48,170 bases of DNA from Candidatus Poribacteria bacterium (lineage in GTDB: Bacteria > Poribacteria > WGA-4E > PCPOR2b), in the NCBI GenBank assembly GCA_022822785.1, contig JAJEAL010000128.1:1-48170 (forward strand), in the 5' to 3' direction. The position numbers were made by a program, and so were the translations under genes. The notes under the pieces are model-generated. The model was not told where the DNA came from and did no database searches. It was given only the letters and a program-made list of their open reading frames with translations. Below, piece by piece: positions 1 through 48,170 of this stretch (its first letter is position 1; each line of letters begins with the position of its first letter).

Positions 1-206
1 GCGTCCACATCAGATGCGAGGAGGTCACGGTAATCTGTCACATAGCGAGGGATATTGAAGGTTTCAGCAACATACTTTGCAGCACCCGGCGACACATCAC
101 AAACGATTGGCACCTCAAACTCATCCTGAAGCGCCGCTAGGTTGGGCATATGATGGACCTGAGCAATTGCCCCACAGCCAATGACGCCGATACGTACTTT
201 TTTCAT
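1..206 (-). CDS. Gfo/Idh/MocA family oxidoreductase, N-terminal part (runs off the window)
   Basis: Only the first ~68 codons are present; the gene continues beyond base 1. Translation from the ATG at 206 begins MKKVRIGVIGCGAIAQVHHM, a typical Gfo/Idh/MocA Rossmann start with the NAD(P)-binding GxGxxA turn at residues 10-15. The next strand ends in a conserved Asp (VCDVSP), usual for coenzyme ribose binding. GGGAGAA lies a few bases upstream of the ATG and fixes the start. These enzymes are cytoplasmic NAD(P)-dependent dehydrogenases of sugars, inositols or related polyols; the substrate cannot be read from this fragment. A second, complete family member lies at 10713-11690. Confidence 0.85.
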   Translation of the reverse strand, partial: MKKVRIGVIGCGAIAQVHHMPNLAALQDEFEVPIVCDVSPGAAKYVAETFNIPRYVTDYRDLLASDVD

Positions 207-252
207 ATAGTTCTCCCATAGAAGATTTTTTCATTTTGCTTCTCAAGCACTG

Positions 253-1026
253 TTATACGGCACTGCACGCCGCAAAGAAGTCCCCGTTCGATGCAGTGAA
301 GCCACACTGCTGCTCAACCTCTCGAATGGTAATTTCCGTGGTGAAAAGCTGATCGAGCGTATCGGGAAACTCGACGCCGGTCGTCGCATCGCGAAGCAGG
401 ATGATATTATATCCCCGACGAGACATTGCCCGGATACCATAGTCCCGACCAACAACGCACCAATTGGTCGCAAAACCGACATAGATTAGGTGTAAGATGC
501 CGCGTTCCTTTGAGAGCTCGTGTAGCTGATCCCCTGTTGCAATGACGAAGTCGTCGTCCAACACTTCAATTGATGGTGACATCGCCAATTTGTCCGCGAG
601 ATGGTTCCAATGGATGCCGATGCTCGGCGGCTGATTACGTGGTCCCCGGTAGGAAGCGTATTCGCCACTCCGGCTCCGAAACTCCGGTGGGGGCCAATCG
701 GGCGACGGTTGGACGTCGGGAGGGGTATGTCGATCCAGCTGTGGGAATTGTGCAGCAACCTCCGGGCAGGGCGCGTGCACGATTGTGAGGCCAGCATCAC
801 GAGCGGCGTTCAGCGCAGGAACAATTGCGTTTACTGTCACGGCCTTTGCTCGCTCAATCCAACTTTCGATAAAATGGACGTTCCAGACATCGACCAGCAC
901 AAACGCGGTCCGCTCAACAGGCAAGGGCATACTGATTTCACGTCGGCTGAAGTTTTCTTCGCGACACGGCACCTCTATCGGGGTACTGTCCTGAAAATAT
1001 CGGACCCGCAAATCTAGCGTTCGCAT
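253..1026 (-). CDS. Isochorismatase-like (cysteine hydrolase) family protein
   Basis: 257-residue alpha/beta hydrolase of the isochorismatase/nicotinamidase superfamily. The first strand carries the expected Asp (AFVLVDVWNVHF, Asp46). The nucleophile region is YVGFATNWCVVGRDYG with Cys190, followed by the family's RGYNIILLRDATTG strand. The family uses an Asp-Lys-Cys triad. In the segment where the Lys normally sits (EVLDDDFVIATGDQL, about residues 154-168) no Lys is visible, so the triad may be incomplete or rewired. The ~25 residues before strand 1 are longer than usual. AGGAAA lies before the ATG. The preceding Gfo/Idh gene points the same way. Substrate unknown; an amide- or ester-hydrolysing enzyme is the default family reading. 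Confidence 0.8.
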   Translation of the reverse strand: MRTLDLRVRYFQDSTPIEVPCREENFSRREISMPLPVERTAFVLVDVWNVHFIESWIERAKAVTVNAIVPALNAARDAGLTIVHAPCPEVAAQFPQLDRHTPPDVQPSPDWPPPEFRSRSGEYASYRGPRNQPPSIGIHWNHLADKLAMSPSIEVLDDDFVIATGDQLHELSKERGILHLIYVGFATNWCVVGRDYGIRAMSRRGYNIILLRDATTGVEFPDTLDQLFTTEITIREVEQQCGFTASNGDFFAACSAV

Positions 1027-1134
1027 ATTTAGTTTCCTTTTCGGGGTTCACTAGGCAAACAACTTTACATCTGCTCACTCCAAACGGTGGGCGGTTCAGG
1101 AGGGCAAAGTGTGGCGGGGGGGAGTGATAAATCG

Positions 1135-1165
1135 CCTTGCGAAGGTTTTTGAAACCCTCGCAAGG
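1135..1165. repeat. Strong palindromic hairpin between isochorismatase-like and LamG genes
   Basis: CCTTGCGA pairs perfectly with TCGCAAGG. After an A/C mismatch, an inner GGTTT pairs with AAACC around a TTG loop, giving 13 paired positions. No T-run follows on either strand at the right place, so it is not a textbook terminator. A related head and tail (CCTTGCGA ... TCGCA.GG) recurs at 41536-41564 inside another hairpin, suggesting a dispersed palindromic repeat family. Confidence 0.6.
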
Positions 1166-1197
1166 TTTGAGTCCATTCAAAAAAAATTAACGAAGTG

Positions 1198-2094
1198 CTA
1201 CCGGCTAAAATTCTCTCGAGTATTTCTACTCTTGAGGGCACCCCAAGTTGTAGCAGCTTTCCCCTGAGGACTAACAGCGAGTGCGCCTTGCTCAAGTCCA
1301 TCGTCCATGATGGTCCGAATTTCATCTTCGGTCAGTGCACGATCGAACAGCGCGACATCGTCAATGAGCCCGTTAAAATTGCCGGTGTCAGCCGGACGGG
1401 TGGCAATGATGAATGGATCACCCGCTGCCTTGAGATCTGGCAATGCGTTACACGGATCGTCTCCGTTCGGGCTATCTCCATCGAAGCATTTATCCTGCCC
1501 TTTTCTCCCATCGGTGTAGACGAGCAGAGACGGTTGTTGCCACAGTCCAACAACATGATGCCACACGTCATCGGTTAGAAGGTCGCGTTCTTTCACGGCA
1601 TCAGCCCATTTGCAGCATCCATCGGCACCGAAAACGATGCGTGCAGTGTCTCCGGCGCCGCTGTTAAGTTCCCAGACGATATTCCGACTTCCATCTCCAC
1701 CCGGAAACGACTCGTTTGAAAACATACGTTGATTCGCCCCTGTGGTTTTTGCTTTCACCCACATGGATATGGTAAATTCGTCGAAGGAGTTATAATTCTG
1801 TGGATTTGGAATGGTAACGTTATTAAGTTTTCCATCTACAGCGGGAAACCTCAACGCCCCACCAAACTTACCTTCTTCTCTTTTTACACCGTCTTCAGTG
1901 AAGTTATTGATTTTGCCGTCCGCGTGGTGGCCACTTGCATCAACAATTGCATCGCCATCCGGCTCATCAAAGAGCCAGATTCCTACGATATCCTCGTCCG
2001 CGAGTTCAATTTTGGTATATCCTGGGTGAGTGAGGATTAGCCCCAAAACAGTAAGGCTGACACACACCAAGGTTAATTTTAACACCGTGTTCAT
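1198..2094 (-). CDS. Secreted LamG (concanavalin A-like) domain protein with conserved C-terminal tail
   Basis: A 298-residue exported protein when started at the ATG at 2094, which has a perfect AGGAGG seven bases upstream; the longer upstream start lacks a ribosome site. The N-terminus (MNTVLKLTLVCVSLTVLGLI) is a signal peptide. A single LamG/jellyroll domain follows: GIWLFDEPDGDAIVDASG is the classic first strand, FTISMWVKAKT the core, DDVWHHVVGLW the middle, and FNGLIDDVALFDRALTEDEI the final strand. Such domains bind glycans or proteins outside the cell; no catalytic residues are expected. The tail reads LAVSPQGKAATTWGALK and then a short basic stretch, matching the tails of the proteins at 5720, 6735 and 38526. 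Confidence 0.85.
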   Translation of the reverse strand: MNTVLKLTLVCVSLTVLGLILTHPGYTKIELADEDIVGIWLFDEPDGDAIVDASGHHADGKINNFTEDGVKREEGKFGGALRFPAVDGKLNNVTIPNPQNYNSFDEFTISMWVKAKTTGANQRMFSNESFPGGDGSRNIVWELNSGAGDTARIVFGADGCCKWADAVKERDLLTDDVWHHVVGLWQQPSLLVYTDGRKGQDKCFDGDSPNGDDPCNALPDLKAAGDPFIIATRPADTGNFNGLIDDVALFDRALTEDEIRTIMDDGLEQGALAVSPQGKAATTWGALKSRNTRENFSR

Positions 2095-2168
2095 AAGTGG
2101 ACCTCCTGACATTTACTAATGGCTGCTGGATTTGGCGGCGAACTGCCACCCTTCTTAACGTATAGTTT

Positions 2169-2206
2169 TCGACATATTCTCCGCCCTAAAGGACGGGGAT
2201 TCTTTT
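2169..2206 (-). mobile_element. IS200/IS605-type right-end hairpin, orphan
   Basis: Read on the minus strand this is AATCCCCGTCCTTTAGGGCG followed by GAGAATATGTCGAAAAC. The CCGTCC-TTTA-GGGCGG hairpin (2181-2196, one G-T pair) and the trailing GAnnATGTC are typical of the 3' ends of IS200/IS605 elements carrying tnpB. No tnpA or tnpB is readable in the ~400 bases that would belong to the element, so this is a remnant or a non-autonomous derivative. Confidence 0.55.
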
Positions 2207-2628
2207 GTTGATGAATCGCCGACTTTAGTTTGGAAATTGCGCTATCAACACGGGTTGTCCCGATTCATTGGGATCTTACACCCGCTACTTCGTGGGACAA
2301 TGCCGTGCCCCATTTTGGTTGGCGACCGAACAAGCAAAAGAGAAATCCCGCAGTTGCCACACTGCCTCTTTTTGCAAGCCACAAATGAGTTTAGAGGGAT
2401 TGATTCGTCGTGATTCGAAAATCCCGGAATTGACGGTGGGAGATTTTACCCTACCTGCTCGTCTCCTTGGACTCAAACCGTCCCTAAATCAATATCTAAA
2501 AGTAAAAGGGTTTAGCACGCAAACACGATTTTCCGATCTGTATACCTAGGCTAAAGCGAGGGGATACAGATCGGAAGATTTTGATAATGTTAGCATCTTT
2601 TAAAAATTATTGCAACCGTTTTTTAGCT
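2207..2628. other. Non-coding, structured gap; possible body of a defective IS605-like element
   Basis: No convincing gene. The longest open frame, 2268-2549 on the plus strand, has no ribosome site and no recognisable family. The stretch carries nested inverted repeats: CCCGAT-TC-ATTGGG at 2259-2272 (one G-T pair), and CCGATCTGTAT (2533-2543) with ATACAGATCGG (2564-2574), a perfect 11-base arm. The loop of the latter holds CTAAAGCGAGGGG, which resembles a second IS605-style hairpin core. Together with the right-end motif at 2169-2206 this could be an internally deleted element, or an orphan guide-RNA-like sequence. Confidence 0.4.
2533..2574. repeat. 11-bp perfect inverted repeat
   Basis: CCGATCTGTAT at 2533-2543 is the exact reverse complement of ATACAGATCGG at 2564-2574, with a 20-base loop. 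It lies ~55 bases beyond the 3' end of the FG-GAP/ASPIC gene on the minus strand. No T-tract follows, so it is more likely a mobile-element end than a terminator. Confidence 0.55.
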
Positions 2629-4353
2629 TTATTTGCCGCTAGGCTCTGTGATCTCAATAATTTGATTGACTGGCATCGACTCCATCTTATAAACTCCTCC
2701 GCCCGGAAACATTGCGATAATTTGATCGATAGTTGTGTGACTACCCACACCGAAATGTAGAGCAAGTGCATTTTGGCAAAGGTAGCCGGAACCGCTTTTC
2801 ACTTCCGCCATCTGTGACAGATCGCCGGCAACAACTTCAACCCGTGTCCCGATTCCTGCCCGGTTGCTTGTAGTTCCGCGGACGTGCACTTTCACCCAAT
2901 TGTTCCGGTTTCCACCATCATTCCTGAGAAGTTGTGGTCTACCATCGTTGTTAGTGACCAATATATCAATGTCGCCATCATTATCATAATCTCCGAAGGC
3001 AGCTCCCCGGCTAGACGCTTTTTGGGCTAGATCGAACCCTACATGTGTGTTAACCTCCTGAAAGATCTCATCTCCTAAATTCCTAAAAAGATGGTTAACC
3101 TGGGCGTAGGTCGTTTCAGGGTTGAATAACTCGACGTTATCAAAGATATGTCCGTTGGCAATAAATATATCTTTGGCACCATCGTTGTCATAGTCGAAAA
3201 AACAGACGCCCCATCCCAAAGATGCGTAGGTACTTTCACCCGTTCCAGAGATGTAAGAAGCGTCAGAAAAAAAACCATCACAATCGTTGTGGTATAGGGT
3301 TGCGACTTCGTCCTGAAAATTGGTTACCATAATGTCCAAACGCCCATCGTTGTCATAATCCCCGGAGTCAACGCCCATACCGCTCCCCATCTCACCATCT
3401 TCATTCAATGCGACTCCTGCAAAGAAAGCCATATCGGAAAATGTCCCATCACCACTATTGCGAAAAAGGTGATTTTCATTCGTATCATTAGCCACATAAA
3501 GGTCAACGTAGCCATCACTGTCATAGTCACCCCAAACGGCTCCAAGTCCTCTGCTTCGGGGCTGGTACACGCCCGCTCCTTGGGTAACTTCAGTATACGT
3601 TCCATCGCCAAGGTTTCGATAGAGGATATCTGCTTCGCCCATATATTCCTGCGGTATGCAATACGTGCGCACCCCCTTATTCCTGCAGATTTTGTTTTTA
3701 TCCAGCTGGTACTGAATGTAGTTGGTCACATATAGATCCAGATGACCATCATTATCATAATCTGCGAAAGCACAGGACGCTCCCCACCGTGCATCTCCTA
3801 CATTAGCACAATCTGTCACATCAGTGAAGGTCCCGTCACCATTGTTGTGGTAGAGGCGATTTTGTCCGAAATTGGTCACATATAAATCGAGGTGTCCATC
3901 GTTGTTATAATCTCCGACACAGCATCCAACGCCGTAACTTTTGTCTCCGACCCCGGTAATCTCTGTCACATCGGTAAAAGTGCCGTCCCCACTGTTTCGA
4001 TAGAGGTGGTTGGTGGATGGTTTCTCCGATTGAAAACCGGGGAGACCCGCCCCATTGACGAAGTAGATATCGAGGTCCCCATCGTTGTCATAATCAAAAA
4101 AAGCTGCTCCTGAACCGAGCTGTTCTACGAAGTAGAACTTACCGCTGCTGCCATTCGTATGCTTAAAATCGATGCCGGCTTCTGCGGTTACATCGGTGAA
4201 GGTTGGGGGTTGGGCAACAAGAGTTAGAGGTGTAAATAGCAAGAGAATGAGAACATGAAACGTGAAATCTGAAACGTCACGCGCGAAATCTAATGTGCAT
4301 TGCGTACTGCGTATTGCGTAGAATAACCTGCCTTCCATCCTGTCTTGCCTCAT
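2629..4353 (-). CDS. Secreted FG-GAP/VCBS repeat protein with C-terminal ASPIC/UnbV domain (CRTAC1-like)
   Basis: 574-residue exported beta-propeller. After a signal-like hydrophobic stretch (HVLILLLFTPLTLVAQ, residues ~33-48) come tandem FG-GAP repeats with Ca-binding loops of the form DYDNDGDLDIYFVNG, each followed by LYRNxGDGTFTDVT. About seven or eight repeats span residues ~50-460. The end (NNWVKVHVRGTTSNRAGIGT to the C-terminus) is the ASPIC/UnbV domain. It overlaps the upstream TPR gene by ATGA (4350-4353), implying translational coupling; TPR plus ASPIC pairs are common. Oddly, the codons between the start and the signal core are built from two sets of 7-bp direct repeats (4256-4276, 4299-4319), so the n-region looks repeat-derived and the start is uncertain. 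Likely an extracellular binding or adhesion protein. Confidence 0.85.
   Translation of the reverse strand: MRQDRMEGRLFYAIRSTQCTLDFARDVSDFTFHVLILLLFTPLTLVAQPPTFTDVTAEAGIDFKHTNGSSGKFYFVEQLGSGAAFFDYDNDGDLDIYFVNGAGLPGFQSEKPSTNHLYRNSGDGTFTDVTEITGVGDKSYGVGCCVGDYNNDGHLDLYVTNFGQNRLYHNNGDGTFTDVTDCANVGDARWGASCAFADYDNDGHLDLYVTNYIQYQLDKNKICRNKGVRTYCIPQEYMGEADILYRNLGDGTYTEVTQGAGVYQPRSRGLGAVWGDYDSDGYVDLYVANDTNENHLFRNSGDGTFSDMAFFAGVALNEDGEMGSGMGVDSGDYDNDGRLDIMVTNFQDEVATLYHNDCDGFFSDASYISGTGESTYASLGWGVCFFDYDNDGAKDIFIANGHIFDNVELFNPETTYAQVNHLFRNLGDEIFQEVNTHVGFDLAQKASSRGAAFGDYDNDGDIDILVTNNDGRPQLLRNDGGNRNNWVKVHVRGTTSNRAGIGTRVEVVAGDLSQMAEVKSGSGYLCQNALALHFGVGSHTTIDQIIAMFPGGGVYKMESMPVNQIIEITEPSGK
4256..4319. repeat. 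Two triplets of 7-bp direct repeats inside the 5' end of the FG-GAP gene
   Basis: On the plus strand, TGAAACG-TGAAATC-TGAAACG occupies 4256-4276 and ATTGCGT-ACTGCGT-ATTGCGT occupies 4299-4319. Both lie between the annotated start codon and the hydrophobic signal core of the minus-strand gene. A change of one unit would shift the reading frame. Confidence 0.7.
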
Positions 4354-5534
4354 TTCTTCTGTTCGTCGATCGCTTTTTGGATCGATTTTTGACGAGCTGT
4401 GTAGTCTAGATCACTAGGTTGTAAGTTAAGGGCTTTGGCAATTGCGTCAGCGGCTTCCTTGTACCTGCCTGCCTTATAAAGGGCGTAAGCGAGGGTATCC
4501 CAGTAGGAGGCAGCCGGTTTCAATTTGACCGCCCTTGTTGCGAGTGTTATTGCCCCATCTATGTTTTTGTCGTTTTCTGCGTAGAGCCAAGCGAGTGCAT
4601 TACAAGCCAGCGTAAAATTCGGTTCAAGGTTGAGGGCATTCTCAAATGATTCAATTGCTTTCTCAATTTCGCCCTGTTTGTGATAGATACTGCCCAGCTG
4701 ATAATGCCCTGCGGCGAAATTGGGTCTAATCTCAAGAGCATGTTGGAGATACTCCACCGCAGTCTCCAAATCATTCTCTTGGAGGGCAATGGCACTGAGC
4801 CGGGCGTATGCGGGTGCAAACGCAGCATCCATGTCAAGCGTCCGCTGAAATGCTGTTAGGGCTTCGTCTATCTCTCCCTTTTTCAAAGACCTCTCTGCAA
4901 GATTGAACCGTTGTTTCGCTTTAATCTCCCGAAACTTTTCCAACTGACGTTTCCCATCCTCCTGTTCGCCCATCCGGAAATAGGCATTCGCCAGTTGATA
5001 GTAGGCACCGGTATGATTTGGGTAGAGCGCTATCGCCTTCTGATAGAATGGAACCGCTTCCTCAAACCGTCCTTGTTGGGTCAGGAGGTAACCGAGTTGG
5101 AAATGTGGTAGGGAGAGATCTGGATCGAGTTCGAGGGCGAGATGATATTGGGTCTTTGCTTTTTCAAAAGCCCCTTTCCTCGCATGGATTAAACCGAGTT
5201 GGTAGTGTCCTAGCACCTTTAAGCCGTATTGTGCGGTCGGTAAGTTGGGGTCAAGATGCAACACAATGGCGTAAGATTCAACCGCCTTGTCAATCCATCC
5301 CAATCGGCTGCAAGCAATTGCAAGTTGAACATGTGCATCAATGTGTCGGGGTTCAATATTGAGTGCCTCCGAGAGATGTTCAACTGCTTTGAGGAACTCG
5401 CGCTGGCTCGCGTACAGATTCGCCTTCTGGAGATGTGTCTGAAATTCAGACTCTGAATAGAGAGGGAAGCTGCAGAAATTCAGAGAAACGATTAACAGGA
5501 AAAAGGCAACCCGCCCCTTATATGAATTGATCAT
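4350..5534 (-). CDS. Exported TPR-repeat protein
   Basis: 394 residues. Starts MINSYKGRVAFFLLIVSLNF, a signal peptide ending near residue 27 (LYSES). It is followed by roughly nine to ten tetratricopeptide repeats (for example AHVQLAIACSRLGWIDKAVE, PHFQLGYLLTQQGRFEEAVP, GHYQLGSIYHKQGEIEKAIE), with only a short charged end. TPRs form a superhelical scaffold for protein-protein contacts; here probably periplasmic or at the outer surface. GAGGTGA precedes the ATG at 5534. It is transcribed with, and overlaps, the FG-GAP/ASPIC gene, so the two probably act together. No catalytic domain is seen. Confidence 0.85.
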   Translation of the reverse strand: MINSYKGRVAFFLLIVSLNFCSFPLYSESEFQTHLQKANLYASQREFLKAVEHLSEALNIEPRHIDAHVQLAIACSRLGWIDKAVESYAIVLHLDPNLPTAQYGLKVLGHYQLGLIHARKGAFEKAKTQYHLALELDPDLSLPHFQLGYLLTQQGRFEEAVPFYQKAIALYPNHTGAYYQLANAYFRMGEQEDGKRQLEKFREIKAKQRFNLAERSLKKGEIDEALTAFQRTLDMDAAFAPAYARLSAIALQENDLETAVEYLQHALEIRPNFAAGHYQLGSIYHKQGEIEKAIESFENALNLEPNFTLACNALAWLYAENDKNIDGAITLATRAVKLKPAASYWDTLAYALYKAGRYKEAADAIAKALNLQPSDLDYTARQKSIQKAIDEQKK

Positions 5535-5568
5535 CTGATTTCACCTCAGCGCGATTACTTATTTTTTG

Positions 5569-5597
5569 TAGACAATTACGTGATTTTTTGATACACT
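5569..5597 (+). promoter_or_regulatory. Candidate sigma70-type promoter for the LamG-like pair
   Basis: TAGACA (5569-5574), a 17-base spacer, then TACACT (5592-5597). The -35 matches consensus at five of six positions and the -10 at four of six. It lies ~120 bases before the first LamG-like gene, in the gap between divergent transcription units. Confidence 0.4.
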
Positions 5598-5719
5598 AGT
5601 TATTGATGTTTTGGAGTTCTATTGCGGAAATTCCGCGACAAGAATCTCACAAGTTATCGGTTGCTTAACGAGGAGGATATAAAATTCTCTTCTACCAGAG
5701 TTCAGAAGGAGAGTGTAAC

Positions 5720-6607
5720 ATGAAATTGTCTAACAAAACTATCCTCATCCTCACGCTCACCACGGTATTGACATCTTCCATAGCGTTTGCCGTAAGTCCG
5801 GTGAAGGAGCCCGTACTTTACTTTAACCCCTTAGAAACTCGCCAAGAAAAGGGAGACGATTCTTGGAGGAACGCCGGCACCGCGGGCGGGGAAGTTAAAA
5901 AAGGCGAAGCCAAACCTACCCTCGAAGTGGGTCCCCTTGAAATCCCAGCAATTGGTCTGAAGGCGGATAATGCCGCGTGGTACACCGCAACTCGGGCTAT
6001 GGCAGTTTTTGCCAACGAGGCGGAGGACCGCGAAGCACCAGTCGTTAATCTAGAAAATTTCACCCTCGGCCTCCTGATGCGGGTGAATGGTCCATATTTT
6101 GAAGAAGAGAACATCATCATAGGTATACAAACCGAGGAGAAAGTTCCGCCTCGTGCACATGCACAGGTGATCCGGATATGGTTAGATGTCGCTGGCAAAG
6201 GAATCGTCCAGAACGTAAGTATCGCTCAGAACGTGCCAGAGGTACAAGCCCGTCACGATTTCTCAAACAGGAAAAACAAGCTGAATCTTGGACAGAACGA
6301 ATGGCACTGGATTCATGTTGTTTTTGAGAGTGGCACGAGCGTGACGACCTACCTTGATGGCACAGAGGCAGCCTCCCACGCCACAGAAGTGGTATGGAAT
6401 CCAGAGCACGAATTGAAGATTCACGGCATATTTACCTCTAACTTTGAGGTACAGCAGCGCACCTGTAACTGCTCAATCGCTATCTATCGCGTCTATGACC
6501 GGGTGCTCAGCGCGGACGAAATCAGCAAGAACGTGAGAAACTCACTGGCGGTCGATCCCGCAGGCAAGCTTGCCGTCACTTGGGCTCAGATGAAACGTGG
6601 ATTTTAG
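5720..6607 (+). CDS. Secreted LamG-like protein, paralogue A, with conserved C-terminal tail
   Basis: 295 residues. Signal peptide MKLSNKTILILTLTTVLTSS with a probable cut after AFA (residue 24). The body is LamG-like: NFTLGLLMRVNG is the core strand, NEWHWIHVVFESGTSVTTYL the middle, and SIAIYRVYDRVLSADEISKN the last strand. A CNC motif just before the last strand (RTCNCSIAIYRVYDR) is shared with the next gene. It ends SLAVDPAGKLAVTWAQMKRG plus Phe, the tail also found at 1198, 6735 and 38526. AGAAGGAGA lies ahead of the ATG. The next gene is a full-length paralogue, so this is a local duplication. Extracellular binding is the likely role; the ligand is unknown. Confidence 0.82.
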   Translation: MKLSNKTILILTLTTVLTSSIAFAVSPVKEPVLYFNPLETRQEKGDDSWRNAGTAGGEVKKGEAKPTLEVGPLEIPAIGLKADNAAWYTATRAMAVFANEAEDREAPVVNLENFTLGLLMRVNGPYFEEENIIIGIQTEEKVPPRAHAQVIRIWLDVAGKGIVQNVSIAQNVPEVQARHDFSNRKNKLNLGQNEWHWIHVVFESGTSVTTYLDGTEAASHATEVVWNPEHELKIHGIFTSNFEVQQRTCNCSIAIYRVYDRVLSADEISKNVRNSLAVDPAGKLAVTWAQMKRGF

Positions 6608-6734
6608 TTCGGAGATTTTCCGATAGATTATCCTCAAGCTTTGCATGAACGTCATGATGTCTGTTTAATTCAGCAATTAACTTATTAACAAAGGACTATC
6701 AGACTGCCATAAGCTTCATCAGGAGGCGATTAAA

Positions 6735-7637
6735 ATGAAAGCGTCAAGTATTACTATTCTGAGTGTGGCGTTGATTACTGCGCTGATCTCGTCTATGGCG
6801 TTCGCCGTGAGTCCAGTTAGGGACCCCGTGCTCTACTTTAATCCTGTAGAAACACGCCAGCAGAAGGCTGACAACGCGTGGAGAAATGCTGGCACGGCCG
6901 GCGGACAACTCGAACGAGGGAACGGCAAGCCGACCCTCGAACACGGTACTATTGAAATTCCCGCAATTGGCGTCAAGTCGGAAAGTGCTGCATGGTACAC
7001 CGCAGCACAGTCCAAGGACGTTTTTGCCAATGAAGAAGAGGACAAAGACGCACCAATCGTGCATCTTCAAGATTTTACTGTCGGGCTCCTTATGCGAATA
7101 AATGGTGCTCTTTTCATGGAAGAGCACCAAGTTTTTGGTCTCCAGACTCAACCGTGGGCTCCCATTAAGGACGGTTGGAACGCTGGAGCACCGAGAGATC
7201 AGATTGTTCGAGTATGGTTAGATGCCAACGGCAGTGGCATATTTCAAAATATCAGTATCGCCCAAAACGTTATACAACATCGTCAGGACTTAGCGAAACG
7301 CAAAAATAAGCTGAACATTGGACAAAACGAGTGGCACTGGGTGCACCTCGTCTTTGCAAGTGGACAGAGCATAACAATCTATCGAGATGGTGTCGAAGTT
7401 TCTAACACTCCAACTGAAGTAGAGTGGGATCCAGCACACGACATGCTACAACATGGTATATTCACGTCCGCCCATGTTGAACAGCAGCGCACCTGTAACT
7501 GTTCCATCGCCATCTACCGAGTCTATGACCGGGCGTTAAGTCCAGACGAAATTAACAAAAATGTGCGAAACTCGCTTGCTGTTGACCCGGCTGGTAAGCT
7601 CGCCGTCACTTGGGGCAAGATGAAACGTGAATTTTAG
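6735..7637 (+). CDS. Secreted LamG-like protein, paralogue B, with conserved C-terminal tail
   Basis: 300 residues, colinear with the preceding gene over its whole length. Shared blocks include YFNP(L/V)ETRQ, GTAGG, RKNKLN(L/I)GQNEWHW, the CNC-containing RTCNCSIAIYRVYDR and the final SLAVDPAGKLAVTWGKMK. Signal peptide MKASSITILSVALITALISS, probable cut after AFA. AGGAGGCG before the ATG gives a strong start. Differences cluster in the central loops (for example an extra stretch near residues 135-150), as expected for diversified ligand-binding paralogues. No promoter was seen in the 127-base gap, so it is probably co-transcribed with paralogue A. Confidence 0.82.
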   Translation: MKASSITILSVALITALISSMAFAVSPVRDPVLYFNPVETRQQKADNAWRNAGTAGGQLERGNGKPTLEHGTIEIPAIGVKSESAAWYTAAQSKDVFANEEEDKDAPIVHLQDFTVGLLMRINGALFMEEHQVFGLQTQPWAPIKDGWNAGAPRDQIVRVWLDANGSGIFQNISIAQNVIQHRQDLAKRKNKLNIGQNEWHWVHLVFASGQSITIYRDGVEVSNTPTEVEWDPAHDMLQHGIFTSAHVEQQRTCNCSIAIYRVYDRALSPDEINKNVRNSLAVDPAGKLAVTWGKMKREF

Positions 7638-7704
7638 CTCACAGATAATCAGAAGTATCTAGTGTGTCTCAAGTTTCGGAGTTATTTTTTTAACTTGGGA
7701 TATG

Positions 7705-8688
7705 CTAGAAACTCCCCTGGGGTCGTGCGACGAATGATTCGGAAACAGCATCTAGTTTTCTTCGGACGGAATCATCAAGTGTCCAACCAACAGCACCAAT
7801 ATTATCATTCAGGTGTTCGATTGTGTCGGCACCGCTGATAGCCACTGTGATCTCTGGATGCGACAGCACCCAAGCTATAGCCAATTGTGCAGGTGTTTTT
7901 CCCAATTCATCAGCGAGCTGCTTAACGGTTGTCATAACCCGCGCGGACCGCTCCTCCATCATACGGGCGAAATCGTCCTCGCGCCCGGCAAACAGAGTTC
8001 CCGACGGTGGTGGTCGGTCCGGCGAATAAATCCCACTAAAAAGCCCAACCGCTAGTGGACTGAATGCCATCGCACCTAAGCTCATATCTTTAATTAAATC
8101 AAACATTTCGCTTTCCATCCGGCGATTCAGCAAGTTGTATAGATTTTGGACACACATATATGGCGTTACATTGTGCTTGTCTGCAATCCAGAGCGATTTA
8201 CAAACCTGCCATACTGCATAGTTGCAGCACCCAACGTAAAGCGCCTTGCCTGCACAAACTATATCGTCTAACGTTCGTATAGTCTCCTCAAGTGGTGTCA
8301 GTTCATCGAAGCGATGCACCAGATAGACATCAAGATGGTCTGTATCCAACCGCTTGAGTGATCGTTCCACTTCACGCATAATGTGATATCTCGATAAGCC
8401 TTCATCGTTCGGACCTACCCCCGTGGGCGCAGCGACCTTCGTGGTAATCACAACATTATCCCGCTTGCCTTTCAGTGCCTTGCCTAGAATTACCTCTGAC
8501 CGTCCCTGATTGGCGCGATCATCCATCGGTCCGTACCAATTTGCACAATCAATGAGGTTAATTCCAAGTTCAAAGGCGTGCTCGATCACTCGTTGCGCTT
8601 GGACTTCATCGGGCTGCCCTCTGAAACCCAAGCCGAAAGCCAATCGGCTCACTTGGATGCCGGCGGTCCCAAAGTTCACATATTCCAC
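7705..8688 (-). CDS. Aldo/keto reductase family protein
   Basis: 327 residues with the full (beta/alpha)8 aldo/keto reductase pattern and catalytic tetrad: Asp47 and Tyr52 (INLIDCANWYGP), Lys84 (ITTKVAAPTG) and His125 (DVYLVHRFDE). The NADPH-binding end is present (LSHPEITVAISGADTIEHLN). The start is GTG at 8688, with AGAGG upstream; no ATG fits better. Such enzymes reduce or oxidise sugar aldehydes and ketones with NADP(H) in the cytoplasm. It ends the minus-strand set below the DUF6785-like membrane protein and the Gfo/Idh enzyme, which suggests a role in sugar or polyol use. Confidence 0.88.
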   Translation of the reverse strand: MEYVNFGTAGIQVSRLAFGLGFRGQPDEVQAQRVIEHAFELGINLIDCANWYGPMDDRANQGRSEVILGKALKGKRDNVVITTKVAAPTGVGPNDEGLSRYHIMREVERSLKRLDTDHLDVYLVHRFDELTPLEETIRTLDDIVCAGKALYVGCCNYAVWQVCKSLWIADKHNVTPYMCVQNLYNLLNRRMESEMFDLIKDMSLGAMAFSPLAVGLFSGIYSPDRPPPSGTLFAGREDDFARMMEERSARVMTTVKQLADELGKTPAQLAIAWVLSHPEITVAISGADTIEHLNDNIGAVGWTLDDSVRRKLDAVSESFVARPQGSF

Positions 8689-8728
8689 AATCTTGCCTCT
8701 CTTTCTTGGAATACTTGCAATTTATATC

Positions 8729-10660
8729 TCAATACCACGTCCCGCCATTCAAATAGATCATATATGTCTGCTGCTGCGTCAGAACGCCGTAAATCATCCA
8801 GAGCCCGCCGGTAATAAAATCACCCAAAATTAGACCGAAGAAGAATGGGATGGATCGTTGATATCCTCTGACCTGACCTACTCGCAAAATAATAGCTTTT
8901 ATCGTCCAACTGATAAGAAAAGTAAACCAGAAATAATCGATGGCAAAGCTAACAGCGAGTGGGTAACCGGCAGGGTGAAGGGGCCACCAAAAGAAGCGGG
9001 TTCGTAGGACATGGAGAATTACTACTATTGCCATACCAACACCCATGAATGTGGTACGGGGCACATCGGCCGGCATTGGGTGAAACAACCAATTTTCTAA
9101 TCGAGTCCAAGCGGTATTGGCAACCCAAATTTTAAAGAATGACACCCGCGCCGACGCACCATCCCGGTACATCATATCCAAGTTCGTCCACATCCCAACG
9201 ATGAGCGCCACGGCTGTCCCAACCATCATCGCAATTATCAATCGGCGGCCATTAATACGACCGACCTCAGCCATCTTGAGCGGCTCAAACTGATTTGGCA
9301 TCGCGTGCGAGCGATAACTCCGGTTGAACCACTGATAGAAACTCATTACGGTTAAACTCCCGCCGCCCCAAGTCAATGTTCCGAAGGCGGTCACCATCAT
9401 ATCTGCAGGATGGTTGAAGATACCGTGCGGGGCCCCAAACTCCGCTCGCAAGCGGGTAACAGCAATAGCAATAGCAAAATAGAGTCCAAAGAAGACCGGA
9501 ATCGCTATTACCGACATTCCCGCCCGATAAGAAAAGATAAACATAAACAGAAATCCGCCAACCAACCCAAGCAGCGCTGTCCGATAGCGCATTGGCTCGT
9601 CTGCGTCAGCCGATGATTTTTCGGAAAACGCGGTTCGAATCGCAAAAATCAGATGTCTACGCGTCACCCAAAGCGCAACGAAGCACATACAGATCCATGC
9701 ACCGGCAGATTGTTCGTAGAAGTAGGGGAAGCCGGGAAGTGTATCTAGTCCAAGGTAGCTGCTAAAAACGCGGCTAAACTGGCGTATGAGAAAGAAGAAC
9801 CAGCAGGTAAATGAAAGGTCTAGCGGCAGAAAAAAACCGAGACCTATCATGAACGGATAGAACGATATCATAGTATTGGACATCGCGTCCCACGGTTTTT
9901 CGGTGAGCTGTCTGCCAATGAAGTGTAATTTGAGATGCAGGTATGGGACAGATGGGAAAAGGACATGTAGTCCGTTCATGAGGTCCAAGATGAAAGGGAT
10001 AGAGAAGCCAACCCATAGCAGACCATTTCGCAAGAAGTTCGGCGATTGCGACATTGCCACGGGGAGTTGGATGATGGGGAACGCTAATCGTTCGGTGTGC
10101 ACCCACTGTCGGCGCACGAGGGTATTGATGCAGTGGAGCATAAATAGCAAGACCAACGTAAACACTGTCCAGACCAACATGGGTCTCAGCCATACTTTGA
10201 AGTGTTTTGACTCGTAAAAGGAGGTATCCCCTTCGTAGTATCCGGTCAACACGGGATCGGGAGGGCTAGCAGTAAACCAAGGTGGGATATAATGGAAAAA
10301 GAGTTCCTTCCACTCATTCTCTTGGGTTGCAAATTGGTAAGGGTGGAGAGCGATGGCGAAGAGATCTTGCAACATGCCATACGATGCGATGGATGTTGAA
10401 ATCACAACCATCGAGTAGATGGTGAGAAGTTCTCCCATCGAGAATTGAATCCGTGGCCACAGTCGCAATATACCGTTGTTGAAGACAACCAGCCAAAACA
10501 GGAGAAAGATTGGATAGATGAATATCGGCAGTGCGGTTGCCTCCGCCCGGTATTTCATCTCCGTAATCGTCACCCAATACGCATTGAAGGCGACAAATGC
10601 CAGGCCGATTAGAATAGCGCGTCCTGTTGCCCCTTTAGACTCCTGCTTAATTCCTTCCAA
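8729..10660 (-). CDS. Large multi-pass membrane protein, DUF6785/DUF6784-like
   Basis: 643 residues with about a dozen or more hydrophobic segments along its length, for example AILIGLAFVAFNAYWV, IFLLFWLVVFNNGI, LVWTVFTLVLLFMLHC and FSYRAGMSVIAIPVFFG. The motif RRQWVHTERLAFPIIQLP after the early helices is typical of a membrane family known to me only as DUF6785, seen in uncultured and planctomycete-type genomes. The start is TTG at 10660 with GGAG eight bases upstream; the nearby ATG is out of frame. No ATP-binding or signalling domain is seen. Placement between a Gfo/Idh enzyme and an aldo/keto reductase suggests a solute transporter, perhaps for sugar derivatives, but this is inference. 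Confidence 0.72.
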   Translation of the reverse strand: MEGIKQESKGATGRAILIGLAFVAFNAYWVTITEMKYRAEATALPIFIYPIFLLFWLVVFNNGILRLWPRIQFSMGELLTIYSMVVISTSIASYGMLQDLFAIALHPYQFATQENEWKELFFHYIPPWFTASPPDPVLTGYYEGDTSFYESKHFKVWLRPMLVWTVFTLVLLFMLHCINTLVRRQWVHTERLAFPIIQLPVAMSQSPNFLRNGLLWVGFSIPFILDLMNGLHVLFPSVPYLHLKLHFIGRQLTEKPWDAMSNTMISFYPFMIGLGFFLPLDLSFTCWFFFLIRQFSRVFSSYLGLDTLPGFPYFYEQSAGAWICMCFVALWVTRRHLIFAIRTAFSEKSSADADEPMRYRTALLGLVGGFLFMFIFSYRAGMSVIAIPVFFGLYFAIAIAVTRLRAEFGAPHGIFNHPADMMVTAFGTLTWGGGSLTVMSFYQWFNRSYRSHAMPNQFEPLKMAEVGRINGRRLIIAMMVGTAVALIVGMWTNLDMMYRDGASARVSFFKIWVANTAWTRLENWLFHPMPADVPRTTFMGVGMAIVVILHVLRTRFFWWPLHPAGYPLAVSFAIDYFWFTFLISWTIKAIILRVGQVRGYQRSIPFFFGLILGDFITGGLWMIYGVLTQQQTYMIYLNGGTWY

Positions 10661-10712
10661 CCCATAATCTCCATTCTCAGGGATGACACAGACAAGCTGA
10701 TTTTATCGATTC

Positions 10713-11690
10713 TCAGACACTCAGGGCTCTTCCTTCTCTAGCTGATTGGTAGATTTTCTCCAAAAGTGCAACGGTTCGGCGCCCTTCCCTACCATCAACT
10801 CTCAGGTTTCTACCTTCCTCAATAGCCTGAACAAAATCTTCGATGATACTGTGAATAGGGTTCTCAATCTGTTGGAGCCGGTCCTCCAATCCTTCACCAA
10901 AAACGCGCATCGCCCCACCAAGGACATCATCAACTAGAATGCCACCCTCGGTCCCGTGTACTTCAGCACTGAAATAGACGCTGGTCGGGAAGGTTGTTGT
11001 TCCAACAATCACGCCCTTGGCGCCGCTTTTGAAGTTAACGATGGCAAGCCCAATATCCTCGGTTTCAATATCGTGGTCCATAATTGCCATTTCACCATAG
11101 ACCGATTCAAAATCGCCCATGAACCAAGAAATAAGATCGAGCAGATGTGCCCCCTGGTTTGCTAGAGAGCCCCCACCATCCATCGCCCACGTTCCACGCC
11201 AACCGCCGTTCCGCTCAAAATACTCGTCGGGTCTGAACCATTTGAAGCGGACTTCGCCCAAGATAGGTTTGCCCAGCCAACCGCGCCGGAGGGCTTCCGC
11301 GACACGATAGTTAGTATCCACATAGCGGCTCTGATAATCGACGGCTAGCTTCACGCCAGCTTCGTCACAGGCAGTAATGAGGCGATCGCAGGCTTCGGTA
11401 GACACATCCATTGGCTTAGTGGTAATCACATGCTTCCCCGCTTGTGCCACACGGATACCGAGGGCAGCGTGGGTCCCGCTTGGCGTCATCACCATCACAC
11501 AATCGATATCACTTCGTCCTAAGATATCATCTAGGTTTGGTGTCCATTCGGTATCAAGTTCTTCGGCTATCTGCTTGGCAAGGGCTTCGTTCAAATCGAC
11601 GACGCACTTCAGCTCAGCACCTTCGGTATTTTTAATCATTCGGGCGCGACTGCTGCCCACACCTAACCCCACAACTGCGAAATTAACCAT
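10713..11690 (-). CDS. Gfo/Idh/MocA family oxidoreductase
   Basis: 325 residues. N-terminal Rossmann domain MVNFAVVGLGVGSSRARMIK (GxGxxx turn), VVDLN after strand 2, then GKHVITTKPMDVST with the family's Lys-Pro pair. The C-terminal half carries GGGSLANQGAHLLDLISWFM, the conserved Gly-rich and Asp/His active-site segment. AGGAT precedes the ATG at 11690. The predicted role is NAD(P)-dependent oxidation of a sugar, inositol or sugar acid. It is the first gene of the minus-strand group with the DUF6785-like membrane protein and the aldo/keto reductase, 52 bases apart. The substrate cannot be deduced. Confidence 0.88.
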   Translation of the reverse strand: MVNFAVVGLGVGSSRARMIKNTEGAELKCVVDLNEALAKQIAEELDTEWTPNLDDILGRSDIDCVMVMTPSGTHAALGIRVAQAGKHVITTKPMDVSTEACDRLITACDEAGVKLAVDYQSRYVDTNYRVAEALRRGWLGKPILGEVRFKWFRPDEYFERNGGWRGTWAMDGGGSLANQGAHLLDLISWFMGDFESVYGEMAIMDHDIETEDIGLAIVNFKSGAKGVIVGTTTFPTSVYFSAEVHGTEGGILVDDVLGGAMRVFGEGLEDRLQQIENPIHSIIEDFVQAIEEGRNLRVDGREGRRTVALLEKIYQSAREGRALSV

Positions 11691-11815
11691 ATTGTAATCC
11701 TTTTGTGAAAAGAGTCGTGTGCCAATACCCTAATTCGTCGTAATAGCTACAATCTGTATTGCCTTGATAGGAAGAGAACAACGTGCAACGATGGATATGC
11801 AATAGAGGCGATATT

Positions 11816-11858
11816 TGTTACAAGGCTAATAAGGCACGGCTGTATTAGCCTTGTAACA
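11816..11858. repeat. Perfect 16-bp-stem palindrome
   Basis: TGTTACAAGGCTAATA (11816-11831) is the exact reverse complement of TATTAGCCTTGTAACA (11843-11858), around an 11-base loop. It lies between the Gfo/Idh gene and the broken TonB receptor. No T-run follows, so a palindromic mobile repeat is more likely than a terminator. Confidence 0.75.
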
Positions 11859-11917
11859 CTGATGCTTGTCGCAAACCTATTCCGACTTCATTGAATCTGT
11901 CTACGACAATGGGAACC

Positions 11918-12659
11918 TTAAAATGTCTGCTCCCAACCGATATAGTAGAGTCCACCGTTAAAGCCGAACGGTGCAGAACGCCGCGAATAGGTGAATACAC
12001 CCGGCGAATCAACCACAACATTCCCCTAAGCATCAGCAATCCTCCCACCTCGGGATTGACCGATATAATTTGTATCAGGGGTAACGTCGAACAGATTATT
12101 TGCACCTATTTTGATTCTGCCCTATTCACCCAAACCGTAACTCAGTTGAATATCAGTCAGATACTTAGGCGCGTAGGTTTGGCTAATACCACCCTCAATC
12201 ACCGTATATGCACCATATCGATGCACAGAATAGTCCACAGCGATAGTGACGTCCACATATCGGGTTGACATCGAAACACGGTCTTTCGGCTGCCACGTCT
12301 CAATAATGGAGCGATCTTGGTCAGTGAACAACGATTCCGGCAGATTGGCAGGAAGATTTACATCGAATGTTTCTCCGTCGCCTTCGTAAGTCGAACCGTA
12401 TGAGGACCGGAATCCACCTTCGTAGCCTTCCTTGAGCACAATGTTGATTACGCCGGCGAGGGCGTCTGAACCGTACTGCGCCGAGGCACCATCCCGAAGG
12501 ACTTCGATTCGCTTAATCGCACTTGCGGGAATCGCATTCATATCTACCCCCGCCGTGCCGCCGTTTCCCGTTGACAAGCACAAGCACTTGGTCCGGCCCT
12601 AAGTCTCTGAGTGTTGCGGGTCGCAGCGCGTCTGTACCGTCAGAAAAATTGAGTTTCAT
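11918..12659 (-). pseudogene. TonB-dependent outer-membrane receptor, decayed remnant
   Basis: Three pieces of one receptor lie in different frames. 12659 to ~12560 reads DALRPATLRDLGPDQVLVLV then NGKRRH (plug domain). After a frameshift, 12583 onward reads VDMNAIPASAIKRIEVLRDG and ASAQYGSDALAGVINIVLK (rest of the plug). Most of the barrel is then missing, jumping to APKYLTDIQLSYGLGE. A further shift gives GANNLFDVTPDTNYIGQSRG, an in-frame stop, then GVFTYSRRSAPFGFNGG and the terminal ...WEQTF ending at 11918. The 5' end (signal, TonB box) is absent. It retains the classic C-terminal Phe but cannot make a working barrel. The intact form would have been a TonB-driven importer. Confidence 0.85.
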
Positions 12660-12816
12660 CATTAAAAGCTCAATTTAGCCTAAGTTAAACCGAATAAAAA
12701 CACGCGTTCTCACAACACCTGAAGCGTATATTGTAGCACCTTCTCCTAGCGTTGACAAGCGGAAAACAGTGCCTCCATCATAAAAGCAAACTATGGCACC
12801 TATATAAGGTTTTTGA

Positions 12817-12846
12817 TTGAAAGGGACTTCTAAAATGTGCTATAAT
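12817..12846 (+). promoter_or_regulatory. Sigma70-type promoter for the CBS-domain gene
   Basis: TTGAAA (12817-12822), an 18-base spacer, then a perfect TATAAT (12841-12846), ~70 bases before the CBS-domain gene and pointing into it. Confidence 0.6.
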
Positions 12847-12917
12847 TGTTTTAATCTTGTATGCCAAACTTCAATCATATTGTATAATTTTCTTCGATAT
12901 AATCTCGATTATCCACA

Positions 12918-13868
12918 ATGGGAGTGAGGGACAAATTGAAAACAGATCGATCAGACTCACCAAGAACAGACTCAGAAACCACCAGTACAACAACCGACTC
13001 GCTTGTTGTCGCATCTCCTACAAAACAAACACTTCCCGCTCGGATAACAGCGAAGGCGGAAGGGGGGTTATTCAGTAGGTGGAGACACAAAGGCGATCCC
13101 AAAGCAGATCAGATTAAACAGATTCTGGTTGACAATATCAGTGCCCTTCCAGAGAATGAAGCGCGGATGATGTTGGGGATTTTTGCCCTTTCAAAGACAA
13201 CCGTACGGAAAATTATGATTCCACTGTCGGAAGTGATAGCAATTCATGTTGCCACGCCGATTGAGCAGGCAAAAGCGATGGTACAGCACACTAGCTATCA
13301 ATATGTTCCAGTCTATGAAGAGCGAATCGATCGACTGACAGGAATTGTGAGCATTATGGATTTTCTGTACGCCCCAACCGAAACAAGTAAAATCGATTCT
13401 TTCATAAGAGCTGCATACTACGTCCCAGAAACAAAGTTGTTAGGTGATTTACTTGAGGAGTTGCGACTTGCCTCAGAACCCGTATCAATTGTTATTGATG
13501 AGCACGGCAGCTGCGTTGGGTATATCGGATTGGAAGATCTCCTTGAGCAAATTGTAGGTGAGATTCGTTATTCACATAAGCGACTGCCACTACATGTTGA
13601 AGCACTCGGAAATAATTCGTGGACGCTTGATGCCCGGACACCAATCGACATTGTCAACACAACGTTAAACACAAATCTTCCCAGAGACGACTACGATACG
13701 ATTGGTGGGTTTATACTAAAAACTATCGGCCGGCTGCCGGAGCAGGGTGAAAAAGTGGCTTATGATAGCATCGAATATATTGTTGATGAGGTTTTTGACT
13801 ACGGAATCACTGTTATCCACGCCAATCGGAGAGTCTCACAGATTTCCGAAAGCAATCACAGCGACTAG
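12918..13868 (+). CDS. CBS-pair and CorC/HlyC domain protein
   Basis: 316 residues, cytoplasmic. A low-complexity, Ser/Thr-rich N-terminus (residues ~1-45) leads to RKIMIPLSEVIAIHVATPIE, the entry to a CBS pair. The pair ends with VSIVIDEHGSCVGYIGLEDL then LEQIVGEI. The C-terminus (from ~residue 225) is a CorC_HlyC domain (TIGGFILKTIGRLPEQGEKV then DSIEYIV). No membrane helices, so it resembles soluble CorC rather than a full CNNM-type transporter. CBS pairs usually bind adenine nucleotides; CorC proteins are linked to Mg/Co handling. The ATG at 12918 lacks a Shine-Dalgarno site. TTG at 12936, after GAGGGACAAA, may be the real start. Confidence 0.82.
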   Translation: MGVRDKLKTDRSDSPRTDSETTSTTTDSLVVASPTKQTLPARITAKAEGGLFSRWRHKGDPKADQIKQILVDNISALPENEARMMLGIFALSKTTVRKIMIPLSEVIAIHVATPIEQAKAMVQHTSYQYVPVYEERIDRLTGIVSIMDFLYAPTETSKIDSFIRAAYYVPETKLLGDLLEELRLASEPVSIVIDEHGSCVGYIGLEDLLEQIVGEIRYSHKRLPLHVEALGNNSWTLDARTPIDIVNTTLNTNLPRDDYDTIGGFILKTIGRLPEQGEKVAYDSIEYIVDEVFDYGITVIHANRRVSQISESNHSD

Positions 13869-13893
13869 CATGTCACCATACCATAACAGGTTC

Positions 13894-13940
13894 GTTGTGG
13901 CGAATTTATTTGCTTTTAGGGTTATTGAAATCGCCACAAC
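13894..13940. repeat. Inverted repeat downstream of the CBS-domain gene
   Basis: GTTGTGGCGA (13894-13903) pairs perfectly with TCGCCACAAC (13931-13940); the stem continues with one bulge through ATTT/AAAT. It begins 25 bases after the CBS-domain stop. No T-tract follows, so Rho-independent termination is not supported. Confidence 0.5.
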
Positions 13941-14026
13941 ACCTCCTCGCCTACTCTACGCTTCACGCAAGACGCCGTGTAGCGCATACCCTTCTAATAC
14001 ATCATATCAATTTCCCCTGATACCCC

Positions 14027-15193
14027 ATGCACAAAGCGCGCTGGCTCAAATCTGAACTAGATCGACTTCATCACGCTGGGCTCTGGCGATCGCTCCGCTC
14101 CGTCACAACAGCCCCGACAGGGCGCATCCTGCTCGAAGGACGCGAAGTCATTCTGCTCGGATCGAATAACTACCTCGGTTTAAGCGTCCACCCGGCAGTG
14201 ATTGAAGCTGCCGCTACCGCTGCACAAAAATACGGAACGGGCGCAAGTGCCTCTCGCCTGATGTCAGGTAACTCCCATCTTTACGCTGACCTGGAAGCGA
14301 AGATTGCCAAAGTTAAGGCAACCGAAGCCGCTCTAGTTTTCGGTTCCGGATATCTAGCGAATATCGGCATAATCCCTTTACTAGCAGACGATGGAGATCT
14401 CATCCTCAGCGACGCCCTTAACCATGCAAGTATTATCGATGGGTGTCGCCTCAGTCACGCAACAAAACAGGTCTATCGACATTGCGACATCGAGCATTTG
14501 GAATCCTTGCTAGCACAATCCCCGAAATTCAGACGTAGGTTAGTTGTGACCGATGGGGTATTCAGTATGGATGGTGACATTGCACCGCTCCCTGAAATAT
14601 GTACGTTAGCAGATCGATACGATGCGATGGTAATGGTTGATGATGCACACAGCTTTGGGGTTTTAGGAAAAAAAGGGGGCGGAACAATTGAGCATTTTGG
14701 ACTGGAGAATCGCGGAGTTATTCAGATGGGGACTTTGAGCAAAGCGGTTGGTGGATTGGGAGGATATGTCGCTGGAAGTGCTGCTTTGATTGACTTCCTA
14801 GTGAACCGAGCGCGGAGTTTTATCTTCACAACAGGATTGCCACCCGCGACGTTGGCTGGTGCCTCAGCCGCTCTTGATGTGATTCGCTCTACTCCTGAGC
14901 TACGCCGACAACTGCATTCCAATGTTCACCTGCTAAAAAACGCTTTGTTACAAGAGGGGTTCCAACTCCTGCCGAGCGAGACGCAGATTCTTCCACTGAT
15001 ACTTGGCGCTGCGGATGTCGCATCACGTTTTGCTGAAATTCTACTTTCACACGGTGTATACGCACCGGCTATCCGTCCGCCCACTGTGCCGGAAGGAACA
15101 AGTCGGTTACGGCTTTCTGTGATAGCATCTCACACACCGGAAGATTTAGAAGCAGCCGTCGAAGGATTTGTAGCAGCGAGGGCTGCTGTGTAA
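14027..15193 (+). CDS. 8-amino-7-oxononanoate synthase / glycine C-acetyltransferase family (alpha-oxoamine synthase)
   Basis: 388 residues, the normal length for this PLP fold-type I family. Signature segments: LLGSNNYLGLSVHP, GTGASASRLMSGNSHLYADL, VDDAHSFGVLG (Asp205, His208) and MGTLSKAVGGLGGYVAG with the PLP Lys239. The family condenses an amino acid with an acyl-CoA: BioF uses alanine plus pimeloyl-thioester for biotin, Kbl uses glycine plus acetyl-CoA. The sequence alone does not separate them. No other biotin gene is nearby, so a specific symbol is withheld. The ATG lacks an obvious ribosome site. Convergent with mtnC. Confidence 0.82.
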   Translation: MHKARWLKSELDRLHHAGLWRSLRSVTTAPTGRILLEGREVILLGSNNYLGLSVHPAVIEAAATAAQKYGTGASASRLMSGNSHLYADLEAKIAKVKATEAALVFGSGYLANIGIIPLLADDGDLILSDALNHASIIDGCRLSHATKQVYRHCDIEHLESLLAQSPKFRRRLVVTDGVFSMDGDIAPLPEICTLADRYDAMVMVDDAHSFGVLGKKGGGTIEHFGLENRGVIQMGTLSKAVGGLGGYVAGSAALIDFLVNRARSFIFTTGLPPATLAGASAALDVIRSTPELRRQLHSNVHLLKNALLQEGFQLLPSETQILPLILGAADVASRFAEILLSHGVYAPAIRPPTVPEGTSRLRLSVIASHTPEDLEAAVEGFVAARAAV

Positions 15194-15251
15194 ATCTACA
15201 GCAGCTTTAGTTAGGTTAGCTGTGATATGCGTCTACAGCGCTGAACCCACT

Positions 15252-15992
15252 TTAGACCCTACGCGATAATTCGATCTGATCAAATGACGTAATCTCAGAC
15301 TGATCATGCCTCGCCGTGATTTTTGTATTGCCAGGACGCTTGCACAGGCAGGTTTGCATGCCAGCCGCGTGGGCTGCTTCTAACTCCTCCAGCACATCGC
15401 TCAAAAAAAGAACCTCCATCGGCGGCAGATCGAAGGCTTTAGTAATTGCACGGTAGCTCGCTGCTTCCTTTTTTGGCCCGGTAGTTGTGTCGTAATGGTC
15501 GCGAAACAGATGTAGCACGTTCCCAGCCACGGTATGTCCAAAAAATAGTTTCTGTGCCGCGATACTTCCAGACGAAAAGATTCGGACATCCACCCCAGCG
15601 TCGTTCCACGCTTGAATCGCAGGCAGCACATCACCGTAGATGTGCGCCTGCATCTCACCACTTTCAAAGCCAGATCGCCAAATTAATCCCTGAAGTGCTT
15701 TCAACCCTGTCGCTTTGACGTCGCCATTCATCAGTCGAAGCACCTCTTCTCGGAGCAGGTGCTGCGGTCTTTCCACCCCAGTCCCTTCCGTACACCACAC
15801 ACCGAAAGATTGATAACCCGCATCTTTGGCAATTAGGTCGCACACCTCGTTTAACGCTGCCGAGCCCCAATTCGCATGTAGATACCCATCCAATTCGCGA
15901 CGCACGAAAGGAAACATCACATCGTACACAAAACTAACCGACGACGTTGTGCCCTCAATATCGAGTAGGATTCCACGTCCAGAAAATCTCAT
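15252..15992 (-). CDS. mtnC: Enolase-phosphatase E1 (acireductone synthase)
   Basis: 246 residues of the HAD superfamily. Converts 2,3-diketo-5-methylthiopentyl-1-phosphate to the acireductone by enolisation and dephosphorylation in the methionine salvage pathway. Motif I is LLDIEGTTSSVSFVYD (nucleophile Asp11, Glu13). Motif II is IFSSGSIAAQKLFF (residues 138-151). Motif III lysines lie in TGPKKEAASY, and motif IV is VLFLSDVLEELEAA with Asp199. Length and all motifs fit MtnC. The ATG overlaps the mtnD stop by one base (TGATG), so the two are translationally coupled. Last gene of the mtnB-mtnD-mtnC block. Confidence 0.93.
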   Translation of the reverse strand: MRFSGRGILLDIEGTTSSVSFVYDVMFPFVRRELDGYLHANWGSAALNEVCDLIAKDAGYQSFGVWCTEGTGVERPQHLLREEVLRLMNGDVKATGLKALQGLIWRSGFESGEMQAHIYGDVLPAIQAWNDAGVDVRIFSSGSIAAQKLFFGHTVAGNVLHLFRDHYDTTTGPKKEAASYRAITKAFDLPPMEVLFLSDVLEELEAAHAAGMQTCLCKRPGNTKITARHDQSEITSFDQIELSRRV

Positions 15993-16573
15993 CAGATCTG
16001 CACCACAGGTTCAACGTCGTTAGCAGGGGATAGATAGGCTGGTCCCATGCAGACAGGTGTGTAATTTTCATGGACAGGATTGTCAACGTAGTGCGGCGTC
16101 CAGCCCGATGTATCCTCAAACAACCGAATGCAGCGGATTGTACGGTCATCGCACAGGTCGAACCAGTGCTGGGTGCCGGTTGGCACACTAATCAGATCAC
16201 CGCTTTCCACTTGGATCGCAAATACAGGTGCATTTTCTGGATGAATATGAAAGAGTCCGCTGCCCTTGATGGTGAAGCGAACTTCATCCTCGCTGTGGGT
16301 GTGTTCTTTGTTGAACTTTTCCAACATAGCATCTAAGCCGGGCGTCTCTGGCGTGACATTAATGACATCCGCTGTCACAAACCCGCCCTGTTCCTTGAGA
16401 CGTTCAATTTCCGGGGAATAAGCGTCCAAAATCTCTTCGTTTGTAGCTTCGGGACCAACGCGACCCTCGACATCCCACTTTTCATACGAGATACCAAATG
16501 GCTCCAGAAAGTCGCAAATTTCTTGATGCTCAGTAATTTCCCGGTTTTCGTCCTGAACTCGGATGCGAGCCAT
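15992..16573 (-). CDS. mtnD: Acireductone dioxygenase
   Basis: 193-residue cupin that oxidises the acireductone made by MtnC to 4-methylthio-2-oxobutanoate plus formate (Fe form), the last oxidation before methionine. Metal ligands are in place: His91, His93 and Glu97 in [12 protein letters not shown], and His136 in [12 protein letters not shown]. The segment [16 protein letters not shown] is also typical. ACTGATAGCAAGGAGGAAG precedes the ATG at 16573, a strong ribosome site. It follows mtnB by 36 bases and overlaps mtnC. The choice between Fe (on-pathway) and Ni (off-pathway) chemistry cannot be read from sequence. Confidence 0.93.
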
Positions 16574-16609
16574 AGTCTTCCTCCTTGCTATCAGTTAAGG
16601 GTTACGCAC

Positions 16610-17266
16610 TCAAACCGGCATCGCTTCGGCAAGTGTTAAACGCCGACCGACGCATTCAAATAGAAACTCAAAAATTTCGATATGACGTTTCGCCTCGTCT
16701 AGATCGATTCCCCATGTATACAGCCCGTGTCGTCGAATTAAGAACCCATGCTGAACTGGAGTCCCGGAATCCTTTAAGCATTGGCGAACCTGTTTGGCTA
16801 ACGCGGGGATATCTTGCGTATTATCAAAAACTGGCACCCACTCAGCGTGCTCATGGGTTGTTACGCCGGCAAGTCCCTTGAGCATTTCATAACCTTCAAT
16901 CCTGAACCCGTTGTCATAAAAATAAAAATCTGAAAGCAGGGTCCCCCAGATGGAATGTGTGTGCACCACCGACCCAACATCGGGTTGTTCAGCAATGGCA
17001 ATATGTAGTAATGTTTCCGCAGATGCTTTCGGCTGCGCGGGAACAGTGGGGAGTCCATCACCATCCACACGCACAAAATCGTGTCGCGATAGACGACCTT
17101 TATCCTTTCCGCTTGCGGTAATTAGCAATTCCAGCGGCTCACGACTGGTCACGACACTGTAATTACTACTAGTACCAAGTGACCAACCACGAGCGTGAAA
17201 TTGATTCCCAACATCGCGCAGAGCATCTATCTCTTTTTTAAAACCTTTGAGTGGAGTGCCATCCAA
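16610..17266 (-). CDS. mtnB: Methylthioribulose-1-phosphate dehydratase
   Basis: 218 residues from the TTG at 17266, which has AGGGA seven bases upstream. An ATG-started extension to 17386 adds 40 residues (Cys-rich, unlike the family) and overlaps the promoter region, so it was not used. Class II aldolase/adducin fold. It dehydrates 5-methylthioribulose-1-phosphate, the step before MtnC. Visible motifs: GWSLGTSSNYSVV, LLITASGKDKGRL, the zinc-binding VVHTHSIWGTLL, and LIRRHGLYTWG with the third His. First gene of mtnB-mtnD-mtnC; mtnA and mtnK, needed for the earlier steps, are not in the window. Confidence 0.9.
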   Translation of the reverse strand: MDGTPLKGFKKEIDALRDVGNQFHARGWSLGTSSNYSVVTSREPLELLITASGKDKGRLSRHDFVRVDGDGLPTVPAQPKASAETLLHIAIAEQPDVGSVVHTHSIWGTLLSDFYFYDNGFRIEGYEMLKGLAGVTTHEHAEWVPVFDNTQDIPALAKQVRQCLKDSGTPVQHGFLIRRHGLYTWGIDLDEAKRHIEIFEFLFECVGRRLTLAEAMPV

Positions 17267-17332
17267 AGCTTTTTCCCTACGGTTTACCGTTAAAAACGTG
17301 CAGCAGCGTTTTGGGTGTTTTCCGTTTTTCCT

Positions 17333-17360
17333 TTGACAAAGACACGGAACTAGGTAAAAT
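17333..17360 (+). promoter_or_regulatory. Near-consensus sigma70 promoter ahead of the PhyH gene
   Basis: TTGACA (17333-17338), a 16-base spacer, then TAAAAT (17355-17360). The -35 is perfect and the -10 differs at one position. It faces the PhyH gene at 17482, leaving a leader of ~115 bases. It lies within the rejected long version of mtnB, which supports the shorter mtnB start. Confidence 0.55.
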
Positions 17361-17481
17361 ATTGTAACGCATTTTGCGACAGACATCCAGCGAAAGCAGC
17401 CCCCGGAATATAGGCAAGCCCCAAATCGACGCTTTTCTAATTACTGAACTCATCATATAGCCGTGAGCAGGAGATAACATA

Positions 17482-18294
17482 ATGAATTTAACGGAACAGG
17501 ACATCCACCACTTTCAGGAGCAGGGATACCTTATCATCCCCGATTTTTTTTCTCAACGCGAAGTGAAGGCAATGCAGACTGAACTCGACCGCCTGTTTCG
17601 AGACGGCTTATTGCGTAACGTTGCCACCGATGGTGATGGGCAAACCCACTCCACCACACAATTCAATTTCCAAATCTGTCCGATTTATCATAAAAGTCAC
17701 TTCTTCAGAGCGATGCCGTTCGACCCCAAAATCATCAACGTGGTTACGCAACTTATTGGTGACCGGATTATTGAGCATCTAGATCAGATCTTTCTCAAAC
17801 CTGCCCACACCGGCTCACCCACCAACTGGCATCAAGACAATGCGTACTTCAAGATTACCGACCCTTTACGCGGCACAGCAATGTGGACAGCTATCCACGA
17901 TGCGACAGTCGCTAATGGAACTTTACGCGTTATCCCCGGCTCGCATCGGGAACAGTATGAACACTGCCGCGACCCTCATAGCGATCATCACATCCGATGT
18001 TACCCGCCGGAGGAACGCGCCGTATCGCTTGAGTTACCCGCAGGAGGCGTTGCATTTTTCTGCTACGGCACCGCTCACGCAACTGGCCACAACAGCACCG
18101 ATAAACCCCGCGCTGGCTTGGCAATTCACTTTCTGCATACTGATTACGCCGAACCAAATCTCGTCGAGGAGAATCGGACGACCCGTCCTTATTTGACAGG
18201 GGTAGAAGCAACCGGTGGGCTCAAGGAATATGGCGTCAAGATTGAAGGGACTTGGGACCAGGAAGTGGGACGTGTGCTCGCCGAAGCTGTTTGA
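17482..18294 (+). CDS. Phytanoyl-CoA dioxygenase (PhyH) family protein
   Basis: 270-residue Fe(II)/2-oxoglutarate dioxygenase. Double-stranded beta-helix ligands are present: His117 and Asp119 (NWHQDNAYF), the distal His199 and the 2-oxoglutarate Arg210 (GTAHATGHNSTDKPRAGLAI). The N-terminus TEQDIHHFQEQGYLIIPDFF is the classic PhyH opening, and NGTLRVIPGSHREQ is the mid-domain signature. CAGGAGATAAC precedes the ATG. Family members hydroxylate diverse small molecules (phytanoyl-CoA, ectoine, phosphonates); the substrate here is unknown. Three PhyH genes occur in this window (also 39471 and 46173). Divergent from mtnB. Confidence 0.88.
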   Translation: MNLTEQDIHHFQEQGYLIIPDFFSQREVKAMQTELDRLFRDGLLRNVATDGDGQTHSTTQFNFQICPIYHKSHFFRAMPFDPKIINVVTQLIGDRIIEHLDQIFLKPAHTGSPTNWHQDNAYFKITDPLRGTAMWTAIHDATVANGTLRVIPGSHREQYEHCRDPHSDHHIRCYPPEERAVSLELPAGGVAFFCYGTAHATGHNSTDKPRAGLAIHFLHTDYAEPNLVEENRTTRPYLTGVEATGGLKEYGVKIEGTWDQEVGRVLAEAV

Positions 18295-18404
18295 TAGCAC
18301 CGGCTTTGTTCATAGTACCCAAAATCAAATTCAGCGGAGCAGAAGTTAGTCGATTCAGCCGCCATAGTCCCAGTATCCCAAATAAAATCACCTGAACTCT
18401 GGGG

Positions 18405-19280
18405 CTACCCCGGTAACTTTGGTTGAGCGATTAACGGTGGGTTATCCCGTGTTTGCTGCTTCAACCGCCGGACGAAATCTGCCTCAAGCCGACGGTTATG
18501 TTCGATTGTCCACTCCCTCGCATCGTCCCGATTGCCCAGATAGAAGCGCGAACCTACTAAGCAAATTCCTACAGTATCCACGTAACGCTCCTCACGTATC
18601 GAATCCACTAATAGGTAGAAGACTACTGTGCTGAGTGCACCGGAGATTAATCCATTTTTTAATCTACCAGCATAGATCTGTCCAGTCCCCGGAAGAACAG
18701 TTGACATCCATTGAGCTAACCGGGGAGACTTAAGAGGCAAAGGTGTATTTGCATACGTCATGTCAGCAAGCTGAGTAGCGGACTGACTGAGCGGGGTATT
18801 CGGCTGGAGCTGTTGGACTGTGCGGAATTCTGATATCGCTTTGAACCAAGCTTGTTGATGGATATAGCACCAGCCTCGCAGATATCGCGCCTGCGCTGCT
18901 GTCTCTCCGTCTGTATCCGCATTCGCAACCTGAAAAAAGGTCGCTCGTGCGGTCGAATAGTTTTTAGCATCAAAATAAGTTCTGCCAAGCATCAATTGCG
19001 CTTGGAGGTAGAGCGGAGAGTCAGGAAAACTTTGCATGACTTTCTCAAACTTCCGCCGAGCCAGTTCTTGGTTTCCTTGATGATAATAACCCAATCCAAT
19101 CCGGTAATAGGCGAGGTCAGCCTTAGCTGTATCAGGACGATAATAAAGCAACCGTTTGTATTCGAGGATTGCAGCGCGATAAGCGTGTTGATCAAAAAGG
19201 CGGTCAGCGTAGAGGGATTGACGGATTTCGGAGTCCGGTTGGAAGATAGTAAGCAAGGAAACTAAAACGTAAGAGAGCAT
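18405..19280 (-). CDS. TPR protein with C-terminal PGxGQxYxGR membrane segment (copy 2)
   Basis: 291 residues from the ATG at 19280, which has AGAGGA eight bases upstream (the TTG two codons earlier is too close). A signal-like start, MLSYVLVSLLTIFQ, is followed by TPRs (residues ~20-170: YYRIGLGYYHQGNQELARRK, QAQLMLGRTYFDAKNYSTAR). Then comes VLPGTGQIYAGRLKNGLISG and a hydrophobic hairpin (ALSTVVFYLLVDSI), ending in a basic tail. The layout matches the upstream gene at 19377, so the two are diverged tandem copies. The PGxGQxYxG motif occurs in small membrane domains of unknown function. Last gene of the long minus-strand operon. Confidence 0.75.
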   Translation of the reverse strand: MLSYVLVSLLTIFQPDSEIRQSLYADRLFDQHAYRAAILEYKRLLYYRPDTAKADLAYYRIGLGYYHQGNQELARRKFEKVMQSFPDSPLYLQAQLMLGRTYFDAKNYSTARATFFQVANADTDGETAAQARYLRGWCYIHQQAWFKAISEFRTVQQLQPNTPLSQSATQLADMTYANTPLPLKSPRLAQWMSTVLPGTGQIYAGRLKNGLISGALSTVVFYLLVDSIREERYVDTVGICLVGSRFYLGNRDDAREWTIEHNRRLEADFVRRLKQQTRDNPPLIAQPKLPG

Positions 19281-19300
19281 CGGCAAATCCTCTCAAGTCA

Positions 19301-19354
19301 AAAAGAAAAATACCAAAGAAGGATCAGGGGAATGACGGGAATAGTTCCCTTCTT
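19301..19354 (-). terminator. Possible Rho-independent terminator between the two TPR genes
   Basis: On the minus strand AAGAAGG pairs with CCTTCTT, with a nested GGGAA/TTCCC hairpin inside. It is followed by TTGGTATTTTTCTTTTT. The long loop makes it weak; partial attenuation between the two copies is possible. Confidence 0.35.
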
Positions 19355-19376
19355 CCAGCAGAATCCTTCACAGTGG

Positions 19377-20327
19377 CTAAAAGCGAGTGTCCAATACTAC
19401 GAATGTCGTACTACGCGGCGGTTCATTCGATGTACCAAACAGATTGGATTCAGAAATCTGCTTTCGGAGTCTATCTCGGAAACGATTTTCCTGTTGTTGG
19501 TTAAAAATCTTCGCGGACCGCCAGCTATCATACACGTTGTTGAAATAAAAAAATAGCCCGATGATACCTAGGGGAATTGCGACTTCGTAACGTTCTTGGT
19601 CGATATAATACGCTGTTCCGGCAGTAACCGTACCAACGACCAAAAGGGAATATGCTCCTACCGAATAGCGTCCATTATAAACTTGCCCAAGTCCCGGGAA
19701 AAGCACTGAAAGCAAACCGGCGGTAACAGGTGATCGGCGAGGAAGCAGCGCTGCCTGTTGCGCTATACCTATTAACTGATCGCTCATTTCCGCGAAAGGT
19801 GTTTGCGAATATTTCATTCGTACCTGCTCCCATTCTTGCGCTGCGGCTGTCCAGTCTTTTCTATCCATATGAATTGTTCCAATAATAAACTGTGCGCGTG
19901 GTGCTAATTCGCTCTCTGGATAGTCTGATAAGAATTGACGCAACGATGCAATGGACGTGGCTTGATTGCCGCTCAGGAGTTGGCATTGCGCGACATTCGA
20001 GCGAGCACGCTCAATGAATGGGCTTTGTGGATAGTTTTGGATTAATGACTGATAAGCCTCTATTGCTGTGTCCAACCGGCCCGCATTCTGATATGCCGCA
20101 GCGATATGGAGCTGAACAAAATCCCCTTGGGCAGTATTCGGGTAAAGGAAAAGGTAACGTTGATATTCATGCACAGCATTCAGGTAGTCCCCTTCCTGAA
20201 AGAGAGATTGTGCAAAGCCCAATAGGCTATCAGCATCAAAGGACTGTGAATAGGCAGGGAAAGAGCAGAACAGAAAGAGACAGGAGAAACACCAACAGAG
20301 GAGTAAAAAGGGGCACGTCAATTTCAT
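19377..20327 (-). CDS. TPR protein with C-terminal PGxGQxYxGR membrane segment (copy 1)
   Basis: 316 residues. Signal peptide FLLLCWCFSCLFLFCSFPAY, cut probably near YSQS. TPR-like repeats follow (GDYLNAVHEYQRYLFLYPNT, GRLDTAIEAYQSLIQNYPQS, ESELAPRAQFIIGTIHMDRK), a spacing seen in BamD/YbgF-type periplasmic proteins. After residue ~205 comes LSVLFPGLGQVYNGRYSVGA and two hydrophobic stretches (LLVVGTVTAGTAYYI, IPLGIIGLFFYFNNVY). It is paralogous to the next gene, sharing the PGxGQxYxGR turn at the same relative place. Probably membrane-anchored with the TPRs outside the cytoplasm. No clear ribosome site. Confidence 0.75.
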   Translation of the reverse strand: MKLTCPFLLLCWCFSCLFLFCSFPAYSQSFDADSLLGFAQSLFQEGDYLNAVHEYQRYLFLYPNTAQGDFVQLHIAAAYQNAGRLDTAIEAYQSLIQNYPQSPFIERARSNVAQCQLLSGNQATSIASLRQFLSDYPESELAPRAQFIIGTIHMDRKDWTAAAQEWEQVRMKYSQTPFAEMSDQLIGIAQQAALLPRRSPVTAGLLSVLFPGLGQVYNGRYSVGAYSLLVVGTVTAGTAYYIDQERYEVAIPLGIIGLFFYFNNVYDSWRSAKIFNQQQENRFRDRLRKQISESNLFGTSNEPPRSTTFVVLDTRF

Positions 20328-20398
20328 GTGAGCATCAAGAAGCGTTGCGGTTCAGTTTAAGGATTAAGAGTGTATTACAGATTTAGCTGAGTCGCCTT

Positions 20399-21070
20399 TT
20401 AACCTGAAGCAGCCGCTTGGCGTAAGGAACGAATTGCGTGATGGAGGTCATCTTGCCCGAAAATGGCGGTGCCCGCCACTAAAACCGTCGCCCCACAACG
20501 TCCGACCAACGCAGCAGTCTCTTGGTTGATTCCGCCATCAACCTCGATTGCGACGTCCAGTCTTCGGGCTTGAATCAGCTGCCATAGTTGACCAATCTTG
20601 TTGAGCGTATCCTTTTGGAATGACTGCCCACCGAATCCGGGTTCGACACTCATTGGCAAAATAAGGTCAACCTCCGCAAGATAGGGATCAACAGCTGTAA
20701 CAGGTGTCTTCGGTCGCAAGGCGATGCCAACTTTGACCCCGTGACTCTTAATCTGATCAATAATTGTGGGGAGCTGTTCCTCTATTTCAATGTGAACGGT
20801 GATAAGATCTGCGCCCGCATCAACGAAGGCATCAATATATGCCTGCGGTTCGCTGAGCATCAGATGTACATCAAAGGGCAAGTCTGTATAAGATCGAATT
20901 GACTTGATAAGTTGAGGTCCCATTGTTAAATTCGGGACAAAGTGCCCATCCATTACATCAAGGTGGATTAGGTCCGCACCTGCCTCAGCCACCCGACGAA
21001 CCTCCTCACCAATTCGGCTAAAATCTGATGCAAGCATGGACGGGGCGATCATAATTTTTCGTTCCAACAA
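20399..21070 (-). CDS. rpe: Ribulose-phosphate 3-epimerase
   Basis: 223-residue TIM barrel that interconverts ribulose-5-phosphate and xylulose-5-phosphate in the pentose phosphate pathway. Signatures: IAPSMLASDFSRIGEEV, LIHLDVMDGHFVPNLTMGP (His36 and Asp38 metal/catalytic ligands), FDVHLMLSEP (His69), MSVEPGFGGQSF and VDGGINQET (catalytic Asp, phosphate-binding). The start is TTG at 21070 with GAGGTGA upstream; an in-frame ATG six codons later would remove the first strand. It sits after the PASTA protein in the operon, matching the common def-fmt-...-rpe gene order. Confidence 0.93.
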   Translation of the reverse strand: MLERKIMIAPSMLASDFSRIGEEVRRVAEAGADLIHLDVMDGHFVPNLTMGPQLIKSIRSYTDLPFDVHLMLSEPQAYIDAFVDAGADLITVHIEIEEQLPTIIDQIKSHGVKVGIALRPKTPVTAVDPYLAEVDLILPMSVEPGFGGQSFQKDTLNKIGQLWQLIQARRLDVAIEVDGGINQETAALVGRCGATVLVAGTAIFGQDDLHHAIRSLRQAAASG

Positions 21071-21125
21071 TTGCTCACCTCACAATACCCATTTAGCCCT
21101 GCCAATCCCATCTATCATGCCCTGT

Positions 21126-22109
21126 TTACCAATCATACTCCCGCGTTTCGACCAATATATTGTCTTCATAGATGCGCATCGTTGCTTTACCCACAACGCG
21201 CACCGGTGGCTTTTCAATAGGCGTACCGGCGCTATACGAGCTATCAACAACCTTGATTAGTTTTTTACGCTCATCCTCTATAACAATTCGTACTCTTTTA
21301 TGAGACACACCGGTTGGGGAAACCTCATATTTTATCTCCACATAGCCCCCCTTATCTTCCTGCTTTAGCTGAGAACCGCTAATCTCAAAATTGACCGTTT
21401 GTCCCACCCGGATGAGTTCTCCCGCTCCCGGCTGATGACTGATAATCACGCCTTGATTAATCTCCGGATGGAGTTTATAAACTAACTCACCGATTTGAAT
21501 TCCGTGTGATTCAAGTAAGGGACGCGCTTTATCAATTGGCATAAGGTGGAGATCGGGCATCCGCAGCACTTTTGACCGGATACCCAAGCTTAATAGCAAA
21601 TGCACCTCGCCATCATACGGATGCAGCGTCGCTGCCCGAGGAGTTTGCGCGATGACAGTATCCGTTCCCGGATAGCGATCGGTGTGGACAGCTGCAACCC
21701 GCCCGCGCCGCAATCCAACGTCCGCAAGCAATAGGTCGACATCACTCAGTGAACGTCCTGTAAGATCCGGGATCGCAACCTTTTCACTCCCTGAACTCAA
21801 GGTCAACCGAATGGGCCTATTCAACTTGATTTTGAAATTCGCCGGTGGTTCCTGCCCGATGACCTTCCCCGCTGAAAAGTCAGCACTCGGTTTTGTTTCC
21901 TGTACAGGATCGACCGCTAGCCCTGCACTGTTGATTATCCAGGCTGCTTGTTGATAACTTTGTCCTATCAAGTTGGGCACAGTAACTTCCGGCGTGTGGA
22001 CTTGATGTGGAATAATCAAAAAAAGGGCAACCAACCCAACGACACCGATAATTCCGAGACACAACACCGCAACTTTAATAACAGCAAATAGTATAGCATT
22101 TGGACGCAT
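21126..22109 (-). CDS. Membrane-anchored PASTA-domain protein
   Basis: 327 residues. One N-terminal membrane helix (AVLCLGIIGVVGLVALFLII, residues ~14-33). Three PASTA repeats follow: VTVPNLIGQSYQQAAWIINS, VAIPDLTGRSLSDVDLLLAD and LRMPDLHLMPIDKARPLLES. A beta-rich tail of ~75 residues ends YEDNILVETREYDW. PASTA domains bind peptidoglycan fragments or beta-lactams. Here there is no kinase or transpeptidase domain, so it may be a stand-alone cell-wall sensor or scaffold. AGGT precedes the ATG, and the gap to fmt is ten bases. In many genomes a PASTA kinase gene lies between fmt/rsmB and rpe; this copy keeps only the extracellular half. Confidence 0.85.
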   Translation of the reverse strand: MRPNAILFAVIKVAVLCLGIIGVVGLVALFLIIPHQVHTPEVTVPNLIGQSYQQAAWIINSAGLAVDPVQETKPSADFSAGKVIGQEPPANFKIKLNRPIRLTLSSGSEKVAIPDLTGRSLSDVDLLLADVGLRRGRVAAVHTDRYPGTDTVIAQTPRAATLHPYDGEVHLLLSLGIRSKVLRMPDLHLMPIDKARPLLESHGIQIGELVYKLHPEINQGVIISHQPGAGELIRVGQTVNFEISGSQLKQEDKGGYVEIKYEVSPTGVSHKRVRIVIEDERKKLIKVVDSSYSAGTPIEKPPVRVVGKATMRIYEDNILVETREYDW

Positions 22110-22119
22110 ATTCGACCTA

Positions 22120-23142
22120 TCAATCTATTGAGATTTCCCTGCGAAAGCATCGGTCTCCTGTGCTCACGCGGTACCCGTTTATAAACGCACGAGCGTCTAT
22201 CTCCTTTTTGTTTGCGGGTTGGACGCGATCTAATCGTAAGTGCTTGCCTCCCAAGTTGCCTTGTCCTCCGATTTTATTTTCATTGTTCGTACCGGTAAAG
22301 ACCACAAGTTCTTTGTCAGGCGTAATCTCAATTGTACCACTGGGAAATCCGGCAGAATTTGGGTAATCAACAACAGTGCAAGCAGTTACTTTCAAACGGA
22401 GATTATCATCTGTGGAGCCTTGGCCTGTTTTTACCCAAGTATACGCACCAGGCCAAATCGAAACACCACGCACCAGATTGCGAATCTGATCTGCCGGCTG
22501 AGTCCAATCAATTTGACCCACCTCCTTGGTAAGTCGGGGAGCATGAGTTGATTGGGAATGATCTTGAGGCTGATGTGGCGGCGGACCATCCGAGATGCGC
22601 GCTAACGCCTCCATCAACAGGCGAGGCGCTAAATTCGCTAACCGGACTGAAAGGGTACCGGCATCATCCAACTCATCAATTGGCAAGCTGGTTTGCAGAA
22701 TAATATCCCCCGTATCTTCCCCCTCGTCAAGGAGCATAATTGTAACCCCTGTTTCTGTTTCACCGTTAATGAGTGCCCATTGAATCGGAGCAGCACCTCG
22801 ATACTTCGGGAGGCACGAGGGATGCACATTGAGGCAACCGTAAGGCGGAAGTTCTAGCACCGATTTAGGCAGAATCTGACCAAAAGCAACAACAACTATT
22901 ACATCGGGCCGAAGCTCTTTGAGCACACGAACAGAATCACGGTGCCGTACCCGTTCCGGTTGATAAAGTGAGAGATTGTGTGCAGCAGCAGCAACCTTAA
23001 CGGGAGGCGCGGTCAGTCGCTTCCCTCTACCACTTGGGCGGTCAGGCTGCGTTACAACCCCAATGAGCTCGAACCTTTCCGCAACCAATCTTTCTAGGCT
23101 CGGAACGGCAAATTCACTCGTTCCCATGAAGAGAATCTTCAT
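22120..23142 (-). CDS. fmt: Methionyl-tRNA formyltransferase
   Basis: 340 residues. Formylates the initiator Met-tRNA with 10-formyl-tetrahydrofolate. The N-terminal formyltransferase domain shows MKILFMGTSEFAVPSLERL, the catalytic Asn105 and His107 in NVHPSCLPKYRGAAPIQWAL, and Asp143 in GEDTGDI. The C-terminal OB-like domain begins around IDWTQPADQIRNLVRGVSIW, with PGAYTW typical. It overlaps the 3' end of def by 29 bases in a different frame, as is common for def-fmt pairs. It is slightly longer than the usual ~315 residues because of extra loops near residues 205-215 and 285-300. Confidence 0.95.
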   Translation of the reverse strand: MKILFMGTSEFAVPSLERLVAERFELIGVVTQPDRPSGRGKRLTAPPVKVAAAAHNLSLYQPERVRHRDSVRVLKELRPDVIVVVAFGQILPKSVLELPPYGCLNVHPSCLPKYRGAAPIQWALINGETETGVTIMLLDEGEDTGDIILQTSLPIDELDDAGTLSVRLANLAPRLLMEALARISDGPPPHQPQDHSQSTHAPRLTKEVGQIDWTQPADQIRNLVRGVSIWPGAYTWVKTGQGSTDDNLRLKVTACTVVDYPNSAGFPSGTIEITPDKELVVFTGTNNENKIGGQGNLGGKHLRLDRVQPANKKEIDARAFINGYRVSTGDRCFRREISID

Positions 23143-23653
23143 TTTCAGTCACCGTATTTCCTGATGATTCCGGTTCAGATTCAAGCAGTTCTTGATCTTC
23201 AGGACGCAGTAGATCGGTAAAAAGAATCCCGTTCAGGTGGTCAATTTCATGTTGCAAGACTCGCGCCATAAGATTGCTCGCATCGAACTCAATTTTATCC
23301 CCATTCGGCAGCAGTCCTTCTACCTTCACAATCGCTGCCCGCCGAACGATTCCGCGTACCCCCGGCAGACTGAGGCACCCCTCTTCAGCGAGCTCCTCAC
23401 CAACGGTCATGGTAATGACGGGATTAATCAATGCGATCCGCGGATACTCCGGGAGGTGTTTTTCGATATCAATAACGATGATTCGCTTAGACACGCCAAC
23501 TTGCGGGGCCGCCAGACCAATCCCTTCCGCCGCGTACATAGTCTCAAACATATTTTTGATAAACGGATGTAGGTCGGCGTTAATTTCTTGAACAGGTGCA
23601 GCCCTTTGTCGTAAAACAGGCGCATCATCGGTTTGGATTTCTAAAACAGGCAT
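23114..23653 (-). CDS. def: Peptide deformylase
   Basis: 179 residues. Removes the N-formyl group from nascent proteins, the partner activity of Fmt. All three motifs are intact: GIGLAAPQVG (44-53), EEGCLSLPG with metal ligand Cys93, and QHEIDHLNG with His135, catalytic Glu136 and His139. The C-terminus is extended by an acidic tail (EDQELLESEPESSGNTVTEN). That tail is encoded over the fmt start, so it may be shaped by the overlap. Cytoplasmic and ribosome-associated. Part of the long minus-strand operon, 39 bases after the small membrane protein gene. Confidence 0.95.
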   Translation of the reverse strand: MPVLEIQTDDAPVLRQRAAPVQEINADLHPFIKNMFETMYAAEGIGLAAPQVGVSKRIIVIDIEKHLPEYPRIALINPVITMTVGEELAEEGCLSLPGVRGIVRRAAIVKVEGLLPNGDKIEFDASNLMARVLQHEIDHLNGILFTDLLRPEDQELLESEPESSGNTVTENEDSLHGNE

Positions 23654-23691
23654 AGTGTCAAATGTGGAACGTGAATAAATCTATAGATTGA

Positions 23692-24192
23692 TTAAAACCG
23701 AACATGAACAAGGGGCACAACAAATCCGCCCGGCTCATCGGTGTCCCAATCTTGCTGTCTAGTGCCCTGAATCGGCGATCGCCGCGGCGGAATCATGGGC
23801 TTCGGTAACGTCTGAATCAATTCTTCGGAAGGATTTTTATCATGTGTATGCAGCCAATCCCAGAAACCGATAAACAGAGCAAACGATACTGCAGAGGCAC
23901 CAATAATCCTAAAATCTGTCGTGGAGAGTTCAGGAGCAAACTCATTTTGGCGAATCATTTGGATGCCACGTACCCCCGCATAGCTATGAATCGCTGTAAA
24001 TGGCAGTGCAATAAGGGTGACAATCTCGAAGCGACGTAATGCGCTTTCGTGGTAAACTTCCTCCTCTTCCTGACGTGCAGACGACGCCTCCTCCGAACCT
24101 TCCTGAAATTGGGCAGAAACATTAATCGCAACCATCGCCGTTAAAATCAGAACGATGAGTAATCTAATTTTCGATCTGGTCCGCTTCATCAT
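23692..24192 (-). CDS. Small exported or membrane protein of unknown function
   Basis: 166 residues, not recognised. N-terminal signal or anchor (KIRLLIVLILTAMVAINVSA, residues ~8-27) and an acidic linker (EEASSARQEEEEVYHE). Two further hydrophobic stretches follow (FEIVTLIALPFTAIHSYAGV and IIGASAVSFALFIGFWDWLH), then a Pro-rich end closing in VPLVHVRF. A terminal Phe after alternating hydrophobics is seen in outer-membrane strands, but two helices argue for an inner-membrane protein. GAGGGGATT precedes the ATG. It overlaps the end of lspA by 29 bases and precedes def, so it belongs to the operon. It may serve envelope biogenesis; no firm function. Confidence 0.7.
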   Translation of the reverse strand: MMKRTRSKIRLLIVLILTAMVAINVSAQFQEGSEEASSARQEEEEVYHESALRRFEIVTLIALPFTAIHSYAGVRGIQMIRQNEFAPELSTTDFRIIGASAVSFALFIGFWDWLHTHDKNPSEELIQTLPKPMIPPRRSPIQGTRQQDWDTDEPGGFVVPLVHVRF

Positions 24193-24664
24193 AATCCCCT
24201 CGATGACGAAATAGGTAAACCATTAACAGCCCGGCACCGATACACACGGCAATATCGGCAACGTTGAAAGTGGGCCACCAGAAGCCGGGCAGTCGGCATT
24301 GAATGAAATCTGTGACTTCCCCAAGGCGGACCCGGTCAATAAAGTTACCTAGTGCCCCTCCAAGCAGAAAACTGAGCGCAATTCTCATCCACAAACTCTC
24401 ACGGAACTGTCGATAGTAGTAGGCGATAAAACCGAGAGCAATAATCGAGATAATAACCAGTAGCAGACTTTGTCCTGGCATCAATCCAAACGCGGCACCG
24501 TCATTCGTATCATGACGGATGTTCAGTATGCCCTGAATTATCACACGTTGACCATGGCGTGGGATATTTTGTTGAATTAACCACTTAGTAAATTGGTCTA
24601 CTAGCAACACAGGCAAAGCAATACCAAATAAAGGTGCAATCAATTTGAGTCCGTTTCTCATCAT
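24164..24664 (-). CDS. lspA: Lipoprotein signal peptidase (signal peptidase II)
   Basis: 166 residues, four membrane helices. Cleaves prolipoproteins before the lipidated Cys in the inner membrane. Conserved blocks: VDQFTKWLI, DTNDGAAFG, GGALGNFIDRVRLGEVTDFI (catalytic Asp119) and FNVADIAVCIGAGL (catalytic Asp137). ATGATG start at 24664 with GAGG upstream; that GAGG lies in the centre of an 18-base palindrome (24667-24684). The ileS homologue upstream and lspA downstream match the usual ileS-lspA pairing. A matching lipoprotein with an LISAC-type lipobox is encoded at 38091. Confidence 0.95.
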   Translation of the reverse strand: MMRNGLKLIAPLFGIALPVLLVDQFTKWLIQQNIPRHGQRVIIQGILNIRHDTNDGAAFGLMPGQSLLLVIISIIALGFIAYYYRQFRESLWMRIALSFLLGGALGNFIDRVRLGEVTDFIQCRLPGFWWPTFNVADIAVCIGAGLLMVYLFRHRGDYDEADQIEN

Positions 24665-24666
24665 GA

Positions 24667-24684
24667 AGTATACCTCGGTATACT
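24667..24684 (-). promoter_or_regulatory. Perfect 18-bp palindrome over the lspA ribosome-binding site
   Basis: AGTATACC-GA-GGTATACT on the minus strand: eight-base arms around a two-base centre, ending two bases before the ATG of lspA. The probable Shine-Dalgarno (GAGG) spans the centre. It could be an operator, or an RNA hairpin that masks the ribosome site. It lies in the 99-base gap after the ileS homologue. Confidence 0.5.
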
Positions 24685-24763
24685 ATAATACGTGATAAAT
24701 AATAGCTAGAAACAGGCTAAAGGAAATTCAGATGCCCGTATTCCCATCTGCATATTTCATCTC

Positions 24764-27175
24764 TTATTCGTGCTCCGTTACGTCTTGCCCTGCTCCTTCC
24801 TCTGACGACTGCTTCCAACCCACGCTCTCACCCGCAAGGTCAGAGAGGTCGATATGGGAGATCCAATCTCTAAAAAAAATGCTCGGAGACTCAGACTCAT
24901 CGGGGCGTTCGGTGGAATCCACAGTCGAAGCAGCTCCCCACGTTCGGATTAAGGCGTAGGTTTGCTCGGAGAAAAAAGGGAGGATTGGTGCAAGTCGTTG
25001 TGTCAAGACACATAAAATCTTCGATAGCGCTGTTTGGCAAGACCGCTTCTCCTGCACTGTGTTCAGCACATTGAACCGATGATCGCAAAATTGTCGCAAA
25101 TCTGATTGACAGAAATCTCTCAGAAGCGACCATGCCTGACAAAAATCGCGTCGCTGATAGGCGAGATCTACGGATTGAATCGTCCTAGAAGCAGTGGCTA
25201 GCACCTGTTTATCCGGCATTAACAATGGCTCTAAAGACGCCCCATGTAGGTCGAAGGTGAAATCTTCGAGATGACTCAATATCGTGGTGAACAATCCTTG
25301 AATAGTGTTGTATTCCCCCTGATACTGCTGGAGGTGTTTTTCAATCAATGATGAGTCTAGATTCGACTGAAGGCAGAGCAAGCGCAGTACATCTTTTGGA
25401 TATTCATCCACCCAGCTTTGGCTGGTATCAACCGATTGGACATCTGAAGCATCACCCGTCAACTCCACGTTCAATGGACCCGAACCGGAGATAGCAATTG
25501 AAGTCAGCACGAACTGAGCAAACCACTTTTGAAATTGATCTGAGCAAGAGAAGTAAACTTTAATAGGCTCAACCACATTTCTCTTGACGGCAAGGTTGTT
25601 AATTGCGTTAAGAAGAACCGCAAAGTGGCCCTCAAGAGTTGTAAATTCTTTACGGAACTCTTTTGCATCACAGTTAAGACATAAGGTATTGGGAGGCAAC
25701 AGATCTTCAGCAGCCAGCTTGAACCAGCTATCGGCACCACGACGGCTTATCAAAGTACGAATAGCTTCGATAATTCGGGGATCAGACAATTCTCTTCCAC
25801 ATTTTTGGCACTGAAAGCTAGGTATAGGGGTTCCCCAACCTCTATGGCACGAAACGGGGGGTGATGGAAGGTCGCGAAGCGTTTGTTGAATCCACTCCCT
25901 ATCTTTAGGTCTATACTGTGTCAAATGCTCATCCGAACGAATCAGACGCTCTCGCAATTGATTCTTGTCCAAGGAAAAGACCCACTGTTGAATGGGGCGA
26001 AACAGGGCAGGCGTCTCACATCTCCAGCAATGGGGTTGCTGTATATCCTCAAACCCTGCTGATATTAGATAGCCCCGTTTTTCGAGTTCAAAGGCGATAA
26101 ATTTCCCGGCATCAGACACTTCAAGTCCACAGAACTGCTCAGCATCTTCTGTTAGACATCCCGTGTCATCAATAACCGATGTAATCGGAAGTTGCAGGTG
26201 TTGTGCAATTTGATAATCGTATGGGTGGTGCCCTGGGGTGAGATGCCTCACCACAGTCAGTGGGTGAGGGGTTGTCTCCTTATCTGGCCTATCATCATCT
26301 TGAGGAAGCTGCGGGATTACAACTACCGGCAAGTCTGTACCTAGGAATGGATGGGCGCAGATACAATCTGTGAGCGTATCAACTGAGCGGGTTTGTAATC
26401 GATTTAACCCTGCGTGATAATCCCGCGGCAGGCGAGTTGAGAGATCTGCTTCAGCGAGCAGAAGGATTTCACCCCCCAATTCAGCAATCCAATATTTACT
26501 ATCCGGTTGTACCCCAATGGCAACACTTCCAGCAAGATGCCATAGATCTGGAAGCCAAACGAGTAGGTATACGTCTTCGCCAAACTCTTCTAAGCCGATG
26601 CTCACAGGAAATTTGACATAGCCTGAATATACTGGAGATGGGTGCATATCCATCTCATCCGCATCGACTACGGTATTGCATTTCGGGCACCAAGCGCCTA
26701 ATTTATGATTTTTATTTAAATACCCTGATTTCTGTAATATGTTGAAAGCATTGATAATCTTCGCCTCATCACGTGAATCCAGATTTCTGCCTTTTTTCCA
26801 ATTTCCAAAAATCCCAAGTGCCTGTAGTTGATTTTGCTGCTTGTTAACCTCACGTTGGAATTCACGTCGGCACTGTCGGCGAAAGCGGAGTGCATCAAAG
26901 GCGCCATCTTTACATTCCCGGTCCAGCACTTTCGCTTCAACAGCTGCGGTATAATAGCTCCAACACGGCACATAGTCCACACCTATTCCTTGCATCATGT
27001 TGACTTTAAGAAAGATATCCTGATGGACCTTACCTTTAAGCACATCCAATTTCAGATGATCGGTAGGCGTGGGCATTTCTCGAAGACTATAGGGGGTCGA
27101 TTCCGCTCGTTGAGTGAGTTGGGCATAGATATCAAGATCAGCCCATAATTCTAGGATTTTTTCATCGGTCAACAT
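24764..27175 (-). CDS. Isoleucyl-tRNA synthetase homologue lacking the catalytic signatures
   Basis: 803 residues that follow class Ia IleRS from near the N-terminus (KILELWADLDIYAQL) to the anticodon-binding domain (LRQFCDHRFNVLNTVQEKRS then CQTALSKIL and RLAPILPFFSEQTYALI). The active-site motifs are gone. HIGH aligns with about KLDV (42-45). GWDCHGLPIE is CWSYYTAAVE (71-80). Editing TTPWTLPAN is LPDLWHLAG (208-216). SRQRxWG is SCHRGWG (442-448). DTLDVWFDSG is TTLEGHFAVL, and KMSKS is about VDTSQS (582-587). Cys pairs (163/166, 456/459, 499/502) are kept. It also lacks the usual ~25-40 N-terminal residues and the C-terminal zinc finger. No stops or frameshifts, and GGTGA precedes the ATG. 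It sits at the standard ileS locus. Unlikely to aminoacylate; perhaps a tRNA-binding or regulatory paralogue. Confidence 0.85.
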   Translation of the reverse strand: MLTDEKILELWADLDIYAQLTQRAESTPYSLREMPTPTDHLKLDVLKGKVHQDIFLKVNMMQGIGVDYVPCWSYYTAAVEAKVLDRECKDGAFDALRFRRQCRREFQREVNKQQNQLQALGIFGNWKKGRNLDSRDEAKIINAFNILQKSGYLNKNHKLGAWCPKCNTVVDADEMDMHPSPVYSGYVKFPVSIGLEEFGEDVYLLVWLPDLWHLAGSVAIGVQPDSKYWIAELGGEILLLAEADLSTRLPRDYHAGLNRLQTRSVDTLTDCICAHPFLGTDLPVVVIPQLPQDDDRPDKETTPHPLTVVRHLTPGHHPYDYQIAQHLQLPITSVIDDTGCLTEDAEQFCGLEVSDAGKFIAFELEKRGYLISAGFEDIQQPHCWRCETPALFRPIQQWVFSLDKNQLRERLIRSDEHLTQYRPKDREWIQQTLRDLPSPPVSCHRGWGTPIPSFQCQKCGRELSDPRIIEAIRTLISRRGADSWFKLAAEDLLPPNTLCLNCDAKEFRKEFTTLEGHFAVLLNAINNLAVKRNVVEPIKVYFSCSDQFQKWFAQFVLTSIAISGSGPLNVELTGDASDVQSVDTSQSWVDEYPKDVLRLLCLQSNLDSSLIEKHLQQYQGEYNTIQGLFTTILSHLEDFTFDLHGASLEPLLMPDKQVLATASRTIQSVDLAYQRRDFCQAWSLLRDFCQSDLRQFCDHRFNVLNTVQEKRSCQTALSKILCVLTQRLAPILPFFSEQTYALIRTWGAASTVDSTERPDESESPSIFFRDWISHIDLSDLAGESVGWKQSSEEGAGQDVTEHE

Positions 27176-27238
27176 TTGCTATCACCGTTGGGACCTACAT
27201 AAAATCGTAAGGATGAGGAGTTTTGAAGAAGTGAACAC

Positions 27239-27514
27239 TTAATAGAGAGTAGCAACTAATATCCTTTGCAGTATTTGCAAAAAAATTAGCAAAATAAGCG
27301 GTGAAATGTCAATTCCCAGGCTCCCTGTCATGGGACTAAGCACACGACGAATTGGATCTAGTGCGGGATCCACAAATCGATTCGTCATCCAATAAAATTG
27401 TCTTGCCATCATATTACCAGACAAATTCACAATCCAAGATAATATAACATTAGCAAAGACGACGATTGAGTAAATTTCAACCACTTTAACGACAAGAGGT
27501 ATAAATACTTCCAT
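27239..27514 (-). CDS. yggT: YggT family small membrane protein
   Basis: 91 residues from the ATG at 27514, with AAGGA nine bases upstream. A GTG at 27538, directly after the proC stop, would add eight residues. Two membrane helices flank an amphipathic loop: LVVKVVEIYSIVVFANVILS, and at the end ISPLILLIFLQILQRIL. The loop FVDPALDPIRRVLSPMTGSL is the YggT hallmark. In bacteria it lies with yggS, proC and often ileS, and is linked to division or osmotic stability. Its place here, between proC and the ileS homologue, is the classic order. Confidence 0.88.
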   Translation of the reverse strand: MEVFIPLVVKVVEIYSIVVFANVILSWIVNLSGNMMARQFYWMTNRFVDPALDPIRRVLSPMTGSLGIDISPLILLIFLQILQRILVATLY

Positions 27515-27538
27515 AATCGAGAGTCCTTCCAATCTCAC

Positions 27539-28354
27539 TCAATTTGCAAGTTCTTCCGCCCGTTTGGTTGCAGCACTCACTGCATCAGCGATAATTGCTC
27601 GCAGGCGCCCATTCTCCAGCGCATATAAGCCCGCTGCGGTTGTGCCTCCCGGGGTTGTCACCCGGTTTTTTAGCACTGCTGGATGTTCATCTGCGTCTTC
27701 AAGCATCTTGCACGCTCCGAGCACCGTTTGTAGGGCAAGTTGATAGGCATCAGGACGGGTCAATCCGACCTGTACCCCCGCATCAGCGAAGGCTTCAATG
27801 AACAGGAACACAAAGGCCGGCCCACTACCACTTAAACCGGTAACAGCGTTCAGGTGCCTTTCCTCCATGATAATCGATTTGCCAGCAGCGTCAAAAATTG
27901 CTTGCGCTATAGCGAGATGCTCCGTTGTGGCTGCACGTCCCGCCGCGATCGCAGAAATCGCTTCTCCCACAGATGCAGCAATATTTGGCATCACACGAAC
28001 AATCGGCGGGGGTGGAGAGGTGAAATACGATTCTAATTGGGTTGTTGAAACACCGGCCGCAATAGAGATGAGCCACTGAGACGAAGATTGGAGGGCGGCG
28101 GCAATTTCTGGGAAGACATCTGGGACGTTATTCGGCTTAGCTGCGTATAGCAGGCAGTCCACATTTTGCACCAATTCTGGGATGCTCTCTGCACTGTTGA
28201 CCCCTAACTCTTCACACAGTTGGTCAACGAGGGGACGATAAACATCTGTTACCCAAATCTGCTCAGGCGGCAGCAAATCGTGCACAACGCCTCTGACAAT
28301 TGCACCGCCCATATTGCCGACAGCGATGAAACCGACTCGAAGTTTTCTATCCAA
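27539..28354 (-). CDS. proC: Pyrroline-5-carboxylate reductase
   Basis: 271 residues. Reduces 1-pyrroline-5-carboxylate to proline with NAD(P)H. The Rossmann start VGFIAVGNMGGAIVRGVV has the GxGxxG-like turn. LLYAAKPNNVPDV and VRVMPNIAASVGEAISAI are family blocks. The C-terminal dimer/active-site region GLSGSGPAFVFLFIEAFADA followed by VTTPGGTTAAGLYALE is diagnostic. The start is TTG at 28354 with GGAG nine bases upstream. Second gene of the yggS operon, 36 bases after yggS. Confidence 0.94.
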   Translation of the reverse strand: MDRKLRVGFIAVGNMGGAIVRGVVHDLLPPEQIWVTDVYRPLVDQLCEELGVNSAESIPELVQNVDCLLYAAKPNNVPDVFPEIAAALQSSSQWLISIAAGVSTTQLESYFTSPPPPIVRVMPNIAASVGEAISAIAAGRAATTEHLAIAQAIFDAAGKSIIMEERHLNAVTGLSGSGPAFVFLFIEAFADAGVQVGLTRPDAYQLALQTVLGACKMLEDADEHPAVLKNRVTTPGGTTAAGLYALENGRLRAIIADAVSAATKRAEELAN

Positions 28355-28390
28355 AGTGCTATACTCCTATCCGGATCTGATTGAGACGTT

Positions 28391-29080
28391 TTACTCCCGC
28401 TCTCCAAAGATTGCTGTGCCCACCCTGATGAGATTCGCCCCTTCCTCAACGGCAACCTCAAAATCATTGGTCATCCCCATTGACAAGTTATCCATCTCAA
28501 CGTTGGGAAATTGCTGGGCAATAATCTTGTCCCGGAGTTGCCGAAGCGATACAAACATCGGACGCACCGCTTCGGGGTCAGGCAGAAAGGCACCGATTGT
28601 CATCAATCCCTTGATCCGGACATGGGGGTACGGGTGTGCACTTTCAATGAAGTTCAGCGTTTGATCCGGCTCCAGACCGTATTTGCTGGGCTCAGCGGAG
28701 GTATTGACCTGAACTAGCACCTCTGTCGTGCGATTTAACTGGGCAGATCGTCGATCGATTTCAGCAAGGAGGCGTAGACTATCCACAGAATGGATGAGGT
28801 CAAAAATCTGTAAGGCGTGTCTCACCTTGTTTCGCTGCAGGTGCCCAACGAGATGCCACTTTACCGGTTGGTCAATCTGGGGGTGTTTACTTTGTGCCTC
28901 TTGGACGCGATTTTCGCCAATATCTGTAATCCCTGCGTCGATTGCTTCTACAATCAGACTGACAGGCTTGGTCTTAGAAACGGCAACGAGCTGTATTGAA
29001 CTGGGGTCACGCCCGGTACGTGCGGCGGCAGCAGCAATCCGATCTTGAATCCGTTCGAGATTGTCACGAATAGATGCCAT
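28391..29080 (-). CDS. yggS: YggS/PLPBP family pyridoxal-phosphate homeostasis protein
   Basis: 229 residues from the ATG at 29080, which has GGGAGGAG upstream; an extension to 29122 has no ribosome site. A single PLP-binding TIM barrel without enzyme activity that controls free PLP and amino-acid pools. The PLP lysine is in VAVSKTKPVSL. WHLVGHLQRNKVR, SKYGLEP and LSMGMTNDFEVAVEEGANLI, then RVGTAIFG, are the other signatures (phosphate-binding at the end). First gene of the long minus-strand operon, with an extended -10 promoter at 29130-29159. Confidence 0.94.
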   Translation of the reverse strand: MASIRDNLERIQDRIAAAAARTGRDPSSIQLVAVSKTKPVSLIVEAIDAGITDIGENRVQEAQSKHPQIDQPVKWHLVGHLQRNKVRHALQIFDLIHSVDSLRLLAEIDRRSAQLNRTTEVLVQVNTSAEPSKYGLEPDQTLNFIESAHPYPHVRIKGLMTIGAFLPDPEAVRPMFVSLRQLRDKIIAQQFPNVEMDNLSMGMTNDFEVAVEEGANLIRVGTAIFGERE

Positions 29081-29129
29081 TATTCTCCTCCCACCAGAGC
29101 AAATTAACAGAAATGTGGACAACCATTAA

Positions 29130-29159
29130 ATGATAGCATATTTCGAGAAGCGATTGCAA
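29130..29159 (-). promoter_or_regulatory. Extended -10 promoter for the yggS-to-TPR operon
   Basis: On the minus strand TTGCAA (29154-29159), an 18-base spacer, then TGCTATCAT. The -10 TATCAT (29130-29135) has the TGn extension. It sits ~50 bases before the yggS start and is the only good promoter seen for the twelve-gene run down to 18405. Confidence 0.55.
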
Positions 29160-29181
29160 GCGCAACCCGTCGGTCCACCCC

Positions 29182-30111
29182 TCAACTTCTGACCTTCCAG
29201 AGCGTTGCAGGTTCATATGCCTCCCCACGTGTAGGCAGAAACTGCCGCAGATGTCGCCCACCCAATGCGAATCCGGCAAGCCCGGGCATCCCCCGATCCT
29301 CATTCTCGACACAGAGGATATAATCATATCCGGATTCAAGTAGTGCGCCAATAATTGTTCCCCAATTCAGCTGCCCACGTCCAGGCACACGGTATTGCCA
29401 CCACCAGTTCCCAATGATTCCTTGACGAAAACGCATCTGTGGACTGACTTCGCAATCCTTCACGTCGGCATAATACCACTTACCAGAAAACATGCGGATA
29501 GCGTCCTCCGCCGGTAAAATCCCCATCCAGAGCCAGTGGGAGGGATCGCAAGATAAGCCCAAGTTGTCGGAAGGAACTGCATCAAGGATACGTTCCCACA
29601 TCTCCGGATTACAGGCGATGTTACCCATTCGTACCGCACAATCAAGCGCAATCTGCACACCCTTCTCTTCAGCAAAACGGATGACCGGTGTCCACATCTC
29701 CTTGAATCTACCCACCAATTCAACCGACCTATCGCCCGGATTCCCGGGGGTCGAGGAGAATTGTCCGTAAAAATGCCAACTGACGGGACTACCTGCGTAG
29801 GTTACGAGGACCGGTGCACCGAGGATGCTTGTCGCTTCGATTGCGCGTTTGAGGTTTTCGCGGGCAGCGTCACGCGCTTCAGGATCGTCGTCCAGCAGAT
29901 TGTTGTGGGCACTTAGCGCAGCGAGATAGATATCGTGTGAACCCAAAGTCTCGTTGATTTCATCACCACCCGCTTGCAGGATATGCTCAGGATCAAATGT
30001 TCCACTAGCGTTAGGACGAATTGCATCGAAACTGTTTGCTTTCGCCCATTTGGCACACTCTTCGAGACTCCATGCACCACCGCCCACACCCATACTAAAA
30101 CTGATGTCCAT
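29182..30111 (-). CDS. Sugar phosphate isomerase/epimerase-like TIM barrel (AP endonuclease family 2 fold)
   Basis: 309 residues, begins MDISFSMGVGGGAWSLEECA. The metal-binding positions of this family are recognisable as acidic and His residues on successive strands: LSCDPSHWLWMG (Asp, His), WYYADVKDCEVS and YDYILCVENEDRGM (Glu). The strand that usually carries a Glu reads VQIALDCAVRMGN, so one ligand may differ. These enzymes isomerise or epimerise sugars and inositol derivatives in the cytoplasm. AGGGGAAATT precedes the ATG. The neighbours (housekeeping operon, prenyltransferase) give no substrate clue; the Gfo/Idh genes elsewhere in the window are typical partners. Confidence 0.82.
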   Translation of the reverse strand: MDISFSMGVGGGAWSLEECAKWAKANSFDAIRPNASGTFDPEHILQAGGDEINETLGSHDIYLAALSAHNNLLDDDPEARDAARENLKRAIEATSILGAPVLVTYAGSPVSWHFYGQFSSTPGNPGDRSVELVGRFKEMWTPVIRFAEEKGVQIALDCAVRMGNIACNPEMWERILDAVPSDNLGLSCDPSHWLWMGILPAEDAIRMFSGKWYYADVKDCEVSPQMRFRQGIIGNWWWQYRVPGRGQLNWGTIIGALLESGYDYILCVENEDRGMPGLAGFALGGRHLRQFLPTRGEAYEPATLWKVRS

Positions 30112-30188
30112 AATTTCCCCTTTTTCTATGAAGATTTCTCAAATCTGGGCTGCCCACTTGACTAGCCCTTGAAATCATTGATGTCCAC

Positions 30189-31010
30189 CTACACGACCAT
30201 ATCCACAACAGATAACACCATAAGCACCAAACTCACCACACCATTGAGTGTGAAGAAAGCGAGATTTACCCGTGAAAGATCGTTCGGCTTGACGATAGCG
30301 TGCTCATAAATCAGAATGATGATAACGACCCCAACCCCGACCAAGTAGATAACCCCCAGATCTGTCAATAGGGTCACACCGATTAGTAGCGCAACCATCA
30401 CTACATGTAGCACTGATGAGATCCATAATGCCGGTCTAACTCCGAATTTAGCAGGAATTGAATGGAGCCGATGCTCACGATCGAAATCGAAATCTTGACA
30501 AGCGTAGATAATGTCAAACCCCGCGGTCCAAAGCAGCACCGCCAGTCCAAGCAGCATGGGAGGCCAATCGAACTGACCTTTGATGGCAATCCATGCACCA
30601 ATTGGTGCGATCGAGAGGGAGGTTCCGAGCCACAGGTGGGAGAGCGAGGTAAACCGTTTGGTGTAGGAATATCCCATAATCACCACCAGCGCAACCGGTG
30701 ACAGCGCAAAAGCGAGGGGGTTAAGGTTGTACGCTGCGAACACGAGGAGCGCTGCGGAGACAAGCGTAAATCCCCAGACCGCTCCCGTCGTGATTAATCC
30801 GGCGGGGAGGGCTCGCATTGACGTGCGTGGATTCGCTTTGTCAATCTTGGCATCAGCAAGGCGATTAAACGCCATGGCACAGCTCCGGGCCCCGACCATA
30901 GCGACGAGTATCCAACCTAGCTTATCTAGTGCTGGCAACCCGTCTGAGGCGATGAACGCACTCATAATTGCAAAAGGCAGCATGAAAACCGTGTGCTCGA
31001 ACTTGATCAT
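30189..31010 (-). CDS. UbiA-family polyprenyltransferase (MqnP/4-hydroxybenzoate type)
   Basis: 273 residues from the ATG at 31010, about eight membrane helices. First aspartate motif NRLADAKIDKANPR (Asn49, Asp53, Asp57), second DIIYACQDFDFDREHRLHSI; both bind Mg-diphosphate of the prenyl donor. The pattern FEHTVFMLPFAIMSA at the start fits the UbiA-like group used in menaquinone (futalosine) synthesis. Homology seems to continue upstream: in frame are IIRKIKIILD codons before Met1, with GGGTGAGG just ahead, but the only initiators there are ATT (31040) or ATC (31037). A consensus promoter at 31068-31096 places the transcript start next to that site. The true start may therefore be non-standard. 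Confidence 0.88.
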   Translation of the reverse strand: MIKFEHTVFMLPFAIMSAFIASDGLPALDKLGWILVAMVGARSCAMAFNRLADAKIDKANPRTSMRALPAGLITTGAVWGFTLVSAALLVFAAYNLNPLAFALSPVALVVIMGYSYTKRFTSLSHLWLGTSLSIAPIGAWIAIKGQFDWPPMLLGLAVLLWTAGFDIIYACQDFDFDREHRLHSIPAKFGVRPALWISSVLHVVMVALLIGVTLLTDLGVIYLVGVGVVIIILIYEHAIVKPNDLSRVNLAFFTLNGVVSLVLMVLSVVDMVV

Positions 31011-31067
31011 GTCGAGAATGATCTTAATTTTTCGGATAATTGTGCCTCACCCGCCTTTCAACAATAA

Positions 31068-31096
31068 AATATAGTGCATTGTATCCCCGTTGTCAA
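31068..31096 (-). promoter_or_regulatory. Near-consensus sigma70 promoter for the UbiA-family gene
   Basis: On the minus strand TTGACA (31091-31096), a 17-base spacer and TATATT (31068-31073): a perfect -35 and a five-of-six -10. The expected transcript start near 31061 leaves about 20 bases before the ribosome site and putative ATT/ATC start. Confidence 0.65.
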
Positions 31097-31115
31097 TCCA
31101 TTTTTCGTTCTCAAA

Positions 31116-32165
31116 CTACGGCATAGTGAAAACAACCCCTAAAGCCTCATTTGGGGTTTGGAGGAGTTTCTCGCACCCGTCGGCTGCCTGATCGATTGGT
31201 AGAATATCGGTAATCAGCGGTTTGACCTTTAGTTTGCCTTCGGACATGAACCGAAGCACTAGTTCGAGATTCCGTTGCGTGGGCCAATGGACAAAAACCG
31301 GTGGGTAATTCGCACCATGCTCATAGGCTTCGTCATGATAGCCGGGGCCCGTTCGAGCTGCGCTGATTACATCCACATTTCCAACGCTAGCAGCAAAGCC
31401 GTGTGTAATGGTTGCACCACCGACAATAACAATACGTCCCATTTTATGCGTGTCCGGCGCGGTCTTGAGCATACTGCGAATCAGACGAAACGCTGCCGTA
31501 CCATCGCCGCCAAACGCGATAATCCCGCAATCCATCCCGTATCCATTTGTGAATTTCTCTGCAATCGACACAGGGTCAGTATCGGTCAATTGGATTGGCA
31601 AATCCACACCTGCCTCCTGTGCAACCTTCACGCGCTGCGGGAAGTGATCTAGCCCCATGACATACGCGCCGGCAATCTGTGCAATCTGACAGGAGAGCTG
31701 TCCCACCAAACCTAACCCCGCCACGACAACATTTTCGCCAATTGCAATGCGTCCGCGTTGCACGGCGTGTAGGGCTGTTGCCGCAAGGTGATTGGATGCC
31801 GCTTCGGCATCACTCACATTGTCAGGAATCTTTGCACACAGATTGTGCGGTATACAGGCATGTGTTGTGTGCAGTGCGTACCCGCCTCCCATCCCCGACA
31901 CCCGATCGCCAATCGAAAACTCACCACAATTCCCCTTCTTGTCAATGACCACGCCGGCGTTACTGTAACCGAAGGGACGCTTGGTTGGATTCGGCGTTGG
32001 ATTTGCGCGTCTGTTCTTGACGCCGCCGAGTCCGGAGCCGGGACTTACCATCGAGGCACCAACTTCTACTAGCAACTGCCCTAGCTTGAGTTCGGGAATA
32101 GCCTGCTCCTCCGTCCAGATTTTTCCGTTGCTATTCATCACAACAACTTTTCGTGTTTGATTCAT
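31116..32165 (-). CDS. Medium-chain dehydrogenase/reductase lacking the zinc ligands
   Basis: 349 residues with GroES-like and Rossmann halves. The coenzyme loop is ENVVVAGLGLVGQLSCQIAQ (GxGxxG), followed by GLDHFPQRVKVAQEAGVD. In zinc alcohol dehydrogenases the catalytic Cys and GHE motif lie in the first 75 residues. Here those places read VEVGASMVSPGSGLGG and GYSNAGVVI, so the catalytic zinc site is absent, as is the four-Cys structural site. It is therefore a non-zinc MDR of unknown substrate. AAGGAG precedes the ATG. Same orientation as, but probably separate from, the UbiA gene, which has its own promoter in between. Confidence 0.83.
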   Translation of the reverse strand: MNQTRKVVVMNSNGKIWTEEQAIPELKLGQLLVEVGASMVSPGSGLGGVKNRRANPTPNPTKRPFGYSNAGVVIDKKGNCGEFSIGDRVSGMGGGYALHTTHACIPHNLCAKIPDNVSDAEAASNHLAATALHAVQRGRIAIGENVVVAGLGLVGQLSCQIAQIAGAYVMGLDHFPQRVKVAQEAGVDLPIQLTDTDPVSIAEKFTNGYGMDCGIIAFGGDGTAAFRLIRSMLKTAPDTHKMGRIVIVGGATITHGFAASVGNVDVISAARTGPGYHDEAYEHGANYPPVFVHWPTQRNLELVLRFMSEGKLKVKPLITDILPIDQAADGCEKLLQTPNEALGVVFTMP

Positions 32166-32261
32166 GGTATGCTCCTTGTAGACAGATGGTTCGTAAGCTC
32201 ATAGGTCATAGACTGACTCCAACCTGTCATACGAAATCCGACAAGCCTCCACATCTTGCAA

Positions 32262-33713
32262 TCATATTTCATGTTGTTTATTCAAAGCGGCAATCCAGCT
32301 ACTCGCTTTATCCAAGGTTTCCTGATACTCGGCGTCAGGCTCGGAATCCGCAACCACCCCACCACCAACGTGGAATTGGGCATACCCATTCTTGAGGATA
32401 GCGGTTCTAATTGCAATATTTAAATCCATCGTTCCGTCAAAACCAAAGTAGCCAATTGCCCCGGTATACACACCGCGATCCGTCGGTTCAAGTTCATCAA
32501 TCAATTCCATTGCCCGAATCTTCGGGGCTCCGGTGATCGACCCGCCGGGAAAACATGACTTCAGGAGATCGATACGATCAACCGCCTCCCGGAGCGTTCC
32601 CCTCACAGTCGCAACAAGATGGTGTACGTTGGAATAGCTTTCGAGCGTGACACGCTCCGGCACATGGACGGAAGCGATTTCGCAGACACGTCCAAGATCG
32701 TTTCGCTCAAGGTCTACAATCATCAACAGCTCGGCGAGATCTTTTTCGCTATGCAGCAGGTCGTTTGCCAGCTCCCGATCTAACTCCGGCGTCAAGCCGC
32801 GCGGGCGTGTTCCTTTGATTGGACGGGTTTCAACAGTCCTCCGATTTGGCGAAAAAAAGAGAAACCGTTCGGGAGAAGCGCTCAAAACATGGAAATCATT
32901 ACAGTGAAGGTACGTGCCGTAAGAGACGGGGTTCAACTGACGCAAGCGGGTGTATAGCTCTACCGGTGGCAAGTCGCTTGACATTGACAACCGTTGCGAC
33001 AAATTAACTTGATAGATGTCGCCCGATGCGATGTACGCTTTCGCACGCTGCACGGTGGAAACATAATCTACTTTGGAGAAATTAGATTTAATTGAAGATT
33101 CTGCGAAATGAGAAAAGTGAAGATTGAGGTTTCCGCAACTACGTTGCAAGCGGTGATTTTCAGACTGAAGAATCGAACGGAGTTTGTCTACCTGCTCTCG
33201 CTGTCGGTCAGTAGAACCTTCGTCAACATTGGATCTGCATAAATAAACCTGATTGAATAGATGATCGAATGCAACGACAGCGTCATAAAACGCAAAGTAG
33301 CAATCAGGCAGTTTAAGGTCATCATGTGCAGCAGTAGGTAGTTGCTCGATAAAGCAGCGGAGTGGATACCCCAAATATCCAACACCGCCAATCAACGGTA
33401 GGGTGCCAGGTAGTGGGCGTGATTGGAAACGATTCAAAATCTCACGGAGCACGTCAAATGGATTGCCTGATTCTCGTTCAACTCTGTCTCTCCAATCTAG
33501 ATGGATATTCGTCCCTTTACTGCGGAAGATTAGGAACGGCTGCGAACCGACGAATGAGTAGCGCCCGAGTTCCGCGTAGCGGAATCCTCGCTTTGCGGGA
33601 CTTGGGGCATCTACGCCGCTATCAAGAAAAAAACTGTGCGGTTCATCAGCCAACAGTCGAAAGAGATCTAAAGCTGTCAACCGTGTCTGAATCGTCTCAA
33701 GAGTAGAAACCAT
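32262..33713 (-). CDS. pabB: Aminodeoxychorismate synthase component I (chorismate-binding enzyme)
   Basis: 483 residues of the TrpE/PabB family. The C-terminal chorismate-binding half shows SGDIYQVNLSQRLS, PERFLFFS, TRPIKGTRPRG, ELLMIVDLERNDLGRVCE, FPGGSITGAPKIRAMELIDE and HVGGGVVADSEPDAEYQETL. The Lys in PIKGTRPRG (Lys300) marks PabB, which uses it to form 4-amino-4-deoxychorismate; TrpE has Ala there. The folate precursor pathway is thus the best call. No pabA or pabC in the window. The N-terminal half (residues 1-210) is the usual variable domain. The ATG at 33713 has no clear ribosome site. Confidence 0.88.
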   Translation of the reverse strand: MVSTLETIQTRLTALDLFRLLADEPHSFFLDSGVDAPSPAKRGFRYAELGRYSFVGSQPFLIFRSKGTNIHLDWRDRVERESGNPFDVLREILNRFQSRPLPGTLPLIGGVGYLGYPLRCFIEQLPTAAHDDLKLPDCYFAFYDAVVAFDHLFNQVYLCRSNVDEGSTDRQREQVDKLRSILQSENHRLQRSCGNLNLHFSHFAESSIKSNFSKVDYVSTVQRAKAYIASGDIYQVNLSQRLSMSSDLPPVELYTRLRQLNPVSYGTYLHCNDFHVLSASPERFLFFSPNRRTVETRPIKGTRPRGLTPELDRELANDLLHSEKDLAELLMIVDLERNDLGRVCEIASVHVPERVTLESYSNVHHLVATVRGTLREAVDRIDLLKSCFPGGSITGAPKIRAMELIDELEPTDRGVYTGAIGYFGFDGTMDLNIAIRTAILKNGYAQFHVGGGVVADSEPDAEYQETLDKASSWIAALNKQHEI

Positions 33714-33765
33714 GCAGGTCGCTGTTCAATCTCTCTTTCTTAGCGATGCGGACAAACGGAGCACA

Positions 33766-34800
33766 TCAGCTATCCCCAAAAAGGGATGATGTATTCTCAT
33801 TAGCGATCATCTCAACTCGATTTTGTGCGTATTCGCAGTAATCCGGGTTAATATCGTAGCCGATATAATACCGTCCGAATTGTTTGCAGGCAACCGCTGT
33901 GGAGCCGGAACCGATGAAAGGATCTAACACAACATCGCCGGGGCGTGTGAGCAGGTGCAAAAACTCCTCAACAATTTTTACGGGATAGATTGCTGGGTGC
34001 TTGATTCCTTTAATTGACTCAACCGAGTGTTCGAGCACATCTCGCTTGAGCTTATTGCCCCGTAATCGAATAAGTGTGAAACCATTTTTCTCAACCTGAA
34101 TCTTACGTCCGCCATCCTGTCCACCAAATGCCTCTGCGTGAATACCCCGAATTTTCATCCGTAATCCGGCGATTTCACCGCGGCGGACTTCTTGGATTGC
34201 TTTCTCCAAAGCAACGCGGGCATTGTGTTTTTCGTCCGCAGACAAATCTGATTGATCGATTAACTTGAAATATTTCTGCCCCACATTCCGCCCTTGAGAT
34301 TGCAATTTTTTTGGTGGGGTTTTGTCTACCATGAACGCGTCGGGGTTGTAAAAGTAATCCGCTGTCTTGACAAAATGAAAAAACGGCTCGGTGCTGCTGA
34401 CCAATCGCCGTCTAAACTGGCGTGGTGTTGGATTTTTCTTGACCCATGTTATATCGTTGACCAGTTTCACCAATCCTGTTTCGGTCGCCCCAATCGCAAA
34501 ACGGTACGGTACAAGAAGCAAGCTGCTATCTTCGTACTTATCCCCTAAATTAAACACAAGGCTACCGTCACCTGTGACAACGCGCACGCACTCGCGGAAC
34601 AACGATAGCAAGTTCTCAAGATATTCTTCCAAACGCACCTCATTGCCCATGCCCCCACCGTAGTCCCGTTGTTGGAAATAGGGCGGCGAGGTGATGACAA
34701 GTTGAACAGAGCGGTTCGGGAGTTGTTGAATCAACTCTATATTATCACCGCACAAAATCTGATTGAGTGGAAGTATATCGGTAATATTTCCGCCTTGCAA
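33766..34800 (-). CDS. Beta-class DNA methyltransferase (N4-cytosine or N6-adenine)
   Basis: 344 residues from the TTG at 34800, which has AGAGGAAG just upstream; a GTG at 34818 would add six. Motif order is IV then I, as in beta-class enzymes. The catalytic motif is VITSPPYFQQRDYGGGMGNE, and SAM-binding motif I is LDPFIGSGSTAVACKQFGRY near the C-terminus, followed by IGYDINPDY. TSPPY is commonest in N4-cytosine enzymes but also occurs in N6-adenine ones. The region between (residues ~110-270) is the target-recognition part. No restriction endonuclease is adjacent, so it is an orphan methyltransferase or remnant of a system. A broken HEPN gene lies directly upstream. Confidence 0.87.
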   Translation of the reverse strand: MQGGNITDILPLNQILCGDNIELIQQLPNRSVQLVITSPPYFQQRDYGGGMGNEVRLEEYLENLLSLFRECVRVVTGDGSLVFNLGDKYEDSSLLLVPYRFAIGATETGLVKLVNDITWVKKNPTPRQFRRRLVSSTEPFFHFVKTADYFYNPDAFMVDKTPPKKLQSQGRNVGQKYFKLIDQSDLSADEKHNARVALEKAIQEVRRGEIAGLRMKIRGIHAEAFGGQDGGRKIQVEKNGFTLIRLRGNKLKRDVLEHSVESIKGIKHPAIYPVKIVEEFLHLLTRPGDVVLDPFIGSGSTAVACKQFGRYYIGYDINPDYCEYAQNRVEMIANENTSSLFGDS

Positions 34801-34851
34801 AGTTCTTCCTCTTGACACAACTGAGTAACGACTATCTTTCGCCTATATAGT

Positions 34852-35139
34852 TCATCCGGCCATTTGAGAACGGATAAACTCAATAATCTCACGGGCATAT
34901 CGAATCGCTACCTCACTTTGTAATGGACCGTAATGTTCAAATGGGGCACCTGTTGAGTGACCATTCGGATAACGGGAAGGAACATAGAAGTTATCCAAAA
35001 CGCGTCCCTTTTCAATTAATAGCTCTGGCACATCAACGGTTTCTGATAACCCCGCAAATAGTTGGGAGATGACACAATCCCGCGCCTTCTGTCCTACATG
35101 GAGGTATAAAGCCTTGACCGCTTTTTCTGCTGCTTGGCA
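34852..35139 (-). pseudogene. HEPN-domain protein, N-terminally truncated remnant
   Basis: 95 codons read CQAAEKAVKALYLHVGQKAR then DCVISQLFAGLSETV, followed by VLDNFYVPSRYPNGHSTGAP and a final helix EVAIRYAREIIEFIRSQMAG. This is the HEPN pattern QQAAEKALKALL ... LD..Y.P.RYP..... P.E.Y ... A...A..I..F. A TAA stop sits immediately before the Cys (35140-35142) and no start codon is available inside. A nearby ATG with a ribosome site (35140 region) is out of frame. HEPN proteins pair with nucleotidyltransferase antitoxins or act as RNases. Here no partner remains. It is wedged between rsmD and the methyltransferase. Confidence 0.75.
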
Positions 35140-35152
35140 TTATTCTAATCCT

Positions 35153-35728
35153 TCACCCATGCCATCCGTAAAATGAAAGCATTGTGTCACCATACCGCTC
35201 TTGGCGACTTAATACCAGTTCATCTAGTATCAAGGACTCCGTCCAATTACTCCCCTTGTCCTTCCGATGTTCAACAACAATCGCACCGGCTGGAGAAAGC
35301 AGATTCGTCTCCACAATCAGCTTCAAGCAGGGCTCGTAGATTTTAGAAGCGTATGGCGGATCAAAGTAAATCAGGTCAAACTTCGCTTTACGTTTACCAA
35401 GCCGGGCGAGTGCCCTCCGTACGTCAAGGCGAATGAGCCGGACCTGCGGATGTCCGCGGTTGAAACCACATATTTCCAGATTCGACTCAATAATACGGAT
35501 AGCGTGATAGTTGCTATCAACAAAGGTGGTAGACTTCGCGCCTTGGCTCAACGCTTCCAGACCGATGCTTCCAGTTCCTGCACAGAGGTCCAAGAAATCG
35601 GCATCGACAACCCCTGCACCAAAGATACGGAATAATGACTCTTTGACGCGGTCAGCGGTTGGTCGGACCTCCGCCCCTTTAACTGTTTTCAAGCGTCTAC
35701 CTTTGAATTTTCCAGCAATAACTCTCAT
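35153..35728 (-). CDS. rsmD: 16S rRNA (guanine(966)-N(2))-methyltransferase
   Basis: 191 residues from the ATG at 35728 (AAGG upstream), beginning MRVIAGKFKGRRLKTVKG, the canonical RsmD start; 27 extra upstream codons lack homology. Motif I FLDLCAGTGSIGLEALSQGA binds SAM. The RPTADRVKESLFRIF loop and the catalytic DLIYFDPPYASKIYE (DPPY motif IV) are intact. Modifies G966 of 16S rRNA during small-subunit assembly. Its last codons abut the HEPN remnant. No coaD (its frequent neighbour) is present. Confidence 0.93.
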   Translation of the reverse strand: MRVIAGKFKGRRLKTVKGAEVRPTADRVKESLFRIFGAGVVDADFLDLCAGTGSIGLEALSQGAKSTTFVDSNYHAIRIIESNLEICGFNRGHPQVRLIRLDVRRALARLGKRKAKFDLIYFDPPYASKIYEPCLKLIVETNLLSPAGAIVVEHRKDKGSNWTESLILDELVLSRQERYGDTMLSFYGWHG

Positions 35729-35902
35729 TCTGCAACCTTGTTGACGCTTTAGATCTTGGTATGTAGCGGAGCACAAGCAGATTATACAATAGCGATTTTT
35801 GTGCGTCAACTCAAAACGGGAAAGGTGTATCAGAGTATAAAGAGATATTCCCCATAGGTCACTGCTAACAGATCCCTTATGTATGCGGCCCGAATTTAAG
35901 GG

Positions 35903-35930
35903 TTGAATTATAGCTATTCCGGTTTATAAT
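35903..35930 (+). promoter_or_regulatory. Sigma70-type promoter for the RraA-like gene
   Basis: TTGAAT (35903-35908), a 16-base spacer, then a perfect TATAAT (35925-35930), ~74 bases before the RraA-like start. The rest of the 275-base gap between rsmD and this gene shows nothing else. Confidence 0.5.
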
Positions 35931-36003
35931 ATCGGCAAGATAGGTTTATGAGAGAGTTTGAAATCTCGATAAGATTGATTACATAAAGGAAGGGAAAAAA
36001 TAA

Positions 36004-36723
36004 ATGACAAAGAAAATATCGCGTGAAACGCTCAATCTTCTTTTGATTCCGAGCACTGCGACCTTGACTTCGGTACTACGGCAGCACGGCATCACCTGGA
36101 CGTTTATGAACGGTGTCGCACCCCTAAAGCCTAATATGAAGATGGCAGGCCCCGCATTTACCCTGCGGTATATACCGATGCGCGAAGATTTGGATCCGGG
36201 CGTAGTTGACAACCTGAAAGATGTCCAACGCATCGGGATTGAGCAGATTGATGAGGGGGAAGTCTTGGTTATTGATGCACGAGGGGATACCCGTGCGGGA
36301 ACGATGGGGTCAATCCTTGCTACCCGCGTCCACTGCCGTGGCGCAGCGGGCATTGTAACCGATGGGGCTTACCGTGACAGTCCGGTCATCGCGGAACTTG
36401 GTATTGCAGCTTACGCTGCAGCGATGAACGCCCATACTAACAAAACCATACATCATCCGAGCGAGATTCAGGTGCCGATTGCCTGTGGTAACGTGGCGGT
36501 GTATCCGGGCGACATCATCGTAGGCGACGAAGAGGGTGTCGTTGTAGTACCAGCACACCTAGCAGAGCAAGTCGCGCAGACAGCCGCCGAAATGGAGGAG
36601 AAAGAGGTCTTTATCACTAAAAAGATACAGTCCGGGGCAAGCATCGTCGGCGTCTATCCGCCGGATGAAAAGACACTTGCTGAGTATGAGGAATGGAAAA
36701 GGAAGAGGAGAGACCGGAACTAA
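36004..36723 (+). CDS. RraA / HMG-aldolase family protein
   Basis: 239 residues of the RraA fold, once annotated as demethylmenaquinone methyltransferase-like. The core signature GTMGSILATRVHCRGAAGIV then TDGAYRDS contains the Arg-Asp pair that binds substrate and Mg in aldolase members. PGDIIVGDEEGVVVVPAHLA is the second hallmark. In E. coli RraA inhibits RNase E. Longer homologues (220-240 residues, like this one) are usually 4-hydroxy-4-methyl-2-oxoglutarate or related aldolases/decarboxylases. Next to a galactonate-dehydratase-like enzyme, a catabolic role is more likely than RNase control. AAGGAAGGG upstream. Convergent with the dehydratase. Confidence 0.85.
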   Translation: MTKKISRETLNLLLIPSTATLTSVLRQHGITWTFMNGVAPLKPNMKMAGPAFTLRYIPMREDLDPGVVDNLKDVQRIGIEQIDEGEVLVIDARGDTRAGTMGSILATRVHCRGAAGIVTDGAYRDSPVIAELGIAAYAAAMNAHTNKTIHHPSEIQVPIACGNVAVYPGDIIVGDEEGVVVVPAHLAEQVAQTAAEMEEKEVFITKKIQSGASIVGVYPPDEKTLAEYEEWKRKRRDRN

Positions 36724-36744
36724 ATCCTGATAATCATCGGTTTC

Positions 36745-37845
36745 CTACCAATCAACGACCGTTCCATCTTCATGGTGAAGCGGGGATTGTGGACGGAAGA
36801 TGGCGCCAATCTTGTCCGCCATCGCTTCATCGTCGAGTTCGATACCAAGCCCCGGTTTATCGGGAATCGGCAAGTACCCATCGACTGGAACGAACGGTTC
36901 TTTGAGATAACCCTCACCGAGCGTCACGTGCTCCTGAGACACAAAGTTTGGCATCATGGCATCGAGTTGCAGGCAGGTCGCCAACGCGATTGGACCGAGC
37001 GGACAGTGGGGCGCAACACCGGCATAGTGCATCTCTGCCATGCCCGCGATGAGCCGCGTTTCAAAAATCCCCCCAACATGGCAAGGATCTGGATTTAGGA
37101 TTTTCGCTGCGCCGCGTTCTAAAAGTTCACGAAATGCCCAGCGTGTGAAAACGCGTTCGCCCGCTGCGATAGGGATGCTTGTCGATTGAGCGATGCGCGC
37201 CATCTCATCGTAGTTTTCACACTGACACGGATCTTCAATCCACGCGGGGTGTAACGGCTCCAACGCTTTGATAATCGGCACTGCGGCGGCGGGGAGGAAC
37301 GCGCCGTGTAGGTCAATGGCAATATCAATGGAAGGCCCAACGGCATCGCGGATTTCTCCAACTGTGGCAACCGCTTGGTCGATAAATTCTTTTGTGGCGT
37401 GCACCTTCGGATAGGGTCCCGGCAAACCGATTTTGAACCCTTTGAATCCTCGCGCTACATCCGCTTTTATCTGATCAACGGACCCACCGCCTTTATACAG
37501 ACGGATACGGTCTCGGGCGCGTCCACCTAACAACTGCCACACCGGGAGCCCAACGCTTTTACCAAGTATATCCCAGAGCGCCGCCTCAACTCCGCTGATG
37601 GCACTCATCAGAATTGCGCCACCATGATAACACGGTTGTCGATACATCGCCTCCCAATGGTGGATAATTCGCCGTGGGTCTTGACCGATGAGGTAATCTT
37701 CAAGTTCCCGAACCGCCTCGGCGGAGGTTGTCGCGCGCCCTTCCAGATACGGCTCGCCTAAGCCGACGATTCCCTCGTCCGTATGCACCCTCAGAAACAG
37801 CCAGCGGGGTGCAATTAAGAATGTTTCGAGTTTAGTAATTTTCAT
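36745..37845 (-). CDS. Mandelate racemase/enolase family sugar-acid dehydratase, galactonate dehydratase-like
   Basis: 366 residues of the enolase superfamily. Metal ligands: Asp178 (IDLHGAF), Glu204 (AWIEDPC) and Glu230 (IAAGERVFTRW). His180 and His280 (APHCPLGPIALATC) match the two catalytic histidines of D-galactonate dehydratase (DgoD). APHCPLGPIALA and AAGERxFxRW are strongest in that group. It would convert D-galactonate (or a close sugar acid) to 2-keto-3-deoxygalactonate. The aldolase that normally follows is not DgoA-like, but the RraA-family and HpcH genes in this window could take such products. A weak GGGAG lies before the ATG. Confidence 0.85.
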   Translation of the reverse strand: MKITKLETFLIAPRWLFLRVHTDEGIVGLGEPYLEGRATTSAEAVRELEDYLIGQDPRRIIHHWEAMYRQPCYHGGAILMSAISGVEAALWDILGKSVGLPVWQLLGGRARDRIRLYKGGGSVDQIKADVARGFKGFKIGLPGPYPKVHATKEFIDQAVATVGEIRDAVGPSIDIAIDLHGAFLPAAAVPIIKALEPLHPAWIEDPCQCENYDEMARIAQSTSIPIAAGERVFTRWAFRELLERGAAKILNPDPCHVGGIFETRLIAGMAEMHYAGVAPHCPLGPIALATCLQLDAMMPNFVSQEHVTLGEGYLKEPFVPVDGYLPIPDKPGLGIELDDEAMADKIGAIFRPQSPLHHEDGTVVDW

Positions 37846-37909
37846 CTTTTATCGTACTCCCAAAGCTAAAATATTTGATTTTTCTTGACGCACACTGAGT
37901 TAAAGGCTA

Positions 37910-38023
37910 TCATTCGATACCCTCTTGAGGAGCATAAGTACAAACCTGATCGCGGATAATCACCAATCTGCCTTTCCGTTTAGCAGGTGAACACTTCATC
38001 GGATCGAGAGACTCATTGGGCAT
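37910..38023 (-). CDS. Possible small ORF, 37 residues
   Basis: Reads MPNESLDPMKCSPAKRKGRL then VIIRDQVCTYAPQEGIE. The composition looks protein-like (two Cys, basic and hydrophobic strand), and it fills a 245-base gap between the dehydratase-like gene and a lipoprotein gene. There is no strong ribosome site. It may be the 3' end of a lost gene: the frame stays open ~13 codons further upstream before a TAA. Confidence 0.25.
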   Translation of the reverse strand: MPNESLDPMKCSPAKRKGRLVIIRDQVCTYAPQEGIE

Positions 38024-38090
38024 TATATCAACCCGTCCAAGCCACGTCAAACGAATTACGGATTACTATCGTTGCTAAAAAGGAAACATC

Positions 38091-38495
38091 ATGAAAAGGG
38101 CATGGGTTACCTTCTCTCTTTTACTCATTATATCTGCTTGCTCAGACAGGAATACGCCCGAAGGTGTTGCAGAGGATTTCGTCTATAACTATTACCTGCA
38201 CGCAAACCAAGACATGGCGTTACGCTTGAGCGACGGACTCGCTAAGGAAAAACTTGAAACAGAAATCGAATTCTTACGGGAGATCCGAAGTGGTAGTGAC
38301 CAATCCTATGTGAAACCAAATATTGAGTATAAGCAGGTGGGCAAAAAGATTGAAGACGAAAACCGCGTGTTCTTCAGATACCAGCTAACCCTCAAGGGAA
38401 CGAGTTTCTCAAATACGGTTCGTAACACTGTAATCTTCACCGAATTGATTGATGGACAGTGGAAGGTCACTAATTTTGATGAATACGCGGAATAA
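38091..38495 (+). CDS. Small lipoprotein, NTF2/DUF4878-like
   Basis: 134 residues with a lipoprotein signal MKRAWVTFSLLLIISAC; lipobox ISAC places the lipidated Cys at 17, to be cut by LspA. The mature part (SDRNTPEGVAEDFVYNYYLH ... WKVTNFDEY) has the pattern of small NTF2-like domains such as DUF4878: an N-terminal helix entering a curved sheet ending in a W-K-V strand. No catalytic residues. AAAAAGGAAAC precedes the ATG. It is convergent with the PD40 propeller gene (30-base gap), both exported. Role unknown. Confidence 0.75.
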   Translation: MKRAWVTFSLLLIISACSDRNTPEGVAEDFVYNYYLHANQDMALRLSDGLAKEKLETEIEFLREIRSGSDQSYVKPNIEYKQVGKKIEDENRVFFRYQLTLKGTSFSNTVRNTVIFTELIDGQWKVTNFDEYAE

Positions 38496-38525
38496 CAGCA
38501 GACACCCTGTTCTCAATAACGGTAG

Positions 38526-39341
38526 TTATCGGTCGAGATGTTTGATCCACCCCCACATCGTGAGTATCTTACCTGCAGGAGCAACCGCAAAAGTGGGGTC
38601 AAACCAAGCGGGATCTGCGTTATCATGGCGATCATTGGTGAGCTTTTGTTCATTACCCCCATCGGCGTCCATTATGTAGAGTTCACTGTTCCCAGCCATC
38701 TCCGACGCGAAGATAATGCGCTCACCGTTTGGTGACCATGACGGATGCCAATCGCTACGGAGATTATCGGTGAGCCTCCGTTGATTACCCCCATCGGCAC
38801 CCATCACATAGATTTCAAAGGTGCCATCTCGCTCCGATGCAAAGGCAATGTGCTCACCATTCGGAGACCATGACGGATGCCAATCGCTACGGCGACTATT
38901 AGTGAGGCGCTGTTGGTTCTTCCCATTGGTGTCTATTATATAGATTTCGAAGTTCCCATCTCTATCAGACGCGAAAGCAATCAGTTCACCGTCTGGTGAC
39001 CATGACGGATGCCAATCGCTATTGCGATCAATGGTCAGTCTTTTTAGATTCTTTCCATCAGCGTCTATCACGTAGATTTCACTGTTCCCATCCCGCTTGG
39101 AACTAAAGACAATGCGCTTACCGCCCGGAGCCCATGAGGGGTCCCATTCATCAAAAGGATTGTCAGTCAATCTTTGTTGATTCTTTCCATCGACGTTCAT
39201 TACGTAGATTTCAGGATTCCCATCCCTCTCAGACACGAAAGCAATCCGCGCCTGTGCGTCAACGTCTACCATCAGCAGCGTCAACCCCAAAACGATAACA
39301 TAAACCCAAATGAAATGCGCGAGATTGTATTTCCAGTGCAT
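38526..39341 (-). CDS. Secreted TolB-like PD40 beta-propeller with LamG-type C-terminal tail
   Basis: 271 residues. Signal peptide [20 protein letters not shown], then five PD40 repeats of 44 residues ([20 protein letters not shown] plus [18 protein letters not shown]). The last 25 residues read [17 protein letters not shown] and HLDR, matching the tails of the three LamG proteins in the window although the fold is unrelated. The repeat is visible in DNA as a 132-base period (anchor GACCATGACGGATGCCAATC at 38734, 38866 and 38998, and a variant at 39130). GAGGAGG precedes the ATG. PD40 propellers bind proteins or peptides; without a TolB N-terminal domain it is not TolB itself. Confidence 0.85.
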
Positions 39342-39470
39342 CTACCTTTCCTCCTCTGTTCTCAAATCGCTTTTTTGTCTTTTGGGAGTGATAGCGGTCA
39401 GCTAGTATCAACGATACCTTTCCAATCAAAGGGACAACTCGATTTACTAATGGGGTCGGGATCCCATAAT

Positions 39471-40316
39471 CTATGCTTCTACCCAATGTCGGTACAACGG
39501 TTTCACATTATCAGGCAGTGACTCGTAGACTTCCGAGCGTATCGGAGGAGAATCATAATTTTTTCCGTCCGTCTCGATCACCATCTGGGTATGTTCCGGA
39601 TTTCCGACCTGTGTGGGATTCAGATTCAGCCACCACGGCGCGTAACGGACAATGATTGCAACACGCGGTTCGTCGCTACGATTCGGCGGCACCGCATGCC
39701 AAAGCCGACTGTCGTAGAGGAGGACGCTACCCGCGGGGCCCGAAACCTGCGTTTCAGTTGGATACGGAGCGTCGGGATCGATTCCTGCTATCCCCGCCGC
39801 GGAAGGATTGTTATCGGTTCTATGACTTCCGGGGATGATATAGGTGCCGCCCGTCTCGGGACCAAATGGAGTCAACATCCAAATCGTTGAGAGGTGCATG
39901 ATTGTGTCCGGATACGGAGCGAGGATATGCGTTGCATTGGTTTGATTGTAGGGCCAATCTGAATGCCAGTAACCTCGCTCATTCCCCGGATAGTTTATCA
40001 CACAGTCTGTGCAGGAAATCCGCACGTACGGTCCGAACAGTGCCTCGGTAAGCGCCATAATCCGCCCATCTGCTAAATACGGGGCAAAGGTCTGAGTTGC
40101 GTTGATGATTCCTCTCATATTTGCAACACCCTTAGCACCCACACGGTGCCCCCGCGCCCTTGTTTTTGCGAGTTCCGCTTCTGCTTTTGCGTGATGTGCC
40201 GCTTGCGCCGCGACCACACCCTCTCGCACCTCATCGATTTTGTCCGCCGGGATGATTCCCTCAAGGACACAATAGCCATTCATTTTCAATTGATATAGCG
40301 CTTCTTCTGTTGACAT
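39471..40316 (-). CDS. Phytanoyl-CoA dioxygenase (PhyH) family protein
   Basis: 281 residues. Iron ligands His118 and Asp120 (GYWHSDWPYN) and His207, and 2-oxoglutarate Arg218, in LLYDSRLWHAVPPNRSDEPR. ETGGTYIIPGSHRTDNNP is the usual mid-domain block. The Ala-rich stretch at residues 35-55 (VVAAQAAHHAKAEAELAKTR) is an uncommon long helical insert after the first beta-strand. AGGGGAGAAGC precedes the ATG at 40316. Substrate unknown; related enzymes act on acyl-CoAs, amino acid derivatives or natural products. Not closely similar to the other two PhyH genes here, so it is not a local duplicate. Confidence 0.88.
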   Translation of the reverse strand: MSTEEALYQLKMNGYCVLEGIIPADKIDEVREGVVAAQAAHHAKAEAELAKTRARGHRVGAKGVANMRGIINATQTFAPYLADGRIMALTEALFGPYVRISCTDCVINYPGNERGYWHSDWPYNQTNATHILAPYPDTIMHLSTIWMLTPFGPETGGTYIIPGSHRTDNNPSAAGIAGIDPDAPYPTETQVSGPAGSVLLYDSRLWHAVPPNRSDEPRVAIIVRYAPWWLNLNPTQVGNPEHTQMVIETDGKNYDSPPIRSEVYESLPDNVKPLYRHWVEA

Positions 40317-40421
40317 GCTTCTCCCCTGATATGTTTTACGTTGTTGCTAGAGATACAACGATTGCATTAATGATACGCAGAAAAAGACGAGAGCACCAGC
40401 AGGTAAGCCACGGAATCCCGG

Positions 40422-40691
40422 TTAACCTGTGCGCCAAGAAGTCTTATAGATTATACCACTTCGACAGAATTTTTGAGCGAAAAAGTGCTGCAAATCTACC
40501 GGAGCAATAGACAAATTCGCTTTCAGACACCATACCTTGCGGAATCTTTCAGGTTCAGTACTTACCCATTTACCGTTAATAACCAACGTGAAATCGTGGT
40601 GTTCATCTATAGCAATGGTGCAAAGCTCTGCTAATTTTTGTTGATCGGACGGTACAAAACGGGTACAATGGCTTTTGAAGACGTTCCAAAG
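40422..40691 (-). pseudogene. Possible gene remnant in the 40317-40800 gap
   Basis: An 89-codon open frame without any start codon, bounded upstream by TGA at 40692-40694. It reads VPSDQQKLAELCTIAIDEHH, DFTLVINGKWVSTEPERFRK and VWCLKANLSIAPVDLQHFFA, which has protein-like patterning (helix, then strands, then helix), but I do not recognise a family. The rest of the 484-base gap between the PhyH gene and the first aldolase holds nothing I can name. Confidence 0.3.
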
Positions 40692-40800
40692 TCAGGGTTG
40701 AAAGTCCTAATGTTGTTCATCTGCTATAAGCATCACAACATTGTGAGGATTAGAGTGGAAGTTCTCATCTAACAACAGCACGTGAGAAAGGAAGTATCAG

Positions 40801-41508
40801 ATGGCAGAAAAAAGCTTGAAACAACGTATCCGCGATGGCGAGGTTCTTATTGGACAGGGAGCCCCTGTTGCATCAGATCCGGATGACCTCAGAGCCATCC
40901 TTGATGGGGCAGATTTCGATTTCATCAATACCGACAGTCAGCACTCCGCCTTTAACGAAGAACGGCTCGTAACGTTCTGCAACGTCGCCGACGAATTCGA
41001 TATGCCGGTTCAATTTCGGATTAAACATACCCGCAACACCTACCTTATTGGCAACTACCTGGATCTGGGACCGACGGGCATTGAGGTGCCACAGGTAGAG
41101 CTCGAATCGACGGTCGATGAAGCCATCGATTACTTTTACTATCCGCAGACGGGCAAGCGGAGTTGGGGCGGTGCTTCTCGGAAAGTCGCGCCGGAACACA
41201 GCGGACGCCTCGAGTATGCAAAATGGTGGAATGAAAACGGGGTACTCTGGATGCAGATAGAATCGGTTGATGCGGTGACCAACGCGAGAAAACTCGCTAA
41301 GCCGGGTGTCGATTGTCTCTCTTTTGGACCTGCAGACCTGAGCTTCAGCTTAGAAAGCTACCCGCACCACTCGCTCAAAACCCTTGATGACTGTGCGCGT
41401 CATGTGGCAGAGCAGCTGGAAGGCACAGGGGTTGCCGTCTGCCTCCGGGGTATCGCACCAAACGATCGCGATAGATACATTGATATGGGCATCACGATGT
41501 TTCTCTAG
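40801..41508 (+). CDS. HpcH/HpaI aldolase family protein, C-terminally shortened
   Basis: 235 residues of the pyruvate-dependent class II aldolase family. Signatures: DFDFINTDSQHSAFNEE, LIGNYLDLGPTGIEVPQVE, GVLWMQIESVDAVTNARK (metal-binding Glu) and CLSFGPADLSFSLESYP (metal-binding Asp). The final strand and helix are missing: the protein stops at DMGITMFL, where the next gene continues with about 25 more residues (DLGVRHFCIGWDRF...). A palindromic repeat begins 20 bases after the stop. AAAGGAAG precedes the ATG. Family members cleave or form 2-keto-3-deoxy sugar acids or 4-hydroxy-2-oxo acids. First gene of the plus-strand catabolic run. Confidence 0.85.
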   Translation: MAEKSLKQRIRDGEVLIGQGAPVASDPDDLRAILDGADFDFINTDSQHSAFNEERLVTFCNVADEFDMPVQFRIKHTRNTYLIGNYLDLGPTGIEVPQVELESTVDEAIDYFYYPQTGKRSWGGASRKVAPEHSGRLEYAKWWNENGVLWMQIESVDAVTNARKLAKPGVDCLSFGPADLSFSLESYPHHSLKTLDDCARHVAEQLEGTGVAVCLRGIAPNDRDRYIDMGITMFL

Positions 41509-41527
41509 TCATCATCAGTCCACATCA

Positions 41528-41572
41528 AGCATTATCCTTGCGAGGGTGTGATAGCTTCGCATGGATAATGCT
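41528..41572. repeat. Palindromic repeat between the two aldolase genes
   Basis: AGCATTATCC (41528-41537) pairs with GGATAATGCT (41563-41572). Inside, after a T-T mismatch, TGCGA pairs with TCGCA. The core CCTTGCGAGGG ... TCGCATGG resembles the hairpin at 1135-1165. An in-frame ATG for the next gene lies in the right arm, so that start was rejected. Confidence 0.65.
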
Positions 41573-41605
41573 ATCAGCAGAATTATAAAAGGAGGAATTG
41601 GCTAC

Positions 41606-42403
41606 ATGATAATGGCTAATACGTTTCGTGAGAAGTTCGATCAAGGGAAACCCACCATCGGCACCCATTACCTGTCCATCGATCCCGATCTTCCTGAGAT
41701 TATTGGAGATACAGGTCTGTTTGACTACGGTGAATTCTGTGCGGAGTACTCCACTTTTGATATGCAGTTACTCTATCACATGGCGCGGTCGGGTCAGTGT
41801 GGCAACTTACCGCTCATGACAAAGCTAGATCAGAAAAGCGAAAGTTTTTGGGCGCAAGCGTCGATTGGCGCAGGCTTTAAGGCAGTCCTTTTTACGGATG
41901 TACGCACCGTAGACGATATTGAGCGATGCCATCAAGCGATAAGACCGGACCTCCCTGATGTCGGTGGACACATGGGAGTTAAACTGCGTCGTTCGGCACT
42001 ATCAGGTTATAGCGCAACCGGCTATATTGACGACCTGAATTCGGTTGTGTTCCTGATTATGATTGAAAAAAATATAGCGGTTGAGAATATCGACGAGATC
42101 CTTACTTTTGCGAAAGCAAAGGGAGTTGACATGACCCAGTGGGGGCCAGCAGATTTTGGTTTCTCCAGAGGTGAACCGAGCCTAATGGGCACACCGGAGA
42201 TACAACCGTTTGAGGAACTTGTCATCAAGAAATCAATAGAATATGATGTCGTGCCGAGAATTGAAATTGGTACGCCTGAACAAGCAAAACGTTATGTTGA
42301 CCTAGGTGTCCGCCACTTCTGCATCGGTTGGGATCGATTCATATACCAAAGTAACTTAGCTCAGATTGGCGAAGGGCTTCGGAAAATTGTAGACCCCCTT
42401 TAA
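41606..42403 (+). CDS. HpcH/HpaI aldolase family protein
   Basis: 265 residues from the ATG at 41606, nine bases after a GGAGGA; the longer start at 41561 falls inside a palindromic repeat. Family pattern: TFREKFDQGKPTIGTHYLSI, FDYGEFCAEYSTFDMQLLYH, IMIEKNIAVENIDEIL (Glu on the metal-binding strand) and MTQWGPADFGFSRGEP (metal-binding Asp). The complete C-terminus (GVRHFCIGWDRFIYQSNLAQ) contrasts with the shortened preceding gene. The two proteins are diverged in sequence, so different substrates, or a heteromeric enzyme, are possible. A catabolic aldolase for a sugar acid or hydroxy-oxo acid. Confidence 0.85.
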   Translation: MIMANTFREKFDQGKPTIGTHYLSIDPDLPEIIGDTGLFDYGEFCAEYSTFDMQLLYHMARSGQCGNLPLMTKLDQKSESFWAQASIGAGFKAVLFTDVRTVDDIERCHQAIRPDLPDVGGHMGVKLRRSALSGYSATGYIDDLNSVVFLIMIEKNIAVENIDEILTFAKAKGVDMTQWGPADFGFSRGEPSLMGTPEIQPFEELVIKKSIEYDVVPRIEIGTPEQAKRYVDLGVRHFCIGWDRFIYQSNLAQIGEGLRKIVDPL

Positions 42404-42454
42404 CGGTTTGTCCAGCGATGGCTGTGATAGGAATAATCGATACAGGAGGCGAAT

Positions 42455-43390
42455 ATGGAATTAGTGGACATCAAAAAGGTGGGAGTTATTGGGGGCGGGA
42501 CCATGGGGTTCGGTATCGCCATAAATTTTGCGCTCGGCGGATATCCTACCATTATTAGAGACCTCAGCGACCCACTTCTACAGCAGACCATGAGGAACGT
42601 CAAGTCTGCCTTGAACCTCTTTGTCGAAGAGGAACTGATAACCCGATCGGAAGCAGATGAAACGATCAGCCGGATTACAACTACCACCGATTTGGCGGAG
42701 GTAGCAGCACAAAGCGATTTCATCACCGAAGCCATCGTCGAACGATTGAGAGATAAACAGATTCTCTTTAAGACACTCGATCAGCTGTGCCCTCAGCATA
42801 CCATCATCGTCAGCAATACGTCCGGATTTGTGATGAGCGCTATCGGCGCAGATGTCAAGCGACAGGACAAAATTGGATTAACGCACTATTTTGCACCCCC
42901 GCACATTGTGCCCGGCGTCGAAGTGGCTAAGGGGCCCGGCACGAGCGATGAAACATACAACATCATCTATGACTTGATGAAAAAGGTCGAGAAAGTGCCA
43001 ATTCGGGTGCTTAAAGAGTTACCCGGCTACCTGTTGAACCGGATACAGGGCGCAATGGGACGTGAGGCAACACGATTGTGGGCAGAGGGGGTGGCAACCG
43101 CTGAAGAGATTGAACTCGGCATCCAGTCCACCTTCGGTTTCCGTATGCCCCACGAAGGACCGTTTCTCCACTACGATCTAGCGGGTATCTGGAAATGGCC
43201 CGCGGATATACGGACGAGGAGACGTAGCGGACCCGAATCGCTTGATGAAGCCGCTGAGAAGATTAACGAGCGTATGGCGGAAGGGAAGCCGTGGTTTGTT
43301 GACCCGAATCAGTTCGATGAGGCAGTCGAGAAAAGGGATCGAGAGTACATACGCCGTCTGAAAGAGTTATATCGGTCAGATAAAAAATAA
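42455..43390 (+). CDS. 3-hydroxyacyl-CoA dehydrogenase family protein
   Basis: 311 residues. The NAD-binding half opens IKKVGVIGGGTMGFGIAINF (Gly13-Gly18) and continues to VSNTSGF (Ser/Asn of the active site) and IGLTHYFAPPHIVPGVEVAK with catalytic His144. The C-terminal half begins at LPGYLLNRIQGAMGREATRL, with conserved Asn195. Such proteins oxidise 3-hydroxyacyl-CoA, or in related groups L-gulonate or L-carnitine, with NAD. The substrate is not fixed; the aldolases, SDR and aminotransferase around it suggest a small hydroxy acid rather than fatty acids. AGGAGGCG precedes the ATG. Confidence 0.86.
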   Translation: MELVDIKKVGVIGGGTMGFGIAINFALGGYPTIIRDLSDPLLQQTMRNVKSALNLFVEEELITRSEADETISRITTTTDLAEVAAQSDFITEAIVERLRDKQILFKTLDQLCPQHTIIVSNTSGFVMSAIGADVKRQDKIGLTHYFAPPHIVPGVEVAKGPGTSDETYNIIYDLMKKVEKVPIRVLKELPGYLLNRIQGAMGREATRLWAEGVATAEEIELGIQSTFGFRMPHEGPFLHYDLAGIWKWPADIRTRRRSGPESLDEAAEKINERMAEGKPWFVDPNQFDEAVEKRDREYIRRLKELYRSDKK

Positions 43391-43439
43391 GACGTTAGAA
43401 GATATTCCCAAATAATATCGGCTGCACCCTAAGAGCAGT

Positions 43440-43733
43440 TCAGGGCAGGGAAGCAACAATTTCCCCGTATTCATCTTCCGTGAAGGCGCGAAGAGTCTCA
43501 ATGCGGACATTACCTTCTGAAGCAGTGGCAAGCGCGAACTTGGCTGCAGTCTCATCGTCCGGTGCATCAATGATGGTGACAAAGTCGTACTGACCCATCA
43601 CTACATAAAACGCCTTAAATTCCGCGCCTAAAGCTTGAGCGTTTTTTTGGGCAGCTTTTGTGCGCGCGGGTCCTTCTCTGATATTCTGTATGCCTTGTTG
43701 GGTATAGCGCCCCAACGCGATGTAAGTAGCCAT
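43440..43733 (-). CDS. GYD-domain protein
   Basis: 97 residues covering one GYD domain: MATYIALGRYTQQGIQNIRE, then FYVVMGQYDFVTIIDAPDDE (the GYD/GQYD turn that names the family), and ATASEGNVRIETLRAFTEDE. It has a ferredoxin-like fold related to dimeric alpha/beta-barrel proteins, and no known catalytic function. AAAGGAGG precedes the ATG at 43733. It is the only minus-strand gene in the 40.8-46.1 kb run, between the dehydrogenase and the SDR gene. Confidence 0.88.
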   Translation of the reverse strand: MATYIALGRYTQQGIQNIREGPARTKAAQKNAQALGAEFKAFYVVMGQYDFVTIIDAPDDETAAKFALATASEGNVRIETLRAFTEDEYGEIVASLP

Positions 43734-43871
43734 TGCATTTCCTCCTTTGATGGTTATTTATGCTATCCTCTCAAAACATGATCGATTGTAGCAAAAGGTA
43801 CAAAATATGACAATGGAAATTGCAGAGGGGTTGAGACAGTTTCGCTATTTCGGAAGAAATGAGGTATTTGC

Positions 43872-44705
43872 ATGAACAATGATGGAATTGCTTCACAAAA
43901 TCTTGATGGCTCAATCGCAGTGGTGACCGGCGCAGCGCAGGGGTTAGGTCTAGGAATCGTTGAGCAACTTGCCCGTGACAGCGCAACGACAATCATCGCC
44001 GATCTGCAAATAGAAAAGGCGGAAACGGAAGCGAATCGGCTACGCGCCGATGGCTTGAAAGTACACGCAGCTCACTTAGACATCACTGACAGCGCCAGGG
44101 TAACTGCGTTTTTTGAAACGATAATCAGCGAGCACGGCCAGTTGGACATCTTGGTCAACAACGCCGGCGTAGGTCAGCAGGTCACTCCTATCGTTGAGTT
44201 AAGCGACGCCGAATGGGACCGTGTGTTAAGTGCCACCTTGACCGGGGCATTCTACTGCTGCCGCACTGCCGGTGGGATTATGGAGCGTCAGGAACACGGT
44301 TGCATCGTTAATGTCGCCTCAATCAATGGACAGAATCCGGCGGCATTAGTTGCAGCTTATAACGTAGCAAAGGCGGGTATAATCAGCTTGACCAAGACAT
44401 TGGCGCTTGAATTGGCAGCGTATGGTGTGCGCGTGAATGCGGTAAGTCCGGGGCCGGTCTACACTGAGTTTAACAGGCGGAACATGGCGCAACGTTGTGA
44501 GACGCTTAACATCACTGAGGACGAGATGATTGAGCGCATCCGTAGCGCCATCCCGTTGGGACGATGGGGCGAACCAACAGACATCGCACGGGGTGTCGCC
44601 TTTCTGTGCAGTCCCCAAGCGTCTTGGATTACAGGCGAGGTGCTCAGGGTCAGCGGCGGTATGGAAGGTGTCTCCGCAACCCCGCCAAAACGCCAAAGGA
44701 ATTGA
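43872..44705 (+). CDS. Short-chain dehydrogenase/reductase (SDR)
   Basis: 277 residues, classical SDR. Coenzyme motif VVTGAAQGLGLGIVEQL (residues 17-33), DIT after strand 3, NNAG in LDILVNNAGVGQQ, catalytic Ser150 (VNVASINGQ), Tyr163 and Lys167 (AAYNVAKAGI), and the C-terminal VNAVSPGPVYTEF and ITGEVLRVSGGM. An NAD(P)-dependent alcohol or sugar oxidoreductase of unknown substrate. GAGG is placed seven bases before the ATG. It is followed within 100 bases by the aminotransferase gene; the gap carries two hairpins. Confidence 0.88.
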   Translation: MNNDGIASQNLDGSIAVVTGAAQGLGLGIVEQLARDSATTIIADLQIEKAETEANRLRADGLKVHAAHLDITDSARVTAFFETIISEHGQLDILVNNAGVGQQVTPIVELSDAEWDRVLSATLTGAFYCCRTAGGIMERQEHGCIVNVASINGQNPAALVAAYNVAKAGIISLTKTLALELAAYGVRVNAVSPGPVYTEFNRRNMAQRCETLNITEDEMIERIRSAIPLGRWGEPTDIARGVAFLCSPQASWITGEVLRVSGGMEGVSATPPKRQRN

Positions 44706-44712
44706 GCGTCAA

Positions 44713-44732
44713 TGCTCTCATTTGGGAGAGCA
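44713..44732. repeat. Hairpin in the SDR-aminotransferase gap (first)
   Basis: TGCTCTC (44713-44719) pairs perfectly with GAGAGCA (44726-44732) around a six-base loop, eight bases after the SDR stop. No T-run follows. Confidence 0.5.
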
Positions 44733-44756
44733 GATGTAAATGGAAGATTTACCAAA

Positions 44757-44782
44757 TAGGGAACAACAATCGTTGTTCCCTA
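44757..44782. repeat. Hairpin in the SDR-aminotransferase gap (second, 11-bp perfect stem)
   Basis: TAGGGAACAAC (44757-44767) pairs with GTTGTTCCCTA (44772-44782) around AATC. It ends nine bases before the AAGGAG ribosome site of the aminotransferase gene (44791 on). Without a T-tract it is not a terminator. Either a dispersed palindromic repeat or a leader structure. Confidence 0.65.
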
Positions 44783-44802
44783 CGGAATAAGGAGATCAAT
44801 GA

Positions 44803-46149
44803 ATGGCAGAAGTCCAGAACGATGATCATATTTTTCATAGAACACTTAAGCAGCAATGGCAACAGATCTCTCATGGCGAGGGGGTCTATCTCTTTGATAC
44901 GGAAGGCAAACGCTACCTAGATGCCTGTGCCGGGGTGCATGTGGTAAGCATCGGTCACGGCGTCAAGGAGATTGCCGATGTCATGGGCGAACAAGCGAGT
45001 CGGGTGTGTTTCACATACAGCCGCTTCCTCACGCAAGCGCAGATTGATCTGGCACAAAAAATCGACGACATGGCACCGGAGGGACTGTCGAAAGTATTTT
45101 TCGTCTCCGGCGGTTCTGAGGCGACAGAGTCTGCCATGAAGATGGCGCGAAAATATCATATCGAGACCGGTAATCCCAAAAAGTACAAGGTGATTTCGCG
45201 GTGGCAAAGCTGGCACGGCAATACAATCGGCGCATTGTCAATGTCCGGACGGACATCGTGGCGGGAGGACTATGTTCCCTACCTGCTCGATTTTCCGCAT
45301 ATTCCAGCCCCTTACTGCTATCGCTGTCCCTACGGTCAGGAATATCCGGACTGTCATCTCACCTGTGCGGACGAACTTGAGCGCGTGATCCATCAGGAGG
45401 GCAGTGAGTATATCTCTGCATTTATCGCTGAACCGATACTCGGTACGTCAGCAGCGGGGGTAGCACCTCCACCGGACTACTACCCCACTATTCGGGAGAT
45501 TTGTGATCGTCATGACATCCTGATGATTACAGACGAGGTGGTAACCGGATTCGGCCGCACCGGCGTCAACTTCGCAATAGAGCATTGGGATGTCGTTCCG
45601 GACATTATGACCACCGGGAAAGGGTTGAGCAGCGGCTATACCCCTATCGCTGCGACGATTGCTCATGAAAGAATCTACGACGCGATTTATAAGAAATCGA
45701 GCAGCTTTACGCATGGACATACTTACGGCGGGAATCCCCTATCGTGCGCCACCGCACTCGCTGTGCAAAACTATATCGAGAAGCATGATCTCGTTACACA
45801 GTGTGCACGGATGGGAGATCTAATGCTTGAAAGACTGAAGCCCCTACAAGCGTCACCAATCGTTGGGAATATCCGCGGAAAAGGGTTGCTGACTGGTATC
45901 GAATTTGTCGCCGACAAAGAGAAAGGCACCCCGTTCGATGTCTCAAAAGGTGTGACCTCAACCGTTGTAGATCTGGCGTTTGACAAAGGCGTTCTGATAA
46001 TGCCGGGCGCACCCGGACTGATCAACGGCGTGGCTGGCGATCACATCGCTATCAGTCCGCCATTCACAATCAACGAGTCGCAAGTCCTCCACACCGTTGA
46101 CGTGCTGAAAGAAACAGTTGACGAAGTTTCACAGCAATTGGGATATTAA
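44803..46149 (+). CDS. Class III (acetylornithine/GABA-type) aminotransferase
   Basis: 448 residues of PLP fold-type I. LFDTEGKRYLDACAGVHVVS is the subgroup III opening. VFFVSGGSEATESAMKMARK binds phosphate, SRWQSWHGNTIGALSMSG stacks on PLP, ILMITDEVVTGFGRTG carries Asp244, and TTGKGLSSGYTPIAA holds PLP Lys273. GHTYGGNPLSCATALAV is also diagnostic. The family moves an amino group between an omega-amino acid or beta-amino acid and a 2-oxo acid. A Cys-rich insert YCYRCPYGQEYPDCHLTCAD (residues 171-190, five Cys) is unusual and could bind metal. AAGGAG precedes the start. Confidence 0.88.
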   Translation: MAEVQNDDHIFHRTLKQQWQQISHGEGVYLFDTEGKRYLDACAGVHVVSIGHGVKEIADVMGEQASRVCFTYSRFLTQAQIDLAQKIDDMAPEGLSKVFFVSGGSEATESAMKMARKYHIETGNPKKYKVISRWQSWHGNTIGALSMSGRTSWREDYVPYLLDFPHIPAPYCYRCPYGQEYPDCHLTCADELERVIHQEGSEYISAFIAEPILGTSAAGVAPPPDYYPTIREICDRHDILMITDEVVTGFGRTGVNFAIEHWDVVPDIMTTGKGLSSGYTPIAATIAHERIYDAIYKKSSSFTHGHTYGGNPLSCATALAVQNYIEKHDLVTQCARMGDLMLERLKPLQASPIVGNIRGKGLLTGIEFVADKEKGTPFDVSKGVTSTVVDLAFDKGVLIMPGAPGLINGVAGDHIAISPPFTINESQVLHTVDVLKETVDEVSQQLGY

Positions 46150-46172
46150 CACCTTACGGGAAGGTGTCGCCT

Positions 46173-47609
46173 CTAGTATCGATCCTCGTTCGTGGTAATA
46201 GAACACCACCGGGCGGTGAAAAGCGCGTTCATTAACGCTTCGTGTGCGGCGGGTGTGTTGATGCGTCGTAGCGCATTTGCCGCATAAAAGCGATTGTACC
46301 GATTCTCTTCCTCTAACATATTCACCAACCCAGGTACGGCTTCATCTGTGGGCTCCCCTAGCCTCGCCAAAGTGAGGGCGGCGTTACGCCGAACTCGGTA
46401 ATCTTCATCCCGCACCGCGTCGACTAGCGGGAGTGTTGCGTCTGCGTTAAGCGATCCAAGCGTCCCCAACGCCTCAATTGCGTTGCGGCGCACCCACCAA
46501 TGCTCATCATTCGCACGTTCTATCAATGCCGATACCGTATCCCCCACCGGTTGCCCAATCTTTGTAAGTACATCCGCAGTCATCGCGCGGACCCACCAAT
46601 GTTCATCGTCCAATGTTTCAACCAACGCCGGAACGGCTGGCGTGCCAATCGCAGACAACGCTTGCGCTGCATAGCCTGCGGTCGGATTGGTCCCGTGTAA
46701 ATTGTCAGGGGGTTTGGCGGTCGTTTCCTCAATTGATGCAAGGGTCTCCTTACGCATAGCATCAATTAACACGGGCACAACAGCCCCTCCCATTTGCCCT
46801 AGCGTATAAGCAGCGTTCAAGCGGACAGTTTCTGATTCATCACCCAACGCTTCTACCAAGGCTGATGCCCCATTCCCTGACATATCTGACTCCGAAAAGG
46901 AGTGGTTGCCACACAACCAGTTCCAGACATCTACCGACGTGGCTCTGTTTTCATCGTTTGGGTCGCCTGCCCACTCACGATGCTTATGATCCCATGAAGG
47001 GCTCTGAGGCGCCTGCATACGCGCAAATTGGAACTTGAGCATGTATCGTTTCTTCGTACTGTGATTCCGCGTTGCCCGGTGCCACGCATCAAAGTGAACG
47101 AGCGAGACGGTGCCAGCTTCACCGCATAAGGGTGCCGCGGGCTCGCTCGCCAGCTGTGGATCGGCATGGCTAACCCGCTTATAGAATTGTCTGCCGGGTA
47201 GCAGCCCCGTCGGGCCCATGTCCTCGGTTGTATCTTGCGGGTAATAGAGCGCAAGCACCCACTGAAAGCGCGGATGGCGCATATTGTGATCAAATACATA
47301 ACAATCCTTATGCCACTGCTGTCCCGGGCTGTCGGGCGGATTGAGGTGACAGTGCCGGTGGGGGTTCATGATGTAGCCTTCCCCAAGCAGACTGGTCAAG
47401 GCACCCTTTAACGCCGGGTGATCAAAAACCTTCTGAATCTGCGGGATGCGCGGCAGAATATTGTTGCCGATATTACCTTCCCGTTCAAACATCGTCTCAA
47501 TCTGTTGGTAGATGTCTTGGTGAAATTCGGGCGGATAGTCGGCTCGGAGGGTGATATAGCCGTCGGTAATGAATTGTTGCACTTGGGCGTCATTGAGGAG
47601 ATTTGTCAT
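46173..47609 (-). CDS. PhyH-type dioxygenase fused to HEAT repeats
   Basis: 478 residues with two parts. Residues 1-~235 are a Fe(II)/2-oxoglutarate PhyH domain: TDGYITLRADYPPEF, iron ligands His100 and Asp102 (QQWHKDCYVFD), His177 and 2-oxoglutarate Arg188 (FDAWHRATRNHSTKKRYML). Residues ~245-460 are about six HEAT/PBS-lyase repeats (LVEALGDESETVRLNAAYTL, LVETLDDEHWWVRAMTADVL, LIERANDEHWWVRRNAIEAL, LVDAVRDEDYRVRRNAALTL). The frame is continuous through the junction, so the fusion is real in this sequence. HEAT repeats often bind a protein partner, suggesting a tethered or protein-directed oxygenase. AAAGGAAAG precedes the ATG. Confidence 0.88.
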   Translation of the reverse strand: MTNLLNDAQVQQFITDGYITLRADYPPEFHQDIYQQIETMFEREGNIGNNILPRIPQIQKVFDHPALKGALTSLLGEGYIMNPHRHCHLNPPDSPGQQWHKDCYVFDHNMRHPRFQWVLALYYPQDTTEDMGPTGLLPGRQFYKRVSHADPQLASEPAAPLCGEAGTVSLVHFDAWHRATRNHSTKKRYMLKFQFARMQAPQSPSWDHKHREWAGDPNDENRATSVDVWNWLCGNHSFSESDMSGNGASALVEALGDESETVRLNAAYTLGQMGGAVVPVLIDAMRKETLASIEETTAKPPDNLHGTNPTAGYAAQALSAIGTPAVPALVETLDDEHWWVRAMTADVLTKIGQPVGDTVSALIERANDEHWWVRRNAIEALGTLGSLNADATLPLVDAVRDEDYRVRRNAALTLARLGEPTDEAVPGLVNMLEEENRYNRFYAANALRRINTPAAHEALMNALFTARWCSITTNEDRY

Positions 47610-47840
47610 TTTCTTTCCTTTCGTAGATTATCTGAGAAGTGTTCATAAATAGCTTTCGATGCGGCTGCGTTGAGTACTCATCAAGGCATCTCGGTTATCA
47701 AGATCCTCGCTGCGCGGGACTAGCCTCAATGCAGGCACACTCTCAAAGGCGACCCCGCTGGGATTCAGATTCTATAAACATGGCACTCCGCATGAGGTTT
47801 CAGAAAATAATCGAGTAATTCTATATTTTTCCCTAGACCC

Positions 47841-47867
47841 GGTAGGTGCAGGTGAAAACCGCACCGG
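47841..47867 (+). repeat. 27-bp hairpin repeat, copy 1
   Basis: Begins GGTAGGTGCAGG and ends CCGCACCGG, with GGTGC pairing GCACC. It aligns over its full length with copy 2 at 48091-48117, exactly 250 bases away in the same orientation. Confidence 0.65.
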
Positions 47868-47924
47868 ACATCGCATGAAGATTACCCAATTAATAATAGG
47901 AGTTACACACTTCAGATTGTAGTT

Positions 47925-47940
47925 GCCTGATTTATCAGGC
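47925..47940. repeat. Palindrome GCCTGAT-TT-ATCAGGC
   Basis: Seven-base perfect arms with a two-base loop, between the two copies of the 27-bp hairpin repeat. Confidence 0.55.
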
Positions 47941-47979
47941 GTTAGCAACGGTGTCCAGTAGTGATGAATCGCCGAACTA

Positions 47980-47996
47980 CCCCCTTGATAAGGGGG
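47980..47996. repeat. Palindrome CCCCCTT-GAT-AAGGGGG
   Basis: Seven-base perfect arms, followed by GCAGGGGGGTTGG. This type of C-run/G-run palindrome is a familiar dispersed repeat in cyanobacterial and other large genomes. It is preceded by TGATGAATCGCCGA, which also occurs at 2210 next to the IS605-type end. Confidence 0.55.
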
Positions 47997-48090
47997 GCAG
48001 GGGGGTTGGTTTTGACTATTCAACTGCGTAAGTCCTAAATAAATTATGGTGAACAATATAAATATGTAGATACTTTCGATCCACATGTTT

Positions 48091-48117
48091 GGTAGGCGCT
48101 GTTTCCAACTGCGCCGG
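48091..48117 (+). repeat. 27-bp hairpin repeat, copy 2
   Basis: Begins GGTAGGCGCTGT and ends CTGCGCCGG, with GGCGC pairing GCGCC. Relative to copy 1 the stem pair T-A is changed to C-G on both sides, so the pairing is kept while the sequence differs. Confidence 0.65.
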
Positions 48118-48170
48118 TATAGAGTGTCCAAATAATTCTAAAATTCACCATAACTCTCAAGCGAGGTGGT

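Follow-up and report, generated by a model that had tools for sequence, protein, structure and literature searches.

Synthetase-derived pseudoenzymes with new jobs are already known. HisZ, a bacterial HisRS paralogue without adenylation activity, serves as the regulatory subunit of HisG, and SLIMP, a conserved non-charging synthetase derivative from animal mitochondria that has kept tRNA binding, has an active synthetase and the LON protease as its partners (PMC9437257). These cases illustrate that a synthetase without activity can take on a regulatory part in a complex (PMC9437257). LeuRS-I of the Sulfolobaceae, a class I editing-type derivative, is also non-charging yet kept, and it still makes leucyl-adenylate in a working active site (PMC9437257). 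As for IleRS, the type-2 enzyme (IleRS2) lacks the C-terminal zinc finger of the type-1 enzyme (IleRS1), and both types occur in one genome in certain Bacillaceae, with IleRS1 and IleRS2 of P. megaterium both functional (PMC10485003). IleRS2 works with GXHH in place of HIGH, a variant that confers hyper-resistance to mupirocin and that IleRS1 does not tolerate (PMC10485003).

Here, we describe a gene from a Candidatus Poribacteria MAG (5.60 Mb, 96% complete), contained in a window of 48,170 nucleotides (the whole stretch of DNA analysed). Its product is very probably an ancient IleRS1 pseudoenzyme, kept as a folded, non-catalytic binding module while a type-2 IleRS does the charging. The evidence for a pseudoenzyme consists of motif loss, intact ORFs, purifying selection, a shared locus, a separate IleRS of active type and a predicted IleRS fold. 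The protein resembles IleRS1 (TIGR00392; S. aureus 1QU3/1FFY, P. megaterium 8C9E) in its predicted fold over 724 aligned residues, its CP1 insertion and the place of its gene before lspA, and one deep relative has the type-1 C-terminal zinc finger. Unlike IleRS1, it is without HIGH, KMSKS, DVWFDSG and TTPWTLP, scores below the family cut-off and, in the window lineage, has no C-terminal zinc domain. HisZ is class II and has a known partner, whereas the pseudo-IleRS is class I, full-length and encoded at the original gene's own locus; in contrast to SLIMP, it is bacterial and its anticodon-reading parts are poorly conserved. The active-site motifs that LeuRS-I still puts to use are gone, and the type-1 copy, functional in P. 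megaterium, would be dead in Poribacteria. HisZ, SLIMP and LeuRS-I thus concern other synthetases, with part of the old activity kept or with a different origin. In Poribacteria, another type would have taken over the job of an essential enzyme, and the original would persist throughout the phylum, still at its own locus but no longer as an enzyme. Literature searches on pseudo-IleRS or on Poribacteria synthetases found nothing relevant; to judge from them, three features are new, namely the class I form at full length, its retention across the phylum where the original gene lay, and the pairing with a charging IleRS2. If the reading is true, a full-length class I editing-type synthetase has fully turned pseudoenzyme in bacteria and has been preserved since before the class split.

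The gene and its surroundings are laid out as follows, with codons numbered from the first base of the ORF (27175).

24164..24664, minus strand: lspA, signal peptidase II, downstream (PF01252)
24764..27175, minus strand: pseudo-IleRS1, 803 aa, ATG start (coordinates take in the stop codon)
24896..25375, minus strand: codons 601-760, helical anticodon-binding-like domain, the least conserved part (Pfam, conservation)
25415..25456, minus strand: codons ~574-587, KMSKS loop, ~8 residues deleted, motif absent (alignments)
25613..25633, minus strand: codons 515-521, EGHFAVL in place of DVWFDSG (E. coli IleRS1 alignment)
25670..25810, minus strand: codons 456-502, putative zinc site 2, C456, C459, C499, C502 (alignment, conservation)
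26018..26689, minus strand: codons 163-386, putative zinc site 1, C163, C166, C383, C386, around the CP1 editing-domain remnant without TTPWTLP (alignment, conservation)
27041..27052, minus strand: codons 42-45, KLDV in place of HIGH (E. coli IleRS1 alignment)
27239..27538, minus strand: yggT, upstream (PF02325)
27539..28354, minus strand: proC, upstream (PF14748)
28391..29122, minus strand: yggS, upstream (PF01168)

The original prediction described an intact ORF at positions 24764-27175, resident at the ileS locus within the order yggS-proC-yggT-x-lspA, and both points are correct: the reading frame runs for 803 codons without a frameshift, the plus strand of the same interval is full of stops, and Pfam confirms the neighbours in the window. 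Within the protein, Pfam places PF00133 at residues 6-568 (100 bits) and PF08264 at residues 655-771 (42 bits). The NCBIfam model TIGR00392 (ileS) aligns over residues 4-758 with 259.3 bits, well below its curated equivalog cut-off of 621.4 bits. The two top matches in a search of PDB sequences are P. megaterium IleRS1 (240 bits over residues 5-779) and S. aureus IleRS1 (207 bits), well ahead of the type-2 enzymes of T. thermophilus (111 bits) and P. megaterium (IleRS2, ~90 bits).

Motif positions were taken from an alignment with E. coli IleRS1. Residues 42-45 superpose on HIGH, just where they had been placed beforehand, and read K42-L43-D44-V45. GWDCHGLPIE has become CWSYYTAAVE, and the editing motif TTPWTLP has become PDLWHLA. 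With DVWFDSG and KMSKS also gone, all five activity motifs that were claimed to be replaced are indeed lost, the editing site and the two motifs characteristic of amino acid activation among them. A further motif, which the earlier account did not list, is EGSDQ, represented by SCSDQ in the window protein and by FYPNQ in relatives. The same losses are seen in 30/30 aligned members of the order and also in class-level relatives; because they recur in this way, they amount to more than chance. Every pseudo-IleRS row that contains the relevant segment, from f1 to f8, lacks the motifs, f6 and f10 contribute C-terminal fragments, and neither HXGH nor GXHH occurs in any order or class relative that covers the segment. 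Among the CP1 editing residues, TTPWTLP is lost everywhere, and the second D of GHGPDDY is retained in f1 and in most of f5, f7 and f8 and lost in f3 and f4.

Pseudo-IleRS is present in 8/9 genomes of the taxonomic family and in 69/73 genomes of the order. A scan of named assemblies, made with peptide patterns from order-level members only, which non-Poribacteria as diverged as f5-f8 would escape, returned 53 loci, every one from a record titled Poribacteria; absence of the protein outside Poribacteria is thus weakly tested. The ORF is intact at 53/53 loci (770-944 aa, with at least 95% of the match covered). The surroundings are equally constant: yggT lies upstream at all 53 loci, proC and yggS at 51 of them, and lspA follows on the same strand at 52, with a median gap of 26 bases to the lspA match. 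Deeper relatives, from other orders of the class (f5, f6, f7, f8) and from a second class (G074, in f10), encode the same kind of protein, either full-length or as fragments at contig ends, motif-less where covered, and there too lspA follows the gene. So the motifs were lost before the two classes sampled here diverged, barring parallel losses at a single locus.

The gene is nevertheless dispensable: G002 and family f2 have lost it by clean deletion. In G002, G009 and G010, gene order around the gap is unchanged. These three genomes have an active IleRS of divergent type. Genomes of f1 that keep the pseudo-IleRS gene share that type, so loss is not forced by it. That losses are confined to lineages with the divergent f1/f2 IleRS hints, and only hints, that the two proteins are linked.

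The original prediction called for another ileS outside this locus, and one is found on a different contig. A class I search of the window genome returned four further proteins, one of which is a separate type-2 IleRS of 1122 aa (C83:27321-30686, the same as L009:2822-6190) with GVHH for HIGH and AMHKS for KMSKS. One of the others, on C88, is of ValRS type, and the lengths of the remaining two, on C71 and C83, would suit LeuRS and MetRS. Across the phylum, an IleRS above the cut-off is found in 75 of 85 genomes. All six single-contig genomes (G008, G034, G068, G070, G071, G072) contain both the pseudo-IleRS gene and an above-cut-off IleRS. In G003 and G005, which are fragmented drafts, no active IleRS was detected, most simply on account of assembly gaps.

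The active enzymes of the phylum are themselves varied. In families f1 and f2, they are of the divergent type (1120-1190 aa; GVHH, AMHKS); the rest of the order has a different IleRS2 (~1050 aa; GVHH, KMSKS), and this difference is a second IleRS replacement within Poribacteria. The IleRS2 proteins of G076, G053 and G013 (L049, L051, L061) have the GXHH form of HIGH that is linked to mupirocin hyper-resistance (PMC10485003), and that of G074 (L053) has TIAH at the HIGH position. G030 encodes two high-scoring IleRS2 proteins (C84:54601-57114, 983 bits; C74:15477-17990, 964 bits) in addition to the pseudo-IleRS. Outside the phylum, plasmid 2 of Variovorax sp. SRS16 (L194:592-3135) encodes an IleRS1-like protein of 847 aa with HLGH and with KYSKS replacing KMSKS, perhaps a second, specialised IleRS.

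An AlphaFold model of the window protein, built from 28 sequences, has a mean pLDDT of 83 and a pTM of 0.80. Its best structural matches are IleRS1 enzymes, namely 1QU3 of S. aureus (Z 30.3 over 724 residues), 8WNJ (29.0) and 8C9E (28.6), whereas type-2 structures reach Z ~25-27; Foldseek agrees with this ranking. The rmsd of these matches is large (7-8 Å), which may reflect differently hinged domains. The predicted fold, together with PF00133 and PF08264, includes the class I Rossmann core with CP1 and the helical domain, in keeping with the proposal that the IleRS backbone had been retained. The eight cysteines of the two zinc-knuckle sites are kept phylum-wide at 93-100% and are found in IleRS2 rows too; that they bind zinc is suggested by their CxxC pairs and by the family. 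Both halves of the Rossmann fold and the surroundings of these eight cysteines are the most conserved regions. In the helical anticodon domain, by comparison, only 3/145 positions reach at least 90% conservation, and conservation is 1.9 bits versus 2.5-2.6 bits. Net charge of this domain, considered as a sign of tRNA binding, is uninformative, active IleRS being likewise neutral to negative there. The type-1 C-terminal zinc finger (CERCW...CxxC) is present in G074 (f10), partial and missing its cysteines in f6/f7, and absent from the window lineage (f1). Such graded stripping makes the path from enzyme to pseudoenzyme traceable.

We infer that the pseudo-IleRS most likely descends from IleRS1, because it occupies the ileS-lspA locus as in E. 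coli, G074 has the type-1 C-terminal finger, and structure and sequence comparisons both rank IleRS1 first. In a tree with ValRS as outgroup, the split between {IleRS2+ValRS} and {IleRS1+pseudo} has support of 99/98, with very long branches that make the placement of the pseudo rows unsure. The pseudo rows themselves cluster together, supported at 100/100 (in a tree without f10, f6 and one f5 fragment).

Selection on the protein had also been anticipated, and close pairs bear this out. Nei-Gojobori dN/dS is 0.09-0.38, mostly ~0.15, resembling the values for fmt and yggS and exceeding those for lspA and proC; these are pairwise estimates, with dS saturated in many distant pairs. Within the same genomes, omega is 0.11-0.20 for the pseudo-IleRS versus 0.04-0.11 for the active IleRS2, and dN is 3-5 times that of the active enzyme, except in one very close pair. 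The pseudo-IleRS is under purifying selection, weaker than on the essential enzyme, and is not evolving neutrally.

How might such a protein have arisen, and what might it do? We propose that the type-1 IleRS inherited at the ileS-lspA locus had ceased to aminoacylate and to edit by the time the two sampled classes diverged, and that a type-2 IleRS took over tRNA-Ile charging, which would have freed the type-1 copy. The old protein would have been retained as a zinc-stabilised, folded, non-catalytic binding module. With the activation and editing motifs gone, it most likely acts by binding. By analogy with HisZ and SLIMP, it may bind a protein partner via its Rossmann/CP1/zinc body, a mode of action that we favour because the tRNA-reading parts decay while the body stays, and to which we give somewhat less than even weight. 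Tentatively, the phylum might have converted its original IleRS into a non-catalytic protein dedicated to regulating or partnering, say, IleRS2 or another translation process. A tRNA-Ile-binding sensor, the role listed first in the original prediction, is less likely than a protein-partner role, because the tRNA-reading C-terminal parts are those being lost. More broadly, the protein could bind tRNA-Ile or another RNA, whether to act as a sensor or chaperone or to regulate its own operon or the active IleRS. It does retain the Rossmann core, the body of CP1 and some of the helical domain, and LeuRS-I of the Sulfolobaceae binds tRNA-Leu without charging it (PMC9437257). However, conservation is lowest in the anticodon domain, the window lineage has no C-terminal zinc domain, and a search for an RNA element that might be a regulatory target gave no Rfam match in window positions 20000-30500; we regard RNA binding as less probable than partner binding. 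It is also improbable that the protein has become a new kind of enzyme or receptor, with a different small molecule bound or converted in the old active-site pocket. The stretch that surrounded the HIGH helix (REMP...QDIFLK) does rank with the best-conserved residues of the order, but this conservation is partly ancestral, with P35 and D53 common to active IleRS; moreover, no known nucleotide-binding motif is left, and the stretch varies among f4, f5, f7 and f8.

Other explanations dispense with a new function altogether. A neutral ileS1 pseudogene, decaying since the IleRS2 takeover, would account for the raised dN and for the losses in G002 and f2, yet it is contradicted by an unbroken frame at every one of the 53 loci, by dN/dS far below 1 in close pairs and by eight cysteines kept throughout the phylum; on the ORFs and dN/dS we reject it as very unlikely. 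Just as little probability attaches to a still-active IleRS with exotic motifs, on the model of IleRS2 with GXHH. IleRS2 does tolerate an altered HIGH, but IleRS1 does not (PMC10485003), and the protein has no His at the HIGH position, a partly deleted KMSKS loop, no DVWFDSG and another IleRS beside it in the genome, so that motif loss and the second IleRS together led us to reject an active enzyme. As for an assembly or sequencing artefact, the chance is negligible: we found nothing in its favour, and it is rejected because the same kind of protein recurs in 53 records that were assembled separately, including several chromosomes in a single contig.

If the gene encodes a pseudoenzyme, as we believe, there are consequences for annotation. 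Labelling the gene at the yggT-x-lspA locus of Poribacteria as isoleucine-tRNA ligase is unwarranted; the working ileS of these bacteria is the type-2 gene, often with GXHH, the mupirocin hyper-resistance motif. Finally, the same neighbourhood contains a further ORF. At window positions 23692-24192 on the minus strand, between lspA and def and overlapping lspA, lies a gene for a 166-aa protein without a Pfam match. ORFs with a similar ESALRRFEIV motif occupy the same place in G002, G009, G010 and G077, even without the pseudo-IleRS gene.
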